Assembly: GCA_024742355.1 (NCBI GenBank)
Contig: JANSYM010000002.1
Span: 186,001 to 250,000, forward strand
Reading direction: 5' to 3'
Source: Hyphomonadaceae bacterium
Lineage (GTDB): Bacteria > Pseudomonadota > Alphaproteobacteria > Caulobacterales > Hyphomonadaceae
DNA length: 64,000 bases
The notes under the pieces are model-generated. The model had not been told where the DNA came from and ran no database searches. It was given only the letters and a program-made list of their open reading frames with translations. Position numbers and translations under genes: made by a program. Of the stretch, positions 1 through 64,000 are shown one piece after another (the stretch's first letter is position 1; every line of letters begins with the position of its first letter).

Positions 1-404
1 AGCTCGGCGGCCTGGCCGCCATTCAGTTCGAGGACAGCTCGCACTGGCACGCCGGGTGAAATTGTCCGCAAGGAACCAGGCACCGTGTTTCTGGCGATCA
101 TCTCAATGCTGCCATCTGAAGCGATGAACAGCATGTCCAGCGGGATCAGCGTGTTCTTCATGTACATGGCCGGCTCGCGCGGCGGGCTGAAATCGAACAG
201 CATGCCTTTGTCAGCGTCCATGCTTTCCCGATCCATCAGGCCAAAGCTGATTTCGTCCGGGTCATTTGCAACCTCGACCGAGAACTCATGGGTGGCATCG
301 GCGCCGACAATTGCGAGCGGCGTCACTTCCATCGGGTCGGCGTTCGCTCCGAATGAGAGCGTGGCAGCAAGAATGGCGAAAGCAGGAATAGAAAGCATTT
401 TCAT
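1..404 (-). CDS. DUF192 family exported protein (3' end cut by window)
   Basis: Translating the minus strand from ATG at 404 gives at least 134 residues, running off the window edge. An N-terminal signal peptide (MKMLSIPAFAILAATLSFGA) is followed by a region typical of DUF192: FGLMDRESM near residue 56, then MLFDF, MYMKNTLIPLDMLFI and a VLELNGG near the end of the visible part. DUF192 proteins are small beta-barrel proteins of unknown function, usually periplasmic or membrane-attached in Proteobacteria. In alphaproteobacteria they are often next to a double cold-shock protein, and here cspD-like lies 56 bp upstream on the same strand, so the two are probably co-transcribed. The family is assigned from motif recall. 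Confidence 0.85.
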   Translation of the reverse strand, partial: MKMLSIPAFAILAATLSFGANADPMEVTPLAIVGADATHEFSVEVANDPDEISFGLMDRESMDADKGMLFDFSPPREPAMYMKNTLIPLDMLFIASDGSIEMIARNTVPGSLRTISPGVPVRAVLELNGGQAAE

Positions 405-460
405 AGCCGACTCTCTAGCCGCGCCGGATGCACGCGGCAAGCCGGACCCGCACAGGCGCT

Positions 461-976
461 CTATTTTTTGATGAAGAGAACGTTTTCGCCCTTTTGGCCC
501 GTACCGGTGACAATCTCGATTTCCATGCCGGTTTCCAGCGTGTCGAGGCCAGCTTTGCGCATAACGGAAATGTGGACGAAAATGTCGGCCGGATCGCTGA
601 GACGATTGACGAAGCCGAATCCCTGCGCCGCGTTGAACCATTTCACAACCGCCCGCTCAAACACCATGGCTTCCCCCTGGTCGCGCATGATGGCCGTTTT
701 CGGACGATCCATTTCAATAATGTTGAGCACTTGCCAGCCGCGTTCGCGCTCGACCACGTCGCAGATAATGCGCGCGCCTTCATCGGCCGAGTTCTCACCA
801 TGTGCGCGCAAGCAGGAGACATGCATCATCACGTCCTGATTGAGAACCATGCCCTCAACCGATTCGGGAACAACAAATCCGTACCCCTTGACCGTATCAA
901 ACCACTTGATGCGACCAATCAGGCGTACACCTGACTCTGCACTCACTTCAGAAACCTGTTCAGCCGTCTCACTCAT
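461..976 (-). CDS. Double cold-shock-domain protein (CspD-like)
   Basis: This 171-residue protein carries two cold-shock domains, about residues 18-90 and 107-170. Each has an RNP1-like motif (KGYGFV at 30-35, QGFGFV at 118-123). RNP2 is clear in the second (DIFVHI at 131-136) and degenerate in the first (DVMMHV at 49-54). Cold-shock domains bind single-stranded RNA and DNA and melt RNA secondary structure. The two-domain architecture is a hallmark of alphaproteobacteria (Caulobacter CspC/CspD type), where such proteins act in cold shock or stationary phase. The first copy, with its poorer RNP2, may bind nucleic acid less well (inference). The start is ATG at 976 behind a G-rich stretch. A DUF192 gene follows on the same strand. 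Confidence 0.93.
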   Translation of the reverse strand: MSETAEQVSEVSAESGVRLIGRIKWFDTVKGYGFVVPESVEGMVLNQDVMMHVSCLRAHGENSADEGARIICDVVERERGWQVLNIIEMDRPKTAIMRDQGEAMVFERAVVKWFNAAQGFGFVNRLSDPADIFVHISVMRKAGLDTLETGMEIEIVTGTGQKGENVLFIKK

Positions 977-1077
977 GGGCCCACCCCCAATTAACCAAAT
1001 TGTTAGACTGCAGAACTGGCGCTGTCACGCGGCTTTCGTCAGACAACGCACATTAATTCAATCTGTCGTGGTAAAAG

Positions 1078-1152
1078 TGGCACTCCCTAGGGGAATCGAA
1101 CCCCTCTTTCCAGGTTGAAAACCTGGCGTCCTAACCGATAGACGAAGGGAGC
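1078..1152 (-). tRNA. tRNA-Glu (anticodon UUC)
   Basis: The minus strand folds as a standard 75-nt tRNA. The acceptor stem is GCTCCCT with AGGGAGT (one G-T wobble), the anticodon arm is CCAGG-TTTTCAA-CCTGG giving anticodon TTC, and the T arm contains GGTTCGATTCC. The 3' CCA is encoded (complement of 1078-1080). A consensus-like promoter lies immediately upstream at 1170-1198. This is the only tRNA I find in the window. Confidence 0.97.
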
Positions 1153-1169
1153 GCTCTGTTGGAGAGCCG

Positions 1170-1198
1170 GATATATATAAACGTTTTTCGGCTTGCAA
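1170..1198 (-). promoter_or_regulatory. Promoter of tRNA-Glu
   Basis: On the minus strand, TTGCAA (1193-1198) is followed after exactly 17 bases by TATATC (1170-1175), matching a housekeeping-sigma -35/-10 pair. The expected start is near 1163, about ten bases before the mature tRNA 5' end. No protein gene lies between. Confidence 0.6.
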
Positions 1199-1297
1199 CC
1201 TTCTTTCACGGCGCAAATGCGTTTTTTGCAGTTTGCTGTGCAGTGTCGCGCAATCCGGTGACAAGGCAGCACGAAGGACCTGAACCGAGGGTCGGTC

Positions 1298-1335
1298 AGG
1301 AGGATGTGAGCATGAATTTTAGTTGGGCTTATTGA
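1298..1335 (+). other. Possible seven-codon micro-ORF with a perfect Shine-Dalgarno
   Basis: A full AGGAGG (1298-1303) sits eight bases before ATG at 1312, which opens a seven-residue ORF (MNFSWAY, stop TGA at 1333-1335). No gene follows in the same direction until 1880, and both flanking genes are on the opposite strand, so it is not an obvious leader peptide. It may be chance, a small-RNA-encoded peptide, or the remnant of a lost gene. Confidence 0.2.
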
Positions 1336-1394
1336 ACGAGTGTGAGCCGTTCAGGCCGCATTTGCGACAGAACACACGTGATTGGAGTTCAGGC

Positions 1395-1778
1395 CTAACC
1401 GGGCTCTGGCGGCAAGAGCGGCCGAACAGGAGGCACGTGACTGGGAATCTGAATCAACCTATCTCGCACTGGGATGCCAGGGCCCGAAATAAATTCAGGG
1501 ATGTCCAGCGCGGTTAGCGCCGCCTTCAGCCATCCGGGACACAAGTCCTCGACATCGCCGGGCGCGTACATCCGCGCCTCCATGCCGTGAACATGATAAT
1601 TCACGGACATGCCTTCCCAATACGGCACCCAGGCGCGACCATAGCGGTCAACCTCGACCACGGCCCAGCGCCCGGTAAAGGCGCACCAGCGATCCACCCG
1701 CCACAGCTCAAAGAACAGGAACGGCCAGAAATAGACGGCGACCTGCTCATAATGCGGAAGGTGATAACGGTGAATCAT
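1395..1778 (-). CDS. Hypothetical protein
   Basis: A 127-residue protein I do not recognise. It is rich in Trp, Tyr and Pro, with an aromatic N-terminal half (VYFWPFLFFELW near residues 15-26), a middle containing WAVVEVDRYGRAWVPYW, and a proline-rich C-terminus (PPVRPLLPPEPG). There is no clear signal peptide or membrane helix. The open frame is longer than expected by chance here and the residue composition looks protein-like. There is no good Shine-Dalgarno before the ATG at 1778. It is a single-gene unit between tRNA-Glu and the divergent acetyltransferase gene. No function can be proposed. Confidence 0.55.
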   Translation of the reverse strand: MIHRYHLPHYEQVAVYFWPFLFFELWRVDRWCAFTGRWAVVEVDRYGRAWVPYWEGMSVNYHVHGMEARMYAPGDVEDLCPGWLKAALTALDIPEFISGPGIPVRDRLIQIPSHVPPVRPLLPPEPG

Positions 1779-1879
1779 GGCGGGAAGTGTAGCGCCCGGT
1801 TGAACCCGGTCGGATTGGCGCAGGACAAACCGCCCTCCCCGCTCTTGATTTTCACTCCGCGCGCCTCAACACTCGCGCC

Positions 1880-3963
<2,084 letters not shown>

Positions 3964-4111
3964 CTAATTGAGTCACCTGTTGAGGGCAAGCCCTGTTTTG
4001 GCCTGAATTTCAGTACGCACAAGATCGGATCTTTTTCGTTACAGGAGAGTCACGAAATCTGAGACGCTACGACAATGTTTGCATTGCCGATGCACGGTAC
4101 CGGACATCGTT

Positions 4112-5419
4112 ATGTCCAGGACATACGAAATTCTGCATCTATATCTTCACATCCCCGCATTGATCTTCGTTGCCATTGCTGCCCACTCCATGGCGATCGC
4201 AGCGCCGAGCGTTCCCGCGTCGGCAATTTCACCCGATCGCCTCGCCGATCTTGAGGATCACATGAAATCATATGTGAGCGGCGACCGAGTCGGAAATCTG
4301 TCTTACGGCGTGTGGCAACGTGGAGAACTCATTGAATCCGGTTTCTATGGACCGACCCAGGCGCCGGGTTCGCGCTGCGTCGACGAAGACACGCTTTATC
4401 AGATCTACTCGATGACCAAACCGGTGACCGCGGTTGGGCTGCTGATTCTGCATGAACGCGGTTACTTCAATCTGGATGACCCAATCACCACCGTCTTGCC
4501 GGAATTTGAAGGGATCGAAGTGGTGGCCGATTATGATGACACTGGAAATCTCTATACCTATCTACCGCCCGGACCGCCCACCTTTCGACACTTGCTCAGT
4601 CATACCGCCGGTTTCGCATATCAATCTGCCGATCGCGGGCCGATAGATCGGAGATACCTCGAGCTTAAAATCGCCCAGGCACAAACGGGTGACGCGCTGG
4701 TTGAGCGCATTGCCAGTGTTCCATTGATGCGCCAGCCCGGAGCTGAGTGGCATTATTCTTTTGCCTCAGACCTGCAAGGTGTCGTGATCGAACGGCTCAC
4801 TGGGGATTCTCTGCACGTGTTTTTGAAGCGCGAGATCTTCGATCGCCTGAATATGCGAGATACCGGATTTTTTGTTCCGGACGACAAAGCCAATCGTGTC
4901 AGCGTCACGAGCCGAACCTCCTCCGACGGCTTGATCTATGAAGCGCCCGAAGACCTCTCAGAGCACACCCAATCCCGGATCTATTTCGAAGGCGGCCACG
5001 GTCTCATCTCGACGCTTGCCGACTATCACCGATTCCTCGAATGCCTGCGCCGCGGCGGGCGGACCGGTGCTGTGCAAATCCTGACACAAGACTCCATCGA
5101 CCTTCTCACACATAATGCCATCCGTTATCGCGGCACGCCGGCACCTCAGCGCATGCAGGGCAAGCAGGCTGGTCTCGGTTACGGATTCGGCGTGAGTGTC
5201 ATCATCGACCCGGTACTCGCAGAAATGCCCGCGCCGAAAGGTACGTATTATTGGTACGGCGCACTTGGAAGCTGGTTCTGGGTCGACCCAGTCAATGAGA
5301 TCGTGGTCGTGGGGATGGTCCAAACCAGAAGCCCGGTCGCACCGGAAATTATTTCAGGCAGTATGACAAAGCTGTACAGCGGCGGCGCTTCTCTCGAACG
5401 GATGGCCGTGTCACCGTGA
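4112..5419 (+). CDS. Exported serine hydrolase, family VIII esterase / class C beta-lactamase fold
   Basis: From ATG at 4112 this gives 435 residues with an N-terminal signal peptide (hydrophobic stretch LYLHIPALIFVAIAAHSM, then Ala-rich cleavage region), so it acts outside the cytoplasm. The nucleophile motif SxxK is SMTK with Ser near residue 100. The second motif is YSFASD with Tyr near 215, matching the Y-S-x-A-x-D pattern of EstB-type esterases rather than the YxN of true AmpC enzymes. The third box is probably the WYGALGSWFWVDP region. Such proteins hydrolyse short-chain esters, sometimes with weak beta-lactamase activity. An upstream in-frame TTG at 4079 exists, but ATG-4112 starts the signal peptide directly. 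The stop is 11 bp from convergent yacG. Confidence 0.85.
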   Translation: MSRTYEILHLYLHIPALIFVAIAAHSMAIAAPSVPASAISPDRLADLEDHMKSYVSGDRVGNLSYGVWQRGELIESGFYGPTQAPGSRCVDEDTLYQIYSMTKPVTAVGLLILHERGYFNLDDPITTVLPEFEGIEVVADYDDTGNLYTYLPPGPPTFRHLLSHTAGFAYQSADRGPIDRRYLELKIAQAQTGDALVERIASVPLMRQPGAEWHYSFASDLQGVVIERLTGDSLHVFLKREIFDRLNMRDTGFFVPDDKANRVSVTSRTSSDGLIYEAPEDLSEHTQSRIYFEGGHGLISTLADYHRFLECLRRGGRTGAVQILTQDSIDLLTHNAIRYRGTPAPQRMQGKQAGLGYGFGVSVIIDPVLAEMPAPKGTYYWYGALGSWFWVDPVNEIVVVGMVQTRSPVAPEIISGSMTKLYSGGASLERMAVSP

Positions 5420-5430
5420 TCGCTCCGGCA

Positions 5431-5616
5431 TCACGCATCCGATGGATCGGGCCCGCCTGGAACTTCATCGGCCTGGTCCGAGGGACGCCCGGGAATCGCA
5501 TATCCGCCTTTCAGCCACCGTGACAGGTCAACATCTGCGCAGCGTTTCGAGCAGAATGGCTTGAACTCGGCGCTCATCATCCGGGTTTCACAGACCGGGC
5601 ACTTTTTCTTGCTCAT
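5431..5616 (-). CDS. yacG: DNA gyrase inhibitor / zinc-binding protein YacG
   Basis: This 61-residue protein has the YacG zinc knuckle: CPVC (Cys6, Cys9) and FCSKRC (Cys22, Cys26), followed by DLSRWLKGGYAIPG, which is strongly conserved in the family. YacG binds zinc and, in E. coli, binds GyrB and inhibits gyrase. It is the last gene of a long minus-strand operon, its start overlapping the stop of the RNase E/G-family gene by four bases. The rng-yacG pairing is common in alphaproteobacteria; its attachment to the secretion operon is the unusual part. Confidence 0.95.
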   Translation of the reverse strand: MSKKKCPVCETRMMSAEFKPFCSKRCADVDLSRWLKGGYAIPGRPSDQADEVPGGPDPSDA

Positions 5617-6650
5617 CGCTTTTCCACCTTGCTGGCTTCTGCTTCCGTATCGCTGACCGACACCCGCCCGCCAAATGCGTCATTCAGCGCGGTATCCGCT
5701 TCGCTACGGCGATCGAGATAAGCGTGCCGGGCTGATTTGGAAAGGGCGAGCCGATACAGCGCTGTGGGATTCGCCATGGCCTCGCGCTGCGCGGTACGAA
5801 ACAGGTCGAGGAGCTCCGTCTCGCCGGGATTGGCGCCCAAGCGATCGGCCAACGGCGCCTCCCGCCAGGGCACGGATATTTCCAACAATCCCAGTGGCGA
5901 TGGGCGAAGCACTTTCACGCCAGAGTACCCGAGATCTTGAAATGCCTGAATCGCGGCGGCCTGGATCTTTTCGCCGGCCGCCTTGTTTACGGGATCAATA
6001 CAGTCGAGCACCAGATTGCCGCCCAGCCCGCGCAACCGTACCTGCCGTGCCGCCTCGCGGACAGCCACCAGGTTCAGCGACAAGGCCCGCGCGCCGGCGC
6101 TTGCTTTCTGAACGCGACCTGACGTGTCGATATCAATCGCGGTGAGCGCCCGCGTCCGGTCGATGTGGAGCTGTCCCCCGCCCGGCAAGGTAACAGATGC
6201 TGCCAGGGCTTCGTCGAATGCGGCTTCGACGCGGTCCGCATCGTGCTCAATCGGAAGCGTTCCACCGCGCGTACATTGTGCACACCAGGTCGACCAGGCA
6301 TCCATGGGTTCAGAATCTGTATCCGATAGTATCGCGCGGGCGAGCTTGCCGTCACGCGCTTCACTCGCGATTTGCACCGTCAGGTGCGCGCCCTCTGTCA
6401 GCTGACCGCGCGTTTTCAGACGGAGAAACGTTTCTTCGCCATTGTCCAGTTCGAGAAAGGCGCCGCCAATCGAGTCTGCAAAAGCGCGTAATCGTGCTGT
6501 ATGCACGCTTCCTGCACGTGCAGGAGCACCGACGCCCGACCAGCGTTCCAGGAAGAGCCGGCAGGCCTGCCCTTCTGCATTAAGGGCAGCAGCCCGGACT
6601 TCACCGGGCGCATCAAGGCGTACAATTTTGCAGAGTTTCAGCGCGTTCAT
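5613..6650 (-). CDS. Short RNase E/G family protein
   Basis: A 345-residue member of the RNase E/G family, far shorter than E. coli RNase G (about 490) or RNase E. An S1-like region lies at about 45-110, and the catalytic-type core is at about 155-235: IDRTRALTAIDIDTSG, then RQVRLRGLGGNLVLDCID. The metal-binding aspartates equivalent to E. coli RNase E D303 and D346 are present (D173, D216), but the position of N305 is Asp (D175). The C-terminal zinc-link and scaffold regions are missing. Short forms beside yacG occur in other alphaproteobacteria, so this is probably a native type and not a truncation. Both ends overlap neighbours by four bases, indicating translational coupling. Confidence 0.85.
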   Translation of the reverse strand: MNALKLCKIVRLDAPGEVRAAALNAEGQACRLFLERWSGVGAPARAGSVHTARLRAFADSIGGAFLELDNGEETFLRLKTRGQLTEGAHLTVQIASEARDGKLARAILSDTDSEPMDAWSTWCAQCTRGGTLPIEHDADRVEAAFDEALAASVTLPGGGQLHIDRTRALTAIDIDTSGRVQKASAGARALSLNLVAVREAARQVRLRGLGGNLVLDCIDPVNKAAGEKIQAAAIQAFQDLGYSGVKVLRPSPLGLLEISVPWREAPLADRLGANPGETELLDLFRTAQREAMANPTALYRLALSKSARHAYLDRRSEADTALNDAFGGRVSVSDTEAEASKVEKR

Positions 6651-7138
6651 TCCTGCTGACAGGCGCGCACACCGAGCACTGGCAGCTTGGTGTCCCAGCC
6701 TTCCCGGTCGCGAATGTTGATCAGACCGCTTTCAATGCGCTGACCGCCATCAAGCAGATCGCCGGCATCCAAAGTGAGCGAAACTTCCCGGCCGTCATCA
6801 GAGAGATAGGTCATCTGCGTATTGAATTGCCCGAAAATGTCACCGCCCGCCCCGGTCTGGGTCAGCGCAATCGGGACATTGTCCTGAGCAAACAGAGCAT
6901 TTCCGGACAGTGCCTTGGAATAGAAGATGAATTTCGAAACATCCGTCTGGCTCCACAAGAACAGGCCGCATTCTCCCGCTAGCAATTCCTGCGGGCCCAG
7001 GGCCGAATTCGGAACGCTGTCGATCGCCGGTTTCATGGCCAGCATTTTCGCCCGTTGCTCAGCCGGATCCATTTCGTTCGACTGGCACCCCATCAGCACG
7101 ACTGACAATCCAACAGCGGCGGTTAAAAAGCGGATCAT
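6647..7138 (-). CDS. Predicted lipoprotein of the secretion operon
   Basis: This 163-residue protein begins with a lipoprotein signal (MIRFLTAAVGLSVVLMGC, lipidated Cys18). The mature part is about 145 residues with no family I can name with certainty. It contains CGLFLW, a central QTGAGGDIFGQFNTQ and ends VRACQQE, so one disulphide between the two mature cysteines is possible. The pattern (GxCGLFLW..., short beta strands) suggests a small beta-barrel periplasmic lipoprotein. The gene overlaps gspN upstream and the RNase gene downstream by four bases each. A role as a T2SS accessory lipoprotein (pilotin-like) is inference from location only; no pilotin signature is seen. Confidence 0.75.
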   Translation of the reverse strand: MIRFLTAAVGLSVVLMGCQSNEMDPAEQRAKMLAMKPAIDSVPNSALGPQELLAGECGLFLWSQTDVSKFIFYSKALSGNALFAQDNVPIALTQTGAGGDIFGQFNTQMTYLSDDGREVSLTLDAGDLLDGGQRIESGLINIRDREGWDTKLPVLGVRACQQE

Positions 7139-7887
7139 TGCGAAAGTCCTGTCGTTCGAGATTGACGATACACAAAGGCGCCATTCTCACGCACGAACCC
7201 AATTTGCGTCAAAGCGAGAATGATTTGCGTATCTTGTGTTTGCACGCGCGTTGCGAAATCTCCGCCGCCGAGAATATTGGCCGAGGCATCGATATTGACC
7301 TGATCGCCGACATTTGACTCGCCCGCCATTGCGATGACGAAAGCGCCGTTTTCGCAACTGATGGGCCCGGCAATCTCCCCAAACTGGCGGCCATATTGGG
7401 CCGCGAGCGTTGACAGGGCATTGGTCGACAAATCACCGGACGCGGATTCACACCCTGTGCGCGTGAGTTGGAATGCCCCGCCTTCGACATCCAGGGTCCC
7501 GCCCATGGCTCTGACAGCGGGTTCCAGACCCTCCAGCGCGCCGATCTCGAGGCGCATGCGGATATCGTCTGCCGTGAGGGCGCTGCGCGACAGGCTCAAA
7601 ACAGCGGTGCCCTGTCCGCCTGCACCGCCCCATTGCACATCATAAGAGGGCGACAAGGCGAACAGCGACATGGGTCGCAGTTTCAGGCTGACATCCCCAA
7701 TCGGTTGCGTGCCGGCATAAAACCCGCTGATGCGCCCCTTCATCAATGTACCATCAACCTTGGCCCATCCGATGCCCATATTTCCGGCGCCGGATTGATT
7801 GAGGACGAATCCGAGCGGTGTAAACGCGAACAATCCGATGATCAGCATCAGAATGAAAACGATGAGCAGCAAGAATTTCCGCATCAC
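7135..7887 (-). CDS. gspN: Type II secretion system protein GspN
   Basis: A 250-residue bitopic inner-membrane protein. One N-terminal membrane segment (about residues 4-26, LLLIVFILMLIIGLFAFTPLG) is followed by a periplasmic domain. GspN-type features are the segment VDGTLMKGRISGF, the repeated beta-strand pattern and the LSLSRSALTADDI stretch. GspN is an optional T2SS component of unclear role. Identity rests mainly on position (last of a complete C-to-N series) plus topology and length. It is coupled to gspM and the downstream lipoprotein gene by four-base overlaps. Confidence 0.85.
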   Translation of the reverse strand: MMRKFLLLIVFILMLIIGLFAFTPLGFVLNQSGAGNMGIGWAKVDGTLMKGRISGFYAGTQPIGDVSLKLRPMSLFALSPSYDVQWGGAGGQGTAVLSLSRSALTADDIRMRLEIGALEGLEPAVRAMGGTLDVEGGAFQLTRTGCESASGDLSTNALSTLAAQYGRQFGEIAGPISCENGAFVIAMAGESNVGDQVNIDASANILGGGDFATRVQTQDTQIILALTQIGFVRENGAFVYRQSRTTGLSQ

Positions 7888-8372
7888 AAACCTCCGGGCA
7901 CCAGATCGACGCTTGCGCGCACCAGCCCGCCGCCTGCCTGTTCCATGTTAAACCGCGTCACCTGGCCTGAATGATTGGCCTGAACGCTTTCCAGCCAGAC
8001 GAAGATCAGGCGCGGATCAGCATCCTCAAAGATCAGTCGAACACTGGTCGAATCATTGCCTTGCAGCCGCGCGATGGACAGACCCACGCTACCAGCGGCG
8101 CCGGTGACGGCGGCTTTGAAATCTTCAATACTGGCGGATGTCGGGCGTGCATTTGTCGGCGCCGCCGCGCCCAGCGCCCGTTGCAGCCCATACCGTTCCT
8201 GGATACGCGCCAAGGTTCGATCGGCCTCGTTCAGACGCACTTCGGCTTCCGCCCGGGCGGCCATGGACGGCACCAGAACGAACTGCCACCCGATGACCAC
8301 CACGCTGAGCAGTCCCGCAACCGCAATCAACAGACGCTCTCTCGGCGCCAGGTTGTTCCACCAGGCCATCAT
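7884..8372 (-). CDS. gspM: Type II secretion system protein GspM
   Basis: A 162-residue protein with a short cytoplasmic N-terminus, the characteristic NLAPRERLL before the single membrane helix (about residues 13-34), and a periplasmic part opening with a coiled-coil-like stretch. GspM forms the inner-membrane platform with GspL, GspF and GspC and contacts GspL through a ferredoxin-like periplasmic fold. The start overlaps the gspL stop by four bases. Met1 and Met2 are both possible starts. Confidence 0.9.
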   Translation of the reverse strand: MMAWWNNLAPRERLLIAVAGLLSVVVIGWQFVLVPSMAARAEAEVRLNEADRTLARIQERYGLQRALGAAAPTNARPTSASIEDFKAAVTGAAGSVGLSIARLQGNDSTSVRLIFEDADPRLIFVWLESVQANHSGQVTRFNMEQAGGGLVRASVDLVPGGL

Positions 8373-9535
8373 GATCCGCCCTCCAGGGTCAGATCGCCAA
8401 TGACACGGCTGCCACTTTGGCGAGAATCGCCGGATCGCGCCGTCAGTCCAGATTCGCTGAGCACAGTGGTCAGGCGATCGACGTCGGCAAAACTCTCAAA
8501 CGCCACAGAGGCTGTGAGTTGGCGCCGGGCGCGATCATAACGCAGCGTCCGTAACTCGCTGCCTTCAACCTGGGCCAGACCGTCATAAAGCACAGCACTG
8601 ACGTCCAGCAGGCCTGGGAACGGGTCATTCAGGCCAGCGTCACCACCGGTCGTCGCCAGCACCTGTCGCACGTCTCCGCCAAGCTCGGGCCAGCCGACCC
8701 GGGCAAATTCCTGCGCCAGCGAATCGAGCTGATCTGCGCGCGCGGTCATGGCACGCGTTTCAAGAACCATGGCGCCAAACCACGCCAACGCGGCGACAGC
8801 GGCGAGCAATCCCGCAAACTTCCAGCGATCGGCGCCTTCAAGCTCCAATTTACGCCGGGCTTCAAACGCCCCCTGGCGCAAACGAATGCCGCGCCCACTC
8901 TGTTCGGCCCATGTGGCGAGTTGCACCAACAGCGCCTCCAGCGAACTGGCGCCGGCGCTGTCCGCCTGACGCCCGAGGGCCTCAGCCACGTGTTGTCCGT
9001 GAATGCTCATCTCTGCATGCGATGCGCTGAGGGAGATCAGGACGTCGCGGCCAAACCCTGCATCGAGGGTGAAGCTGCGTTCCCCCAATCTCCCGAGTAC
9101 CAGTCCTGGCGCTTCATAGAGCACGTTTCCATCGGGCAGAAGACTGTGAGCGGCCATGCACTCCGCCTCGTCGAGGCCGTGCGCCTGCAGTGTCGAGATC
9201 ACATCTTCAAGTCGCGTATTCGATACGACATTGATCTGGCGCAGCGCATCAGGGCGCGACTTGTCAGGCTCGGCCAGCGCGACATGGCTGGCTTCGACAC
9301 TTTCGGCCAGGTCATCTTCGATGGCGTAGGGCGCAGCACGACGCGCTTCATTCTCATTGCGCGCCGGAATCACGGCTGACAGTCCGGACACATCCAGGCC
9401 GCTCAAGAACACGGTCAGATTGCGACCGCGGGCTTCGACGCCGATTGAGTCCGCGCCGATGGCCCAGCCATTCCCGCGCGGCCGCGCGAACAAGAGCGTC
9501 TCATCCGGCTGCAGAAGAGCATACACGCGCGCCAT
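8369..9535 (-). CDS. gspL: Type II secretion system protein GspL
   Basis: A 388-residue platform protein. The cytoplasmic actin-like domain covers about residues 1-235 and contains the GspL-typical RNENEARRAAPYAIEDDLAE segment, in which the acidic part contacts the GspE ATPase. A single membrane helix lies at about 240-262 (FAGLLAAVAALAWFGAMVL), followed by a periplasmic ferredoxin-like domain. GspL couples ATP hydrolysis by GspE to pseudopilus assembly. Its ATG shares one base with the gspK stop (TGATG). Confidence 0.93.
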   Translation of the reverse strand: MARVYALLQPDETLLFARPRGNGWAIGADSIGVEARGRNLTVFLSGLDVSGLSAVIPARNENEARRAAPYAIEDDLAESVEASHVALAEPDKSRPDALRQINVVSNTRLEDVISTLQAHGLDEAECMAAHSLLPDGNVLYEAPGLVLGRLGERSFTLDAGFGRDVLISLSASHAEMSIHGQHVAEALGRQADSAGASSLEALLVQLATWAEQSGRGIRLRQGAFEARRKLELEGADRWKFAGLLAAVAALAWFGAMVLETRAMTARADQLDSLAQEFARVGWPELGGDVRQVLATTGGDAGLNDPFPGLLDVSAVLYDGLAQVEGSELRTLRYDRARRQLTASVAFESFADVDRLTTVLSESGLTARSGDSRQSGSRVIGDLTLEGGS

Positions 9536-10527
9536 CAGCCAATCCTCTCGCGCCGCAGGGTGCGGATCGGGCGGCCAGCTTGTACCTCGAATAGATAGCG
9601 CATGGTCATATCAGAACCGCGATAGGATACATTTGTTGAAACTTCTACAAGACTTGTGACGAGACCGAGGCGATCGGTCCGCACCAGGCCAGGATCAATA
9701 TTCTGTACCAGCGGGTCATTCGTCAGATCTTCGACGCTCGCCCAGCCCGTCACAGGGCGGGACGCGATCAATTCCCGCGCATCATCGACCGACAAGCCGC
9801 CAGCAAAGACCTGCTGCAAAAGAGGCGCGTGATGAATCTCGAGCGTGTTCACGTTCAGCACCTGCAACGGCGCGTCGTCCGGCAGTGCGCAGAGGACCGG
9901 GCGCAAGCGCGCAAATACCTCAGGTGTGTATCCGCGAATGCTGCGCAGCTCGTCCAGAGCGGTCAATTTCTGGCCAGATGTGCGATAAGACGGGACCTCG
10001 TTGAGATAATAACCGTCCTCAGCGCCGCCATTGCCTGGCACCGTGTCATCATCCATCCAATCTGTCAGGGCCGATGTGAGCGCCACCATGTCAGAGGCAT
10101 AACCATCCTCGATCAAGGCTGTCAGCAATCGCTGATAGGCTTGTTGCTGTCCGGTATCGGCAACCAGCCCGCCACCCTCGCTTCCTATTGTGAGCTTGTT
10201 GACATCAAAACAATTGGTGGCGTCCCGAACCGTGACGGCAAGCGCGCCATCATCGACAGGAATGATCTGAGGTTCGCCCAGACCGGGCATGCCAAGCACC
10301 AGCTTATTCTCGAGCGGTCCAAGGATAGCGGTTAAACGGGCTTTGGCGACCTCCTCTGCCGAGGCGGCGTAGAATGCGAGTTGGGCTTGAGCGTCCAATG
10401 CGCGAGACCGCATGGTCGCCTGCGTCACCGCCTGTGTCACGGCCAATGCAGCGACAGACATCGCAGCAACGATCATCATCACCGTCAGCAAAGCGGCGCC
10501 ACGTTCAGTATGACGCTTCGCGGTCAT
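9535..10527 (-). CDS. gspK: Type II secretion minor pseudopilin GspK
   Basis: From ATG at 10527 this is 330 residues. The prepilin leader MTAKRHTERG is followed by the hydrophobic segment AALLTVMMIVAAMSVAALAV. As is usual for GspK, the Glu at position +5 found in other pseudopilins is absent. The large globular domain has a helix-hairpin-helix-like region near the C-terminus (LSVDDARELIASRPVTGW) typical of GspK. GspK caps the pseudopilus tip with GspI and GspJ. A longer open frame to 10641 exists, but the 10527 ATG overlaps the gspJ stop in ATGA and gives a proper leader, so it is preferred. Confidence 0.95.
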   Translation of the reverse strand: MTAKRHTERGAALLTVMMIVAAMSVAALAVTQAVTQATMRSRALDAQAQLAFYAASAEEVAKARLTAILGPLENKLVLGMPGLGEPQIIPVDDGALAVTVRDATNCFDVNKLTIGSEGGGLVADTGQQQAYQRLLTALIEDGYASDMVALTSALTDWMDDDTVPGNGGAEDGYYLNEVPSYRTSGQKLTALDELRSIRGYTPEVFARLRPVLCALPDDAPLQVLNVNTLEIHHAPLLQQVFAGGLSVDDARELIASRPVTGWASVEDLTNDPLVQNIDPGLVRTDRLGLVTSLVEVSTNVSYRGSDMTMRYLFEVQAGRPIRTLRRERIG

Positions 10528-11159
10528 GTTCGACCTCCAGCGAGCGCGGCCAGTGACAAGTGCGTGCCATCTTCGAAAATGACCGTCATTTCGACCAGGT
10601 CCGGCAAAACATTGACGCTCTGTCCGGCGCCGCTCAGCCAATAATCCGAGACCTGGTCCCCGCGCTGAAAGCCAAGCTCGACGGTGCGGACATTGTTCAG
10701 CAATACGCGCGACGCGAGCGGCGTGCCCGACGTCGCGTCTGGCCGCAAATGCGCTTGGCGAATGAGGTCACCATTGCGCAAGACATATTGAACGGCTTGC
10801 AATCCGCTCCGTGGCTCGACAAATCCGGGATTCAGCCACCCGTCGCGCACGAAGTGCAAAAACGGCTCTTCGCCGCGCGGACGTTCGCCATACAGATTGA
10901 TGGACGCGGCCAGGCCATCACTGGGGCGGATGGAACGCGTGCTCATCGCCATGATGTCCTGCCGGATCAAACGCTGCGCGACATCAATCTGGCGGGTGAT
11001 CTGTTCCTGATCGCGAATTTGCTGGCTCGTCGTCGTCGCGCCGATCAACAGCGCCGCGCCCGCCGAGGACACGATGGCGAGAATGAACAGGGCGACCAGT
11101 GTCTCTGCCAGGGTGAACCCCGCCTGAGACGAACGCTGTGGCATGCGAGGCCGGCTCAT
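10524..11159 (-). CDS. gspJ: Type II secretion minor pseudopilin GspJ
   Basis: A 211-residue pseudopilin. The leader MSRPRMPQRSSQAG is followed by FTLAETLVALFILAIVSSAG, with Phe+1 and Glu+5 for cleavage and methylation by the prepilin peptidase. The rest forms the globular beta-rich tip domain (VELGFQRGDQ, WLSGAGQSVNVLPDLVEMTV). It assembles with GspI and GspK at the tip. It overlaps gspI and gspK by four bases on each side. Confidence 0.95.
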   Translation of the reverse strand: MSRPRMPQRSSQAGFTLAETLVALFILAIVSSAGAALLIGATTTSQQIRDQEQITRQIDVAQRLIRQDIMAMSTRSIRPSDGLAASINLYGERPRGEEPFLHFVRDGWLNPGFVEPRSGLQAVQYVLRNGDLIRQAHLRPDATSGTPLASRVLLNNVRTVELGFQRGDQVSDYWLSGAGQSVNVLPDLVEMTVIFEDGTHLSLAALAGGRT

Positions 11160-11590
11160 GGCTGAGGCTCCCCGGATTGGTTTGGCGGTGGCTCTGACTG
11201 GCCAGGCAGGTTGGAGGGGATGTATTTCAGGCTGATCAGGCTCGCCAGAACCTGTTCACTTTCAGCGGGTCGCACATCGATCCTGAGATTCTGCAATTGC
11301 CCGATCTCGGCGGGGCTGGTGGTGCGGGTCCAGACATAGGACCGCCCCATCTGGGCGCCCTGCCCGGTGACGATCCCGGCATCGAGGACGGTTTGCGACG
11401 CCATGGCGCGGGCCATCTCGTTCTCAGCCACGATGCGCGCGAACAGACGAGTCTCCAGGCTGGCCGCATTGCGATTGGCATCCGTCGTAACCTGCAAGAG
11501 CGGAATTGCGGCCATGGCGAGAATGCCCATCGCGGCGACGGTTTCGACCAGGCTGAACCCGGCCTGTCGGGAAGATCTAGCGTTCGACAA
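11156..11590 (-). CDS. gspI: Type II secretion minor pseudopilin GspI (TTG start)
   Basis: The open frame extends far upstream inside gspH, but the real start is inferred to be TTG at 11590. There a GGAGG lies six bases upstream, and the product begins MSNARSSRQAG before the cleavage site and FSLVETVAAMGILAMAAIPL. This gives 144 residues, normal for GspI. Phe+1 and Glu+5 are present. It overlaps the gspH 3' end by 14 bases in another frame, so translation is likely coupled. Role: minor pseudopilin of the tip complex. Confidence 0.9.
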   Translation of the reverse strand: MSNARSSRQAGFSLVETVAAMGILAMAAIPLLQVTTDANRNAASLETRLFARIVAENEMARAMASQTVLDAGIVTGQGAQMGRSYVWTRTTSPAEIGQLQNLRIDVRPAESEQVLASLISLKYIPSNLPGQSEPPPNQSGEPQP

Positions 11591-12044
11591 GAACCACCTC
11601 CCCGGTCTCGAGGAGCGCGATTTCGATGCGGACACCGCGCGCGCGCAACTGAAATTCCGCTGGTTGAACAATGCCGGTCGGATCAAATACCAGTTCCGGC
11701 CAGCCCTCTGGCCGCGGCTGCGCATCGGTATCGAACGAAATCTCCATGGCGCGCGGCAAGGCCTCCGGTCGCCCCTGGGGTCGCCAGCCATCGCGGCGCC
11801 ATTGCACCAGAGCGTAGCCGCCATCGGTCAGCTTCAATCCCACAGGCTGACCGGCAAAGATGGCTTGTTCCTGCGCATCCCGGAGGACGGTTGCGAACGC
11901 CTGCGCGCTTGCCTGCTCTTCGGTCGGTCGCTGGGGCAGAGTCAGAGTGACAATACCCGCGGTCAATCCAATGATGAACAGCACCGTCATGACTTCGACC
12001 AAAGTCATGCCTCTCTGGGACATATGGCGGCGCGCGGCGTTCAA
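11577..12044 (-). CDS. gspH: Type II secretion minor pseudopilin GspH
   Basis: A 155-residue pseudopilin with the cleavage region QRG|MTLVEVMTVLFIIGLTAG. The +1 residue is Met instead of the usual Phe, and Glu+5 is present. The start is uncertain: TTG at 12044 gives a 12-residue basic leader like those of its neighbours, while ATG at 12023 gives a five-residue leader; neither has a good Shine-Dalgarno. The globular part ends FQLRARGVRIEIALLETGEVVLVER. GspH is a minor pseudopilin near the pseudopilus tip. Confidence 0.92.
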   Translation of the reverse strand: MNAARRHMSQRGMTLVEVMTVLFIIGLTAGIVTLTLPQRPTEEQASAQAFATVLRDAQEQAIFAGQPVGLKLTDGGYALVQWRRDGWRPQGRPEALPRAMEISFDTDAQPRPEGWPELVFDPTGIVQPAEFQLRARGVRIEIALLETGEVVLVER

Positions 12045-12079
12045 GATTTTCTACTTTCGATCAGAGCAAGGAAAGCGGT

Positions 12080-12535
12080 CTAGATGTCCCAAATGCTGAT
12101 ATCAGCATTGTCCTCTTCACCGCCTTCGCGCCCATCAGCGCCAAGTGAGAAAAGGTCATATGGGCGACCATCATCACCCGGGACTTCGTAAATGTACGGA
12201 CGCCCCCAGGGATCGTCGGGAAGCTTCTGGATGTAACCACCTGGCCGATAGCGATTGCCGTCCGGCGCATTGTCCGGCTTGGTCACAAGCGCTTCCAGCC
12301 CCTGCTGCTGCGTCGGAAACGCGAACATGTCGCCATTATACGATTGCAAGGCACCCGACAGGCGCGTGATATCGGTCGCTGCCTTGGTCGTGCGGCCTTG
12401 GCTCATCGCGCCGGTGACATTGATCAAGACTATGGTCGAGAGCAGACCGATAATGAACACCACCACCATGATCTCGGTCAGGGTAAAACCGCGTTGGCGG
12501 TTGCGACGTTGGGTTTTGAGATTTTTCATATTCAT
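12080..12535 (-). CDS. gspG: Type II secretion major pseudopilin GspG
   Basis: A 151-residue major pseudopilin. A basic leader ending RNRQRG precedes FTLTEIMVVVFIIGLLSTIV (Phe+1, Glu+5). The GspG signature follows: QSYNGDMFAFPTQQQGLEAL, then DPWGRPYIYEVPG, and an acidic C-terminal loop (GADGREGGEEDNADI) that holds the structural calcium in the family. It polymerises into the pseudopilus that pushes substrate through the secretin. Two in-frame ATGs (12535, 12529) share one GAGGAAG; the second has better spacing. It is five bases from gspF. Confidence 0.97.
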   Translation of the reverse strand: MNMKNLKTQRRNRQRGFTLTEIMVVVFIIGLLSTIVLINVTGAMSQGRTTKAATDITRLSGALQSYNGDMFAFPTQQQGLEALVTKPDNAPDGNRYRPGGYIQKLPDDPWGRPYIYEVPGDDGRPYDLFSLGADGREGGEEDNADISIWDI

Positions 12536-12540
12536 CTTCC

Positions 12541-13752
12541 TCAGGCACCAATTGCCATCGTGTTAAGCTGTAGAATGGGCAGCATGATGGCCAAGACAAT
12601 CAGGGCGACAACCCCGGCGAGCATTACGATCAGGAGCGGTTCCAGCAGGCCGAGGGCAACCGTTGCATTGCTGTCGAGCTCCTCCTCCATATAGTCGGCG
12701 GCACGCGAGGTCATCGCCGGCAAGTCTCCGCCGCGCTCGCCGCTGGCCACCATATGCACCAACATCGGCGGAAACGCCCCGGTCTGGCGCATCGCGCGAT
12801 TGAGCGTCTGTCCCTCTTCAACTTGGCGCCGCACAGTCACAGCGGCTTGGCGGAACACTTCATTGCCAACTGATCCTTTCGCCGCGACCAGCGCGTCCGG
12901 CACGGTTGCGCCACTTCCGGACAGGGTTGCGAATGTGCGCGCGAACTGGGCCGCATTGGCGCTGCGAATGACCTTGCCGAACAAAGGCAGGCGCAGGACC
13001 AGCTTGTCCCATCGCATCTTGATGGCAGGCGTTTGGAATGCGCCGCGTAGCAACCAGATTCCGAGCCCTATGGCGGGCAAAATGATCAATCCCCAGCCGC
13101 GCATGAACTCCGACACGCCGATGACGGCATTGGTCAGCGGCGGCAGCTCCTGGCCGAGGGTTTCAAACTGCTCGATCACCGCGGGCACCACGAAAATGAG
13201 GAGCAGCACAACCACCACCATCGCCACGCAGGCGAGCACGGCGGGATAGATCAGGGCAGACAACAACTTGTTGCGAAGCTTGCGCGACTTTTCCAGGTGT
13301 GTGGCCAGGCGCTCCATGACATCGCCGAGTCGACCAGACGACTGCCCGGCCGCAACGACGGCGCGGTAATATGGCGGGAAGGCTTTCGATGACTGACTCA
13401 GAGCTTCGGAGAAAGAGTAGCCTTCCTGGACACTGCCGCGCACCCCCATCAGGACACGGCGCGTGCCAGGCTTTTCAGCCTCACCGGCAATCGCGCCGAG
13501 GGCCTCTTCCACGGTTGCGCCTGATTTGATCAGCATCGCCAATTGCCGCGTGGTGAGGACCAGGTCATTGCTCGAGAGCGACCCGCGGCCGGCGCTACGG
13601 CTTGCCGACTTTTGGCGCGTTTCCTTGACGTCGAGCGGCGACAACTGGCGCAGGCGCAGCTCTTTGCGGGCTGAGCGCGCGGAATCAGCGGTGATGACGC
13701 CGGTCGCGCGTTTGCCGTCGGCACCGATGGCGACATAGTCATAGACTGCCAT
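12541..13752 (-). CDS. gspF: Type II secretion inner-membrane platform protein GspF
   Basis: A 403-residue polytopic protein with the duplicated GspF domain (about residues 70-195 and 272-395). There are three membrane segments, near 170-190 (LIYPAVLACVAMVVVVLLLIFVV), 220-238 and 375-395 (LLIVMLAGVVALIVLAIMLPI). The first domain contains LAMLIKSGATVEEALG and the second FARTFATLSGSGATVPDAL, the repeated pattern of the family. GspF forms the centre of the platform around GspE. It lies three bases after gspE. Confidence 0.97.
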   Translation of the reverse strand: MAVYDYVAIGADGKRATGVITADSARSARKELRLRQLSPLDVKETRQKSASRSAGRGSLSSNDLVLTTRQLAMLIKSGATVEEALGAIAGEAEKPGTRRVLMGVRGSVQEGYSFSEALSQSSKAFPPYYRAVVAAGQSSGRLGDVMERLATHLEKSRKLRNKLLSALIYPAVLACVAMVVVVLLLIFVVPAVIEQFETLGQELPPLTNAVIGVSEFMRGWGLIILPAIGLGIWLLRGAFQTPAIKMRWDKLVLRLPLFGKVIRSANAAQFARTFATLSGSGATVPDALVAAKGSVGNEVFRQAAVTVRRQVEEGQTLNRAMRQTGAFPPMLVHMVASGERGGDLPAMTSRAADYMEEELDSNATVALGLLEPLLIVMLAGVVALIVLAIMLPILQLNTMAIGA

Positions 13753-13755
13753 CGC

Positions 13756-15243
13756 CTAGTGCTCCTCTTCGCGCCGGCAGACCCGCAAGACTTCCTCTAC
13801 GCTGGTCTGCCCTGCCTTCACATAGCGCGCCGCATTTCGGAACAGCGTATCATGTTCCGCGAAGGCCATGTTCTGGATATCGTCTTCAGACCCATCGGCC
13901 CGGATGAGGTCGCGCAAGGCGCTATTCACCGAGATCAGCTCATAAACACCCAGCCGGCCACTATAGCCGGTATTGTTGCAGGCCATGCAGCCAACCGGGC
14001 GCCAGAGCTGCGGCGCCTCGTCCTGGCTGAGGCCAAACATGGCAAGCTCTTCCGGGGTCGAGCCGTGCGGCGTGCGGCAATGTTCACACAGCTTGCGCAC
14101 CAGGCGCTGGGCAATCACCGCTTTGAGGGTCGCAGCCAGAACATATGGCTCAATCCCCATATCGCGCAGGCGCTGGATCGCTCCGGCGGCGCTATTGGTG
14201 TGTACGGTGGAAAGGACCGGGCGACCGGTCGAGGCAAATTCGAACGCCACTTTGGCGGTTTCGAGGTCACGAATCTCGCCGACCATGACCACGTCCGGGT
14301 CGTGCCGCAAAATCGCGCGCAACGTCGCCGCAAAGGTCAGGCCGACCTTGTGATGCATCTGGGTCTGGCTGATGCCTTCGAGACCGTATTCGATCGGATC
14401 CTCGAGCGTCATCACATTGCGTTCGCCATTGTTCAGGACAGACAGAGCGGAATAGAGCGTGGTGGTCTTGCCCGAGCCGGTTGGGCCGGTGACCAGGGTG
14501 ATGCCGTTCGGCTGGGCCAGGATGTCCCGAACCCGTGCCAGGGTGACCTCATCCATGCCCAGCTCGTCGAGCCCGAGCAGCGCGTTGCGGGTATCGAGCA
14601 GGCGCATGGTGACACGTTCGCCATAGCGGCTCGGCAGTGTCGAGACGCGGACATCAATGCTCCGTCCGCCTATGGACAGCGAAATACGGCCATCCTGCGG
14701 AATCCGCTTCTCGGCAATGTCGAGGCGCGCCATGACCTTGATCCGGGAGGTCAGCGGCGCTGCCAGGCGACGCGTTGGCGTCAGGACTTCCTGCAAAACG
14801 CCATCAATCCGGTAGCGCACCGAAAGATTGTCCTCGTGCGGCTCAATATGGATGTCTGACGCCTTGCGATTGACCGCTTCATAGATCAACCCATTGATCA
14901 GCCGGATGACCGGCGCATCATCATCGCCGTCGAGCAGGTCTGCGGTTTCCGGGATGCCATCGACCAGGCTGGCCAGCCCGCCCTGATTGTCGAGCGCGGC
15001 CTCGGCTTCATCGCCGCTGACGCCGTCGCGAGCATAATGCTCGGTCAATGCCCGTTCAAATTCCTGCGCTTCCATGGCCTGTAATTGCAACGGCCGGCGC
15101 AACACGCGGCGCGCTTCGATCAGGCTGTAGGGATCAACACCATTCCTGACGCCGAGCCGCACTTCATCGCCCTGCCCGGCCAGCACGACCACGCCCTTGT
15201 CGCGGGCAAAGGAATAGGAGAGATCTGTATCAGGCAGGCTCAT
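13756..15243 (-). CDS. gspE: Type II secretion ATPase GspE
   Basis: A 495-residue cytoplasmic secretion ATPase. The N1E domain contacts GspL. Visible motifs are Walker A GPTGSGKTTTLYS (about 252-264), Asp box MTLEDPIEYGL, Walker B DPDVVMVGEIRD, the His box STVHTNSA, and a C-terminal zinc-binding module with two CxxC pairs (CEHC and CMAC) separated by about 30 residues. ATP hydrolysis drives pseudopilus extension. The spacing to gspD (39 bp) and gspF (3 bp) fits one operon. Confidence 0.98.
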   Translation of the reverse strand: MSLPDTDLSYSFARDKGVVVLAGQGDEVRLGVRNGVDPYSLIEARRVLRRPLQLQAMEAQEFERALTEHYARDGVSGDEAEAALDNQGGLASLVDGIPETADLLDGDDDAPVIRLINGLIYEAVNRKASDIHIEPHEDNLSVRYRIDGVLQEVLTPTRRLAAPLTSRIKVMARLDIAEKRIPQDGRISLSIGGRSIDVRVSTLPSRYGERVTMRLLDTRNALLGLDELGMDEVTLARVRDILAQPNGITLVTGPTGSGKTTTLYSALSVLNNGERNVMTLEDPIEYGLEGISQTQMHHKVGLTFAATLRAILRHDPDVVMVGEIRDLETAKVAFEFASTGRPVLSTVHTNSAAGAIQRLRDMGIEPYVLAATLKAVIAQRLVRKLCEHCRTPHGSTPEELAMFGLSQDEAPQLWRPVGCMACNNTGYSGRLGVYELISVNSALRDLIRADGSEDDIQNMAFAEHDTLFRNAARYVKAGQTSVEEVLRVCRREEEH

Positions 15244-15282
15244 AATCTAGCTGTACACCGTTTCAGGGCGGAGTTTGAGCCC

Positions 15283-17217
15283 CTAGTCTAGCGGTGGCTC
15301 TGAACCGAGGACCGAACCGATAAAGGCATCGAGATCGGAGATGCCATCCTCATCGCCTTCACGTAACAGTTCTTCGGCGCGAATGTAGCGATAATTGCGC
15401 GAGGTCACAGCGCGCGCGTCATCGCGATCGCGGACGATGGTCGGACGGATGAACACCATCAGGTTGGTGCGATCGTAAGTGGTGCCTTCTGACTTGAACA
15501 GGTTTCCAACCACGGGAATATCACCCGCGATCGGGACTTTCGAGTTCACCGTCTCGTCGGTTTGCTCAATCAGGCCGCCAATCACGATGATCTCACCATC
15601 ATCAGCCAGGACATTGGTGGTGATCTGGCGCTGGTTGGTGACAAAATCATCGGTGCCGCTGCTGAGCGTGGTCGAGATGCTCGACACCTCCTGGAAAATA
15701 TCCAGCCGGATCGTGTCGTCGGCAGAAATCTTTGGCGTGACGCGCAGGATGATACCGACATCCTGACGGGTTACAGTGCGGAACGGATTGCTATTGTCCG
15801 AGCTCAGTGTTTCCCCCGTCGTGACCGGGATTTGTTGGCCAACCAGCAATTCCGACGTGCCATTGTCGAGTGTCATGTTGAACGGTTTGGAGAGAACCTT
15901 TGACTGCGTGTCCTTCTCGATCGCCGTGAGGATGGCTCCAAACAGCGTGTCGCCGTCGCGGCCACCGAAACCGATCGAAGCCCCGTCCAGACCGAGCAAC
16001 GACGACACCGCGCCCTCTGTGAACGGATTGGTGCCTCCGAACACGCTCGGGTCTGCAACCGCACCAGCGAGCGACAGAAGGTTCGGGGCCGAGCGCGAAA
16101 AATTGGTGCTCAGGAAGGGAACCGTCGACTCCCCGGTGCCCGACAGCAGGAACTGCACGCCAAGTTCGCGCGCCGTATTGTCTGACATCTCCACGATAAT
16201 CGCTTCGACCAGGACTTGTGCCCGGCGCTTGTCGAGCGCTTCGACGACACGTTCCATGGCCAGGATCGTGTCCGGCGAGGCACTGATGACCAGCGAATTG
16301 GTCGGCGCATGGTGCGCAATCGTGGCGCCAGGCGTCTGAACATCGCCCGGGGCAGACTGTTCCGCCATGGTTTCGGCGAGCCGTTCGAGAATGGGCACGA
16401 TGTCGACCGCATCGGAATTCTTCAGCTCGATGACGCGAAGGCTGTCGCGCACCGGATCGGTCTTGTCGAGCTCCTGCGCGACACGAATGGCGCGTTGCAC
16501 CGTCGCCTCGTCGCCGCGAATGACGATTGAATTGGAACTGGTTGAGGCGGATACTTCAAATCGATTTCCCGGACTATCATCGCGATCGCTCAGCAATTCG
16601 GACAAGATGCTCTGGATTTCGCGGGCAGGAACATTGCGCAGCTCAACCGTCTCTACCTTTGTGCGATCATCTGAATCCAGGCCCGCCACGATCTCTCTGA
16701 GACGCGGCATGTTTGATGAATAATCAACCAGAACCAGCGTGTTAGAGCGCGCATTGGCGACCACCTGGCCTTGCGCGTCGATCAGTGGCTTGACCATTTG
16801 CGCGGCTTCGATGGCGCTGAAATTATCGAGCTTGAAGACTTCGGTGATAAAGGCGTTCGGCCCGGTATTGACGCTCCCGGCTTCGCCAATGGCGGCCTGT
16901 TCCGGGACGATGCGATAAACGCCCCGCCCTGCCGGTATCGCCGCAAAGCCATGCACGCGCAGCGTCGACAGGAAGACCTGGAACACTTCATTGGTGGACA
17001 TCGGCGCCTGCGACATGACGGTGACCTTGGTGCGCCGGACATCCGGATGCAGGATGAAGGTGTAGCCAGTAATGATCGACACATCATCGATCAGTGCCGT
17101 GATCTCAACATCATTGAGGCTGAGCACATGCCTCGCCGCCTGTGGTGAATTCATCTCCGCTGACGCATAGCCTCCAGCGGCCAGCGCAATCGCAGATGCA
17201 GCAATCAATCTCTTCAT
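15283..17217 (-). CDS. gspD: Type II secretion outer-membrane secretin GspD
   Basis: A 644-residue secretin with a signal peptide (MKRLIAASAIALAAGGYASA). The N0 domain follows (ITGYTFILHPDVR), then N1-N3 repeats with the typical NTLVLVDYSSNMPRLREIV and TNSLVISASPDTI elements, then the secretin core (VLVEAIIVEMSDNTARELGVQF; LSKPFNMTLDNGTSELLVGQQIPV; VGIILRVTPKIS; IIVIGGLIEQ; VPIAGDIPVVGNLF). It forms the gated outer-membrane channel. No pilotin gene is identified; the operon lipoprotein at 6647-7138 is only a positional candidate. Confidence 0.98.
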   Translation of the reverse strand: MKRLIAASAIALAAGGYASAEMNSPQAARHVLSLNDVEITALIDDVSIITGYTFILHPDVRRTKVTVMSQAPMSTNEVFQVFLSTLRVHGFAAIPAGRGVYRIVPEQAAIGEAGSVNTGPNAFITEVFKLDNFSAIEAAQMVKPLIDAQGQVVANARSNTLVLVDYSSNMPRLREIVAGLDSDDRTKVETVELRNVPAREIQSILSELLSDRDDSPGNRFEVSASTSSNSIVIRGDEATVQRAIRVAQELDKTDPVRDSLRVIELKNSDAVDIVPILERLAETMAEQSAPGDVQTPGATIAHHAPTNSLVISASPDTILAMERVVEALDKRRAQVLVEAIIVEMSDNTARELGVQFLLSGTGESTVPFLSTNFSRSAPNLLSLAGAVADPSVFGGTNPFTEGAVSSLLGLDGASIGFGGRDGDTLFGAILTAIEKDTQSKVLSKPFNMTLDNGTSELLVGQQIPVTTGETLSSDNSNPFRTVTRQDVGIILRVTPKISADDTIRLDIFQEVSSISTTLSSGTDDFVTNQRQITTNVLADDGEIIVIGGLIEQTDETVNSKVPIAGDIPVVGNLFKSEGTTYDRTNLMVFIRPTIVRDRDDARAVTSRNYRYIRAEELLREGDEDGISDLDAFIGSVLGSEPPLD

Positions 17218-17226
17218 CGGGATACC

Positions 17227-18123
17227 TTACTCACCAAACCTTAAACGAACGGTCCGCGGCGTTCCGTTCCTGTTTATCTCTAAAACCGCTGTTTGTATTG
17301 AAGAAATGCGGTCGATCACGTCGGTCATATCCAGATTATCGACCGAGGTGCCATTAATTTGCAGCAACACATCGCCAGGTTCGAGGCCGGCCTGTCGCAT
17401 GATGTCGGCGCTTCCGATCGGATTCAGGCGATACCCGCTCAAGGTGCCATTGGTCATGACCGGTCCGGCATTGATCGCGCCGAACAGCACATCTGGTCCC
17501 GCCAATTGTCCTTCAATGACGTCAGATGTCTCGGGTTCAGCTGCGGGCGTTTCAGGGCCACCATCGTCCGTTGCATCGGTGACAATCTGCGAGTCATCGG
17601 TAATCACGGACAGGCCAGCGCCGCGTCCACCCAGCATCAGAGTTTCATCGGCGCCATCACGGTTAATGATCACACGATCCGAGAGAATTCTTTCCAACAC
17701 CACGCCAGGCAGAATCTGGTCACCGACCCGGTAATTTTTGCCGATCCCGTCCGGCGTACGAATGATCGCATTTCCGGCGCCGTCCCCTTCGGTCGACATG
17801 CGGAGGCCATCCAGTTGCAGGTTCAGGCTCGTTTCAGGGACATCCTGAACAACAAGTTCGACCTCGCCTTGATCAAACGGGTTTTGTGTAATCAGGACCG
17901 ATCGATCGGTTGAGATGGCCAGCGTGCTGCTGGTCCCGCGCATTGGCGTTGGTAGCGGGCGATCTGTATAAGTCGCGACAGAGTCAGACGGAGACGCGAT
18001 GACCCAAACCAAGCGCGCCGCGAGCAAAGCCACGACCACGACCAGACCCAGCTCAATCGCCAGGCGCGCAGGACGCTCCACTGCGTTCAATCGTTCCAGG
18101 GCCGTTTGGGCGGCACTCGCCAT
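17227..18123 (-). CDS. gspC: Type II secretion coupling protein GspC
   Basis: A 298-residue bitopic protein with an N-terminal membrane helix (about residues 22-44), a homology region (STDRSVLITQNPFDQGEVE, then LQLDGLRMS), and a C-terminal PDZ-like domain (about 205-298: GYRLNPIGSADIMRQAGLEPGDVLLQINGTSV). GspC links the inner-membrane platform to the secretin and helps select substrates through its PDZ domain. It is the first gene of the operon. ATG at 18123 has GGAGA seven bases upstream, and a hairpin terminator plus TTAACC repeats separate it from the receptor gene upstream. Confidence 0.95.
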   Translation of the reverse strand: MASAAQTALERLNAVERPARLAIELGLVVVVALLAARLVWVIASPSDSVATYTDRPLPTPMRGTSSTLAISTDRSVLITQNPFDQGEVELVVQDVPETSLNLQLDGLRMSTEGDGAGNAIIRTPDGIGKNYRVGDQILPGVVLERILSDRVIINRDGADETLMLGGRGAGLSVITDDSQIVTDATDDGGPETPAAEPETSDVIEGQLAGPDVLFGAINAGPVMTNGTLSGYRLNPIGSADIMRQAGLEPGDVLLQINGTSVDNLDMTDVIDRISSIQTAVLEINRNGTPRTVRLRFGE

Positions 18124-18147
18124 ACCGGTCTCTCCTAACCCCCAGAC

Positions 18148-18159
18148 TTAACCTTAACC
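18148..18159 (-). promoter_or_regulatory. Tandem TTAACC repeats in the gspC leader
   Basis: Two perfect head-to-tail TTAACC hexamers (GGTTAA on the coding strand) lie 25-36 bases before the gspC start, between the terminator of the receptor gene and the secretion operon. They resemble two CtrA half-sites but the spacing is two bases, not the seven of a CtrA box, so no regulator is assigned. Confidence 0.3.
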
Positions 18160-18202
18160 CTAGGCGCTAATCACGTGTTTTGTCACGCTTAATTCTAAGA
18201 AA

Positions 18203-18243
18203 CGAACCCTCACAACTCAGTTAATAGCAGTTGTCAGGGTTCG
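18203..18243 (-). terminator. Intrinsic terminator after the TonB-dependent receptor gene
   Basis: Arms CGAACCCT (18203-18210) and AGGGTTCG (18236-18243) pair over eight bases and are extended by ACAACT/AGTTGT after a single C-C mismatch, giving a 41-nt hairpin. On the minus strand it is followed by TTTCTT. It lies 45 bases past the receptor stop and would insulate the secretion operon. Confidence 0.7.
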
Positions 18244-18288
18244 TCTTGATTGTTCACTATTTCCGATGATCAATCGTTGTGATCTCTC

Positions 18289-20898
18289 CTAAAACCTGGC
18301 GGTCAGGCTCGCTGACAGGCTGGTGCCACGATCATAGGTGTTGAACTCGACGCGGCCGGTATCGGTTGCCGTGTTGAGGAACTCCTGATGCGCTTCGTCC
18401 AGCAGATTGCGAGCACTCACGCCGAGCGTCAGGTCTTTGCCGCCAAAAGTGACGTCCCGGCGATAGACGAAGTCCAGCTGGATGCCCGGATCCTCAATGA
18501 CATCCTCGAGACCGAGGCGTGCATCCCCACGTTGAAGGATACGCTGATCCACCCATCCCAGCAGCAGGGTCGCCTGCTCAACGTCGCTTTCCCATCCAAA
18601 TTGCAGATTGAAGATATTCTCCGGCGTGCCTTGCAGCTTATCCCCATTGTTCAAACCGAGATCGGTCGCGAGAATATCGCGGTTTTCACTGCCGGAGAAA
18701 ACCAGATCGCCGGCATCAACAACCAGTTCAGCTGATGTGAATGTATAATTGGTCGAGAAGATCCAGTCGCGATCCTGCCACCACGTACCCTCGAACGGCA
18801 TGATAAATCGGTTGCGGTATTCGAGCTCAAACCCGAACAGTTCGGCCTTCGGGGCGTTGATATAGGTGGTCTGATAGACCAGCGAGCTCAGTTCGTTGAT
18901 CTGTTCCTCGATCGGGTTTTCGATTTCCTTGAAAAAGGCGGCGGCGGTCACGAACTGGTTGCGGCCCATATAATATTCCAGGCGTGCGTCATAATTGGTG
19001 AATTCGCTATCGACGAGGCCGCTGTTGCCGCGATAGGTCCGGCTGGATTCAGTATCGAAATAGGTCGCCTCGGACAGCTCTCGAAACTGCGGTCGCGCCA
19101 CGGTTTCGGAGTAGCCAAGCCGGACCTGCAAATCGTCGGCAAAGTTCCAGGTCAGCGTCAGCGCCGGCAATGTGTAATCATTTTCCAGCCGGGTCTCTTC
19201 AGGTCCAGGATTGCCGAACCGGTCCGAGGACCGGACAAATTGCTCACCGCTCTCCTGGCGCACACCCACGGTCGCCTTGATGTAATCGGTGACGTCCAGG
19301 TCGGCCTGCGCGTAATAGGCGGTCACATCAAGGCCCGCGACATAGAGATCCGTGCTGGTCGTCGACTCGTTCAGGAAGAACCGGCTCGGCGCAATATTAT
19401 CTGGCGAGAACAGGAAATCCGGACGCGCCAGCGGGTCGACGCCGGTGACAACCGATCCGTTGAAGCGGAAATTGAACTGGCGGTAATCGCGTTCTGTCGA
19501 GGAGTCATCGAAACCGCCTGACAGTACCAGTTCACGCGTATCGCCCAACGCAACCAGGTACTTTCCGTCCAGGCCGAAGCCGGTGACATCATCGACCAGC
19601 TCAGTGAACTGGATATTGTAGCGGCCCTGCTGGTTATTATAGGTCGGCACACCATTGATGACCTCGCGCGTCAGCTGGCGCTCATAGGGTGCATCATAGG
19701 TCGATTGCGCGACAGATCCACGCCAGTTGAGGTCGAGATCGCCGAAGGCGTGCGAGCCTGCGAGCTGAAACGAGGTCAGTTCGCGCTCATACCAGGCCGT
19801 GCGTTCACGGTGACGGATTTCATTACTGCCATCCTCCCCAACTGCAATCTGCGCGTCCTTGGTGGTGGAGTGGACATAGAACAACGTGCCGGACACTTCG
19901 TGGAGACCCTGCGCAACCGTGATCGATCCAAGCCCATTGACGATCGCATCAAAGCTGGTCTGGTCAACCTGCACATCGCGGTCAAAATCGCCGGAGGCGT
20001 CATTGCGCAGCACCTGCTGCGTGGCTTCCCGTGTCGTCCAGCTGCCATCATAGCCGAGCACACCGATCAGGCCGACATCGAAGTCCCCAAAGCTGAGCGC
20101 CTTTCCGCCTTCCAGTTCCAGTTCCAAGGGCGGATCAATGTCGTCCTGCTGGATGACCGAGAGTGGTGAATTGACGAGGCTCTCCCCGGCCGCTTCGCGC
20201 GCCTCCGGGGTCAGGCTGTTAATATTGGTTCCGGAAGCGATCAGCGCGGCCAGCGGCGTCGGCAGATCGCGCAGGCCGTCATCATATCCGGACCAATCGG
20301 TGTCGCTGCCGCTCACCATCAGTCCAGTCTGTCCGGTGGTCACCGTGTTATAGCCGGTGCCAATCTTGAGGTTGAGAAAGTCCTCTGCGGTCTGGCGCAC
20401 AGTCTTGAGGTCGATCAGGCCGCCGCCAAACTCGCCTGGATAATTGGCGGAGTAGGTTTTCTGCACCGCCGCGCCATCAAGCATGCTGGATGGGAACAGA
20501 TCGAGTGGCACGGTTCGCCGCAAGGGCTCCGGGCTCGGCAAGGGGGCACCATTGAGCAGCGCCACCGAGTACCGATCGCCAAGGCCGCGCACATAGGCAA
20601 ACTGTCCATCGACAACGCTGAGACCGCTCAAACGGGTCAAGGCCAGGGCCGCATTGGCGTCGCCCTGGCGGGTCAGGTCTTCTGAAGACAGGAACGACGC
20701 CACCTGGGAAGTCTGGCGCTGCGGCTCGGGAATGTAGGCACCGCGTACGACAACAGTTTGCAGTGTGCGTTCGTCAGATGCTTCGGCTTTCGCCGCCGGC
20801 TCATCAGGCGCGTCCTGTGCGGCAACGGCTGGCACCACAGCCAGGGCCAGCGCTGTCGTCAGCAAGAGTGAGGTATTGGTAGGGCGTATCATTGGCAT
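18289..20898 (-). CDS. TonB-dependent outer-membrane receptor
   Basis: An 869-residue TonB-dependent receptor with a signal peptide (hydrophobic SLLLTTALALAVVPAVAAQ). The plug domain has a TonB-box-like LQTVVVRGAY near residue 46. The segment YVRGLGDRYSVALLNG, followed by PLPSPEPLRRTVPLDLFP, marks a receptor subgroup often paired with beta-helix lipoproteins (family recall). The beta-barrel ends in a C-terminal Phe (SLTARF). It imports an unknown ligand using TonB energy. There are two possible ATGs: 20898, and 20892 with better Shine-Dalgarno spacing. The lipoprotein gene lies 121 bp upstream across a hairpin terminator, so both genes may be expressed from one promoter at unequal levels. Confidence 0.95.
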   Translation of the reverse strand: MPMIRPTNTSLLLTTALALAVVPAVAAQDAPDEPAAKAEASDERTLQTVVVRGAYIPEPQRQTSQVASFLSSEDLTRQGDANAALALTRLSGLSVVDGQFAYVRGLGDRYSVALLNGAPLPSPEPLRRTVPLDLFPSSMLDGAAVQKTYSANYPGEFGGGLIDLKTVRQTAEDFLNLKIGTGYNTVTTGQTGLMVSGSDTDWSGYDDGLRDLPTPLAALIASGTNINSLTPEAREAAGESLVNSPLSVIQQDDIDPPLELELEGGKALSFGDFDVGLIGVLGYDGSWTTREATQQVLRNDASGDFDRDVQVDQTSFDAIVNGLGSITVAQGLHEVSGTLFYVHSTTKDAQIAVGEDGSNEIRHRERTAWYERELTSFQLAGSHAFGDLDLNWRGSVAQSTYDAPYERQLTREVINGVPTYNNQQGRYNIQFTELVDDVTGFGLDGKYLVALGDTRELVLSGGFDDSSTERDYRQFNFRFNGSVVTGVDPLARPDFLFSPDNIAPSRFFLNESTTSTDLYVAGLDVTAYYAQADLDVTDYIKATVGVRQESGEQFVRSSDRFGNPGPEETRLENDYTLPALTLTWNFADDLQVRLGYSETVARPQFRELSEATYFDTESSRTYRGNSGLVDSEFTNYDARLEYYMGRNQFVTAAAFFKEIENPIEEQINELSSLVYQTTYINAPKAELFGFELEYRNRFIMPFEGTWWQDRDWIFSTNYTFTSAELVVDAGDLVFSGSENRDILATDLGLNNGDKLQGTPENIFNLQFGWESDVEQATLLLGWVDQRILQRGDARLGLEDVIEDPGIQLDFVYRRDVTFGGKDLTLGVSARNLLDEAHQEFLNTATDTGRVEFNTYDRGTSLSASLTARF

Positions 20899-20969
20899 TG
20901 GCCTTTGTTCGGGTCGTCAAACCGGCGAGCTGTTTCAAAATCGTCTTTCGCGCTCGACGGACAGAAATG

Positions 20970-21004
20970 GAAAAACCGGGACGGCGCTGAGGCCCCGTCC
21001 CGGT
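20970..21004 (-). terminator. Intrinsic terminator between lipoprotein and receptor genes
   Basis: A ten-base perfect stem, ACCGGGACGG (20975-20984) with CCGTCCCGGT (20995-21004), and a ten-base loop lie 15 bases past the lipoprotein stop. On the minus strand the stem is followed by TTTT. Partial read-through would give more lipoprotein than receptor message (inference). Confidence 0.8.
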
Positions 21005-21019
21005 CAGTTGAAAATCTAC

Positions 21020-23860
21020 CTAGCAAGCGTCGCCATTTGGCAGTCCGCAGGTCCAGCCCTGCCACCATGCGTCGTTCGCGTTTTCGACCGCGCCGATATA
21101 GTCGGTATCGTCAAAGAAAGGGTCGATCGCCGTTAGATCCGTCGCGGTGGCTGCGGTTTCGGTGGCGCCATTGACGAAGCGCGAGATCAACGTGTTCACC
21201 ACAGGCAAGGATGTGTTGAACGTGCTGTTCGGCGCCGCCGCAGCCGCGTCCACCGCCGCTTGAGTCTCGGGGCTCGAATCTGTCAGGCCGGCGCCATTGG
21301 TCCCGCAATCAGCCTGCACGGATGAGAAGCTTGGGTCGACGCCGACGCCGCCAAAGCTGCTATCGTCGCCATCACCGGCATCCGCGTCCCAGGCGAAGCA
21401 GGCATCTTCATAGACGATGACGCCATTGAGCAATTGTCCGATCGATCCCGTGTTCGAACGGAACACCTGATCGCCATCGGTTCCCAGGAAGGTGAAATTG
21501 GCAATCTTGGGATTGGAGGACTGCGCCACAGGCGCGGCGGCGACAGAGCTCTGCTCGGTGACATTGTCGCCGCGGCCATTGATCTGGTCGACAATGACGT
21601 ACTGGATTGCACCTTGATAGCCATTGTCGGTGTCGATGGATTCGTCATTATTGCCGGTCAGAACCAGGTATTTGGCGTTGACCGTCCCGCCGAAGAATTC
21701 GACGCCATCATCGGCATTGTTATGGACCTGGATGTACTCAACCGTGGTGCCGTCTCCGACGCCGCCAAAGGCAATGCCGTTCAACTCATTATCCGGGGTC
21801 AGCTCGAAGCCGGCATATTTGACCTGCACATAGCGCAGGACACCGGAACTGTCGCTGACATCGTCGCCGCCATAGAGCGCATCCGGCGAGGTGACGCCTT
21901 CAATGCGCTGCTGGCAGCTATCTGTGAAATAGGCCGAGCCACTGAGGCAGCGATTCTGCGGCGCGCTGCCCAGGATAACGATACCGCCCCACTCACCATC
22001 TGCCTGATCCGGCGATGGCTGCGTATCGCGCAGGTCGGCTTCGGAGGTGAAAATGATTGGATTGTTCGCCGTGCCATTGGCGCGGATCTCCGAGCCGCGA
22101 TTGACGACCAGATAGTCCTGACCGGTATTGCCGAACAGGGTCACCCCGGACTCGATGGTCAGTGTCGCGGCATCGCCGGCGGCCGCCGTCCCGTCTGCGC
22201 CCATATCGACACCAACATCGACCCGGCCATCAAGTTCATAAAGGTTGCCGCGCGTCAGGCGAATGTCTTCGGTGAGGACGCCGGATACAACGCAGACCTT
22301 CTGGCCGCCAATCGTATTGCCATTGTCAATCGTGCCGGTTGGGCAGGTCAGCGTGTCGGGAAACAATCCGACGGTCCAGCCCGTCGCCCAATTGTTTGTT
22401 TCGGACTCACCCGGCGCGAATGCGCCGATATGGTTGGTGTCATCGAACGAAGCGTCGATGGCTGGCAGGTTGGCGGCGGTAATCCCCTGCTCTGCCGTGC
22501 CAGAGAAGAATTTGGCGGCCAGCGTATTCGCGACCGGCAGCGCCGTGTTGAACACACTGTCTGGCGCGGCCGCAGCTGCCGCCACTGCTGCAGCGGTTTC
22601 AGGGTCTGAATCGGTCAGCCCGGCGCCATTCGTGCCGCAATCGGCGAGGACGGAGGCAAAGCTCGGGTCAACGCCAACGCCGCCAAAACTGGTATCGTCG
22701 CCATCACCGGCATCGGCGTCCCAGGCGAAGCAGGCATCGTCATAGACGATCACACCGTTCAGGAGGCGGCCGATGGAGCCGGTATTCGAGCGAAAGACCT
22801 GGTCACCATCACTGCCGATGAAGGTGAAGTTGGCGATTAGCGGGTTCGAAGACTGCGACGCCGGGGCTGCGGCCACGGAGCTTTGCTCGGTGATATTGTC
22901 GCCGCGCCCTGTCGTCTGCTCAACCACCACGTGCTGGATCGTGCCCTGATAGCCATTGTCGGTATCGATGGACTCGTCATTATTGCCGTTGAGAACCAGA
23001 TATTTGACGTTGACCGTCCCGCCAAAGAACTCAACGCCGTCATCGGCATTGTTATAGACCTGCACATACTCAACCACGGTGGCGTCACCGACACCGCCAA
23101 AAGCGATGCCGTTCAGTTCATTGTCTGTGGTGAGCTCGAACCCGGCATGTTTCACCACGACATAGCGCAAGGTGCCGGAATAATCGTCGGCATCGTCACC
23201 GCCATACAGGGCATCTGGCGATGTCACGCCTTCAATACGTTGCTGGCAGGTGTCGGTGAAATAGGCCGAGCCGCTCAGGCACCGGTTCTGCGGTGCACTG
23301 CCGAGAAGGACTATCCCGCCCCATTCACCATCGAACGTCTCGCCGAGATCATTGGCAGGATCTGTGTCGTTCTGGCGCTCAATGTCCTGGGCGCTGGTAA
23401 AGGTAATCGGCTGGCTCGCTGTGCCAGCAGCCTCGATCGTCGATCCGCGCGAGACGACCAGATAGTCCTGCCCCGTGGCGCCAATGATTGTGACACCCGG
23501 CTCGATGACCAGAGACGCAACCGCGCCCGCCGCATCAGTGCCGTCGGCGCCATTATCCACGCCCACATCGACACGGCCATTCAGGCGATATACGACGCCA
23601 TCCACCTGGGTCAGCGTCGTCGTTCCCAGCAGCGTGCCGGACAGCAAGCATGTGGTGACCGACCCGATCGCTGTGCCTTCAGAAAAACCCGAAGGGCATG
23701 ACGCTGTCGCGCCGCCGCCGCTTCCGCCCGAACCACCACCACTAGAAGGCGGCGGAGTCGTCGGTGCCGTGGTCCCGGGTGAGGCGATGCTGCCCCCCTG
23801 GGAACACGCTGCTGCCATCATGCCCAGTGCAAACGCGCTTGCCGTTGCTCGAAGTTTCAT
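21020..23860 (-). CDS. Large lipoprotein with two near-identical beta-helix-type halves
   Basis: From ATG at 23860 (AGGGG seven bases upstream) this gives 946 residues. A lipoprotein signal with Cys19 (MMAAAC) is followed by a Thr/Pro/Ser- and Gly-rich linker and then two repeats of about 440 residues (about 55-503 and 506-940). Both repeats contain the same blocks: GRVDVGVD, GQDYLVV, DGEWGGIV, LGSAPQNRCLSGSAYFTD, QQRIEGVTSPDALYGGDD, NELNGIAFGGVGD, NNADDGVEFFGGTVN, NNDESIDTDNGYQG and CFAWDADAGDGDD. These blocks resemble right-handed beta-helix lipoproteins that I recall next to TonB receptors in Bacteroidetes and marine Proteobacteria. Asp/Gly-rich loops suggest calcium binding. It is probably surface-exposed and functionally paired with the downstream receptor. 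The ligand is unknown. Confidence 0.88.
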   Translation of the reverse strand: MKLRATASAFALGMMAAACSQGGSIASPGTTAPTTPPPSSGGGSGGSGGGATASCPSGFSEGTAIGSVTTCLLSGTLLGTTTLTQVDGVVYRLNGRVDVGVDNGADGTDAAGAVASLVIEPGVTIIGATGQDYLVVSRGSTIEAAGTASQPITFTSAQDIERQNDTDPANDLGETFDGEWGGIVLLGSAPQNRCLSGSAYFTDTCQQRIEGVTSPDALYGGDDADDYSGTLRYVVVKHAGFELTTDNELNGIAFGGVGDATVVEYVQVYNNADDGVEFFGGTVNVKYLVLNGNNDESIDTDNGYQGTIQHVVVEQTTGRGDNITEQSSVAAAPASQSSNPLIANFTFIGSDGDQVFRSNTGSIGRLLNGVIVYDDACFAWDADAGDGDDTSFGGVGVDPSFASVLADCGTNGAGLTDSDPETAAAVAAAAAAPDSVFNTALPVANTLAAKFFSGTAEQGITAANLPAIDASFDDTNHIGAFAPGESETNNWATGWTVGLFPDTLTCPTGTIDNGNTIGGQKVCVVSGVLTEDIRLTRGNLYELDGRVDVGVDMGADGTAAAGDAATLTIESGVTLFGNTGQDYLVVNRGSEIRANGTANNPIIFTSEADLRDTQPSPDQADGEWGGIVILGSAPQNRCLSGSAYFTDSCQQRIEGVTSPDALYGGDDVSDSSGVLRYVQVKYAGFELTPDNELNGIAFGGVGDGTTVEYIQVHNNADDGVEFFGGTVNAKYLVLTGNNDESIDTDNGYQGAIQYVIVDQINGRGDNVTEQSSVAAAPVAQSSNPKIANFTFLGTDGDQVFRSNTGSIGQLLNGVIVYEDACFAWDADAGDGDDSSFGGVGVDPSFSSVQADCGTNGAGLTDSSPETQAAVDAAAAAPNSTFNTSLPVVNTLISRFVNGATETAATATDLTAIDPFFDDTDYIGAVENANDAWWQGWTCGLPNGDAC
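21041..22345 (-). repeat. Second (C-terminal) copy of the intragenic duplication
   Basis: This segment encodes the second half of the lipoprotein and matches 22354-23698 both in protein and in long nucleotide runs (for example the stretches around 21350-21420 and 22690-22760 differ at only a few bases). The copies are offset by about 444-450 codons. Confidence 0.9.
22354..23698 (-). repeat. First (N-terminal) copy of the intragenic duplication
   Basis: The first half of the duplicated lipoprotein gene, partner of 21041-22345. It has a few extra residues (an ERQNDTDPANDLGE loop is longer here than its RDTQPSPDQAD counterpart). High nucleotide similarity points to a recent duplication or ongoing gene conversion. 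Confidence 0.9.
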
Positions 23861-24140
23861 TGGAGGCCCCTGTCCGATTTCCAATTGCACTCAACCACGG
23901 CCTGTCCGCGGCTGATTCTGGGGCCGGAATTATTCAAAGTCGGTGACGGTTTTTTTGCGCTAAAATAACAGTTCCATGACCGACTCCGACACAAATCCGT
24001 CGCAATAAGCCACTGTTTTATTTGCGTAATAATCCGGTCGCTGAGCTTTTTGAATTTCGCAATGCGGCGCCCCGATCTGGACAATCTCGTTTGCTTTCAA
24101 GCGCCTTCCAGAATGGCAAAACTCCGCATCCGGAGGGTTA

Positions 24141-24743
24141 TCAGACGAGCAACTCGCCCATGCACCAGGCGCCCCAGATGCCCAGACCCAGATACGGCCC
24201 AAACGCGAAAGCTGGGCGCGCACGCTTTTTTTTTCCCGTTTGTGACAAAGCGACCGCGGAAATGATCCCCAGGCCCGACGCAATCAAGAGAATCAGTGGC
24301 AACAGTCCCGCCCCGACCCAGGCGCCGCCTGCGGCCAGCAATTTGGCGTCACCGAGGCCAATGCCGTCATAGCCGCGCAAGGTTCGCCAGACATAACCCA
24401 GTCCCGCTATCAGAGCGTAACCGAGCACCGCACCGGCGATAGATAGCTGCCAAGACGTCTGAGCGATGACCGCGAACCCAATGCCGGCGACGATCAATGG
24501 CAAGGTAATCACATCCAGCAAAAGACCAGTTCGCATATCGATGTATGACAAGAGCAGCAGCGCCGTGGCGAGGCCCAGACTTGCGTAGAGGGCGATCCCG
24601 GTGGACCTGACCGGCGCTGCCAACGTGACGAATGCAAGCGCATAAACAGCTGCCAGCAGGGTCACCAGAATGAGCGCGGTCCGCGCGCTGATCCTCACAT
24701 CCGGATATGTCTCTGTTGAGGCTGGCTGCATGTCGCCAGTCAC
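24141..24743 (-). CDS. Prepilin peptidase, A24 family, short form
   Basis: A 200-residue polytopic aspartyl protease of the GspO/PilD family. The two catalytic aspartates are visible in YIDMRTG (about residue 68) and GLGDAKLLAAGG (about 130), and the family C-terminal block FGPYLGLG is present. The N-terminal cytoplasmic cysteine-rich methyltransferase domain of classical GspO/PilD is absent; the protein has only a short tail before the first membrane helix. It presumably cleaves GspG-K leaders from the nearby operon, which has no other peptidase gene in the window. The coding strand contains a run of nine A (24226-24234) encoding KKK. Its ATG overlaps the rlmE stop by four bases. Confidence 0.88.
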   Translation of the reverse strand: MTGDMQPASTETYPDVRISARTALILVTLLAAVYALAFVTLAAPVRSTGIALYASLGLATALLLLSYIDMRTGLLLDVITLPLIVAGIGFAVIAQTSWQLSIAGAVLGYALIAGLGYVWRTLRGYDGIGLGDAKLLAAGGAWVGAGLLPLILLIASGLGIISAVALSQTGKKKRARPAFAFGPYLGLGIWGAWCMGELLV

Positions 24744-25444
24744 CCCCGGTATCCCTTGGCGACGACGAACATCTCGGGCGATCCGGCGCGGCTTGCCGGC
24801 GGTTTGATATGTTTCACCGATTTGAACAGGTGTTTGAGACGTTCCATCATTTCCGGCGTCGCCCCGCCCTGGAAGACCTTGGCGCAGAAGGCCCCGCCGC
24901 GCACCAGATGCTGTTCGGTGAAATGCAGCGCGATATCGGCGAGCGCTGCCGTGCGCAGGCTGTCTGTCTGTTTGTGCCCGGTCGTGTTGGCCGCCATGTC
25001 CGAGAGGATGAGGTCCGGCGGCCCACTCAGGCCGGTCATCATCTCAGCGACATCGTCAGGTTCGTTGACGTCGCCTTGCACGATGAAGGCACCCGCGACG
25101 GGTTCGGTTTCCAGCAGGTCGATGCCGACCACTTCTCTCACCTTGGCCCGCACGCAGGCCTGCAACCAGCCCCCGGGGGCGCAGCCAAGGTCGACCACGC
25201 GAATGTCAGGCCGCAGCAGCTTGGCCTGTTTGTCGATCTCGAGCAATTTATACGCCGCGCGGGCGCGAAAGCCTTCGGCTTTGGCTTGCTGAACATATGG
25301 ATCGGAAAGCTGACGCTCGATCCATTTTTTCGAACTCTCGGACTTGGCGCGATAGGCAATCACCTTGCGCTCGCCGGTGCGGCGACCTGAGCTTTTCTTC
25401 TTGTCCGTCGGACCTTTCCAACGGCGTTTTCCATCATCACTCAT
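24740..25444 (-). CDS. rlmE: 23S rRNA 2'-O-methyltransferase RlmE
   Basis: A 234-residue RrmJ/FtsJ-type methyltransferase that methylates U2552 of 23S rRNA using S-adenosylmethionine. After a basic N-terminal tail, the core shows RARAAYKLLEID (catalytic Lys), the SAM motif VVDLGCAPGGW, the aspartates in GIDLLE and ILSDMAAN (catalytic Asp), FCAKVFQGG (catalytic Lys) and SPEMFVVAKGYRG (catalytic Glu). This is the full K-D-K-E tetrad. It is coupled by four-base overlaps to ppx upstream and the prepilin peptidase gene downstream. Confidence 0.97.
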   Translation of the reverse strand: MSDDGKRRWKGPTDKKKSSGRRTGERKVIAYRAKSESSKKWIERQLSDPYVQQAKAEGFRARAAYKLLEIDKQAKLLRPDIRVVDLGCAPGGWLQACVRAKVREVVGIDLLETEPVAGAFIVQGDVNEPDDVAEMMTGLSGPPDLILSDMAANTTGHKQTDSLRTAALADIALHFTEQHLVRGGAFCAKVFQGGATPEMMERLKHLFKSVKHIKPPASRAGSPEMFVVAKGYRG

Positions 25445-26553
25445 GATTGCGCACCTTCTGCGGCTGCAGGTTTTTCGCCTGGTTTTTTGCGGCGACGACG
25501 TTTCCGGCGCTTGGGACCTTGCATCATCGACAGGAGCAGGCCTTCGCGCAAACCACGATCGGCGACGCGCATACGCCCGCCGGGTGCCAGCGACCAGGTT
25601 CCTTCAACGATGGCGCAGCCGGCCATCATCAAGCCGGCACGGTCGGTGCCGATTGTCGGAAACTTGTGCAGGCCGCTTTGCCCGGCCGCGCGGAGCTTGT
25701 TCACGGTGCCCATCATCTGGTCGTGCGTCATCCAGGCGCCATCGACCCGGTCCCGGCGATATTTCTGCAAGCCAAGCGACACGCCCGTGAGGCAGGTCAC
25801 CGTCCCGGACGTGCCAATCACATGCGCCCGTCCCTCTTCAAACGCCTTGCGAATATCCGGCGTGTGTTTCCAGCGGTCGATCAGGTCCATCACATGCGCC
25901 AGCATTTGCGGATACCTGTCTTCTTCGGGCAGATGCGCGAACGCTTCGGTCAGGGTCACAACGCCGACCGGGAGACTGCGCCATCCGAGGATTGGCGGCT
26001 TGCTGAGCAGGCCTTTCAGACCACCCTCATGGGCGGGCCGTGCGTCGACATAGGACAGCTCGGTCGAGCCCCCACCTATGTCGATCACCAGAACCCGGTC
26101 CGTGTCCGGTTCGATCAGATTGTGACAGCCGATCAAGGCCAGTCTAGCTTCTTCCTCGGGCCCGATAATCTTGAAGGTCAGTCCGGTTTCGTCGCGCACG
26201 CGCTGGATGAAAGCGGCGCCATTCTCGGCGCGGCGGCAGGCTTCGGTGGCGATGCAGCGGACATGCCCGACCTTTTTCGCTTTCAGCTTCTTGGAAATCT
26301 TGTGCAGCGCGTCCATGGCGCGCTCGATCGAGGCATCCGACAAACGTCCCGTCGCCTCCAGACCTTCGCCGAGGCGGGCAATCTGAGAATGAGAGTCGAG
26401 CACAGAAAAGCTATCGCCGCGACGTGCAGCGACGAGCAGTCTGCAATTATTTGTCCCCAAATCCACCGCTGCATAGAGCGGGGGCTTTCGGCGCTTGCGT
26501 GACCCGGTCCGGCGTCTGGCCGTCCGATCATCACGCACTTTATCTATAGTCAT
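25441..26553 (-). CDS. Ppx/GppA family phosphatase (exopolyphosphatase)
   Basis: From ATG at 26553 this gives 370 residues. After a basic N-terminus it has the sugar-kinase/HSP70 fold motifs of the Ppx/GppA family: AAVDLGTNNCRLLV (phosphate 1), RCIATEACRRAENG, GPEEEARLALIG with the family Glu, and VLVIDIGGGSTELSYVD. It hydrolyses polyphosphate or pppGpp. Its ~370-residue length matches the short alphaproteobacterial form without the C-terminal HD region, followed by a basic tail (KRRKRRRRKKPGEK). Ppx beside rlmE is a standard alphaproteobacterial pair. Confidence 0.93.
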   Translation of the reverse strand: MTIDKVRDDRTARRRTGSRKRRKPPLYAAVDLGTNNCRLLVAARRGDSFSVLDSHSQIARLGEGLEATGRLSDASIERAMDALHKISKKLKAKKVGHVRCIATEACRRAENGAAFIQRVRDETGLTFKIIGPEEEARLALIGCHNLIEPDTDRVLVIDIGGGSTELSYVDARPAHEGGLKGLLSKPPILGWRSLPVGVVTLTEAFAHLPEEDRYPQMLAHVMDLIDRWKHTPDIRKAFEEGRAHVIGTSGTVTCLTGVSLGLQKYRRDRVDGAWMTHDQMMGTVNKLRAAGQSGLHKFPTIGTDRAGLMMAGCAIVEGTWSLAPGGRMRVADRGLREGLLLSMMQGPKRRKRRRRKKPGEKPAAAEGAQS

Positions 26554-26625
26554 GTGCTGACCAAATCTTGTATGTTGAATCCAGCTGTAGCACACATAGT
26601 CATCATGAGTCAGGGACCGAACATC

Positions 26626-27045
26626 ATGAAGCGCTTCAAGCGCCTGTTCGGGGGCGAAAAACCCACGAAAACTCAACCTGTTGTGGAGGTTTCCGAGATT
26701 CCGGACCTGCCCAACGCCATTCCGACGCGGCAAGCCAAATTCCAGATCGGACAAGTCCTCCGGCACAGATTATTTGATTTTCGCGGCGTGGTTTTCGACG
26801 TCGACCCCGTCTTTGCCAATACAGATGAGTGGTATGAATCGATCCCGGAAGAGGTTCGCCCATCCAAGGATCAGCCTTATTACCACTTGTTCGCCGAGAA
26901 TGAGCGCACCCACTACGTCGCCTATGTCTCAGAGCAGAATCTGGTGCCGGACGAGGATGATGCGCGCGTCAGTCATCCCGACATCGCCAAGATGTTCGAA
27001 CTGACCGATCATGGCTATGTCCTGAAGGCGGCGCAGCGCAACTAG
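26626..27045 (+). CDS. hspQ: Heat shock protein HspQ family
   Basis: From ATG at 26626 (AGGGA nine bases upstream) this gives 139 residues. The C-terminal 100 residues match HspQ: FQIGQVLRHRLFDFRGVVFDVDP, then WYESIPEEVRPSKDQPYYHLF and YVAYVSEQNLVPD. In enterobacteria HspQ binds hemimethylated DNA and is a specificity factor for Lon protease. There is a longer N-terminal extension than in E. coli (105 residues), Lys-rich then acidic. An in-frame ATG at 26605 is an alternative start. It is divergent from ppx and its stop overlaps convergent maiA in CTAG. Confidence 0.9.
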   Translation: MKRFKRLFGGEKPTKTQPVVEVSEIPDLPNAIPTRQAKFQIGQVLRHRLFDFRGVVFDVDPVFANTDEWYESIPEEVRPSKDQPYYHLFAENERTHYVAYVSEQNLVPDEDDARVSHPDIAKMFELTDHGYVLKAAQRN

Positions 27046-27680
27046 GCCGGTTTGACTGCTTCGGGAACGGCTTTCTGAAACGCCGCCAATTCCATACAGC
27101 TCGCCTCGACTTCCAGTAATTTCGGATAACCCGACAGGTCGATATCGAACCGTCGCGCATTGTACATTTGCGGGATGAGGCAAATCTCTGCGAGGCCTGG
27201 CGCGTCGCCAAACAGCAACCGGGTCTCGGATTTTTGCGCATGCACTTCCAGCGCATCAAAGCCGCGTGTCACCCAGGTTGCATACCAGGCGCCGACGGCA
27301 GCCTGATCAGCGCTGAATTCTTCTTTCAGGTATTTCAGCACGCTGGAATTGTTCAACGGGTGGATATCGCAGGCGACCGTATCCGCAAATGCACGGGCGC
27401 GCAGGCGCTGATGCGTCTCGACCGGCAGCAAGGCGGGCTCGGGATAAGTCTCCTCCAGCCAGTCCAGGATCGCCATGGATTGTGTGTGCACGGCGCCATC
27501 GATGACCACGGTCGGCACGCGTTGCTGTGGGTTGATGGCTTTGTAACCGTCGCTGTTCTGCGCCAGCACGTCTGGGTGCAGGCTTACCTCTTCGCTCTCA
27601 AAGGCGAGCCCCTTCAGGTGAAACGCGATACGCAGCCGATAGCAGGCCGATGAACGCCAATAGTCGTATAGCTTGATCAC
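27042..27680 (-). CDS. maiA: Maleylacetoacetate isomerase
   Basis: A 212-residue zeta-class glutathione transferase that isomerises maleylacetoacetate to fumarylacetoacetate in tyrosine and homogentisate breakdown. It begins VIKLYDYWRSSACYRLRIA, containing the SSxCxxR glutathione motif; INPQQRVPTVVIDG and SMAILDWLEE follow. GTG at 27680 is chosen because GGAGG lies six bases before it, and the product then starts exactly where the family does; an upstream ATG at 27710 would add ten residues. The start codon lies in a 12-base palindrome (27675-27686). It is divergent from phhA, whose product feeds the same pathway. Confidence 0.93.
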   Translation of the reverse strand: MIKLYDYWRSSACYRLRIAFHLKGLAFESEEVSLHPDVLAQNSDGYKAINPQQRVPTVVIDGAVHTQSMAILDWLEETYPEPALLPVETHQRLRARAFADTVACDIHPLNNSSVLKYLKEEFSADQAAVGAWYATWVTRGFDALEVHAQKSETRLLFGDAPGLAEICLIPQMYNARRFDIDLSGYPKLLEVEASCMELAAFQKAVPEAVKPA

Positions 27681-27749
27681 GTGATCCCTCCGCGGAAGTG
27701 ATGAATTCATTCGTTATAGTGCAAGACATTTTTAGACTCACTTGCTATA
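27675..27749. promoter_or_regulatory. maiA-phhA intergenic region with three inverted repeats
   Basis: Three dyads lie between the divergent genes: a perfect GATCACGTGATC (27675-27686) across the maiA start codon, a perfect ATGAATTCAT (27701-27710), and an imperfect one, TATAGTGCAAG (27715-27725) with CTTGCTATA (27741-27749). Any could be an operator for a regulator of phenylalanine/tyrosine catabolism. No regulator gene is adjacent. Confidence 0.4.
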
Positions 27750-27751
27750 TT
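27723..27751 (+). promoter_or_regulatory. Predicted phhA promoter giving a leaderless message
   Basis: AAGACA (27723-27728) and TATATT (27746-27751) are separated by 17 bases. The expected start, about seven bases downstream, is the A of the phhA ATG at 27758. No Shine-Dalgarno precedes that ATG, which is consistent with a leaderless mRNA. Confidence 0.4.
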
Positions 27752-27757
27752 AGTTGC

Positions 27758-28624
27758 ATGAGCAACCAATTTGACAAACCCGCACATGCCGCTGACGACT
27801 GGACGATCGATCAGCGCTGGTCCGATTACACCGCAGACGAACACAAGGTCTGGGACACGCTGTATGAGCGATTGATGAAGGTTCTGCCCGGGCGCGCGGC
27901 CCCGGAATTCCTGAACGGTCTTACAGCGCTGAAACTTGATCGCGGCGGCATTCCCAATTTCGAGGAGATGTCGGACGAACTGGAAGCGCTGACGGGATGG
28001 CGCGTTGTCGCCGTACCGGGTCTGGTGCCGGACGATGTGTTCTTCGACCATCTCGCCAATTGCCGTTTCCCCGCCGGGAACTTTATCCGCAAACCGGATC
28101 AGCTCGACTATATCCAGGAACCGGACGTCTTTCACGATGTGTTCGGCCATGTGCCGATGCTCACCGATCCGGTCTTCGCCAATTACATGAAAGCCTATGG
28201 CGAAGGCGGCCTGCGCAGTCTTCGCCACGCCTCGCTCAAGAACCTGGCGGCGCTGTACTGGTACACGGTCGAGTTTGGCCTGATCCAAACCGATCAAGGC
28301 CTGCGCATCTACGGCGCCGGAATCGTTTCCTCACCGGCCGAAAGCGTGTTTTCCCTGGAAGATGAGTCGCCAAACCGGATCGGCTTTGAGCTCGAACGCC
28401 TGATGCGCACCGATTATCGCATCGACGATTTCCAGCAATCCTATTTCGTGATCGACAGCTACGATCAACTGTTCAGATCCACGGTGGATACCGATTTCGC
28501 GCCGCTTTATGCGCAGATGCACGGCAGATTTGACCACAAGCCGGAAGATGTTCTGCCGTCCGATACGCTGCTGCACCAGGGCACACAGGCCTATGCGAAC
28601 CGTGGCGGCCGCTTCGCCGCCTAA
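27758..28624 (+). CDS. phhA: Phenylalanine-4-hydroxylase
   Basis: A 288-residue pterin- and iron-dependent enzyme converting phenylalanine to tyrosine. The iron ligands His126 and His131 lie in FHDVFGHVPML and Glu172 in YWYTVEFGL, the two-His-one-Glu triad of aromatic amino acid hydroxylases. The length is normal for the bacterial monomeric form without a regulatory domain. The ATG at 27758 is the natural start. It is divergent from maiA, which suggests a phenylalanine/tyrosine catabolic role; the other genes of that pathway are not in the window. The stop overlaps convergent queA in CTAA. Confidence 0.97.
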   Translation: MSNQFDKPAHAADDWTIDQRWSDYTADEHKVWDTLYERLMKVLPGRAAPEFLNGLTALKLDRGGIPNFEEMSDELEALTGWRVVAVPGLVPDDVFFDHLANCRFPAGNFIRKPDQLDYIQEPDVFHDVFGHVPMLTDPVFANYMKAYGEGGLRSLRHASLKNLAALYWYTVEFGLIQTDQGLRIYGAGIVSSPAESVFSLEDESPNRIGFELERLMRTDYRIDDFQQSYFVIDSYDQLFRSTVDTDFAPLYAQMHGRFDHKPEDVLPSDTLLHQGTQAYANRGGRFAA

Positions 28625-29679
28625 GGCAGCAGCAGGCAAGCATCTCCGTACGAATAGAATCGATACTTCTCGGCAATGGCATGCGCATAGGCCGCTTGCA
28701 TGACCTCTGTCCCCATCAGCGCACAGACCAGCATGAACAGGCTGGACTTTGGCAGGTGGAAATTGGTCATCAAGGCATCAGTCGCCCGGAATGTGTAGCC
28801 GGGCTGGATAAAGATGTCGGTGGGGCCAGACACCGCCTCGATCGTCCCATCTGGCGTCGCGGAGCTTTCCAGTGTGCGCAAGGCCGTGGTTCCAATCGAC
28901 ACGCAGCGATGTCCACCGGCGCGCGCCGCGTTCAACTTCGTGGCCGTCTCGTCTGAAACCTGCCGCCATTCTTCGTGGAGCTTGCCGCGCTGGATCTGCT
29001 CTTCCTTGAGCGGCGCAAACGTACCGAGCCCGACATGCAGACGCACTTGTTGTCTCATCAGGCGCGCAGCGTCGATTTCGTTCAACAGTCGCGGAGTAAA
29101 GTGCAGGCCAGCCGTGGGCGCCGCCACGGATTGAGCGTCCGAGCCGGCAAAACTCGTCTGATAGGTCTCGCGATCGGTGCGGTCCGCGGCGCGCCGGCGG
29201 GCAATGTAAGGCGGGAGCGGCATCGCGCCATGCGCCTCGATCGCGGCGTCCAGAGCCGTGCCCTCAAGCTCGAAATCCAGCAGCAGTTCACCGTCGGCCC
29301 GCTTATCCGCAATCGTCGCCGCGAATTCGTCCGCAAACCGGATCGTATCGCCGGGTTTCAGGCGTTTACCTGGCCGGCCGAGTGCCAGCCATTGGGCGCT
29401 CGATTGCCGCTCCACCAGATTAATATCGACGGTCACATCCGAGCCGGCCTCATCGCGCGCCGGCCGCACGCCCTTCAGCGCCGCCGGGATGACCCGCGTG
29501 TCGTTGAATACGAGCACATCACCGGCATTCAGGTATCGCGGCAGGTCACGCACATGCGCGTCTTCGAGACGTCCGTCACCGTGAACCACGAGCAAACGCG
29601 CCGCGTCTTGCGGCTCGACCGGCCGCAAGGCGATGTTTTCTTCGGGCAGATTGAAGTCGAAGGCCGACAGATCGGTCAG
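28621..29679 (-). CDS. queA: tRNA preQ1(34) S-adenosylmethionine ribosyltransferase-isomerase
   Basis: QueA transfers the ribosyl part of SAM to preQ1 in tRNA, forming epoxyqueuosine. The frame shows RPVEPQDAARLLVV, GDVLVFNDTRVIPA, the APTAGLHFTP signature and NFHLPKSSLFMLV. The conserved N-terminus (DFNLPEENIALRP) extends upstream of the first ATG/GTG/TTG codon at 29628. The frame reaches back to the stop of the cyclophilin gene, with only GGG CGT CTC between that TAG and CTG-29679. I therefore place the start at this CTG, which has AGGGG six bases upstream (352 residues). CTG at 29670 is an alternative. Confidence 0.93.
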   Translation of the reverse strand: MTDLSAFDFNLPEENIALRPVEPQDAARLLVVHGDGRLEDAHVRDLPRYLNAGDVLVFNDTRVIPAALKGVRPARDEAGSDVTVDINLVERQSSAQWLALGRPGKRLKPGDTIRFADEFAATIADKRADGELLLDFELEGTALDAAIEAHGAMPLPPYIARRRAADRTDRETYQTSFAGSDAQSVAAPTAGLHFTPRLLNEIDAARLMRQQVRLHVGLGTFAPLKEEQIQRGKLHEEWRQVSDETATKLNAARAGGHRCVSIGTTALRTLESSATPDGTIEAVSGPTDIFIQPGYTFRATDALMTNFHLPKSSLFMLVCALMGTEVMQAAYAHAIAEKYRFYSYGDACLLLP

Positions 29680-29688
29680 GAGACGCCC

Positions 29689-30564
29689 CTATTCCACCAC
29701 CACGGGGACCGTGGGCAGATCGCAAATCGGTGTGCGCTGGGAGTCCGCTTCGTCGAGCCGCGCCAGCCAGTCGGCTGTATCGGTGCGTTGCACGAAGGCC
29801 TTGGGACGATCGGCCTCAGCCATATCCGCAGCCACCTGAACCTTCAGAACAACATCCGGATTGGCGATTGGATAGCCATCCGGCGTCGGCCCGAGCTTGA
29901 TGGCCTGAATCACGTCCAGCCCGGTCAGTGCGCGGCCTTTTGCGGTGTATTTATAATCCAGATGGCGGCCATCCTCACTGATCAGGAAGAATTGTGCATT
30001 GCCTGAATTCGGGTCGTCGGTTCGCGCCGTAGACAGCACGCCGGGACAGTGCGGAATCCAGCTCTCCACCAGACCATCCTTCGACATCTCTGCTAGGAAA
30101 CCAGGCTGCGTTTTCATCGGAAAGCCGAGATACAGGCCATCATCCGCAGTGTCGGCGGGGCCAACTGTATCGATCGACACCTCTGCCGGGTCGCGGCGGA
30201 AGAAAAACTCCGAATCGAGCGGCTCCAGCATCTTGTCTTCGCCATGCGTCGCCAGGACATCGCCGCCTTGCGCCATGAAGCCCTTGATAACACGGTGAAA
30301 CTCAGTGCCGTCATAGAGCCCGGCACGGATGTAATTCCTGAACTGATCGACATGAGCGGGCGCAGCAACCGGCAGCAATTCGATCACGATCTGACCTTTG
30401 CTGGTGTCCATGACGACCAGGTTTTCCGGATCAACCGAGCGCCACGCATCAGGCGACGCCTCGACGTCGGCCATCGTGTAAGTCATTTCGGTTTCAGTCT
30501 GCGCCCCCGCACAAGCCACAAATCCCATCACTGCCAAACCACTCATCAGGGTTCTCAGAGTCAT
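29689..30564 (-). CDS. Exported cyclophilin-type peptidyl-prolyl isomerase
   Basis: A 291-residue protein with a signal peptide that may be lipoprotein-type (GFVAC, Cys18; the -3 Phe is unusual). The cyclophilin domain starts near residue 47 with VVMDTSKGQIVIELLP, followed by APAHVDQFRNYIRAGLYDGTEFHRVIKGFMAQGGD, and an acidic insertion (about 110-160) before NAQFFLISEDG. It catalyses proline isomerisation in the periplasm. The C-terminal 50 residues are an extension beyond the domain. It lies between coaD (four-base overlap) and queA, the usual alphaproteobacterial order. Confidence 0.93.
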   Translation of the reverse strand: MTLRTLMSGLAVMGFVACAGAQTETEMTYTMADVEASPDAWRSVDPENLVVMDTSKGQIVIELLPVAAPAHVDQFRNYIRAGLYDGTEFHRVIKGFMAQGGDVLATHGEDKMLEPLDSEFFFRRDPAEVSIDTVGPADTADDGLYLGFPMKTQPGFLAEMSKDGLVESWIPHCPGVLSTARTDDPNSGNAQFFLISEDGRHLDYKYTAKGRALTGLDVIQAIKLGPTPDGYPIANPDVVLKVQVAADMAEADRPKAFVQRTDTADWLARLDEADSQRTPICDLPTVPVVVE

Positions 30565-31058
30565 TTTCGATATTTCTCCAGCAATCGCTCTTTTACGCCA
30601 GGCGTCACGAAGGGGGTAATATTCCCTCCAAACCGCGCGATCTCCTTGACGAGTCGCGAAGCCACGGCCTGATGCTTTACATCGGCCATAAGGAAGACAG
30701 TTTCAATCTCGCGATTCAGTTGCTCATTCATCGCGGTCATCTGGAACTCGTATTCGAAGTCTGAAACCGCCCGCAATCCGCGGACAATGACATTGACCTC
30801 CTGCTCCTCTGCAAAATGCATGAGCAGCGTATCGAATGGTTTGACCTCGATCTTGGCGCGGCCTGGACCTTCCAGCTTTCCGCATTCCTCTTCCATCATC
30901 TGAATGCGTTCTTCGAGCAGGAAAAGCGGGCGTTTGGCCTCGCTGACCGCGACCCCGATGATCAAGCGGTCAACCAGTTTCATACCGCGACCAATAATAT
31001 CCAAATGCCCAGTCGTGACCGGGTCAAACGTGCCCGGATACAGCCCAACGCGCTCCAT
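30561..31058 (-). CDS. coaD: Phosphopantetheine adenylyltransferase
   Basis: CoaD makes dephospho-CoA from 4'-phosphopantetheine and ATP. The 165-residue length is typical. The nucleotidyltransferase motif YPGTFDPVTTGHLDII (T/HxGH type) opens the protein; NVIVRGLRAVSDFEYEFQM and the C-terminal SRLVKEIARFGGNITPFV complete the signature. The ATG at 31058 is preferred over the upstream ATGs (31064, 31073) because GGAGG then has proper spacing. Confidence 0.97.
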   Translation of the reverse strand: MERVGLYPGTFDPVTTGHLDIIGRGMKLVDRLIIGVAVSEAKRPLFLLEERIQMMEEECGKLEGPGRAKIEVKPFDTLLMHFAEEQEVNVIVRGLRAVSDFEYEFQMTAMNEQLNREIETVFLMADVKHQAVASRLVKEIARFGGNITPFVTPGVKERLLEKYRK

Positions 31059-31107
31059 ACTCATCCTCCGCACGCCCGGCTAGCCAATGGAGAAATTCCG
31101 AGCGTTC

Positions 31108-33879
31108 TTAAGACTCTTCTGTATCGTCTTCGCCATTGTCTGCAAGACGTGCCACAGAGACAACCCGCTCTTCTTCCTTGGTGCGCAATACCCAGACACC
31201 CGAGGTCGCCCGGCCAGCAATACGAATCTGATCGACTGGCGTGCGGATCAATTGTCCGGCATCTGTGACCAGCATGACCTCATCATCATCATCGACCGTG
31301 AAGGACGACGCGATCTGCTTGATGTGTCCGGTTTTCTTGTTGCTGCCCCAGATATTGTGCGCGACCAGGCCTTTTCCGCCGCGGCCGGTGACCCGGTAAT
31401 CATAGGCAGACGAGCGTTTGCCCATGCCGTCATCAGCGATGGTCAGGATGAATTGCTCAGCAGCGCCGAGTTCGGCGATCCGCTCGGCTGACAGGGCCGC
31501 TTCTTCTTCGCCATCATCCATCTCGTCATCCATGACGGCGTCGGAGACATCTTCCTCTTCGCCGGTCGCCGCCCGGCGCATCGCAGTCGCGTGCTTCAGG
31601 TAAGCCCGCGCCTGGGCGCTGGTCACGTCAATGTGGCGCAGAATGCCCATGGCGATAACGTGATCGCCATCGGCGAGGCGGATGCCGCGCACACCGGTCG
31701 AGTTCCGGCCTGCGAACACGCGCACATCGGTGACCTTGAAGCGAATGCACTGGCCGAGCGCCGTGGTCAGCATCACGTCCTGGTCCTCGGAACACATGCG
31801 CACGCGCACAATCCCGTCGCCCTCATCCAGCTTCATGGCAATCTTGCCATTGCGGTTCACGCGAACAAAATCCGACAGCTTGTTGCGCCGCACCGAGCCG
31901 GAGCGGGTCGCGAACATGACGTCGAGCTGGGCGCGGCTTTCCTCATCATCCGGCAGCGGCATGACGCTTTCTATGCGCTCATCCTTGGACAGCGGGAAGA
32001 TGTTGACCAGTGCCTTGCCGCGCGATTGCGGGCCACCGATCGGCAAACGCCAGACCTTCTCCTTATAGACCATGCCTTCAGAGCTGAAGAACAGGATCTC
32101 GGTATGCGTGTTCGCCATGAACACGCGTGTCACGAAATCCTCATCCTTCATCGAGATGCCGGAGCGCCCTTTTCCGCCGCGATGCTGCGTGCGGTAGGTC
32201 GAGAGCGGGGTGCGCTTGACGTATCCGCCATGCGTCACGGTGACGACCATGTCTTCGCGCTCGATCAGGTCTTCATCATCCATGTCGGCACCGCCGAATG
32301 TGAACTCAGACCGCCGCGGCACGGCAAACTTGTCTTTCACTTCGGAGAGCTCAGAGCGGATAATGTCGAGCACGCGTGGGCGCGACCGCAGGATGTCGAG
32401 ATAATCGGCAATCTTCTCAGCCAAGCCTTTGGCTTCATTGCCGATTTCATCGCGGCCGAGGCCGGTCAGGCGGGACAGTTGCAGGGCCAGAATGGCGCGC
32501 GCCTGCTCGTCAGACAGGAAGATCGAGTCTTCGCCTTCCCATCGCGTGCGACGGTCCGCCACCAGTTCAAGCAGCGGCCCCATATCCATGATTGGCCAGG
32601 CTTTTTCGAGCAAACGCTCGCGCGCTGTATTCGGATCGGGCGCATGGCGGATAATGGCGATGATTTCGTCAATATTTGCAACCGCGAGCGCGAGGCCAAC
32701 CAAGACATGCGCACGATCACGCGCCTTGTTGAGTTCGAACTTGGTCCGGCGGGCAACGACTTCTTCCCGGAACCGGATAAACGCTTGCAGAATTTGGCGC
32801 AGATTGAGCTGTTCCGGACGGCCGCCATTCAAAGCGAGAATATTGGCCGGGAAACTGGTGCGTAGCTGCGAGTAGCGATGCAGCTGATTGAGCACGACAT
32901 CGGCGCTTGCGTCTTTCTTGATCTCGATCACGACGCGGATGCCGTGGCGATCGGATTCATCGCGCAGGTCGGAAATGCCTTCTATCCGTTTGTCGCGCAC
33001 CATGCCGGCAATCTTCTCGACCAGCGAGGCCTTGTTCACCTGGTATGGAATTTCAGTGATGATGATGGCCTGGCGACCATTGCGCATCTCTTCGATTTCC
33101 GAGCGCGCCTGCATGATCACAGAACCACGCCCTTCGAGCAGCGCCTTACGGGCACCTGCATGACCGAGAATCAGGCCGCCAGTCGGGAAATCAGGGCCCG
33201 GGATAATCTCGAGCAAAGCTTCATCATCAATCGCCGGGTCATCAATCATGGCCAGTGTCGCATCGACCACTTCGCCGAGATTGTGCGGCGGGATATTGGT
33301 CGCCATGCCGACCGCGATGCCGCCAGCACCATTGACGAGCAGGTTGGGATACTGGGCCGGCAGGACCATCGGTTCTTGCTGGGAACCGTCATAGTTTTCC
33401 TGGAAATCGACCGTGTCCTTGTCGATATCTGCGAGCAGATATTGTGCCGCCTTTTCCATCCGCGATTCGGTGTAGCGCATGGCCGCTGGCGGATCATTGT
33501 CGATCGAGCCGAAATTGCCCTGGCCATCGACCAGCGGGAGGCTCATCGAGAAAGGTTGGGCCATCCGCACCAGCGCGTCATAGATCGCGCTGTCGCCATG
33601 CGGGTGGAAATTACCCATCACCGCACCGACAATGTTGGCGGACTTCTTGTACGGTTTGTCCGGCGTGTTGCCGTTGACCTGCATGGCATACAGGATGCGG
33701 CGGTGAACGGGTTTCAGGCCATCTCGCACATCTGGCAGCGCGCGGCTGACAATCACGCTCATCGCATAGTCGAGATAGGAGCGTTTCAGCTCGGTCTCGA
33801 TGCTGACCGGATCAATGCCGTCTTCGCCCGGAACCGGGCCTGTTTCAGGGTCTTCTGGCGGTGTCGTTTCGTCGCTCAC
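31108..33879 (-). CDS. gyrA: DNA gyrase subunit A
   Basis: A 923-residue gyrase A subunit which, with GyrB, introduces negative supercoils. The catalytic tyrosine is Tyr136 in AAMRYTE. The quinolone-determining region reads [10 protein letters not shown], so Ser97 and Asp101 (E. coli Ser83 and Asp87) are the sensitive-type residues. The C-terminal beta-pinwheel contains the GyrA box QHRGGKG. There is an acidic insertion near residue 770 ([20 protein letters not shown]), common in alphaproteobacterial GyrA. The start is GTG at 33879 behind GGCGAAGG. A seven-base-pair hairpin (33903-33924) lies just upstream in the leader. Confidence 0.98.
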
Positions 33880-33902
33880 GTGCCTTCGCCTCTTATCAAA
33901 TC

Positions 33903-33924
33903 GACGGGCTCCGAATCGCCCGTC
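33903..33924 (-). promoter_or_regulatory. Hairpin upstream of gyrA
   Basis: GACGGGC (33903-33909) and GCCCGTC (33918-33924) form a perfect seven-pair stem with an eight-base loop, 24 bases before the gyrA GTG. No plus-strand gene ends here, so it is unlikely to be a terminator. It could be a leader structure or a dyad operator controlling gyrA. Confidence 0.35.
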
Positions 33925-34018
33925 TTTATTAGGAAAAAGACTAGCAGGATGGGGGGCAGGTTACAAATGCTGATCGCACGTTCTAAACTGGTCAAAACCG
34001 CACAGAATGGAGCTCTGC

Positions 34019-35050
34019 ATGACCGGCTTTCCCCCGACCCGCCGCCTGGTCCTCGCGACCGGCCTCAGCACGCTGACATTTGCCTGTTCCGCCCGGCCGG
34101 ATTCGCCGGAAAAAGCACCAGAATCCAAGGGCGCATGGCGCGCCGGCGCTGCCCTCCCCTATGCGGCGCAGGAGATCTATCCGGCGCTGCACGCGGGACG
34201 TATCCACCTCGCCGGTGGTTTCATCGCCGAGGACGGACGGATATCCGGCGTCACCGACAGCCATATCGCTCTAGACCCGGCCGCTGGCACCTGGGCAGAG
34301 CTCACCCCTCTTCCAAGACCCCGTCATCACCCCAACCTGATCAGTTTTGACGGCAAACTCGTCGCCATTGGCGGCTTTGAAGCGCAATCAGAGCAAGCGG
34401 TCTGGGTGATGCAGGCAGGCACCTGGGTCTATGATGGCGATAGCTGGGCCGACGGACCGACCTTGCCCCAGCCGAACGGTGAGAGCGTGACGGGCGTGGT
34501 TGATGGCGCTCTGCATGTCTGTGGCGGGCGTAAACCGCGCGGCGCAACGAATGAAAGCTGGAACAATCACACCGATATCAGCGACCATTTCGTCCTGACC
34601 GATCTTTCCGGGGCATGGGAGAGCGCAGCGCCGCTCCCGACCGCGCGAAACAGCGGCGCTGCAGCAGTGCTGGGCGAAGCCTGGCATGTGGTCGGCGGTC
34701 GTACCGTGGCCGGCGGCAATACCGCGGCGCATGAAGTCTATGATGCCGCCGAGGATCGCTGGCGCACCGCCGCGCCAATGCCACAAGGCCAGGCCGGGCT
34801 CGCCGCCGCGAGCGTCAATGGAAATCTCTACGCGTTCGGCGGTGAGTATTTCAACAATGGCGGCGGGGTCTATCCAGAGGCCTGGGCCTATGACCCATCT
34901 GCAGATGCGTGGTCATCCATTCCAGACATGCCGCACCCGCGACACGGTCTTGGCGCGGTCACGATTGGCGGTGAGATCTATGTGATTGGCGGCGCGCTGG
35001 AGGCAGGCGGCAACCAAACATCACCGCTGGTGGAGATTTTTATGCCCTAG
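34019..35050 (+). CDS. Kelch-repeat lipoprotein
   Basis: From ATG at 34019 this gives 343 residues. The N-terminus has a twin-arginine-like TRRLVLATGLSTLTFAC, so it may be a Tat-exported lipoprotein with Cys near residue 22. The rest consists of five or six kelch blades, recognisable by the GG-Y/W spacing: HLAGGFIAEDG, LVAIGGFEAQS, LHVCGGRKPRG, WHVVGGRTVAGG, LYAFGGEYF and IYVIGGALEAGG. It should fold as a beta-propeller on the periplasmic side or the outer membrane. The ligand or activity is unknown. The stop lies 12 bp from the convergent EF-hand gene. Confidence 0.85.
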   Translation: MTGFPPTRRLVLATGLSTLTFACSARPDSPEKAPESKGAWRAGAALPYAAQEIYPALHAGRIHLAGGFIAEDGRISGVTDSHIALDPAAGTWAELTPLPRPRHHPNLISFDGKLVAIGGFEAQSEQAVWVMQAGTWVYDGDSWADGPTLPQPNGESVTGVVDGALHVCGGRKPRGATNESWNNHTDISDHFVLTDLSGAWESAAPLPTARNSGAAAVLGEAWHVVGGRTVAGGNTAAHEVYDAAEDRWRTAAPMPQGQAGLAAASVNGNLYAFGGEYFNNGGGVYPEAWAYDPSADAWSSIPDMPHPRHGLGAVTIGGEIYVIGGALEAGGNQTSPLVEIFMP

Positions 35051-35062
35051 CGCGCCGACGCT

Positions 35063-35770
35063 TTAGAGTCGGACAATTTGATACTCTTGCAGCGTAACCG
35101 ATCCATTGCCGTTCGTGTCGAGAATATTGAACGAATTCTCCAGCCGCTCAGTCTCCTCAGCGGTGCCGTTGGAGAAGGATTTCAATTCGTCCAGGGTCAG
35201 TGTCCCGTCGCCATCCACATCGACAGCATAGAACGAAATCCGGGTCGTGATGTCGAAGCGCGGCATGAACTCGCGCTCGTCGACTTTTCCGTCGCCATTT
35301 GAATCATAGGCGCGATAATCGCGATGAAGCAGCCACTTGGCGTCCTCGCGGCTAAGCACGCGCACATCGCTGCCATCTGAATCCATGGCCAAAGCGGCGA
35401 CAGGCTCTGACGCGGTGATGTATTCGTCGAGACTGATCGAGCCGTCGCGATCGGTATCTATCGCCGAAAATGCCTGTGCCGGATCGGCAGAGGCCGTCGT
35501 CGCCACCGCGGACATGCCGAACAGGGACAAGGCGCAAATCGCGCTGGTTGAGATCGGGTATTTTCTGAGAAGAGCAGTCATATCGGGCTTCCATTCCTTT
35601 CGCTGTTGATCGCGTTTGAATGGCGCATCGACATGATCGCGCATGAGATCCCGGATGACTTCACTCGCGGAGCGGTCATCGCGCTTGCATTGATCGAGAA
35701 AGGCCGACTTCGCCTCATGGCTAATCCGGAATTCGATCAATTCGGTCTTTTTGGGTTCTCGTATTGTCAT
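35063..35770 (-). CDS. Ribbon-helix-helix domain fused through a membrane span to EF-hands
   Basis: A 235-residue single reading frame with three parts. Residues 5-46 look like a ribbon-helix-helix DNA-binding domain (LIEFRISHEAKSAFLDQ, then SASEVIRDLM). Residues 72-95 are a hydrophobic segment ending ATTASA, readable as a membrane anchor or signal peptide. Residues 100-235 hold four canonical EF-hand loops (D105-E116, D156-E167, D184-E195, D218-E229) and one degenerate loop near 130-141. If the full frame is used, the protein would place a DNA-binding domain in the cytoplasm and calcium-binding loops in the periplasm. An internal ATG at 35581, with GGAA seven bases upstream, would give a simple exported EF-hand protein; both products are possible. 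Confidence 0.8.
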   Translation of the reverse strand: MTIREPKKTELIEFRISHEAKSAFLDQCKRDDRSASEVIRDLMRDHVDAPFKRDQQRKEWKPDMTALLRKYPISTSAICALSLFGMSAVATTASADPAQAFSAIDTDRDGSISLDEYITASEPVAALAMDSDGSDVRVLSREDAKWLLHRDYRAYDSNGDGKVDEREFMPRFDITTRISFYAVDVDGDGTLTLDELKSFSNGTAEETERLENSFNILDTNGNGSVTLQEYQIVRL

Positions 35771-35875
35771 CGTCTTCGCTCATTCAAACGCAGCCTTAAG
35801 CTGCCCATCGGATGTCGCGAAGTGTACAAAATTCGAGTGGGAACGCGAGCACTTTCGTGTCCCCACACGGGCATT

Positions 35876-35897
35876 GAGCCCCATGAGACTGGGGCTC
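35876..35897 (-). terminator. Hairpin downstream of ssb
   Basis: GAGCCCC (35876-35882) and GGGGCTC (35891-35897) pair perfectly with an eight-base loop, 11 bases past the ssb stop. No T-run follows on the minus strand, so its strength as an intrinsic terminator is doubtful. Confidence 0.45.
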
Positions 35898-35907
35898 CCC
35901 GGGATTT

Positions 35908-36387
35908 CTAAAACGGAATCTCGTCGTCGAAATCCTGGCTGAAATTCTGGGCTGGGCCATCCATCTGGCGGGCGCCGCCCTGGCCCTGATTGCCATAGGC
36001 AACTGAATCCTGGGAATATCCGCCGCCGCCACTATTGCGGCTGTCGAGCATGGTCAGCGTGGCGCCAAAGCCGCGCAGGACAACTTCCGTCGAATAGCGG
36101 TCCTGGCCGTTCTGATCCTGCCATTTGCGGGTTTCAAGCTGGCCTTCGATGTACAACTTGGAGCCCTTTTTGACGTAGCTCTGCACCACGCGAATGAGGC
36201 CTTCGCTGAACACTGAGATGCGATGCCACTCAGTCTTTTCGCGGCGCTCGCCCGTATTCTTGTCTTTCCAGTTTTCCGAGGTGGCGAGTGAGAAGGAACA
36301 GACTTGTCCGCCGTTCTGAAACTGTCTCACTTCCGGGTCCTGGCCGACATTGCCGACGAGAATGACCTTGTTTACTGATCCTGCCAT
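35908..36387 (-). CDS. ssb: Single-stranded DNA-binding protein
   Basis: A 159-residue SSB with an N-terminal OB fold ([56 protein letters not shown]), a Gly/Gln-rich linker and the acidic tip DDEIPF that recruits repair and replication partners. It acts as a tetramer on ssDNA. In many bacteria ssb is divergent from uvrA; here a hydroxylase gene lies between them on the ssb side. No LexA box is seen directly before ssb. Confidence 0.98.
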
Positions 36388-36482
36388 CTTCCGTTCTCCG
36401 TTCTTGGCTTCCGATAATGTCCAAGCGCTCTACAGCGACGAATCGCCTGTGTCCCGCTGAGTCTTTATCTATCCACAAAGGA

Positions 36483-37373
36483 TCACGGTGTCAATAAAAT
36501 GTTCTGCTTCTGTTCCGTTTTCGCGAGCGGCTTTGTCCACTGCAAGTAGGGCCAGATGAGCAGTTTCAGGACGTCGTTTCCGGGTGTGCCCTCAAACCCA
36601 TACGCGCCTTTATAGGCCCCTGGCACCCGGTAAGTGCCGAACAGCACGTCCCAGAACGCAAACGTATTGGCGAAATTGGTGTCATAGGCCGCCTTGTCAT
36701 CAGCATGATGCCAATGATGAAAGCGCGGCGTCGAAATCACTTTCACCAGCGGCCCGAGGTGAATGTCATATTTGGTGTGCACCCAATTATTGTGCAGCAG
36801 GCGCATCGCCGCGATCGCGCCAACGCCTTCTGCTGGAATGTTCATCCAGCTGGCGAGCAGGATATAGCTGATCTGCATGACTACGACTTCGAGCACATGC
36901 ATGCGCGAACTGGTCGTCCAGTTAAGCGTCTCATCAGAATGGTGCACGGCGTGAATGTCCCAGAAGCCGCGCGTGTGCAGAAGGCGGTGGTTCCAGTAAT
37001 CAATGAAGTCGATGGTGACCAGCCAGGCCAGGATGGTCAGCCAGAGCGGCACCTGATCCCAGAAGGCGAGCGGCGTTTGCGGCAGTCCGATCGCGTCATA
37101 ACCCTGACGCGTCAGCACCACACCGATCATCATCGCTGGCGCGATCAGCGGATTGACCAAGGACAGGAGGATATTTGAACGTACACTGGCGAGCAGCTCC
37201 GATGACCATTGCACGGCGCCGCGCCCAGCGATCAGCAGGCCGAGCATCGTGAATACCACGAAAGGAATGAGGTAGCCCTTCAGCGCTCCGAAGGCAGCCA
37301 TAGCCAGTTCTTGCGTCAACCGCCTCGTCCTCAATCTCACTTGCAGGGCGTTTCGATTAACCACTGCTGACAT
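36483..37373 (-). CDS. Sterol desaturase / fatty acid hydroxylase superfamily protein
   Basis: A 296-residue integral membrane di-iron enzyme. Membrane segments lie near residues 30-48, 70-88 and 105-125. The histidine clusters are HRLLH (about 149-153), HAVHH (about 160-164) and HHWHH (about 219-223), matching the HxxxH, HxxHH, HxxHH pattern of the superfamily that hydroxylates or desaturates lipids. The substrate (sterol, hopanoid, fatty acid or carotenoid) cannot be read. Met25 is an alternative start because neither ATG has a clear Shine-Dalgarno. ssb follows 95 bp downstream on the same strand. Confidence 0.9.
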   Translation of the reverse strand: MSAVVNRNALQVRLRTRRLTQELAMAAFGALKGYLIPFVVFTMLGLLIAGRGAVQWSSELLASVRSNILLSLVNPLIAPAMMIGVVLTRQGYDAIGLPQTPLAFWDQVPLWLTILAWLVTIDFIDYWNHRLLHTRGFWDIHAVHHSDETLNWTTSSRMHVLEVVVMQISYILLASWMNIPAEGVGAIAAMRLLHNNWVHTKYDIHLGPLVKVISTPRFHHWHHADDKAAYDTNFANTFAFWDVLFGTYRVPGAYKGAYGFEGTPGNDVLKLLIWPYLQWTKPLAKTEQKQNILLTP

Positions 37374-37517
37374 CTACTGACGGGAGGATTAGCAGCTCGC
37401 GCTCAATATCTGCTCTAGGAAATCGATGAAATTTGATCGATTTGTGCGCCAAAGCCCCTATCTAGCTACAGTCCGGCGTGTAGCCTCGTTGGTTGAGGTT
37501 GCACGCGCCCCAAAAAT

Positions 37518-37532
37518 GTTCTCAATACGTTC
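37518..37532. promoter_or_regulatory. LexA (SOS) box of uvrA
   Basis: The sequence GTTC-TCAATAC-GTTC exactly matches the alphaproteobacterial LexA operator GTTC-N7-GTTC. It lies 70 bases before the uvrA ATG, a classical SOS target. It also lies upstream of the divergent hydroxylase gene, but about 145 bases away. Confidence 0.8.
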
Positions 37533-37602
37533 TTGTCGCCAAATCGGACTCGCGACACACATCACGTCTTGAAAAACCAGAAACGATCAGGTTGCTATTC
37601 GC

Positions 37603-40560
37603 ATGTCCTCCCTAGAATCCCCGTTTATTCGCGTTCGCGGCGCCAAGGAACACAATCTGAAGAGCGTGGATGTCGACATTCCGCGCAACCGATTGGTGGT
37701 GGTCACCGGCCTGTCAGGTTCCGGAAAATCCTCCCTCGCCTTTGACACGATCTATGCCGAGGGCCAGCGCCGCTATGTCGAAAGCCTGAGCGCCTATGCC
37801 CGGCAATTCCTGGAGCTGATGCAGAAGCCGGACGTGGAGAGCATTGAAGGCCTCTCGCCGGCCATCTCGATCGAGCAAAAGACGACCAGCCGCAATCCAC
37901 GCTCGACCGTCGGGACCGTCACCGAGATTTATGATTATATGCGCCTGCTCTGGGCACGTGTCGGCATTCCTTACTCTCCTGCCACGGGCCAGCCAATTGA
38001 GAGCATGACGATCAGCCAGATGGTCGACCGCACCATGGCGCTGGAAGAAGGGACACGCCTCTACCTGCTGGCGCCAATGGTGCGCGGTCGCAAGGGCGAG
38101 TATCGCAAGGAGTTCGCTGAACTGCTCAAGAACGGCTTCCAGCGGGTCAAAGTGGATGGCGAATTCCATGACCTGGAAGACCCGCCTGTCCTCGACAAGA
38201 AATACAAGCACGACATTGACGTGGTCGTGGACCGGATTGTTGTCCGCGGAGGCATGGAACAACGCCTGGCCGAGAGTTTCGAAACGGCCCTGCCCCTCGC
38301 CAATGGCATTGCTGTGGCCGAATATGCCGACCTGGAAGACGGCGAGAAAGAGCCGAAGCGGATCACCTATAGCGCCAATTTCGCGTGCCCGGTCTCCGGC
38401 TTCACCATCCCGGAAATCGAACCGCGCCTGTTTTCGTTCAACAATCCGTTCGGCGCCTGCCCGACCTGTGACGGTCTCGGCCAACAGCTGAAGATTGATC
38501 CCAGCCTCGTGGTACCTGACAAGGACCTAGACCTGATGAACGGCGCCATCGCGCCCTGGGCGAAACAGGCCTCACCTTACCAGACGCAGACATTGCAGGC
38601 GCTTGCCGATCATTATGGGTTCAACCTGAAGACCTCCTGGAACAAGCTGTCAGACAAGGTGCATGACGTCATCCTCAACGGCACCGGCGAGGAAGAGATT
38701 GAGTTCGTCTATGATGACGGCCTGCGCCGCTATGAAGTGACCAAGACTTTCGAAGGGGTCATCCCCAACCTGGATCGTCGCTTCCGAGAGACCGAGAGCC
38801 AATGGGCCCGGGACGAGATTGCAAAGTTCCAGTCCGCCGCTGCCTGCCCGAAATGCCTCGGCAAACGCCTGCGCCCGGAAGCCCTGGCCGTACGGATCGC
38901 CGGACTCGACATCTCTGATGCGTCGGGTTTCTCGATCAAGGAAGCCGGCGACTGGTTCGGCAAGGTCAATGACACGCTGACCCCGCAATCGCAGGAGATT
39001 GCCGGGCGCATCTTGAAAGAGATCAATGACCGACTGATCTTCCTCAATGCGGTGGGCCTTGATTATCTCTCCATGTCGCGTTCATCGGGAACCCTGTCCG
39101 GTGGCGAGAGCCAGCGTATTCGTCTCGCCAGCCAGATCGGCTCGGGCCTGACCGGTGTGCTCTATGTCCTGGACGAGCCCAGTATCGGCCTGCACCAACG
39201 CGACAATGAGCGCCTGCTGGAGACGCTCAAGCGCCTGCGTGATCTCGGCAATTCGGTGATCGTCGTCGAGCATGATGAGGATGCCATTCTCACCGCTGAC
39301 CACGTCATCGATATGGGCCCGCGCGCCGGGGTACATGGCGGGCAGATTGTCAGCCAGGGCACAGCAGATGAAGTCATCGCCGACGAGAACTCGCTGACCG
39401 GCGCCTATTTGTCCGGTCGCGAAGAGATCGCCATCCCGAAAACGCGCCGCACGCCGAAGAAAGCCCGTCATCTCACCATCAAGGGCGCGACGGGCAACAA
39501 TCTTCAAGGCGTCGACGCGACGGTTCCACTCGGCACATTCACTGCGGTGACCGGGGTCTCTGGCGGCGGCAAGTCGACCCTGATCATCGAGACCCTCTAC
39601 AAGGCCCTCGCCCGCAAGCTCAACAAGGCGAGCAAGGCGCCGGCGCCTTATGAGAGCATTGAAGGCCTGCATCACCTGGACAAGGTCATCGATATCGACC
39701 AGAGCCCGATTGGCCGCACGCCGCGTTCAAACCCGGCGACCTATACAGGCGCATTTGGTCCGATCCGGGATTGGTTTGCAGGCCTGCCGGAGTCCAAGCA
39801 ACGGGGCTACAAGCCGGGCCGCTTCTCGTTCAATGTCAAAGGCGGGCGCTGTGAAGCCTGTCAGGGCGACGGGGTCATCAAGATCGAGATGCACTTCCTG
39901 CCGGACGTCTATGTCACCTGCGAAACTTGCAATGGCAAACGCTACAATCGCGAGACGCTGGAAGTGCTCTACAAGGGCAAGTCGATCGCTGATGTGCTGG
40001 ACATGACGGTTGAAGAAGCCGAGAAATTCTTCTCAGCTGTGCCGGCCATCCGCTCGAAAATGGAGACGCTGAACCGGGTTGGTCTGACCTATATCAAGGT
40101 CGGTCAGCAAGCGACGACCCTGTCTGGCGGCGAGGCGCAGCGCGTGAAACTGGCCAAGGAATTGTCTAAGCGGGCGACCGGAAAGACGCTCTATATCCTC
40201 GATGAACCCACCACTGGATTGCATTTTGAAGACGTGCGGAAACTGTTGGAAGTGCTGCACGAACTGGTCGAAACCGGCAACACCGTGCTCGTGATTGAGC
40301 ACAATCTCGACGTCATCAAGACCGCTGACCATATCATCGATCTCGGCCCTGAGGGCGGCGATGGCGGGGGTCAGATCGTGGCGGTCGGTACGCCCGAAGA
40401 TGTCGCCAAGGTCAAGAAGAGCTGGACAGGTAAGTTCCTCGCCGAGACGCTGAAGCGACACAAGGCGCGCAAGGCGGCAACGGCAAAGCCCAAGCCGGCG
40501 GCCAAAAAGCCTGCTGCAAAGAAGAAAGCGCCCGCGAAACGGAAGAAGGCAAACGCTTAA
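37603..40560 (+). CDS. uvrA: Excinuclease ABC subunit A
   Basis: A 985-residue damage-recognition ATPase of nucleotide excision repair. It has two ABC modules: Walker [10 protein letters not shown] (about 36-44) and GVSGGGKST (about 649-657), signatures [12 protein letters not shown] and [12 protein letters not shown], and zinc modules with CPTC, CPKC, CEAC and CETC pairs. The C-terminus carries a Lys/Ala/Pro-rich tail of about 35 residues ([19 protein letters not shown]) beyond the normal UvrA end. A LexA box precedes it. The stop overlaps the convergent transglycosylase stop in TTAA. Confidence 0.98.
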
Positions 40561-42599
40561 TTATTCCCGAAACGCCCGCGTTGCAGGTCGTCTGAGAGAC
40601 GGATGTCTTCCGGCTCGCCGCTGAGGCGGTTGCGATAGACCTGCGTGTTTTCGAGGACGCGCTGCACGTAATTGCGGGTCTCGCTGAATGGGATGAACTC
40701 AACCCAATCGACCGGGTCGACTTCGCCGGCGCGCGGATCGCCATATTCGCCAATCCAGCGCTGCGGGCGCGAGGCACCTGCATTATAGGCCGCGGCGGTC
40801 ATGATATAGCTGCCATTGAACTGGCGTAGCAAAGTATCGAGGTGGGCGCCGCCCAGGGTCATGTTGTATCCCGGATCGTCGGTCAGCCAGCTGGTGCGGT
40901 AAGGCAGGCCCTGGCGGCGAGCTTCGAGACGCGCCGTGCGTGGGATGAATTGCATCAGACCGCGGGCATTGGCGTGGCTGATCGCAGCCGGGTTCATTTC
41001 GCTTTCCTGACGCGACAGAGCCAGCATCAGAGAGCGCTCTACCTGCGGCTCGCGCAGCAAGGCGTATTCGACCACGGGGTACGCCGCATCCGGCGCAACA
41101 ACGCCTTTGGCGAGTCCAGCTTTCGCGCCGCGCACACCAATGTCGGCATAGTGATATTCGCGGCCAAGCTCCGCCAGGAGTTCGAAATCCTGCGGACGGG
41201 TCAGCTGATCGTCGAGGTGATAGGCAAACTTGCGGAACGCCGCATCCCAGCCATTCTCTGCGAACAGGCGCATCGCGCGAACCAGGGACCGAGTCTGGAA
41301 ATTGCCGCGATCTTCATCGGTCAACGTGTAGGCTGTGGTCAGATCGATCGTGCCCTGCATCGCCTTTTCGGCGGCCAGCTGTCCGTAATAGGAGAAGCGA
41401 TACTGCGCCGCTTCGGCATAGGCGGCCTGCGCCTCCTCGCTCTGATTCATCGCCTCATGCGTGCGGCCTTTCCAGTAATAGGCCCGCGACAGGCTGATCG
41501 GGGTCGAGACACCGGCCTCAAGCGATTCAAAATGCTGCAGCGCGCGTTGTGGATTGTTCAAATGGCGCAGCGCAATCCATCCAGCGGTCCATTCCGCTTC
41601 GGCAAAATCGCGGCCGTTGCTCATTCCGTGAGGTGCTGACAATTCATAGGCGAGTTGCCAGTCAGCTTCCTTGAGCGCCACGCGGACTTGCGGATGGCGG
41701 GCCTTCCAGAGGCGGCTGCGACCAGCGGCTGGAACATCAGCGCCGTCAATCTGGCGCAGGAGCGGCGTAATCCGATCGCGCAGTCGCGCGCGACGACGCC
41801 ATTCAGCACGGTCAAACATCAGGCCGGGATGAGATTGCAGTTCGGTGGAGACAGAATCAACCGCCGTATCGACACCGCGTGCGCGGCGGATCAGTTTTGA
41901 GCGTGCATCCAACAATGCCTGCCAATCTGGTGTCAGCAGAGACTTCATCCGCCCAGCGGCTGTGGTCTGTCGGGTCCAGAGCAGGAAATCGACGCGTTTG
42001 CGATGATCGTCCTGGTTCAGCTTGTTCTTGTAGCGAGCATAGGTGCGCTGGCTCATTTCCTTGGTCAGCGTGCGCCCGTGCCAGGCCTTGCGCACCTCGA
42101 CCATGGCTTCGTCATCGCGGCCCAGCGATTCCAGGGCGCGGGCATAGATAATGTGCCCTGCCCCGCTGCGGGCGCCGCCATGATTTTCAAACCAGGCCAC
42201 ACGGGCCCGTGAATCCAGGGTCGACAGCTCCATCACTTCTTCAGCGCGAGAGCGAATTTGGGTGATTTCCGGCCAGCCGCCCAGCCGGGTCAGCGCGCGG
42301 TCCATTTCGTCAAATGACATGCGCCAGTCGCGGCGCGCGCGGTACCAGGTCAGGATGTCCCGCGCTGTGGTGTCGCGAAGCTGGGATTCGGCCTGACGCA
42401 CTTCGAACCAGTCAGAGCGATCAACCGCCTGCAAGCCCTGGCGCAACAGTCCGGCATCACGGGTGGAAATCACGTCAGATGCAGCCACCAATTGCGGCTT
42501 GAGGCTTGGTGTCGACGGCACTTGCGCCGCGCTCGCCAGGCTGGTGGCCACGCCGGCGGCGACAGAAGTGATAATCAGGCTGAAAAGACGGTTTCGCAT
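40557..42599 (-). CDS. Soluble lytic murein transglycosylase (Slt70-like)
   Basis: From ATG at 42599 this gives 680 residues with a signal peptide ([20 protein letters not shown]). A long helical superhelix (about 40-500), typical of Slt70, is followed by the SLT domain near 510-650: SRQESEMNP with the catalytic Glu, [15 protein letters not shown] and [14 protein letters not shown]. It cleaves the MurNAc-GlcNAc bond of peptidoglycan with formation of 1,6-anhydro ends, in the periplasm. A longer frame to 42704 exists but lacks the signal peptide at its N-terminus, so 42599 is chosen. Divergent from dapA. Confidence 0.95.
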
Positions 42600-42721
42600 A
42601 TGCTTTGACTGATTCCCTAGCGTCCTTGTCGTTGATACATTCTGATTCCGGTTTATAGGCCGTATATGACCAAACTCGGACCTTTTGCGGTCCTGTTCAA
42701 CCAAAAGTGTGTATCTGACAG

Positions 42722-43597
42722 ATGTTTCATGGTTCTATTCCTGCGTTGATTACCCCATTCAAGAACGGGGCCATCGACCGCGACGCGTTCGCTAACCTGA
42801 TCGAACAGCAGATTGCTGGTGGGTCTGCGGCGCTGGTTCCGTGCGGCACCACGGGCGAATCCGCGACCCTCTCTCATGACGAGCACAAGCAGGTTGTGGA
42901 GCAATGCATTCAGGTCGCAGCTGGCCGCGTGCCGGTGATTGCGGGCGCTGGGTCCAATTCCACGCGCGAGGCGATTGAGCTGACCGAGCATGCCAAACAA
43001 GTCGGTGCAGACGCAGCCCTGGTCATCTGCCCTTATTATAACAAGCCTGATCAGGCCGGGCTCGAGGCGCATTTTAGAGCGGTGAACGATGCCGTCTCGA
43101 TCCCGATCGTGATGTATAACGTGCCCGGCCGCACGGCGTCTGACCTCTTGCCTGAAACCGTCGGTCGTCTGGCCAAATTGCCGAACATTATCGGGATCAA
43201 GGATGCCAGCAACGATCTCGGCCGGGTGTCGCTGCAAGCGGCCCTGACCGATGGTGAGCAATTTACGCAATTGTCGGGCGAAGACCCATCCAGCCTCGGG
43301 CATCGCGCCATGGGCGGCGCCGGGTGTATTTCCGTGACCGCCAATGTCGCGCCGGACCTGTGCGCACAAATGCATGCGGCGTTTGATGCCGGCGATCTCG
43401 CCACAGCCCAGCAGCTGGACCAGCGCCTGATCCACATCCACCGCGCTATGTTCTTCGCCCCCTCGCCTGGCCCGGCCAAGCACGTTCTGTCCAAGCGCGG
43501 CGTTTGCACCGACGAGGTGCGCCTTCCCATCGTCATGCCGGACGCGGCCACGCGGGCACGTATTGACGACGCCATGACATTGGCCGGAGTGAGCTGA
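42722..43597 (+). CDS. dapA: 4-hydroxy-tetrahydrodipicolinate synthase
   Basis: DapA condenses pyruvate with aspartate semialdehyde, the first step of lysine and meso-diaminopimelate synthesis. The 291-residue TIM barrel has [13 protein letters not shown] at the start, the signature [25 protein letters not shown] with the active-site Tyr, and IGIKDAS with the Schiff-base Lys near residue 162. It is followed after four bases by smpB, so both are probably co-transcribed. Slt-dapA-smpB is a familiar alphaproteobacterial neighbourhood. Confidence 0.98.
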
Positions 43598-43601
43598 TCC
43601 G

Positions 43602-44081
43602 ATGGCCAAGAAATCTCAAACCAAAGGCCGCTCTGACGGCCTGGTCGCGGAGAATCGCCGCGCGCGCTTCGACTATGCGGTCGAGGACACGCTCGAAGCT
43701 GGCATGATGCTGACCGGTAGCGAGGTGAAATCGCTGCGCAATGGCAAGGCCAATATTGCCGAGAGCTATGCCTCGCTCGAAGAAGGCGAGCTGTGGCTGA
43801 TCAATTCCGATATCCCGACCTATGACGGCGCCAATCGGTTCAATCACGAGCCGCGCCGCAAGCGAAAGCTCCTGGTGTCCAAGCGCGAACGCTCAAAACT
43901 GGCGCAGGCTGTCGAACGTGCGGGTAGAACCATCGTGCCGTTGAAGCTCTACTTCAATGAGCGCGGGATCGCGAAGCTGCTGATCGGCATCGCCACGGGT
44001 AAGAAAGCCCATGACAAGCGCGAAACCTCTGCGAAGCGCGACTGGCAACGCCAGAAGGCGCGCCTGATGAAGGAAAGCTAG
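43602..44081 (+). CDS. smpB: SsrA-binding protein SmpB
   Basis: A 159-residue trans-translation factor that delivers tmRNA to stalled ribosomes. Signature segments are [36 protein letters not shown] and [15 protein letters not shown], followed by a basic C-terminal tail ([16 protein letters not shown]) that sits in the mRNA channel. No tmRNA gene is visible nearby. The stop overlaps the convergent dehydratase stop in CTAG. Confidence 0.98.
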
Positions 44082-45067
44082 GCGGTTCGGTTGAGCACGT
44101 CCGCGAAGAAACGCGGATCGACATTGCCGCCAGTCAGTACGACCCCGACTGTCTTGCCTTTTGCCTCTTCCGGCAGACGGAACATCGCTGCCGCAAGCGC
44201 CGCCGCGCCGCCCGGCTCAACCACGATCCGCAATTGCCGGAACGCAATGCGCATGGCTTCGAAGACATGCTGATCGGAGATGTTGCAACCGCCAGACAAG
44301 AGCGGCGAGCCAACGGCCCAGGTCAGGTTTCCGGGCTGCGGGGTCAGAATGGCGTCGCACTTGGACCGGGTCCCCGGCTCATTGGAAACGATGGCGCCCT
44401 GTTCGAGCGAGCGTTTCCAGTCATCATGACCTTCCGGCTCAGCTGTCCAGATCCTGGTCTCCGGACTGACCTTGGAAAGCGCCAGGGCGATGCCGCTGAT
44501 CAGGCCACCGCCGCCGGTGCAACAGATCAGATGATCGAGTTGCTGATCGCGGGCTTTGGCCTGCTCAGCAAATTCCAGCCCGAGCGTGCCTTGCCCGGCA
44601 ATTATCATCGGATCATCAAAGCTCGGCACCAGAACCGCGCCGCGCTCCTCAGCGATCTGCGCCGCAATCGCCTCGCGGTTCTCACTGTTGCGATCATAGA
44701 GGCGAACCTCGGCGCCGTCGGCCTCAACGCCTTCAGTCTTCACTGCGGGCGCATCTGACGGCATGACGATCAGGGCGGGCATGCCGAGGCGCCGAGCCGC
44801 ACGGGCGACGCCTTGAGCGTGATTACCTGACGAGAAGGCGACAACGCCGCGATCGCGTTTCTTTTTCGGGATTTGCAGCAGGCGATTGGTCGCCCCACGC
44901 AGTTTGAAACTGCCGGTCTGTTGCAGGCATTCGGCTTTGATCAGGACATTCGCGCCAGCGATATTGTCGATCACGGATGAGGTCAGGACAGGCGTCGTTT
45001 CGACATAGTCACGGATGCGCTTTCGCGCGGCGACGACCTTTTTAGCTGTCGGAAGTTTAACCTTCAT
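44078..45067 (-). CDS. Threonine/serine dehydratase-like PLP enzyme (fold type II)
   Basis: A 329-residue PLP enzyme. The PLP lysine is in [13 protein letters not shown] (about residue 56), and [10 protein letters not shown] and the glycine-rich [11 protein letters not shown] phosphate-binding loop are present. It has no C-terminal ACT regulatory domain, so it is a catabolic type: threonine ammonia-lyase, serine racemase or 3-hydroxyaspartate dehydratase are all possible. The ending [11 protein letters not shown] is the family C-terminal block. It lies 36 bp after galU on the same strand, a link without obvious metabolic meaning. Confidence 0.88.
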
Positions 45068-45103
45068 GATCTGGCGCTACCGTTCGTCCCGAATGCGGTC
45101 AAC

Positions 45104-45970
45104 TTACAAGTTAGCGATCAAATCACGCGCGCCGTCTGCAATCTCCGGATGGTCCAGCGCATGGGCCAGGACCGCTTCGAAATATCCGAGCTTGGACCCG
45201 CAATCATACGGGGCGCCTTCGAACTCATATGCGTAGAAATTCTGCATTTCCATCAGGCGCGCCATGGAATCAGTCAGCTGGATTTCACCGCCCGCACCGG
45301 CGCCCTGGTCAGACAGGAGACCGAAGATTTCAGGTTGCAGAATGTAGCGGCCGGTAATGGCGAGGTTTGACGGCGCTTCTTCACGCGGGGGTTTCTCGAC
45401 CATGGCGCTCATCTCGATCAGGCGACCATCGCGCTCGCCTTTCGGGGCGATGACGCCGTAGGACGAGACCCGCTCTTCCGGCACTGGATCGACAGCAATG
45501 ATATTGCCACCGACCTTGTCATGGGCCTCGACCATTTGCGACAGGCAGGATTTTTCGGCCTTGACGATGACGTCTGGCAACAGGATGGCGAACGGCTCGT
45601 CGCCGATAATATCGCGGGCACACCAGATCGCATGGCCAAGGCCAAGGGCTTCCTGCTGACGGGTAAAGCTGGCGCCACCGGCTGGCAGACGGGTCTTCTC
45701 GACCTCTTTCAGGATATCAGCTTTGCTGGCCTTGCCGCGCAGATTGGTTTCGAGTTCGAAGGACAGATCGAAATAGTCTTCAATCGCGCTCTTGCCGCGA
45801 CCGGTGACGAAAACAATGTGCTCAATGCCGGCTTCGATGGCTTCATCGACCACATATTGCAGGGCTGGGCGGTCGACGACCGGCAACATCTCTTTCGGGA
45901 TGGCCTTGGTCGCAGGGAGGACGCGTGTTCCAAACCCGGCAACGGGCAGCACAGCTTTGCGAATTGTCAT
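45104..45970 (-). CDS. galU: UTP-glucose-1-phosphate uridylyltransferase
   Basis: GalU forms UDP-glucose from UTP and glucose-1-phosphate for envelope polysaccharides. The 288-residue protein shows KAVLPVAGFGTRVLPATKAIPKEMLPVVDRP at the N-terminus, VTGRGKSAIEDYFD, HAIWCARDIIGDEPFAILLPDVI and EKPPREEAPSNLAITGRYIL. The full length and motifs are normal for bacterial GalU. A short leader (66 bp) separates it from the small membrane protein gene upstream. Confidence 0.97.
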   Translation of the reverse strand: MTIRKAVLPVAGFGTRVLPATKAIPKEMLPVVDRPALQYVVDEAIEAGIEHIVFVTGRGKSAIEDYFDLSFELETNLRGKASKADILKEVEKTRLPAGGASFTRQQEALGLGHAIWCARDIIGDEPFAILLPDVIVKAEKSCLSQMVEAHDKVGGNIIAVDPVPEERVSSYGVIAPKGERDGRLIEMSAMVEKPPREEAPSNLAITGRYILQPEIFGLLSDQGAGAGGEIQLTDSMARLMEMQNFYAYEFEGAPYDCGSKLGYFEAVLAHALDHPEIADGARDLIANL

Positions 45971-46036
45971 GATTTGAAGCTCCGAAATCTTATCGGGCTC
46001 TGTCTAGCGAGATTTGTGCCAAAAACCAGCGTTGTT

Positions 46037-46303
46037 TCAGGCGAGGCCGCCGCCTGTGCTGCCAAGCCATCCACCGACAAAAGCGAATGCAACCAGAAGT
46101 GATACCAGGATCACGGACATACGCTGGCTGAGCGGCTGATAATGCGCCTCGAGCTGGTCCTGCAGCTGTTTCGCAGGTGATGGCACTGGCGACACGCCAT
46201 CCTCCTTGTGGACAGGCGTGACCGGTGCAGCTGACTTCAAAGCCGCCGCCTTCATCTTCGCGTCGCCTGTATAATGCAGGTCGGGTTTGCGTTTCGCAGC
46301 CAT
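46037..46303 (-). CDS. Small single-span membrane protein, hypothetical
   Basis: An 88-residue protein I cannot assign. It has a basic, Pro/Ala-rich N-terminal half, a short amphipathic stretch (KQLQDQLEAHYQPLSQRM), and one hydrophobic segment near residues 63-80 (VILVSLLVAFAFVGGWLG). This is a C-terminally anchored topology with the N-terminus likely cytoplasmic. The gene stands alone between galU and the dehydrogenase gene, all on the same strand. Confidence 0.6.
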   Translation of the reverse strand: MAAKRKPDLHYTGDAKMKAAALKSAAPVTPVHKEDGVSPVPSPAKQLQDQLEAHYQPLSQRMSVILVSLLVAFAFVGGWLGSTGGGLA

Positions 46304-46392
46304 TGCGCGTCTCCTCTACAGAGGGTGAGTTAAACGCAGAACGGCTAATGCGATCTTAAAATGCTGCGGCCAAATTGGGGCGGTGTTTGAGG

Positions 46393-47163
46393 CTAGAGCG
46401 CGCTCCACATATGCCCGCCATCGACGACAAGCGTTGCACCGGTCATGAAACTCCCCGCCTCAGACGCCAGCAGCAGCATCGGGCCGGACAATTCCTCATG
46501 CTCCCCAAACCGGCGCATCGGAATGCGTTTGCGCATTTTCTCTCCCTCGTCGGAGTTCAGGAATGTGTCATTGATCTCGGTCTCGAAATAGCCCGGCGCA
46601 ATCGCATTCACGCGCACGCCATAGCGGGCCATCTCGATCGCCATGTTGCGGGTCATGTGCTCACAGGCGGCTTTCGACGCGCAATAGGCCGACATCGTAT
46701 AGCCGACGCGCTTGCCGGCGACAGAGGCGATATTGATCATGCTGCCGGGCTTGCCGGCTGTCACCAGCGCGCCGGCAAAGGTCCGCGCGACCAGCCAGAC
46801 GCCTTTGGTATTGGTGTCCATGACCAGGTCATAATCGTCTTCTTCCATATTGGTGAAGAAGGCTTCGCGGCTGAGGCCCGAATTGTTGATGATCACGTCG
46901 GCTGGTCCACCGAAACGCGCGATTGTTGCTTCCAGGGCGGCCTGGATGGTGTCAGCCTTGGTCACGTCCATCGAAACGGCGAGGGCTTCCCCACCCTTGG
47001 CTTCGATCTCGGCAGCTAGCGCTTCGAGCCGCTCCATGCGGCGTGCGGCCAGCACGACTTTCGCTCCGGCCTGCGCAAGGACGCCAGCAAAGTGCTTGCC
47101 CAATCCGCTCGACGCGCCGGTGACCAGCGCAATTTTCCCCTTCAGATCAAACCGATCCGTCAT
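46393..47163 (-). CDS. Short-chain dehydrogenase/reductase
   Basis: A 256-residue classical SDR using NAD(P)H. The cofactor motif is TGASSGLG (about 15-22), an AARR follows the second strand (NADP-type preference), NNSG replaces the usual NNAG, catalytic Ser is in NIASVAG, and YCASK provides Tyr and Lys. It ends LVVDGGHMW. The substrate is unknown; similarity to FabG-like beta-hydroxyacyl dehydrogenases and its position beside a dienoyl-CoA-reductase-like SDR suggest fatty acid or acyl-CoA metabolism (inference). Confidence 0.9.
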   Translation of the reverse strand: MTDRFDLKGKIALVTGASSGLGKHFAGVLAQAGAKVVLAARRMERLEALAAEIEAKGGEALAVSMDVTKADTIQAALEATIARFGGPADVIINNSGLSREAFFTNMEEDDYDLVMDTNTKGVWLVARTFAGALVTAGKPGSMINIASVAGKRVGYTMSAYCASKAACEHMTRNMAIEMARYGVRVNAIAPGYFETEINDTFLNSDEGEKMRKRIPMRRFGEHEELSGPMLLLASEAGSFMTGATLVVDGGHMWSAL

Positions 47164-47196
47164 AGTCTTCCTCCAAAATCAGATCCTGCTCAGGCC

Positions 47197-48099
47197 TTAA
47201 ACGGTCCGCTTGGCCTTGTCTTTAGCATTCGTCGCCTCAATCGCGTCGCGCGCCGCCTGCCATTCCGCATCGCCCCATTGCGCCAGCTGTGAGAAGTTGC
47301 CGCCGGTGGCATTGTACATGGCGCCGTCAATCGCGATGGTCTGGCCGTTCACATATTCGGCGCCCGGCCCCATCAGGAAGACGGCGAGATTGACCAGCTC
47401 GTGCATCTTGCCGATCCGGCCCATCGGATTGACGCTGTCGCGGTCCATATCCTCGGTCGTTTCGGCCTGCGGGGCGAGCCGCTTGGTCATGCCCTCCGTC
47501 GGGAATGGGCCCGGCGCGATGGCATTGAAGCGCAGGCCGTATCGCCCCCACTCCACGGCCAGCGATTGCGTCATCGTGTTCACAGCCGATTTCGACATGG
47601 CCGACGGCACAACGAACGGACCGCCATTCCACACCCAGGTGGTCAGGATGGAAATGACATTGCCGCGCTTGCCTTCATCGATCCAGCGTTTGCCGATATT
47701 GTGGGTCATGTAGAACGTGCCGCGAAACACGATATTGGCGATCGCGTCGAAGCCGCGAATGGACAGATCCTCGGTGCGCGAGATGAAATTCCCGGCCGCA
47801 TTGTTGACCAAGCCCGTCAGCGCCCCGTGATTGGTCCAGATCTCGTCGGTCATGTCATTGATCGCTTCAGCCACCCGGATATCGCACGCATGTGGGACGA
47901 CCTTGCCGCCATGCACGCTCATCAGGGCGTCAGCCGTCTCTTCGCAAACGCCGCCCCGCCGGCCACAAATGTGGACCTCTGCGCCGAGTTTGAGAAAGCC
48001 CTCGGCCATCTCCTTTCCGAGGCCTGTGCCGCCGCCGGTCACCAGCACGCGTTCGCCCTCCATCAGGCCATCGCGAAACATCATCTGAGACATATCCAT
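47197..48099 (-). CDS. SDR related to 2,4-dienoyl-CoA reductase
   Basis: From ATG at 48099 this gives 300 residues. The cofactor motif is TGGGTGLG, NNAAGNF follows, and the catalytic region reads SAMSK, that is Ser-x-x-x-Lys where classical SDRs have Tyr-x-x-x-Lys. This is the arrangement of mitochondrial/peroxisomal 2,4-dienoyl-CoA reductases, which use an upstream Tyr. Such enzymes remove awkward double bonds in beta-oxidation of unsaturated fatty acids. The C-terminus (GAMYNATGGNFSQLAQWGDAEW) also matches that group. It lies 33 bp from the second SDR and is probably in the same operon. Confidence 0.88.
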   Translation of the reverse strand: MDMSQMMFRDGLMEGERVLVTGGGTGLGKEMAEGFLKLGAEVHICGRRGGVCEETADALMSVHGGKVVPHACDIRVAEAINDMTDEIWTNHGALTGLVNNAAGNFISRTEDLSIRGFDAIANIVFRGTFYMTHNIGKRWIDEGKRGNVISILTTWVWNGGPFVVPSAMSKSAVNTMTQSLAVEWGRYGLRFNAIAPGPFPTEGMTKRLAPQAETTEDMDRDSVNPMGRIGKMHELVNLAVFLMGPGAEYVNGQTIAIDGAMYNATGGNFSQLAQWGDAEWQAARDAIEATNAKDKAKRTV

Positions 48100-48147
48100 T
48101 TTTTCTTCCCGCCTTTTTTGTCTGAGCGGGAGAGGATAGAGCAAAGC

Positions 48148-48495
48148 TTACTTACGGAAAGGCAAGCTCACCAATCGCCATAAAAGCCAGAGTGGCAGCA
48201 CAAAGGTCGCTCCGGCCAGAGCAGGCTTCCAGAAATTGCGCGCCGTCCAGGATGCGAGGCCGGCGAGGCTTTGCAGAAATGTCTGCATTGCGCCCATGAC
48301 ATTCACATCTGGCGAGGCGGGATCGAACTCGCTCGCCATCACGAAAAACCCAACCAGAACGCACAGCAGAGCAAGCTTGATCCAGCCCCACCAGCTGATG
48401 CCGAGCAGGCGCAGGAGGATATGGCGCTTGGCGCTCGGGAGCTTGCCCGTCTTGGCCGCGGTTTCGCCTATCGTCTCCAGCGCCGGATCGGTCAC
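48148..48495 (-). CDS. Small membrane protein, hypothetical
   Basis: A 115-residue protein with two hydrophobic segments (about 33-52, WWGWIKLALLCVLVGFFVMA, and 92-108, ALAGATFVLPLWLLWRLV) flanked by basic residues. I do not recognise a family. It starts three bases after the MscS gene stops and so is the last or next-to-last gene of the pdeM-mscS unit. It could be an accessory of the channel, but that is only positional. Confidence 0.65.
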   Translation of the reverse strand: MTDPALETIGETAAKTGKLPSAKRHILLRLLGISWWGWIKLALLCVLVGFFVMASEFDPASPDVNVMGAMQTFLQSLAGLASWTARNFWKPALAGATFVLPLWLLWRLVSLPFRK

Positions 48496-48498
48496 GGT

Positions 48499-49326
48499 TT
48501 ACGCGACCTCTTTGACGATCTCGACCTGATGCGGATACGGGATCGAGATCCCTTGCTGATCGAAGGCTTCCTTGATCTGTTTCGTCAGGTCGAACTTCAC
48601 GTCCCAATAGTCGCTCGCATTGACCCAGTTGCGGGTGGCAATGTCGACCGAGCTATCGCCGAGATTGACGACTTTCGCGAACGGTTCCGGGTCGCGCAGA
48701 ATACGGCTGTCGGCGTCGACAATCGACTTGATAATGCCGATCGCCTTGTCGATATCATCGCCATAATCAATGCCGAACGTGACATCGACGCGGCGGGTCG
48801 AATAGCCGCTATAATTCTTGATCACGCCATCAATCGCCTGACTGTTGGGCACCATGACCTGAATATTGTCAGGCGTCGCGAGGACGGTCTGGAACAGGTT
48901 GATGTCCTTGACGGTTCCAGCCGCGCCTGCCGCTTCGACATAATCGCCCAGTTTGTAGGGCCGGAAGATCATGATCATCACGCCGGAAGCGATATTGCCG
49001 AGCGCGCCTTGCAGAGACAGGCCAATAGCCAGCGTCAATGCACCGAGGACGGCCACGAAACTGGTCGCGGGAACGCCAAACACCTGCAGAACGGCAATGA
49101 ACACCGCCGCCGTGACCGCCCAGCGCACCATGGAACCAAAGAAGTTACCGAGCGTGTCGTCGATATTTTCCTGTTTCAGTGAGATTTTTCGGACCAACCC
49201 GCCGAGCCAGCCGGCGACACGCAGGCCGATAATCAGAACGACAAGCGCGCCCACCGCCTTGGCGCCAAAACCCAACACTTCATCGCCATAGTCGGTCCAT
49301 AGCGCTGCAAAATCGATATTGTCCAT
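48499..49326 (-). CDS. Small-conductance mechanosensitive channel (MscS family)
   Basis: A 275-residue MscS-type channel that opens on membrane tension to release solutes during osmotic downshock. There are three membrane helices (about 18-40, 65-85, 90-112), with the pore helix GLSLQGALGNIASGVMIMIF carrying the Gly/Ala packing pattern. RPYKLGDYVE begins the beta domain, and VMVPNS lies in the typical place. The length equals E. coli MscS (286), so this is the minimal form. It lies three bases downstream of the pdeM-like gene. Confidence 0.95.
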   Translation of the reverse strand: MDNIDFAALWTDYGDEVLGFGAKAVGALVVLIIGLRVAGWLGGLVRKISLKQENIDDTLGNFFGSMVRWAVTAAVFIAVLQVFGVPATSFVAVLGALTLAIGLSLQGALGNIASGVMIMIFRPYKLGDYVEAAGAAGTVKDINLFQTVLATPDNIQVMVPNSQAIDGVIKNYSGYSTRRVDVTFGIDYGDDIDKAIGIIKSIVDADSRILRDPEPFAKVVNLGDSSVDIATRNWVNASDYWDVKFDLTKQIKEAFDQQGISIPYPHQVEIVKEVA

Positions 49327-49329
49327 GAT

Positions 49330-50088
49330 CTACCCTTTTGGACTTGCGTTAGTATTCATGCGCCACCGTCCAAGGTCCGGTCGGCCCCGGTCCGGGATCA
49401 GGCGCTTGTTTGAGACAGGGATAACCGCATCGCGCGCGATCGCAAAGACCATCATGCCGCCGTCCGGAAAGCATGGTTCATAGGCGTCGTGCAGAACGTT
49501 CAATCCGCCTGTGAAGGCGCCCAGCGCAGGCATGATCAGCCGCTGCCCATCGGTGACGAAACAGGACCGCCGCAGGGTCCGGACCCGGCTCAGCACTTTT
49601 GCGCAAGGATGCAGGTGTCCGGCAATCTCGCCGCTCTCTCCGGTCGGCTCATGGCGGAAGACGATCTCGTTCATGCGCAGCACTTTTGCGGCGCGCCCGC
49701 CAAGATCTTCCGGCGGGTCGGGATCGTGATTGCCTTCGACCCAGACCCAGTCGGTTGAGCTGGTCAGCGCCTTGATGCGCGCAGCATCTTGCTCGACCAG
49801 GCGCCATTCGGCGTCACGGTCGTGGAAACTGTCGCCGAGCGAGATCACGCGTTCCGGCTGATAGGCGCGCACCAAGGCTTCGACCACAGCGAGCGTCGCG
49901 CTGGTATCATATGGCGGCAGCATCTGCCCGGCGGCGGCATAGCTCGAGCCTTTCTCGAGGTGCAGATCCGACACGATGAGCGTGCGCTCGGACGGCCACC
50001 AGAGCGCGCCTTCAGGCAGCGGCGTCAGCATCTCGCCGCGCACGTGGAGTTGGATTTCCCTGACCTGTTTCTGGGCTGCAGCACTCAT
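49330..50088 (-). CDS. PdeM-like metallophosphoesterase
   Basis: A 252-residue calcineurin-type phosphoesterase. Metal-binding motifs are SDLHLEKG (D-x-H), SLGDSFHD (G-D), GNHD, and the histidine pair in EIAGHLHPCAKV. The pattern and length match PdeM, the ligase-associated DNA damage response endonuclease family (COG1407), which in many bacteria sits beside an Lhr-like helicase and an ATP-dependent ligase. Those partners are not in this window; instead it heads a unit with an MscS channel. The activity in DNA repair is therefore inferred from family only. Confidence 0.88.
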   Translation of the reverse strand: MSAAAQKQVREIQLHVRGEMLTPLPEGALWWPSERTLIVSDLHLEKGSSYAAAGQMLPPYDTSATLAVVEALVRAYQPERVISLGDSFHDRDAEWRLVEQDAARIKALTSSTDWVWVEGNHDPDPPEDLGGRAAKVLRMNEIVFRHEPTGESGEIAGHLHPCAKVLSRVRTLRRSCFVTDGQRLIMPALGAFTGGLNVLHDAYEPCFPDGGMMVFAIARDAVIPVSNKRLIPDRGRPDLGRWRMNTNASPKG

Positions 50089-50250
50089 GTCGGCACCCTG
50101 ACGCGCGCCGCGCTCAGGGTCAATTCTGCACGCTCAGGTTTCCGTGTGGTCATCCAAAAAGGCTCTGGCACCGGCGAAATTCTGAGCTAGCTTAACGTAA
50201 ACGGAAACAAGTCGAGCCCGATCAGGATGACGGGTTCAGGGAGATCTGAA

Positions 50251-51630
50251 ATGAAACTGATCAGCGATGACATTCTTGTCGACAGTGGCGCGGACGATCC
50301 GGTGAACAATATGGTCTACCCGATGCTGGAGACCAAGTTCCAGCTCTGGAACCCGAACTCATGGACCAAAGGCCACCCTTACGACCTCTACAAGCAGATG
50401 CGCGAACAAGCGCCAGTTATGTGGTCGGGCATGCCAAAGGGCGGCTCCGGGTTCTGGTCGGTGTCGCGCTATGAAGACATCAAGACGGTTGAGCTCGCGC
50501 CGGATGTATTTTCCTCGCAGCGCGGCGGCATCAATCTCGCTGTGCCCAATCGCGAACACTGGCGCCCTGAAATACTGGTCCGCGCGGCCATGGACAATCT
50601 GATCTCCATGGACGAGCCGCAGCACATGCAGATGCGGATTCAGCAGAAGGATTTCTTCATCCCGGCCTATGTCAAAGTGCTCCGGGAAAACGTCAGCAAG
50701 AAAGTCGAATCCCTGTGTGACGATCTCGAGGCCAAGGGACCTGTGGTCGATTTCGTGAAAATCTTTTCCAACCAGCTGCCGCTTTACACGCTGTGCGAAA
50801 TGCTCGGCGTCGACGAACAGGATCGCCAGAAAATCGTCCATTGGATGCATTATCTGGAAATGGCGAGCCAGTTCATGGCCAACCCATGGCGCACCTTCCT
50901 GGGCGAGCCGCTCTTCCCATTGCGCTTCAAGAAAGTGGTGGAGGAAATGTTCGCCTATGGCGCCAGCGTGATGGCCGATCGCCGGGCCAATCCGCGTGAC
51001 GACCTGCTGACCGTCATCGCCCACTCCAAGCTGGATGATGAATTGTTGCCGCAGGAATATCTCGACGGTTCCTGGTTGCTGATCATCTTTGCTGGCAATG
51101 ACACGACACGAAATTCGCTGTCCGGGACAATCAAGCTGATGACCGAGTGGCCGGATCAGCGCGCCATGGTGCTCGATGATCCTACGATGATTTCACGCAT
51201 GGCCGAGGAATCCCTCCGCATGGTCTCGCCGGTCAAGCATATGCGTCGCACCGCGATGGAAGATACTGAGGTCAACGGTCAGAAAATCGCCAAGGATGAG
51301 AAGGTCGTGATGTGGTACGGCGCTGGCAATCGTGACCCTGACATCTTCCCCAATCCCGATGTGTTCGACATGACGCGGGACAATGTCGACAAGCATATCG
51401 CCTTTGGCCATGGCGTGCACAAATGCCTCGGCTCACGCGTGGCCCAGATGCAGCTGCGAGTCGCCTATGAGCACTTGTTCGACCGGTTTCCGAATATCGA
51501 GTTTACCGGCGACATCAAATACGGCCCCAACGCCCTGGTGCACGCAATCTCAAAGCTCAAGGTGAATCTTTATGGAAACGGCAATGGCCGCCCGACCAAG
51601 GTGCAGGTGAAGAGTTTGGAAACGGCCTAA
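50251..51630 (+). CDS. Cytochrome P450
   Basis: A 459-residue soluble P450 monooxygenase. I-helix motif AGNDTTRN (about 282-289), ExxR in EESLRMV, and the heme loop FGHGVHKCLGSR with ligand Cys392. The ATG at 50251 is preferred because GGGAG lies eight bases upstream; the frame extends to 50227. The sequence resembles CYP125/CYP153-like bacterial P450s acting on alkyl chains or steroids, but the family cannot be fixed by eye. No ferredoxin or reductase gene is adjacent, so the electron donors are encoded elsewhere. The stop overlaps the convergent gene in CTAA. Confidence 0.93.
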   Translation: MKLISDDILVDSGADDPVNNMVYPMLETKFQLWNPNSWTKGHPYDLYKQMREQAPVMWSGMPKGGSGFWSVSRYEDIKTVELAPDVFSSQRGGINLAVPNREHWRPEILVRAAMDNLISMDEPQHMQMRIQQKDFFIPAYVKVLRENVSKKVESLCDDLEAKGPVVDFVKIFSNQLPLYTLCEMLGVDEQDRQKIVHWMHYLEMASQFMANPWRTFLGEPLFPLRFKKVVEEMFAYGASVMADRRANPRDDLLTVIAHSKLDDELLPQEYLDGSWLLIIFAGNDTTRNSLSGTIKLMTEWPDQRAMVLDDPTMISRMAEESLRMVSPVKHMRRTAMEDTEVNGQKIAKDEKVVMWYGAGNRDPDIFPNPDVFDMTRDNVDKHIAFGHGVHKCLGSRVAQMQLRVAYEHLFDRFPNIEFTGDIKYGPNALVHAISKLKVNLYGNGNGRPTKVQVKSLETA

Positions 51631-52907
51631 GCCGACGCCTCGAAGACCGGCCAGGTGTCGACGATCTCGCCATCCTCATAGACCGCAATGTCGCCGAATT
51701 GCAGGAACACGGCCTCGCTCTGGTGCGGGCGGAAGAAGACGAACTCGTCTGCTGCAATGTCCAGGTCCGGTCCACCATTCAGCATTTCCTGATTGGATGA
51801 GCGCCCGAACGTGGAATTGTAGCTGAGGCCCGGCGGATCAACAGGATCGGCGAGCCAGTGGCCGCCATAGATGAACACGGTCTTGTTGTAATTCGGGTCC
51901 CAGGTGCGTTTGGCGCCATCGGCGAATTCGAGGCCGGGCATCCGTGTCGTTGGCAGCGACTTGATGACCGGCGTGGCGATAAAGCTTGCAGGCTGGTGCG
52001 GCTCGAGCAGCTCACTGTCGAAATGTGTCGGCTTGACGAGACATGAGCCGGCGGAAATCTCATTGGCGATCTCCGTGGTCTCGTAATAGCGATAAGTCGG
52101 GCTCCCGGCCGCATTGCGGGTCAGATTGGCAATCGCCTCCGCTCCAAACACTTCGCTCGCCTGATCCAGTGCGCCCTGATACTTTTTCCACGCCCCGGAC
52201 AGCGCCTTGTCACGCCAGCCCAGCGTCGTTGGCAGGGCGGGAATGTGCGGCTCATAGCCCATGAACCCGGCAAATTCGAGACTGGCATCAGCGCGGATAC
52301 TTTCCAGCGCGGTTTGCAGGTCAGCCCCAGGCTCGAACCCGCCGCGGTGCAGACCGACATCCAGTTCAATATTGATCTGCAGGCTCTGGCCAAGCGCGCT
52401 GGCGAGTTGCGAATATTGCGCGAGCCGCGCATTGCTATCGATCAGCCACTGGACCCGCTCTGCAGCTGGCGCGGTCGTCTCATCAAGCGAGCCAAAATAG
52501 TTGCGCGCTGCCTGAACCGGCAAGGGCTTGCCAAGCAGCTGGCTGGCCTCAGGCATGGCCTGGCTCAGCGCCGTCAGCATGGGCTGGTTGAACGTCATCA
52601 ACCGATCCGTATTGGCGCGTCCGCGGATATGTTCGATCAGCGCCAGTGACGGCAGCGACTTGGCGACGATCCGATAGCCCATGCCATCCGGAAGATGCCC
52701 GACCAGTGTGTCAATATTGGCGTTCAGCCGCGCGCGATCGATGACCAAAGTCGGCGTCGCAATCCCGGCGCGTGTCAGCGCTTGTTGGACGTCGAGGAAG
52801 TATGGGTCTCGCGGACCGCTTTTGTCTCCGGGTTTCGACATGAGTGCGCTCACTCCTACTATTGCAGCTCCACCCAGGAGCAGGTTGCGACGGCTGACCT
52901 TAAGCAT
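51627..52907 (-). CDS. Tat-exported PLP enzyme, alanine racemase / D-threonine aldolase fold
   Basis: A 426-residue protein with a twin-arginine signal (SRRNLLLGGAAIVGVSAL). The N-terminal alanine-racemase-type barrel follows: TPTLVIDRARLNANI, YRIVAKSLPS with the likely PLP lysine, and IELDVGLHRGGF. The C-terminal part (EISAGSCLV, then GHWLADP) resembles D-threonine aldolase/DSD1-like enzymes. An exported PLP enzyme is unusual; the Tat route would carry it folded with cofactor. The start overlaps the stop of the FAD oxidase gene by eight bases, so the two are translationally coupled and probably act on the same substrate (inference). The substrate is unknown. Confidence 0.85.
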   Translation of the reverse strand: MLKVSRRNLLLGGAAIVGVSALMSKPGDKSGPRDPYFLDVQQALTRAGIATPTLVIDRARLNANIDTLVGHLPDGMGYRIVAKSLPSLALIEHIRGRANTDRLMTFNQPMLTALSQAMPEASQLLGKPLPVQAARNYFGSLDETTAPAAERVQWLIDSNARLAQYSQLASALGQSLQINIELDVGLHRGGFEPGADLQTALESIRADASLEFAGFMGYEPHIPALPTTLGWRDKALSGAWKKYQGALDQASEVFGAEAIANLTRNAAGSPTYRYYETTEIANEISAGSCLVKPTHFDSELLEPHQPASFIATPVIKSLPTTRMPGLEFADGAKRTWDPNYNKTVFIYGGHWLADPVDPPGLSYNSTFGRSSNQEMLNGGPDLDIAADEFVFFRPHQSEAVFLQFGDIAVYEDGEIVDTWPVFEASA

Positions 52908-54327
52908 TGAACGGCTCCCCGAACAGCTCCGCGAGATGCGGGTTCAGGAACTTGCCATCCGGATCGAGCTCTCTGCGAAGCGCCATGAAATTCTCGAACT
53001 GAGGATAGAGAGCCGCGAAATCGTCTCGCTTCATCGAATGCCACTTGCCCCAATGCGGGCGACCGCCATGGGCGCGGAAAATCGGCTCGAAATCGCTGAA
53101 GAAATAATCGAACCGCTCATCCACAGCGGCATGGATCGCAATCGACATGCGCGGACCGTCATTGAACGGGCTGAGCCAGGCATCATCCGGCGCAATGAAG
53201 CGGATCTCCATCGGGAAGAACGCATCCTTGCGCTTGTCCATCCTGGCGATGACCTTGCGCAGCGCCGCGACGCCTTCGCTGCGCGGCATATGGAATTCCA
53301 TTTCATTGAACTTGATCGGTCGCGTCGTTGCCAGCAGCTCCATGGAGGCGTCACTGACATCTTCGATGACACCATTAGGCAGCGCCGACTGCGCAATCTT
53401 GCGGCGCAGCCACGGCCACCAGCCAAACTGGTCGCGCAGGGTCTTGAGGCCTTCCAGCGTCTCATCATCCTCGGATGGCTGCACGCCGGTGACGTCGCCT
53501 TCGTGTATATCGTGGCTCAGCGTCGCCGCCATGCCGGTGCTTGGCAGATAGAACACTTCGAAATTGCGATGCGCCGCGGCCCGCGCTTCCAGCTCGTCGA
53601 GGACAAGGTCGATCGGCTCTGCCTTGACCACGCGATGCAGGTTGAAGGCCGGAATGGTCTGGACGCTGTAGGACGAAATCACACCCAGCGCGCCGAGTGA
53701 CACCTTGCCGGCACTGAACAGGTCGGGATTGCTCTCACGCGAGACATCCAGAACATCGCCGCTCGCCGTGACCAGTCGGAAGGAATGGATATAGTCGTGC
53801 AGCGCTTTCAGCGTTTCGCCGGTGCCGTGCGTGGCGGTTGAAAACGAGCCCGCGAGGGTCTGGTCGACAATATCCGGCAGGTTGGGAAAGGCCCGCCCGA
53901 GTTCCTGGAGCTTTGCCGCTGTCTGGAACAGGGTCGTGCCGGCGCCGAATGTCGCGATCCCTGTCTCCGGATCATAGGCCTGCAGCCCGGACAGGTAGCT
54001 GACATCCAGAATGACGCCTTCGCTGGGCACCAGGCCTGTGAAGGAGTGTCCGCTACCCCGCGGTCGGATGCGGTGCGGCGTTGACTGAATGAAGGCGGCG
54101 AGGTCGGCTTCAGATTGCGGTGACGCGAGCTGCATCGGCGTGGCGCGCTGCGCCCCGGCCCAATTCATCCACGACTCTTCTCCGGCGGGTGCCTCAGGAT
54201 AGTCAGCCGTGTAACCGTCACGTTCAAAGTCACGCATGCCCCAGGCCACATGTTGTCCAACCGGAATTGCGGCAGCGACTCCCAGCCCTGCCCCGACTTG
54301 CAACAGGCGACGTCTCGATATGCCCAT
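52900..54327 (-). CDS. Tat-exported FAD-linked oxidase, D-arabinono-1,4-lactone oxidase type
   Basis: A 475-residue flavoprotein with a twin-arginine signal (SRRRLLQVGAGLGVAAAIP). The VAO-type FAD domain shows PRGSGHSFTGL, FGAGTTLFQ and ATHGTGET (FAD pyrophosphate-binding), and the C-terminal ALO domain contains EMEFHMPRSEG, FPMEIRFI and the ending HWGKWH with NPHLAELF. Members oxidise sugar lactones or polyols with O2 or another acceptor. AGGAGG lies eight bases before the ATG. The downstream Tat-exported PLP enzyme overlaps it. The chemistry they share is not known. Confidence 0.93.
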   Translation of the reverse strand: MGISRRRLLQVGAGLGVAAAIPVGQHVAWGMRDFERDGYTADYPEAPAGEESWMNWAGAQRATPMQLASPQSEADLAAFIQSTPHRIRPRGSGHSFTGLVPSEGVILDVSYLSGLQAYDPETGIATFGAGTTLFQTAAKLQELGRAFPNLPDIVDQTLAGSFSTATHGTGETLKALHDYIHSFRLVTASGDVLDVSRESNPDLFSAGKVSLGALGVISSYSVQTIPAFNLHRVVKAEPIDLVLDELEARAAAHRNFEVFYLPSTGMAATLSHDIHEGDVTGVQPSEDDETLEGLKTLRDQFGWWPWLRRKIAQSALPNGVIEDVSDASMELLATTRPIKFNEMEFHMPRSEGVAALRKVIARMDKRKDAFFPMEIRFIAPDDAWLSPFNDGPRMSIAIHAAVDERFDYFFSDFEPIFRAHGGRPHWGKWHSMKRDDFAALYPQFENFMALRRELDPDGKFLNPHLAELFGEPFNA

Positions 54328-54471
54328 GGTCTGGCCCTCCTCGCATCACTCATGACAGGTTTTCGTACGGCTGATGTCAAGCATGACCCGGGGAGACGAT
54401 TATTCTCCGGCTCTTGCACTCCTTGGCAGCTCCCGATTAGGTGAGGCCGCTGCGCTAGAATGGAGATGGGC

Positions 54472-55617
54472 ATGAAGTATTCCTTGTGGGGCCTGATCGG
54501 ACTGGCTGTAGCGGCGTGTTCCAATCCGCAGACAATGGAGCCCGAGCCGATGACAGATGTTTCCGAAACAACCGAGCGCCCCGCCCCGGTGACCACCGAA
54601 GACCGGTTTGCGATCCTGGCCCTCGACTGTATTCACCGCGAATACCCCAACAAGATCAGCCATGTCTTGCAGTCCGATCAGGATGCCCGTCCGCCACGCG
54701 AGCTGACACCGGCTTTTTATGGTTGTTTTGACTGGCACTCTTCGGTGCACGGCCATTGGCTGCTGACGCGGCTGCTCACGACACAGCCTGACAGTGTCTA
54801 CGCGAACGAAATCCGCGCCGCATTGTCAGAGAGCTTCACCGCCGAGAACATGGCCGGAGAGCTTGCTTACTATCAGACCGAGGGACGCGGCTCGTTCGAG
54901 CGCCCCTATGGCATTGCCTGGTATCTGCAGCTGGTCGCCGAGCTTGAGGAAAGCGACGATCCGGAACTGGCCGAATGGCGCGAGACTCTGCGCCCGCTCG
55001 AAGATGCAATTGTCGAGAAAGTCCGCGCCTGGCTGCCCAAGCTGTCTTACCCGGTACGCCTCGGCACGCACAATCAAACCGCCTTCGCGTTCGGACTGAT
55101 GCTCGATTATGCCCGCACGGTGGGCAATGAAGATCTTGCCAATGACCTGGTGCAGATCTCGCTCAAGTTTCACCAGGCAGACGTCAATTGTCCCCTGGCC
55201 TATGAGCCATCTGGCGAGGACTTCCTGTCGCCATGCCTGATGGAAGCCGACCTGATGCGCCGGGTCATGTCACAGCAGGATTTTGTTGTCTGGCTCGGAT
55301 ATTTCCTGCCGCAAATCCCGATTGATGGCAGCGCAGATTGGCTCGCGCCTGGCATCGTGCTCGATGCCTCGGACGGCAAGCTCGTGCATCTGGACGGCGT
55401 CAATCTTTCGCGGGCCTGGGCCCTGGAAGGCATTGCCAGCGCCCTGCCCGCCGAGGACCCGCGCATCCCATCCTTGATGGCGGCCCATCAGGTCCATCGC
55501 GATGCCGGGATCGCCGCGGTCTCTGACGAGCACTATTCCGGCAGCCATTGGCTCGCGAGTTTCGCCACCTACCTGACCACCAAGCGCGGCATCTCGGACA
55601 CAGGGGTCGCCGAATGA
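54472..55617 (+). CDS. DUF2891 family lipoprotein
   Basis: From ATG at 54472 (GGAG six bases upstream) this gives 381 residues. A lipoprotein signal (LWGLIGLAVAAC, Cys about 16) precedes a DUF2891 domain recognisable by LALDCIHREYPNKISH, FYGCFDWHSSVHGHWLL and GTHNQTAFAFGLMLDYA. DUF2891 proteins are helical and of unknown activity; the conserved His, Asp, Trp and Glu residues suggest an enzyme. I recall the family clustering with 5-oxoproline genes elsewhere, and here its stop overlaps the NRAMP start (ATGA), which leads into pxpABC. A role in pyroglutamate or pyroglutamyl-peptide use outside the cytoplasm is inference. Confidence 0.85.
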   Translation: MKYSLWGLIGLAVAACSNPQTMEPEPMTDVSETTERPAPVTTEDRFAILALDCIHREYPNKISHVLQSDQDARPPRELTPAFYGCFDWHSSVHGHWLLTRLLTTQPDSVYANEIRAALSESFTAENMAGELAYYQTEGRGSFERPYGIAWYLQLVAELEESDDPELAEWRETLRPLEDAIVEKVRAWLPKLSYPVRLGTHNQTAFAFGLMLDYARTVGNEDLANDLVQISLKFHQADVNCPLAYEPSGEDFLSPCLMEADLMRRVMSQQDFVVWLGYFLPQIPIDGSADWLAPGIVLDASDGKLVHLDGVNLSRAWALEGIASALPAEDPRIPSLMAAHQVHRDAGIAAVSDEHYSGSHWLASFATYLTTKRGISDTGVAE

Positions 55618-56822
55618 AACTGAATTTCGGTCCTGGCGTCCTTGTCGCTGCCGCCTTTATCGGTCCAGGCACCGTCACCGCCTGCACCCTGGCCGGCGCG
55701 AATTTCGGGTTTGCCCTGATCTGGGCGCTGGTCTTCGCCACCATCTCGACGATCATCCTGCAGGACATGGCGGCGCGCCTCGGCGCCGGCGCGGAATTGG
55801 GCCTCGGCGAAGCCTTGATGCAGAGCGCGCCTTCTCCTGCCGTGAAATGGGCAGCGGGTGGCCTGGTCTTCGCCGCTCTGTTGATTGGCAATTGCGCCTA
55901 TGAAGGCGGCAATCTGGCCGGCGGCGCCCTCGGCATGCAGGCGCTTTTGGGCGATGCTTCGCCCGGACAGAACACCATGGTCCTGCTGCTCGCGTTGATC
56001 GCTGGTGTCGCGCTGATAATCGGGCGCTACCAAATGCTCGAAAAGCTGCTGGTCGGCCTGGTCCTGATCATGAGCGCGGCCTTCATTCTCAGCGTCATCT
56101 TCACCCGTCCGGACCTTGGCGCCTTGTTGAGCGGCTTGTGGCCACGCATCCCCGATGGCGGCACACTGACCGCGATCGCGCTGATCGGCACCACGATCGT
56201 ACCTTACAACCTGTTCCTGCACGCCGCGGCCTCGCGCAAGAAATGGCCGGGCGGTGGAGAAACTGGTGAGGCACGCAAAGAGTCTGCGATCTCGATTGGC
56301 CTCGGCGGACTGGTGTCGATCTTCATTCTTTCCACCGCAGCCACCACCTTGTTCAAGACCGGCCTCGAGGTCAGCAATGCCGCTGACATGGCGCGCGCGA
56401 TTGAACCGGCTTTTGGCGAGGCGGCGCGCTATTTGATTGGCATCGGCCTGTTCGCGGCGGGGCTCACATCCGCCATCACCGCCCCGATGGCGACGGCTTT
56501 TGCTTTGAGCGAGATCATTGGCGGTGACGAAGATCGCAAATCCACCCTGTTTCGCGGGACGGCTTTGTTCGTGGTCATCGTCGGCGCCGCGATCAGTCTG
56601 ACCGGCGTTCGCCCGGTCGAAATGATTCTCATCGCTCAATATGCCAATGGCTTGCTGCTGCCGATCATGGCCGCGTTCCTGCTCTATGTGATGAACCGCA
56701 AATCCTTGCTCGGCGCGCATGCCAATACGCTGGCCGCAAACCTGGCGGGCAGCGCCATCGTCTTGATTACGCTCGGGCTCGGATTGCGCTCGATCCTGCG
56801 CGCAGCGGGTGTGATGGCATGA
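55614..56822 (+). CDS. NRAMP family divalent metal / solute transporter
   Basis: A 402-residue transporter with about 11 membrane helices, starting at ATG-55614 in a four-base overlap with the preceding gene. The first helix begins FGPGVLVAAAFIGPGTVTA, where MntH-type transporters have the metal-binding DPGN; here the equivalent is IGPGTV, so Asp and Asn are replaced. The helix 6 region reads GTTIVPYNLFLHAAA, with the canonical metal-binding MPH changed to VPYN. It therefore probably does not carry manganese or iron and fits the YcsG-like group found with pxpABC, a likely 5-oxoproline or related solute transporter (inference). Confidence 0.9.
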   Translation: MKLNFGPGVLVAAAFIGPGTVTACTLAGANFGFALIWALVFATISTIILQDMAARLGAGAELGLGEALMQSAPSPAVKWAAGGLVFAALLIGNCAYEGGNLAGGALGMQALLGDASPGQNTMVLLLALIAGVALIIGRYQMLEKLLVGLVLIMSAAFILSVIFTRPDLGALLSGLWPRIPDGGTLTAIALIGTTIVPYNLFLHAAASRKKWPGGGETGEARKESAISIGLGGLVSIFILSTAATTLFKTGLEVSNAADMARAIEPAFGEAARYLIGIGLFAAGLTSAITAPMATAFALSEIIGGDEDRKSTLFRGTALFVVIVGAAISLTGVRPVEMILIAQYANGLLLPIMAAFLLYVMNRKSLLGAHANTLAANLAGSAIVLITLGLGLRSILRAAGVMA

Positions 56823-57565
56823 CCCGGCAAATCGACCTCAATGCTGATCTTGGCGAAGGCTGTGCCTATGACGCTGAGCTGATGTCGGTCGTCACCAGCT
56901 GCAATATCGCCTGCGGCGGCCATGCCGGTGACGCGGCATCGATGAGAACGGCGCTGCAGCGCGCCATGGAGAGCGGTGTCCTTGCGGGGGCGCACCCGTC
57001 CTTTCCCGATCGAGAGAATTTCGGACGCACGAAGTCGAGCCTGTCGGGCGCGGTGCTGGAAGCGTCCCTCAGCCAGCAAGTTCAGGCTTTGAAACAGCTT
57101 GCTGACGAGATCGGCATCACGCTCTCCCACCTCAAGCCGCATGGCGCGCTGTACAATATGGCGGCTCTGGACGCGGGCTTGGCAGCGAGCATCTGCAATG
57201 TGCTGAATAACACCATCCCGGACGCGCGCCTCGTCGGACCGCCCGCCTCACAACTGGAACGCGCAGCGACCGCAATTGGCATTCCGTTCATCGCTGAAGG
57301 CTTTGCCGACCGCGCCTATGAGCCAGACCGCCAATTGCGCGATCGGCGCCTCGAGGGCGCCGTCTTCCATGATCCCGCGCAACAAGTCGCGCAGGCGACC
57401 GAGATTGCCTTGAAGCAGCAAGTCACCACGCATGATGGCGAGACGATTGCGCTACCGGTGCAGTCGCTCTGCGTGCACGGCGACACGCCCGGCGCTTTCG
57501 CAGCTGCGCAAGCCATTCGCGCCGCGCTGGAGGCGCAAGAGGTGGCGATATGCCCGCCCGCCTGA
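56819..57565 (+). CDS. pxpA: 5-oxoprolinase subunit A
   Basis: A 248-residue LamB/YcsF family protein. Motifs: IDLNADLGEG near the start, CNIACGGHAGD, GAHPSFPDRENFGR, LKPHGALYN and VHGDTPGA at the end, matching the conserved metal/active-site histidines and aspartates. With PxpB and PxpC it hydrolyses 5-oxoproline to glutamate using ATP. It overlaps the transporter gene by four bases and pxpB by 16, so the cluster is a tight operon. Confidence 0.96.
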   Translation: MTRQIDLNADLGEGCAYDAELMSVVTSCNIACGGHAGDAASMRTALQRAMESGVLAGAHPSFPDRENFGRTKSSLSGAVLEASLSQQVQALKQLADEIGITLSHLKPHGALYNMAALDAGLAASICNVLNNTIPDARLVGPPASQLERAATAIGIPFIAEGFADRAYEPDRQLRDRRLEGAVFHDPAQQVAQATEIALKQQVTTHDGETIALPVQSLCVHGDTPGAFAAAQAIRAALEAQEVAICPPA

Positions 57566-58170
57566 CCCCCATTCGCGTTGCGGATGATGTGTTTGAAGTC
57601 GCAGTAGGGTCGCCGGCTGAGGCACAAGCCCTGGCAAGCGCATTACGCCAAACGCCGGGAGCCGAAGATGTGGTGGCCGGTCTGGACCGGGTTGCGGTCA
57701 AGTTTGACCCTGCTGAGATCGAGATTGTGCGGGCGGCGCTGCAGAACGCCCGTCCGACAGATAAGCACCCGCAAAGCAAAGCCTCTCCAGTTGAAATCGA
57801 AATCCGATATGGCGGCGAACATGGCCCTGACCTGAAACAGGTTTGCGCCGCCCTCGGCCTGTCGATCGACGCCTTCATCGCGGCGCACACCGGGGCTGTC
57901 CACACAGTCGAGATGATTGGGTTCACCCCGGGCTTTTCCTACATATCCGGTCTGCCGGAAGGCTTCAGCATTCCGCGCCTCGCTTCACCGCGACCACGCG
58001 TGCCGGCCGGGTCGGTGGGCATCAGCGCTGCCTTCACCGGCATCTATGCTCTTGATGGGCCTGGCGGCTGGCCACTGATCGGGCGCACCGATGCAGAGCT
58101 GTTTCGGGCTGACCGTGACGCGCCGTTCCTGCTGACGCCGGGCCAACGCGTCCAATTCAGGGCGCTCTAG
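57550..58170 (+). CDS. pxpB: 5-oxoprolinase subunit B
   Basis: A 206-residue KipI-type protein. The family signature MIGFTPGFSYISGLP is at about 122-136, followed by PRPRVPAGSVGIS and GGWPLIGRTD. It starts inside the pxpA 3' end and is followed directly by pxpC. In Bacillus the homologue was first named as a KinA inhibitor, but the metabolic role with PxpA and PxpC is the general one. Confidence 0.95.
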   Translation: MPARLTPIRVADDVFEVAVGSPAEAQALASALRQTPGAEDVVAGLDRVAVKFDPAEIEIVRAALQNARPTDKHPQSKASPVEIEIRYGGEHGPDLKQVCAALGLSIDAFIAAHTGAVHTVEMIGFTPGFSYISGLPEGFSIPRLASPRPRVPAGSVGISAAFTGIYALDGPGGWPLIGRTDAELFRADRDAPFLLTPGQRVQFRAL

Positions 58171-59100
58171 ATGCTGGTGGTCACCAAACCTAGCCTGCAG
58201 ACCACGCTGCAAGGCGCGCCGCGACTTGGGTACCGTCATTATGGCATCCCCTATTCCGGGGCGGCAGACGCACTGTCTCAGGCGCTCGCCAATCGACTGG
58301 TGGGCAATGCGGCGACGGAAACCGTCCTCGAAATCACCTATGGCGGATTTGAAGCGGAGGTGACCGAGGCCTGCACGATCGCGGTCGCGGGCGCCTGTGG
58401 CCTGATCACCATCTCCGGCGAGACAGCCTCTGCACATACAAGCCTGCACCTCCGTTCTGGGGATCGCATCGAGATCGCGCCCTTGCGCCACGGCATGCGC
58501 ACGTATCTCGCGATCCGTTCCGGGTTCGCCGCGACTGAGGCGTTCGGCTCAAGCTCGACTTATCTGCCAGCCGGATTTGGCGGTCTGGATGGGCGAGCGT
58601 TGCAGGCGGGTGACCGGTTGGCACCAGAGGGGGATGCGAACTTTCGGCAGACCCTTGAGACCCCACCGACTCATCGACCCGTCTTTTCATCCGCGATCGC
58701 CCTGCGCGCCTGTGCTTCGGCGGAGACCGACACACTCAACCGAGCGGATCGCGAAACGCTGTTCATGGAAACGTTCTTGGCCGACCGACAGGCAACCCGG
58801 ATGGGCATCGGCCTGACCGGACATACGGTGACACCGAACAGCGATGGCAAGATGAAGAGTGCGCCGGTCTTCCCGGGCACGGTGCAATGTCCGCCCTCAG
58901 GGGCGCCGGTTATCCTGCTCTGCGACGCACAGACGACAGGCGGCTATCCCCGCATTGCCAGCATAGCCCGCTGTGATCGCCACCTGCTCGGCCAGATACG
59001 GCCAGGCGATCGCGTGCAATTGCTGGAGCGCAGTCCCGAGGCCGCGCTCCAGGATCTGGCGGAGAAACAGAGGCTATTGGCGGCCTGGCTCGACGCCTGA
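58171..59100 (+). CDS. pxpC: 5-oxoprolinase subunit C
   Basis: A 309-residue KipA/biotin-dependent carboxyltransferase-like protein. It begins LVVTKPSLQTTLQGAPRLGYRHYGIPYSGAAD, then ANRLVGNAATETVLEITYGG, and later PPSGAPVILLCDAQTTGGYPRIA, all family hallmarks. AGGG lies eight bases before the ATG. It completes the PxpABC complex. The stop lies three bases from the convergent lpd stop. Confidence 0.95.
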   Translation: MLVVTKPSLQTTLQGAPRLGYRHYGIPYSGAADALSQALANRLVGNAATETVLEITYGGFEAEVTEACTIAVAGACGLITISGETASAHTSLHLRSGDRIEIAPLRHGMRTYLAIRSGFAATEAFGSSSTYLPAGFGGLDGRALQAGDRLAPEGDANFRQTLETPPTHRPVFSSAIALRACASAETDTLNRADRETLFMETFLADRQATRMGIGLTGHTVTPNSDGKMKSAPVFPGTVQCPPSGAPVILLCDAQTTGGYPRIASIARCDRHLLGQIRPGDRVQLLERSPEAALQDLAEKQRLLAAWLDA

Positions 59101-59103
59101 CGC

Positions 59104-60516
59104 CTAGATATGCATGGCCCGGCCTTCAGAGGCGAGCACCGCTTCGTGCATCATCTCGGACAGGGTCGGGTGCGGGAAGATGGTGTGCATCAGGTCTTCT
59201 TCGGTGAGCTCACCTTCCCGGGCAATCACATAGCCCTGGATCAGTTCGGTCACCTCAGCGCCAACCATATGCGCGCCCAGAAGTTCGCCGGTCTCGGCAT
59301 CAAAGATGGTTTTGACCAGGCCTTCCGGCTCGCCAAGCGCAATCGCCTTGCCGTTGCCGATGAAGGGGAACTTTCCGACATTCAGTTTCTTGCCGGTTTT
59401 CCTGGCTTCTTCCTCGGTCAGGCCGACGCTCGCGACTTGTGGATGCGAATAGGTACAGCCGGGCACGTTCCAATTGTCGAACGGGTGGGCCTCGTCGATC
59501 TCACCAGCAATCTTCTCGACGCAGATGACAGCTTCATGGCTGGCCTTGTGCGCGAGCCAGGGGCCGCCGGTCAGGTCGCCAATCGCGTACAGGCCTTTGA
59601 CGCCCGTGCGCCCGAAACCGTCGACCACGACATGCGTGCGGTCGAGTTTGACGCCGAGTTTTTCGAGCCCCATGCCTTCTGAATTGGCGACAATGCCAAT
59701 GGCCAGGATGACACGGTCGACTTCGATTTTCTCGGTCTTACCGCCGACAGAGACGTCCGCCGTGACCGAGTCCTTGCCCTTTTTGAGGCCTTTGACCTGG
59801 GCCGCGGTCTTGATCGTCATGCCTTGCTTTTCAAAGGATTTATGCGCGAAGGCGGCAATTTCCTTGTCTTCTGCGGGCAAGATGCGGTCGACGGCTTCAA
59901 CCACCGTCACTTCGGAGCCGAGCTCATTATAGAAGCTCGCAAACTCGATCCCGATGGCGCCGGAACCGATAACCAGCAGGCGTTTCGGAGTGATGTCCGG
60001 CACCATGGCTTCGCGATAGGTCCAGACCAGTTTGCCGTCCGGTTCAAGGCCGGCTTGCGGGATCGCACGGGCACGGGCGCCGGTGGCGAGCAGGACATGC
60101 TTGGCCTTGTAGGTCTTGTCGGCGCCTTTGGCGTCCTTGACGATCACGTTGGGAGCTTCAGCGCCCTTTTCGAGGCGCGCTTCGCCTTCGATCACGGTGA
60201 TCTTGTTCTTCTTCATCAAGTGCTTGACGCCGCCGGAGAGCTGGGCTGCAACGCCGCGCGAGCGCTTGACCACGCCTTCGAGATCGAAGTCCGCCTTGTC
60301 GACTTTCAGGCCATAGGCCGCGGCGTTCTTAGCGAGATGCAGAACTTCCGCCGAGCGCAGCAGTGCCTTGGTCGGGATACAGCCCCAGTTAAGGCAGATG
60401 CCGCCAAGATTTTCGCGTTCCACAATCGCGGTCTTCATGCCGAGCTGGCTGGCCCGGATCGCGGCGACATAGCCGCCTGGGCCGGAGCCGATAACGATTA
60501 GATCAAAGTCCGCCAC
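59104..60516 (-). CDS. lpdA: Dihydrolipoyl dehydrogenase
   Basis: A 470-residue E3 flavoprotein that reoxidises the lipoyl groups of pyruvate dehydrogenase with NAD+. Motifs: GSGPGGYVAAIRA (FAD), GGICLNWGCIPTKALL with the redox disulphide (CLNWGC), GSGAIGIEFASFY (NAD), and the C-terminal HPHPTLSEMMHEA with the catalytic His-Glu pair. The dinucleotide sequence and length are normal. It starts within the end of the small ORF (14-base overlap), so it belongs to the pdh operon. The gene symbol is by family. Confidence 0.97.
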   Translation of the reverse strand: MADFDLIVIGSGPGGYVAAIRASQLGMKTAIVERENLGGICLNWGCIPTKALLRSAEVLHLAKNAAAYGLKVDKADFDLEGVVKRSRGVAAQLSGGVKHLMKKNKITVIEGEARLEKGAEAPNVIVKDAKGADKTYKAKHVLLATGARARAIPQAGLEPDGKLVWTYREAMVPDITPKRLLVIGSGAIGIEFASFYNELGSEVTVVEAVDRILPAEDKEIAAFAHKSFEKQGMTIKTAAQVKGLKKGKDSVTADVSVGGKTEKIEVDRVILAIGIVANSEGMGLEKLGVKLDRTHVVVDGFGRTGVKGLYAIGDLTGGPWLAHKASHEAVICVEKIAGEIDEAHPFDNWNVPGCTYSHPQVASVGLTEEEARKTGKKLNVGKFPFIGNGKAIALGEPEGLVKTIFDAETGELLGAHMVGAEVTELIQGYVIAREGELTEEDLMHTIFPHPTLSEMMHEAVLASEGRAMHI

Positions 60517-60724
60517 GTCTCGCCTCCAGCGCTTTTGAGAGTTCTTCGTAAATCATTTGATAGATCATAAGATCATTCCCGTAATCATTCTCGTCTTCCC
60601 AAGCTTCCCGCTCAGCGTCTGTCATCTCGCTCGCCTCTTCCGCCTGCAATTGGTCGATTTTACTTTTGACCGCGATGCGGGTCAGGACGACAAACTTTGC
60701 TGGCAGTTCGAGCGAAATGCTCAC
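60503..60724 (-). CDS. Small acidic protein of the pyruvate dehydrogenase operon
   Basis: A 73-residue protein of no recognised family. A short hydrophobic start ([18 protein letters not shown]) leads into a strongly acidic helical middle ([24 protein letters not shown]) and a C-terminal [17 protein letters not shown]. There is no signal peptide or membrane span of normal length. It overlaps pdhC by four bases (ATGA) and lpd by 14, so it is translated as part of the operon. It may be an assembly or regulatory partner of the complex (inference from location). Confidence 0.7.
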
Positions 60725-62025
60725 AGCAGCATGCTTTCCGGGGTTTCGACATAGCGTTTAAAGGCCTGCAGCCAGCGTGCACCCTCGGCGCCGCCAATCA
60801 CGCGGTGATCGCAAGTCAGCGTCACAGTCATGATGGTTGCGGCTTTGACCGAGCCATCATCGCCAACCACGGCGCGTTTCTCACCCGCGCCGACAGACAT
60901 GATCATGCCTTCCGGTGGGTTGATGATCGAGGCGAAGGATTTGATGCCAAACATGCCGAGGTTCGAGATCGAGAAGGTCCCACCCATATATTCCTGCGGC
61001 TTCAGCTTGCGCTCGCGGGCCCGGGTGGCGAGGTCTTTCATCTCGGCTGAAATCTCGGCGAGCCCCTTCTTCTCAGCGTCGCGGATAACGGGCGTAATCA
61101 GGCCGCCATCAATCGCCACGGCGACCGAGATATGGGCGCCATTGTGATAGGCGATGCCATTGTCACTATAGCTCGCATTGCAATCCGGCTCGTCCATCAG
61201 GGCCAGAGCCGATGCCTTGATGAGCAGGTCATTGACCGAGACTTTGACACCCTCAGGCGCGGCCTCGTTGATGCCTTTGCGGGCGGTCAGCAGCTTGTCC
61301 AGCGCAATGTCCACGTTCAGCGGGAAATGCGGGATCTGCATGAAGCTCTGGGTCAGGCGGCGCGCAACAGTCTTGCGCATGCCGTCCAGAGGCTCGAGGC
61401 GGTAAGAATCCGGCGCATAGACGCGGTCATCGAGGATCTGCGGCAGGATCAAGCCATCCGGCGAGGCGGGAGCGCCGGCGCCTGCAGGGGCCGACATGCC
61501 AGGCTGTGCGCCTTCGACATCCTTCTTTACGATCCGGCCATGCGGACCGGAGCCCTTGCCCTTCAGCGCGTTCAGGTCGACGCCTTTCAGCGCCGCAATC
61601 CGGCGCGCCAGCGGGCTCGCCTTGATCCGGTCATCGCCAGTCCCGAGCACCGGCATCTGGACCGGGGTCGAAGCGACTTGTTTCTCAGGTTCTGGCGCAG
61701 GCGCGGCTTCGGCTTTTGGCGCTTCCGCCGGTGCAGGGGCCGGGGCATCTGCCGGAGCGGCGGACACAGCACCTGCATCTTCGCCATCCTCGGCCAGCAC
61801 GGCGATGACGGCGTTCACTTTGACGCCTTCCGTGCCAGCGTCGACCAGGATCTGAGCGACCGTGCCTTCATCAACCGCTTCGACTTCCATGGTCGCCTTG
61901 TCGGTCTCGATCTCGGCAATGACGTCGCCCGCTTCAACCGTGTCGCCAGGCTTCACATTCCACTTGGCGAGCGTTCCCTCTTCCATCGTGGGACTAAGCG
62001 CGGGCATGGTGATATTGATGGCCAT
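60721..62025 (-). CDS. pdhC: Pyruvate dehydrogenase E2, dihydrolipoyllysine acetyltransferase
   Basis: A 434-residue E2 with one lipoyl domain ([17 protein letters not shown], Lys about 44), an Ala/Pro/Glu linker, a peripheral subunit-binding domain ([16 protein letters not shown], then [14 protein letters not shown]), and a catalytic core from about 205 ([26 protein letters not shown]). The acetyltransferase motif HxxxDG reads HRVIGG: His is kept, but Asp is Gly. It transfers acetyl groups to CoA as the scaffold of the complex. It is three bases from pdhB. Confidence 0.96.
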
Positions 62026-62027
62026 TC

Positions 62028-63404
62028 TTACATTCCCTCACAGACAGCTTTGGCGGCGGCGACAATGTCGTCCGCATTCGGCAAGCTCATATCTTCCAGA
62101 TTGCCAGCATAAGGCAATGGCACATCCTTTTGCGTCACCCGGGCGGGTGGTGCGTCGAGATAATCGAACGCGAGCTCGGTGACACCGGCTGCGATCTCGC
62201 CGCCGACGCCCATATGTTTCCAGCCTTCTTCAGCCGTCACAATGCGATTGGTTTTCTTCACGCTCTCGACTATCGTGTCCATGTCGAGTGGGCGGATGGA
62301 GCGCAGATCCACGACTTCGGCAGAGATGCCTTCTGCCGCCAGCTTCTCGGCCGCCTCCATGGCAAATCCGGTGCAGCGGGAATAGCCGACCAGGGTGACA
62401 TCACTGCCTTCGCGAATGACCGCGGCCTTGCCGATCGGCAACGTATAGTCTTCCAGGTCCGGCACGTCATATTCGATGCCGTAAAGCAATTCATGCTCGA
62501 GGAAGACGACCGGGTTCGGGTCGCGGATGGCTGATTTGAGCAGCGCTTTGGCTGAGCCGGCATCCCAGGGCGCAACCACTTTCAGGCCAGGCACATGGCC
62601 GTACCAGGCGGCATAGTCCTGAGAGTGCTGCGCGCCGACGCGAGACGCCGCCGCATTCGGGCCGCGAAACACGATTGGACAGCCCATCTGGCCGCCGGAC
62701 ATATACAGGGTCTTGGCGGCGGAATTGATGATCTGGTCAATCGCCTGCATGGCGAAGTTGAAGGTCATGAACTCGACAATCGGGCGCAGACCGCCAAACG
62801 CGGCGCCAACGCCAAGACCGGCAAAACCATGCTCGGTGATCGGTGTATCGACCACGCGGCGCGGGCCGAATTCCTGCAGCAGCTCGCGAGTGACCTTATA
62901 GGCGCCCTGATATTCAGCGACTTCCTCACCCATGATGAACACGGTTTCGTCGCGGCGCATCTCTTCGGCCATGGCATCGCGCAGCGCGTCGCGCAGGACG
63001 GTCTTGGTGTAGGTCGTGCCGTCCGGAATGTCCGGATTGGTCAGGATTTGTGCTTCTGGCGCATCGGCGGCGGCCTGGGCTTCCAGGACTTCCGGTTCAG
63101 CGACCGGGCTGACTTTATCGACCGCGGGGGCCGGTGCCGCAGAAACGCTGCTGGCATCCTCGCCATCTTCCGTCAGGACGGCGATGACGGCGTTCACTTT
63201 CACGCCTTCAGTGCCTTCCGGAATCAGGATCTTGGCGAGCGTGCCTTCGTCAACGGCTTCGACTTCCATCGTCGCCTTGTCGGTTTCGATCTCGGCAATG
63301 ATATCGCCGGCTTCGATCTTGTCGCCTTCGCCTTTCAACCATTTGGCAAGTGTGCCTTCTTCCATGGTCGGGCTCAGCGCGGGCATCAGAATATCTACAG
63401 ACAT
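62028..63404 (-). CDS. pdhB: Pyruvate dehydrogenase E1 component beta subunit with lipoyl domain
   Basis: From ATG at 63404 this gives 458 residues. An N-terminal lipoyl domain ([16 protein letters not shown], then [15 protein letters not shown]) is joined by an Ala/Pro linker to the transketolase-type E1-beta (from about 130): [77 protein letters not shown] and the C-terminal [17 protein letters not shown]. The fused lipoyl domain is a known alphaproteobacterial trait. It lies two bases from pdhA. Confidence 0.96.
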
Positions 63405-63406
63405 GT

Positions 63407-64000
63407 TTACGCCTCCACCGGAAGAAGAACATCGGTCCACAACTCGGACGGATCAGGTTCAGGACTTTCGAGCGAGAAGTCGGCCGCGTCTTTGACGATC
63501 GCACGGATTTCCTTGTCGATGGCTTTCAGATCGGCTTCGGTCGCGAGGCCCGCTTCGATGATCTGTTCTTTCAGACCATCAATCGGATCGTGATGGCTGC
63601 GCACATCATCAACCTCTTCGCGTTTGCGGTATTTGGCCGGGTCGGACATGGAGTGGCCGCGATAGCGATAGGTCTTCATTTCCAGAATATACGGCCCTTT
63701 GCCGGAGCGGGCGTGCTTCACGGCGCGCTCACCGGCTTTCTTCACCGCATAGACATCCATGCCGTCGACTTCCTCGCCCTTGATCTCGAACGAGATGCCG
63801 CGCTTGTAGAGCTCGGTTTCAGAGGCGTGACGGGCAATCGAGGTGCCCATGGCGTACATGTTATTCTCAATCACATAGACAACTGGCAGGTCCCACAAGG
63901 AGGCCATGTTGAAGGCTTCATAAACCTGGCCCTGATTGGCCGCCCCGTCGCCGAAATAGGCGAGGCAGACATTGTCCTTGCCGAGATACTTGTTCGAGAA
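63407..64000 (-). CDS. pdhA: Pyruvate dehydrogenase E1 component alpha subunit (5' end beyond window)
   Basis: The last 198 codons of E1-alpha, with the start beyond position 64000. The thiamine-diphosphate motif [18 protein letters not shown] is present, followed by [13 protein letters not shown], then [12 protein letters not shown] and the phosphorylation-loop-like [20 protein letters not shown]. It decarboxylates pyruvate with PdhB and passes acetyl to E2. An ATG inside the TPP-motif region (63907) is internal and not the start. Confidence 0.95.

Follow-up and report, generated by a model that had tools for sequence, protein, structure and literature searches.

The RHH-EF gene and its surroundings

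The window, a stretch of 64,000 nucleotides, stems from a Henriciella-like genome of the Hyphomonadaceae. On its minus strand a frame of 235 aa runs uninterrupted from position 35770 to position 35063 (ATG at 35770-35768, stop codon included); the plus-strand reading of 35063-35770 is interrupted by stops. Upstream on the same strand lies ssb (36387-35908) and further downstream gyrA, both named from reading the sequence. A gene for an exported kelch-repeat-like protein, likewise named from its sequence, occupies 34007-35050 on the plus strand and is convergent, with 12 bp between its stop and the end of the RHH-EF gene.

A sequence-only reading had claimed a single open frame at this place, without giving its strand, and had divided it into a ribbon-helix-helix (RHH) domain, a hydrophobic span and a set of EF-hand loops, four of them canonical and one degenerate. 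The frame is borne out, and profile comparison, Pfam and sequence agree with all three parts. Among 105 family genomes, the own genome included, 78 gave a match of some kind, many to the EF-hands alone, and two genomes of the same genus hold full-length orthologues (78% and 74% identity) in which, as in the own gene, the frame stays open over 238 codons. This shared frame and a dN/dS of 0.03 for the RHH part indicate that neither frame nor architecture is due to chance. Homologues starting at the signal peptide had been named as evidence against the claim; both same-genus orthologues retain the RHH domain.

The RHH domain comprises residues 7-48 (35627-35752, minus strand). Pfam gave RHH_9 with an E-value of 0.011 and RHH models below cut-off, but a profile made from the N-termini of 20 relatives matched RHH proteins of known structure in the PDB, covering the right residues (DinJ, 7.2e-5; ORF56, 1.4e-4; ParG, 0.0028; RelB, 0.012 and 0.018; weaker matches to VapB26 and CopG types), showing that the domain is real despite the sub-threshold Pfam result. 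Its strand-helix-helix order and sequence signature are those of the RHH superfamily. Helices are predicted at residues 18-30 and from 35 onward in the window model and at 19-31 and 36-49 in a short form, and the model of a short relative of 113 aa consists of an extended segment, two helices, a long span helix, a low-confidence break and one EF-hand. The best Foldseek matches of the short form were RHH proteins (RelB with a TM-score of 0.74 by target length), none with an E-value below 0.001; for the window model, the 50 matches listed were EF-hand proteins or complexes containing one, with RHH proteins absent among them. The RHH part has no assigned strand in the monomer models, as would be expected of an unpaired strand if the RHH fold is completed in the dimer. 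In comparisons between the window gene and its orthologues dN/dS was 0.030 and 0.033 for the RHH part, which was computable in two of three comparisons, and 0.115 and 0.123 for the EF part (two of all 15 comparisons were not computable as synonymous sites were saturated). The RHH domain is thus the most constrained part, with the lowest value among the segments computed, and RHH residues are invariant across the family.

Behind it follow, on the minus strand, a basic linker (residues 48-63, 35582-35629) with Shine-Dalgarno-like AAAGGA (35595-35600) and GGAAG (35588-35592), a hydrophobic span readable as signal peptide or membrane anchor (residues 73-90, 35501-35554), and A93-S94-A95-D96 (35483-35494), a signal-peptidase-I-like site whose corresponding motif is conserved in relatives. 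Cleavage between A95 and D96 would separate the EF-hands from an RHH stub. EF-hand loops 1 (residues 105-116, DTDRDGSISLDE, 35423-35458), 3 (156-167, DSNGDGKVDERE, 35270-35305), 4 (184-195, DVDGDGTLTLDE, 35186-35221) and 5 (218-229, DTNGNGSVTLQE, 35084-35119) are canonical, and a degenerate loop is seen in the sequence at about residues 130-141 (35348-35383; all minus strand). Judged by their residues these are EF-hands, with 12-residue loops, acidic residues or Asn at positions 1, 3 and 5 and Glu at position 12, and Pfam EF-hand_5 matched four stretches above cut-off (2.3e-22). An assignment to lanmodulin was rejected (NCBIfam LanM, 53.7 bits against a cut-off of 135), as was one to XopAW, where EF-hand matches were sub-threshold.

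Relatives with the same order of parts

We scanned one genome per species with an RHH peptide pattern as query, a search that is by its nature blind to relatives lacking the RHH domain, and kept the best 80 of 113 relatives. The three-part architecture, for which the sequence-only reading had proposed a search, recurs in Caulobacterales, sphingomonads and other alphaproteobacteria. The best 80 include Henriciella, Hyphomonas, Ponticaulis, Caulobacter, Phenylobacterium, Brevundimonas and Maricaulis as well as Parvularcula, Kordiimonas, Sphingomonas, Novosphingobium, Devosia and Aminobacter, and their common order is RHH domain, linker, span (usually with a small-x-Ala end) and EF-hands. Divided at 175 aa they comprise 50 short forms (up to 175 aa, mostly with one EF-hand) and 30 long forms, the long set including non-EF forms (e.g. 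L071, L072, L098, L127, L129 and L132). In L071 (3986-4621), L129 (3986-4633), L132, L127 and L098, RHH-span proteins carry non-EF outer domains and have the same operator type; the RHH-span part gives the impression of a module reused with different outer domains. One alphaproteobacterial locus (L081, about 2860-4402) has a long and a short RHH-span-EF gene in tandem.

In a class-wide draw a profile of the short forms matched 39 of 385 genomes. Among the 43 matches listed, 29 start no earlier than profile position 50, which leaves out most of the RHH domain, eight begin at positions 28-46, and only six, in five genomes, begin within the first six positions. Of 199 Sphingomonadaceae genomes 46 were matched, only two of them, already found, over the whole profile and one more in the RHH part alone, which leaves four loci (L065, L086, L087 and L094) to carry the sphingomonad case. 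Among the entries listed from the open-access literature, outside which most subscription journals and preprints lie, none described the architecture or, in this connection, an RHH protein with signal peptidase, the operator string, Caulobacter lepB or a Caulobacter EF-hand protein with a DNA-binding domain and a transmembrane part; the listed matches to the operator string concern p53-family proteins or other eukaryotic subjects. This is apparently a widespread regulator family that has not been described.

The end of the span is better conserved than its core. In the aligned short forms Pro at -4 and Ala at -1 are invariant (33 of 33) and position -3 holds Ser, Ala or Thr; the hydrophobic core, in contrast, is variable. 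The motif P[STAG]xA is present in 71 of the 80 relatives, that is in 49 of 50 short forms and 22 of 30 long forms; the eight long forms without the strict motif include some with other A-x-A ends and at least three (L067, L088, L134) with no clear site.

A probable second start in the long forms

The in-frame ATG at 35581 to which the sequence-only reading had pointed is present (Met64, 35579-35581, minus strand) and is a candidate second start for an exported EF-hand protein. The case for it comes from the relatives, in which an ATG and a Shine-Dalgarno-like stretch recur: a linker ATG precedes the span in 28 of 30 non-redundant long forms (13.0 expected from Met content), and the mean anti-Shine-Dalgarno pairing energy is -5.65 at 29 linker ATGs (collected by a slightly wider rule) as compared with -2.54 at 118 other internal ATGs (p 3e-9). 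The AGGAG-like runs differ in codon phase among long-form members. Conditioned on the amino acids by synonymous reshuffling, the Shine-Dalgarno signal is modest (Fisher p 0.011), with p of 0.1 or less at 7 of 28 linker ATGs versus 7 of 118 control ATGs. In the window gene the energy is -6.2 at Met64 and a weak -2.5 at the full-length start (background mean -2.0), and under the synonymous null the Shine-Dalgarno stretch at Met64 is not significant in this gene alone (p 0.42). The proposed shorter product thus finds its support in the relatives and not in the window gene taken singly. Only six of the 50 short forms have a linker ATG; the other 44 have none, 29 of them lacking any start-like codon. 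From these patterns long forms probably make two products, a regulator and an exported EF-hand protein.

A conserved operator covaries with the RHH strand

Upstream of the window gene a candidate operator, GTGTGGGGACAC, lies at -98 (35857-35868). A second operator-like copy, GCGTTCCCAC, is found 22 bp from the first (35837-35846), and just downstream of the operators stands TACACT, a -10-like element that may be part of the promoter (35821-35826; all minus strand). These elements are identical in the window gene and both orthologues, whereas other parts of the 100-bp upstream region have changed. GTGTGGGGACAC with the GAAA that follows it has one exact match in its own genome. With up to two mismatches allowed, the window operator gave 11 matches there against 8 for the control, and hence no own-genome target beyond the window gene itself is shown.

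For the family as a whole, palindromic dyads were counted in 150-bp upstream regions and compared with Markov shuffles. TGTC-N2-GACA occurs in 22 of the 50 short forms (expected 0.05) and in 13 of 25 non-redundant long forms (expected 0.17), the best dyad in 40 shuffles reaching 8 and 4, respectively. Over 230 bp it is found in 49 of 80 upstream regions (shuffles: mean 0.17, maximum 2), and if GTGT-N4-ACAC is also counted, an operator precedes the RHH gene or the peptidase gene described below in 78 of the 80 loci. A second copy is often located about 21-22 bp away: mean matches are 5.5 of 10 at offset 22 downstream, 4.3 at offset 14, and 1.5 to 3.6 at the other offsets tested. The exact tandem pattern was present in only 4 of 118 Caulobacteraceae genomes. 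At L074, L110, L121, L139 and L140, which are of the Caulobacter type, a terminator-like hairpin (GCCCGG...CCGGGCTTTCTTTTTGC) is situated directly upstream of the RHH gene, and the operator was not found there. Exact TGTCCGGACA was counted 47 times in 11 genomes, 17 times in an RHH-peptidase locus by coordinates and 30 times elsewhere, versus 18 for the reversed control; the 30 copies elsewhere do not, against these 18, show a further regulon.

The centre of the operator changes together with the RHH strand. The covariation set held 116 distinct RHH starts from all loci; a scan of 290 bp gave TGTC-N2-GACA for 73 of them. The residue before the conserved strand pair [LIV][ED] is Lys in 7 of 7 genes with an AT centre and in 0 of 66 others (Fisher 6e-10, the counts ignoring shared descent), and all ten genes with Asp for Glu have CT, CC or AG centres, none CG. 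The window type, Leu-Ile-Glu-Phe-Arg, pairs with GTGTGGGGACAC in three of three cases (the window gene and its two orthologues), and the DNA-facing strand segment would fall within I12-E13-F14-R15 (35726-35737, minus strand). Lys-type genes occur with EF-hands (L010, L055, L058) and with other outer domains (L059, L071, L129, L030). A second RHH-span-EF paralogue in the own genome (L039, C2:162921-163229) has the operator centre CT, and Asp replaces Glu in its DNA-facing strand.

Operator conservation, together with a centre that covaries with strand residues expected to face the DNA, is strong evidence that the RHH domains bind these sites. The domain is very probably DNA-binding, and the conserved palindrome and its covariation lend strong sequence support to the earlier claim of a transcription factor.

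Short forms are linked to a signal peptidase I gene

Neighbouring genes were compared all against all as open reading frames across the 80 loci, with flanks of mostly 4 kb per side (less than 3 kb on one side in three long loci, L063, L127 and L131). The dominant neighbour is signal peptidase I, present at 47 of 50 short-form loci and at none of the 30 long-form loci, in agreement with a separate all-frame BLAST search. In 44 of the 50 the distance to it is at most about 260 bp, and in L087, L110 and L115 it is 1.6 to 1.8 kb; in L087 a partial peptidase reading frame is 1.6 kb off and the operator is absent. The two genes are convergent in 43 loci, often with overlapping ends, and in four sphingomonad-type loci the peptidase gene is co-directional and downstream. 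The second and third largest neighbour clusters (39 and 14 loci) consist mostly or entirely of reading frames that share sequence with the peptidase gene (41 of 48 in the second, 15 of 15 in the third); apart from such frames no neighbour cluster exceeds 10 of the 80 loci, and further flanks differ in the eight loci inspected. In a set drawn by family, made up of the best 20 loci found in 119 Caulobacteraceae genomes, the peptidase is within 1.5 kb in 17, and one of the remaining three is a Caulobacter genome with the peptidase 1.8 kb away.

The linked gene is an additional copy. Long peptidases were examined in 15 genomes with an RHH-linked copy: in 12 of them an RNase III-like gene follows another copy, and in the other three a second copy exists with no such gene detected behind it. 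A tree of 48 peptidases places the RHH-linked copies in two separate clades, Caulobacteraceae and sphingomonads, with two changes forced by branches of good support, and all 41 aligned copies retain the catalytic Ser-Met box and the downstream Lys.

The operator precedes the linked peptidase gene in 42 of the 47 short-form loci (shuffled mean 0.16), in contrast to 0 of 13 rnc-linked copies. In the same 47 loci it stands before the RHH gene in only 19 and before both genes in 15; in L065, L086 and L094 it is located between the RHH and peptidase genes, and a Novosphingobium genome has only two exact TGTCCGGACA sites, both in the RHH-peptidase intergenic stretch. Among the peptidase copies scored, 1 of 14 labelled as RHH-linked lacked the operator and 2 of 14 labelled as other had it. 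One of these two positives is the own-genome copy, where the site overlaps the start codon, and the other, from Novosphingobium, is actually RHH-linked (L205, the same locus as L065). The window lineage is without a peptidase partner: in its own genome the one long signal peptidase I gene lies on another contig. Among five Hyphomonadaceae signal peptidase genes the operator was absent from the stretch inspected in four, and the fifth is the own-genome gene with TGTCATGACA, which we judged to be a chance match as it overlaps the start codon. Going by operators and gene order, some relatives appear to regulate the very peptidase that would probably release them from the membrane.

A model for the RHH-span-EF proteins and its alternatives

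The reading that we favour, and hold to be reasonably likely, is that the window gene encodes an autoregulated, membrane-inserted transcription factor that can be cleaved by signal peptidase I and gives rise to an exported EF-hand product. According to this model an RHH dimer would bind the tandem operators in its own promoter, as operator and specificity residues suggest. Repression would be expected since the second operator copy sits where the -35 element for the conserved TACACT would be. The hydrophobic span would insert the protein into the inner membrane with the RHH domain inside and the EF-hands outside. This part of the earlier reading, the membrane tether, agrees with the anatomy (basic linker, span, export-type C-terminal part); a plain ToxR-like anchor does not, as the span ends in a conserved site. 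That signal-peptidase-I-like site, taken with the operator that short-form genes share with their signal peptidase I partner, suggests a tether that is probably meant for cutting. Signal peptidase I would cut after the conserved Ala at -1, leaving an exported EF-hand domain and an RHH stub, and the state of the stub (tethered, cut or degraded) would set operator occupancy, so that transcription reports on export and cleavage. Of the calcium response named in the sequence-only reading, the sequence shows the loops; calcium on the EF-hands might gate this step. In long forms the start at ATG-35581 would probably yield an exported EF-hand protein without the RHH domain, making one gene the source of both regulator and product. 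In Caulobacteraceae and sphingomonads the second likely target is the promoter of the adjacent signal peptidase I paralogue, and there the loop is closed on paper, with regulator, candidate protease and shared operator.

A further step, which we offer tentatively as a possibility that falls short of likely, is a signal-peptidase homeostat. The uncut or cut state of the protein would gauge signal peptidase I capacity, perhaps only when the EF-hands are folded by calcium, and would reset the second peptidase and the protein itself through the TGTCCGGACA operators that they share; long forms would be the same device, with two starts in one gene.

Operator and anatomy would also fit a plain ToxR-like one-component calcium sensor, in which the anchor stays uncut, outside calcium alters RHH dimerisation and the A-x-A motif is incidental. 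RHH domains work as dimers, the single EF-hand of a short form could pair across such a dimer, and the eight of 30 long forms lacking a strict P[STAG]xA may include members that stay uncut. We nevertheless regard this as unlikely, for an incidental motif sits poorly with a -1 Ala and a -4 Pro that never vary in 33 short forms while the core does, and with a partner gene that is signal peptidase I itself under the same operator. The linker ATGs, present in 28 of 30 long forms with Shine-Dalgarno energies stronger than those at 118 control ATGs, and the weak Shine-Dalgarno stretch at the full-length start of the window gene would also suit two unconnected products, an exported EF-hand protein from ATG-35581 and a membrane-independent full-length RHH autorepressor, with regulated choice of start. 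This is less likely again: 44 of 50 short forms keep the whole architecture without a linker ATG, and their peptidase partner suggests that the span matters.

If only the protein from ATG-35581 were made, as its classical signal-peptide look and the energies of -6.2 at Met64 and -2.5 at the full-length start might suggest, the gene would be that of an ordinary exported EF-hand protein with the RHH part a relic or untranslated. A dN/dS of 0.03, the invariant RHH residues and the operator covariation make this very improbable, and an untranslated RHH relic was rejected on the dN/dS. We give hardly any credence to a toxin-antitoxin unit in which the RHH domain is the antitoxin and is joined to a secreted domain. 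Antitoxin RHH domains (DinJ, RelB, VapB26) do figure among the closest solved structures, but the sole widely common neighbour is signal peptidase I, other non-overlapping clusters stay at or below 10 of 80 loci and further flanks differ in the eight loci inspected; with no conserved toxin-like neighbour found among the 80 loci, such a unit was rejected.

The family bears on two questions: by what means bacteria adjust signal peptidase capacity to the load of secreted proteins, and whether a DNA-binding protein reads extracytoplasmic calcium directly. It is a compact candidate for both, since operator, partner gene and specificity residues are available and the laboratory model Caulobacter has relatives. 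If the homeostat is true, a transcription factor is its own export substrate. Two separate peptidase lineages are linked to an RHH gene.

Comparison with known systems

The repressors of the CopG/Arc/MetJ/RelB type are soluble and short, use strand residues to read their palindrome and have tandem sites two helical turns apart. The window protein resembles them, as far as its sequence tells, in RHH fold, in a short palindrome presumably read by the strand, in autoregulation and in tandem sites, and differs in the fusion of the RHH domain to a span and EF-hands. With ToxR/CadC-type regulators it would, by its anatomy, share a DNA-binding domain inside, one span and a sensory part outside in one chain. 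The DNA-binding domains of ToxR and CadC are winged-helix domains; having an RHH domain, the window protein stands outside the ToxR family proper, though it may work in a ToxR-like way, and its outer part consists of EF-hands and its span ends in a signal-peptidase-like site. The suggestion of a ToxR-like arrangement with unrelated domains fits the RHH domain in place of a winged helix and the one-chain anatomy, but not the span, which looks unlike a plain anchor. Lanmodulin and other exported bacterial EF-hand proteins likewise have a signal peptide followed by several EF-hands. Lanmodulin is marked by Pro at loop position 2, which the window protein lacks, and the window protein has an RHH domain in front.

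In Staphylococcus aureus a bypass of signal peptidase is reportedly under repressor control. The bypass is effected by a putative ABC transporter (PMC5013292), and is similar in that a genetic response is tied to loss of signal peptidase function; the accessible part of that report mentions neither a membrane-tethered RHH domain nor an EF-hand. For sigma-V of Bacillus subtilis, the accessible text of a further report describes that signal peptidase cuts RsiV upon lysozyme binding and so starts its degradation (PMC6066255). As far as that text goes, RsiV is a membrane regulator whose degradation is initiated by signal peptidase, here the first protease of a signalling cascade, and it is comparable to the cleavage by signal peptidase I that we propose for the RHH-span-EF protein. 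RsiV is an anti-sigma factor, however, whereas the RHH-span-EF protein would be the DNA-binder itself, carries EF-hands and, in its short forms, shares its operator with the adjacent peptidase gene.
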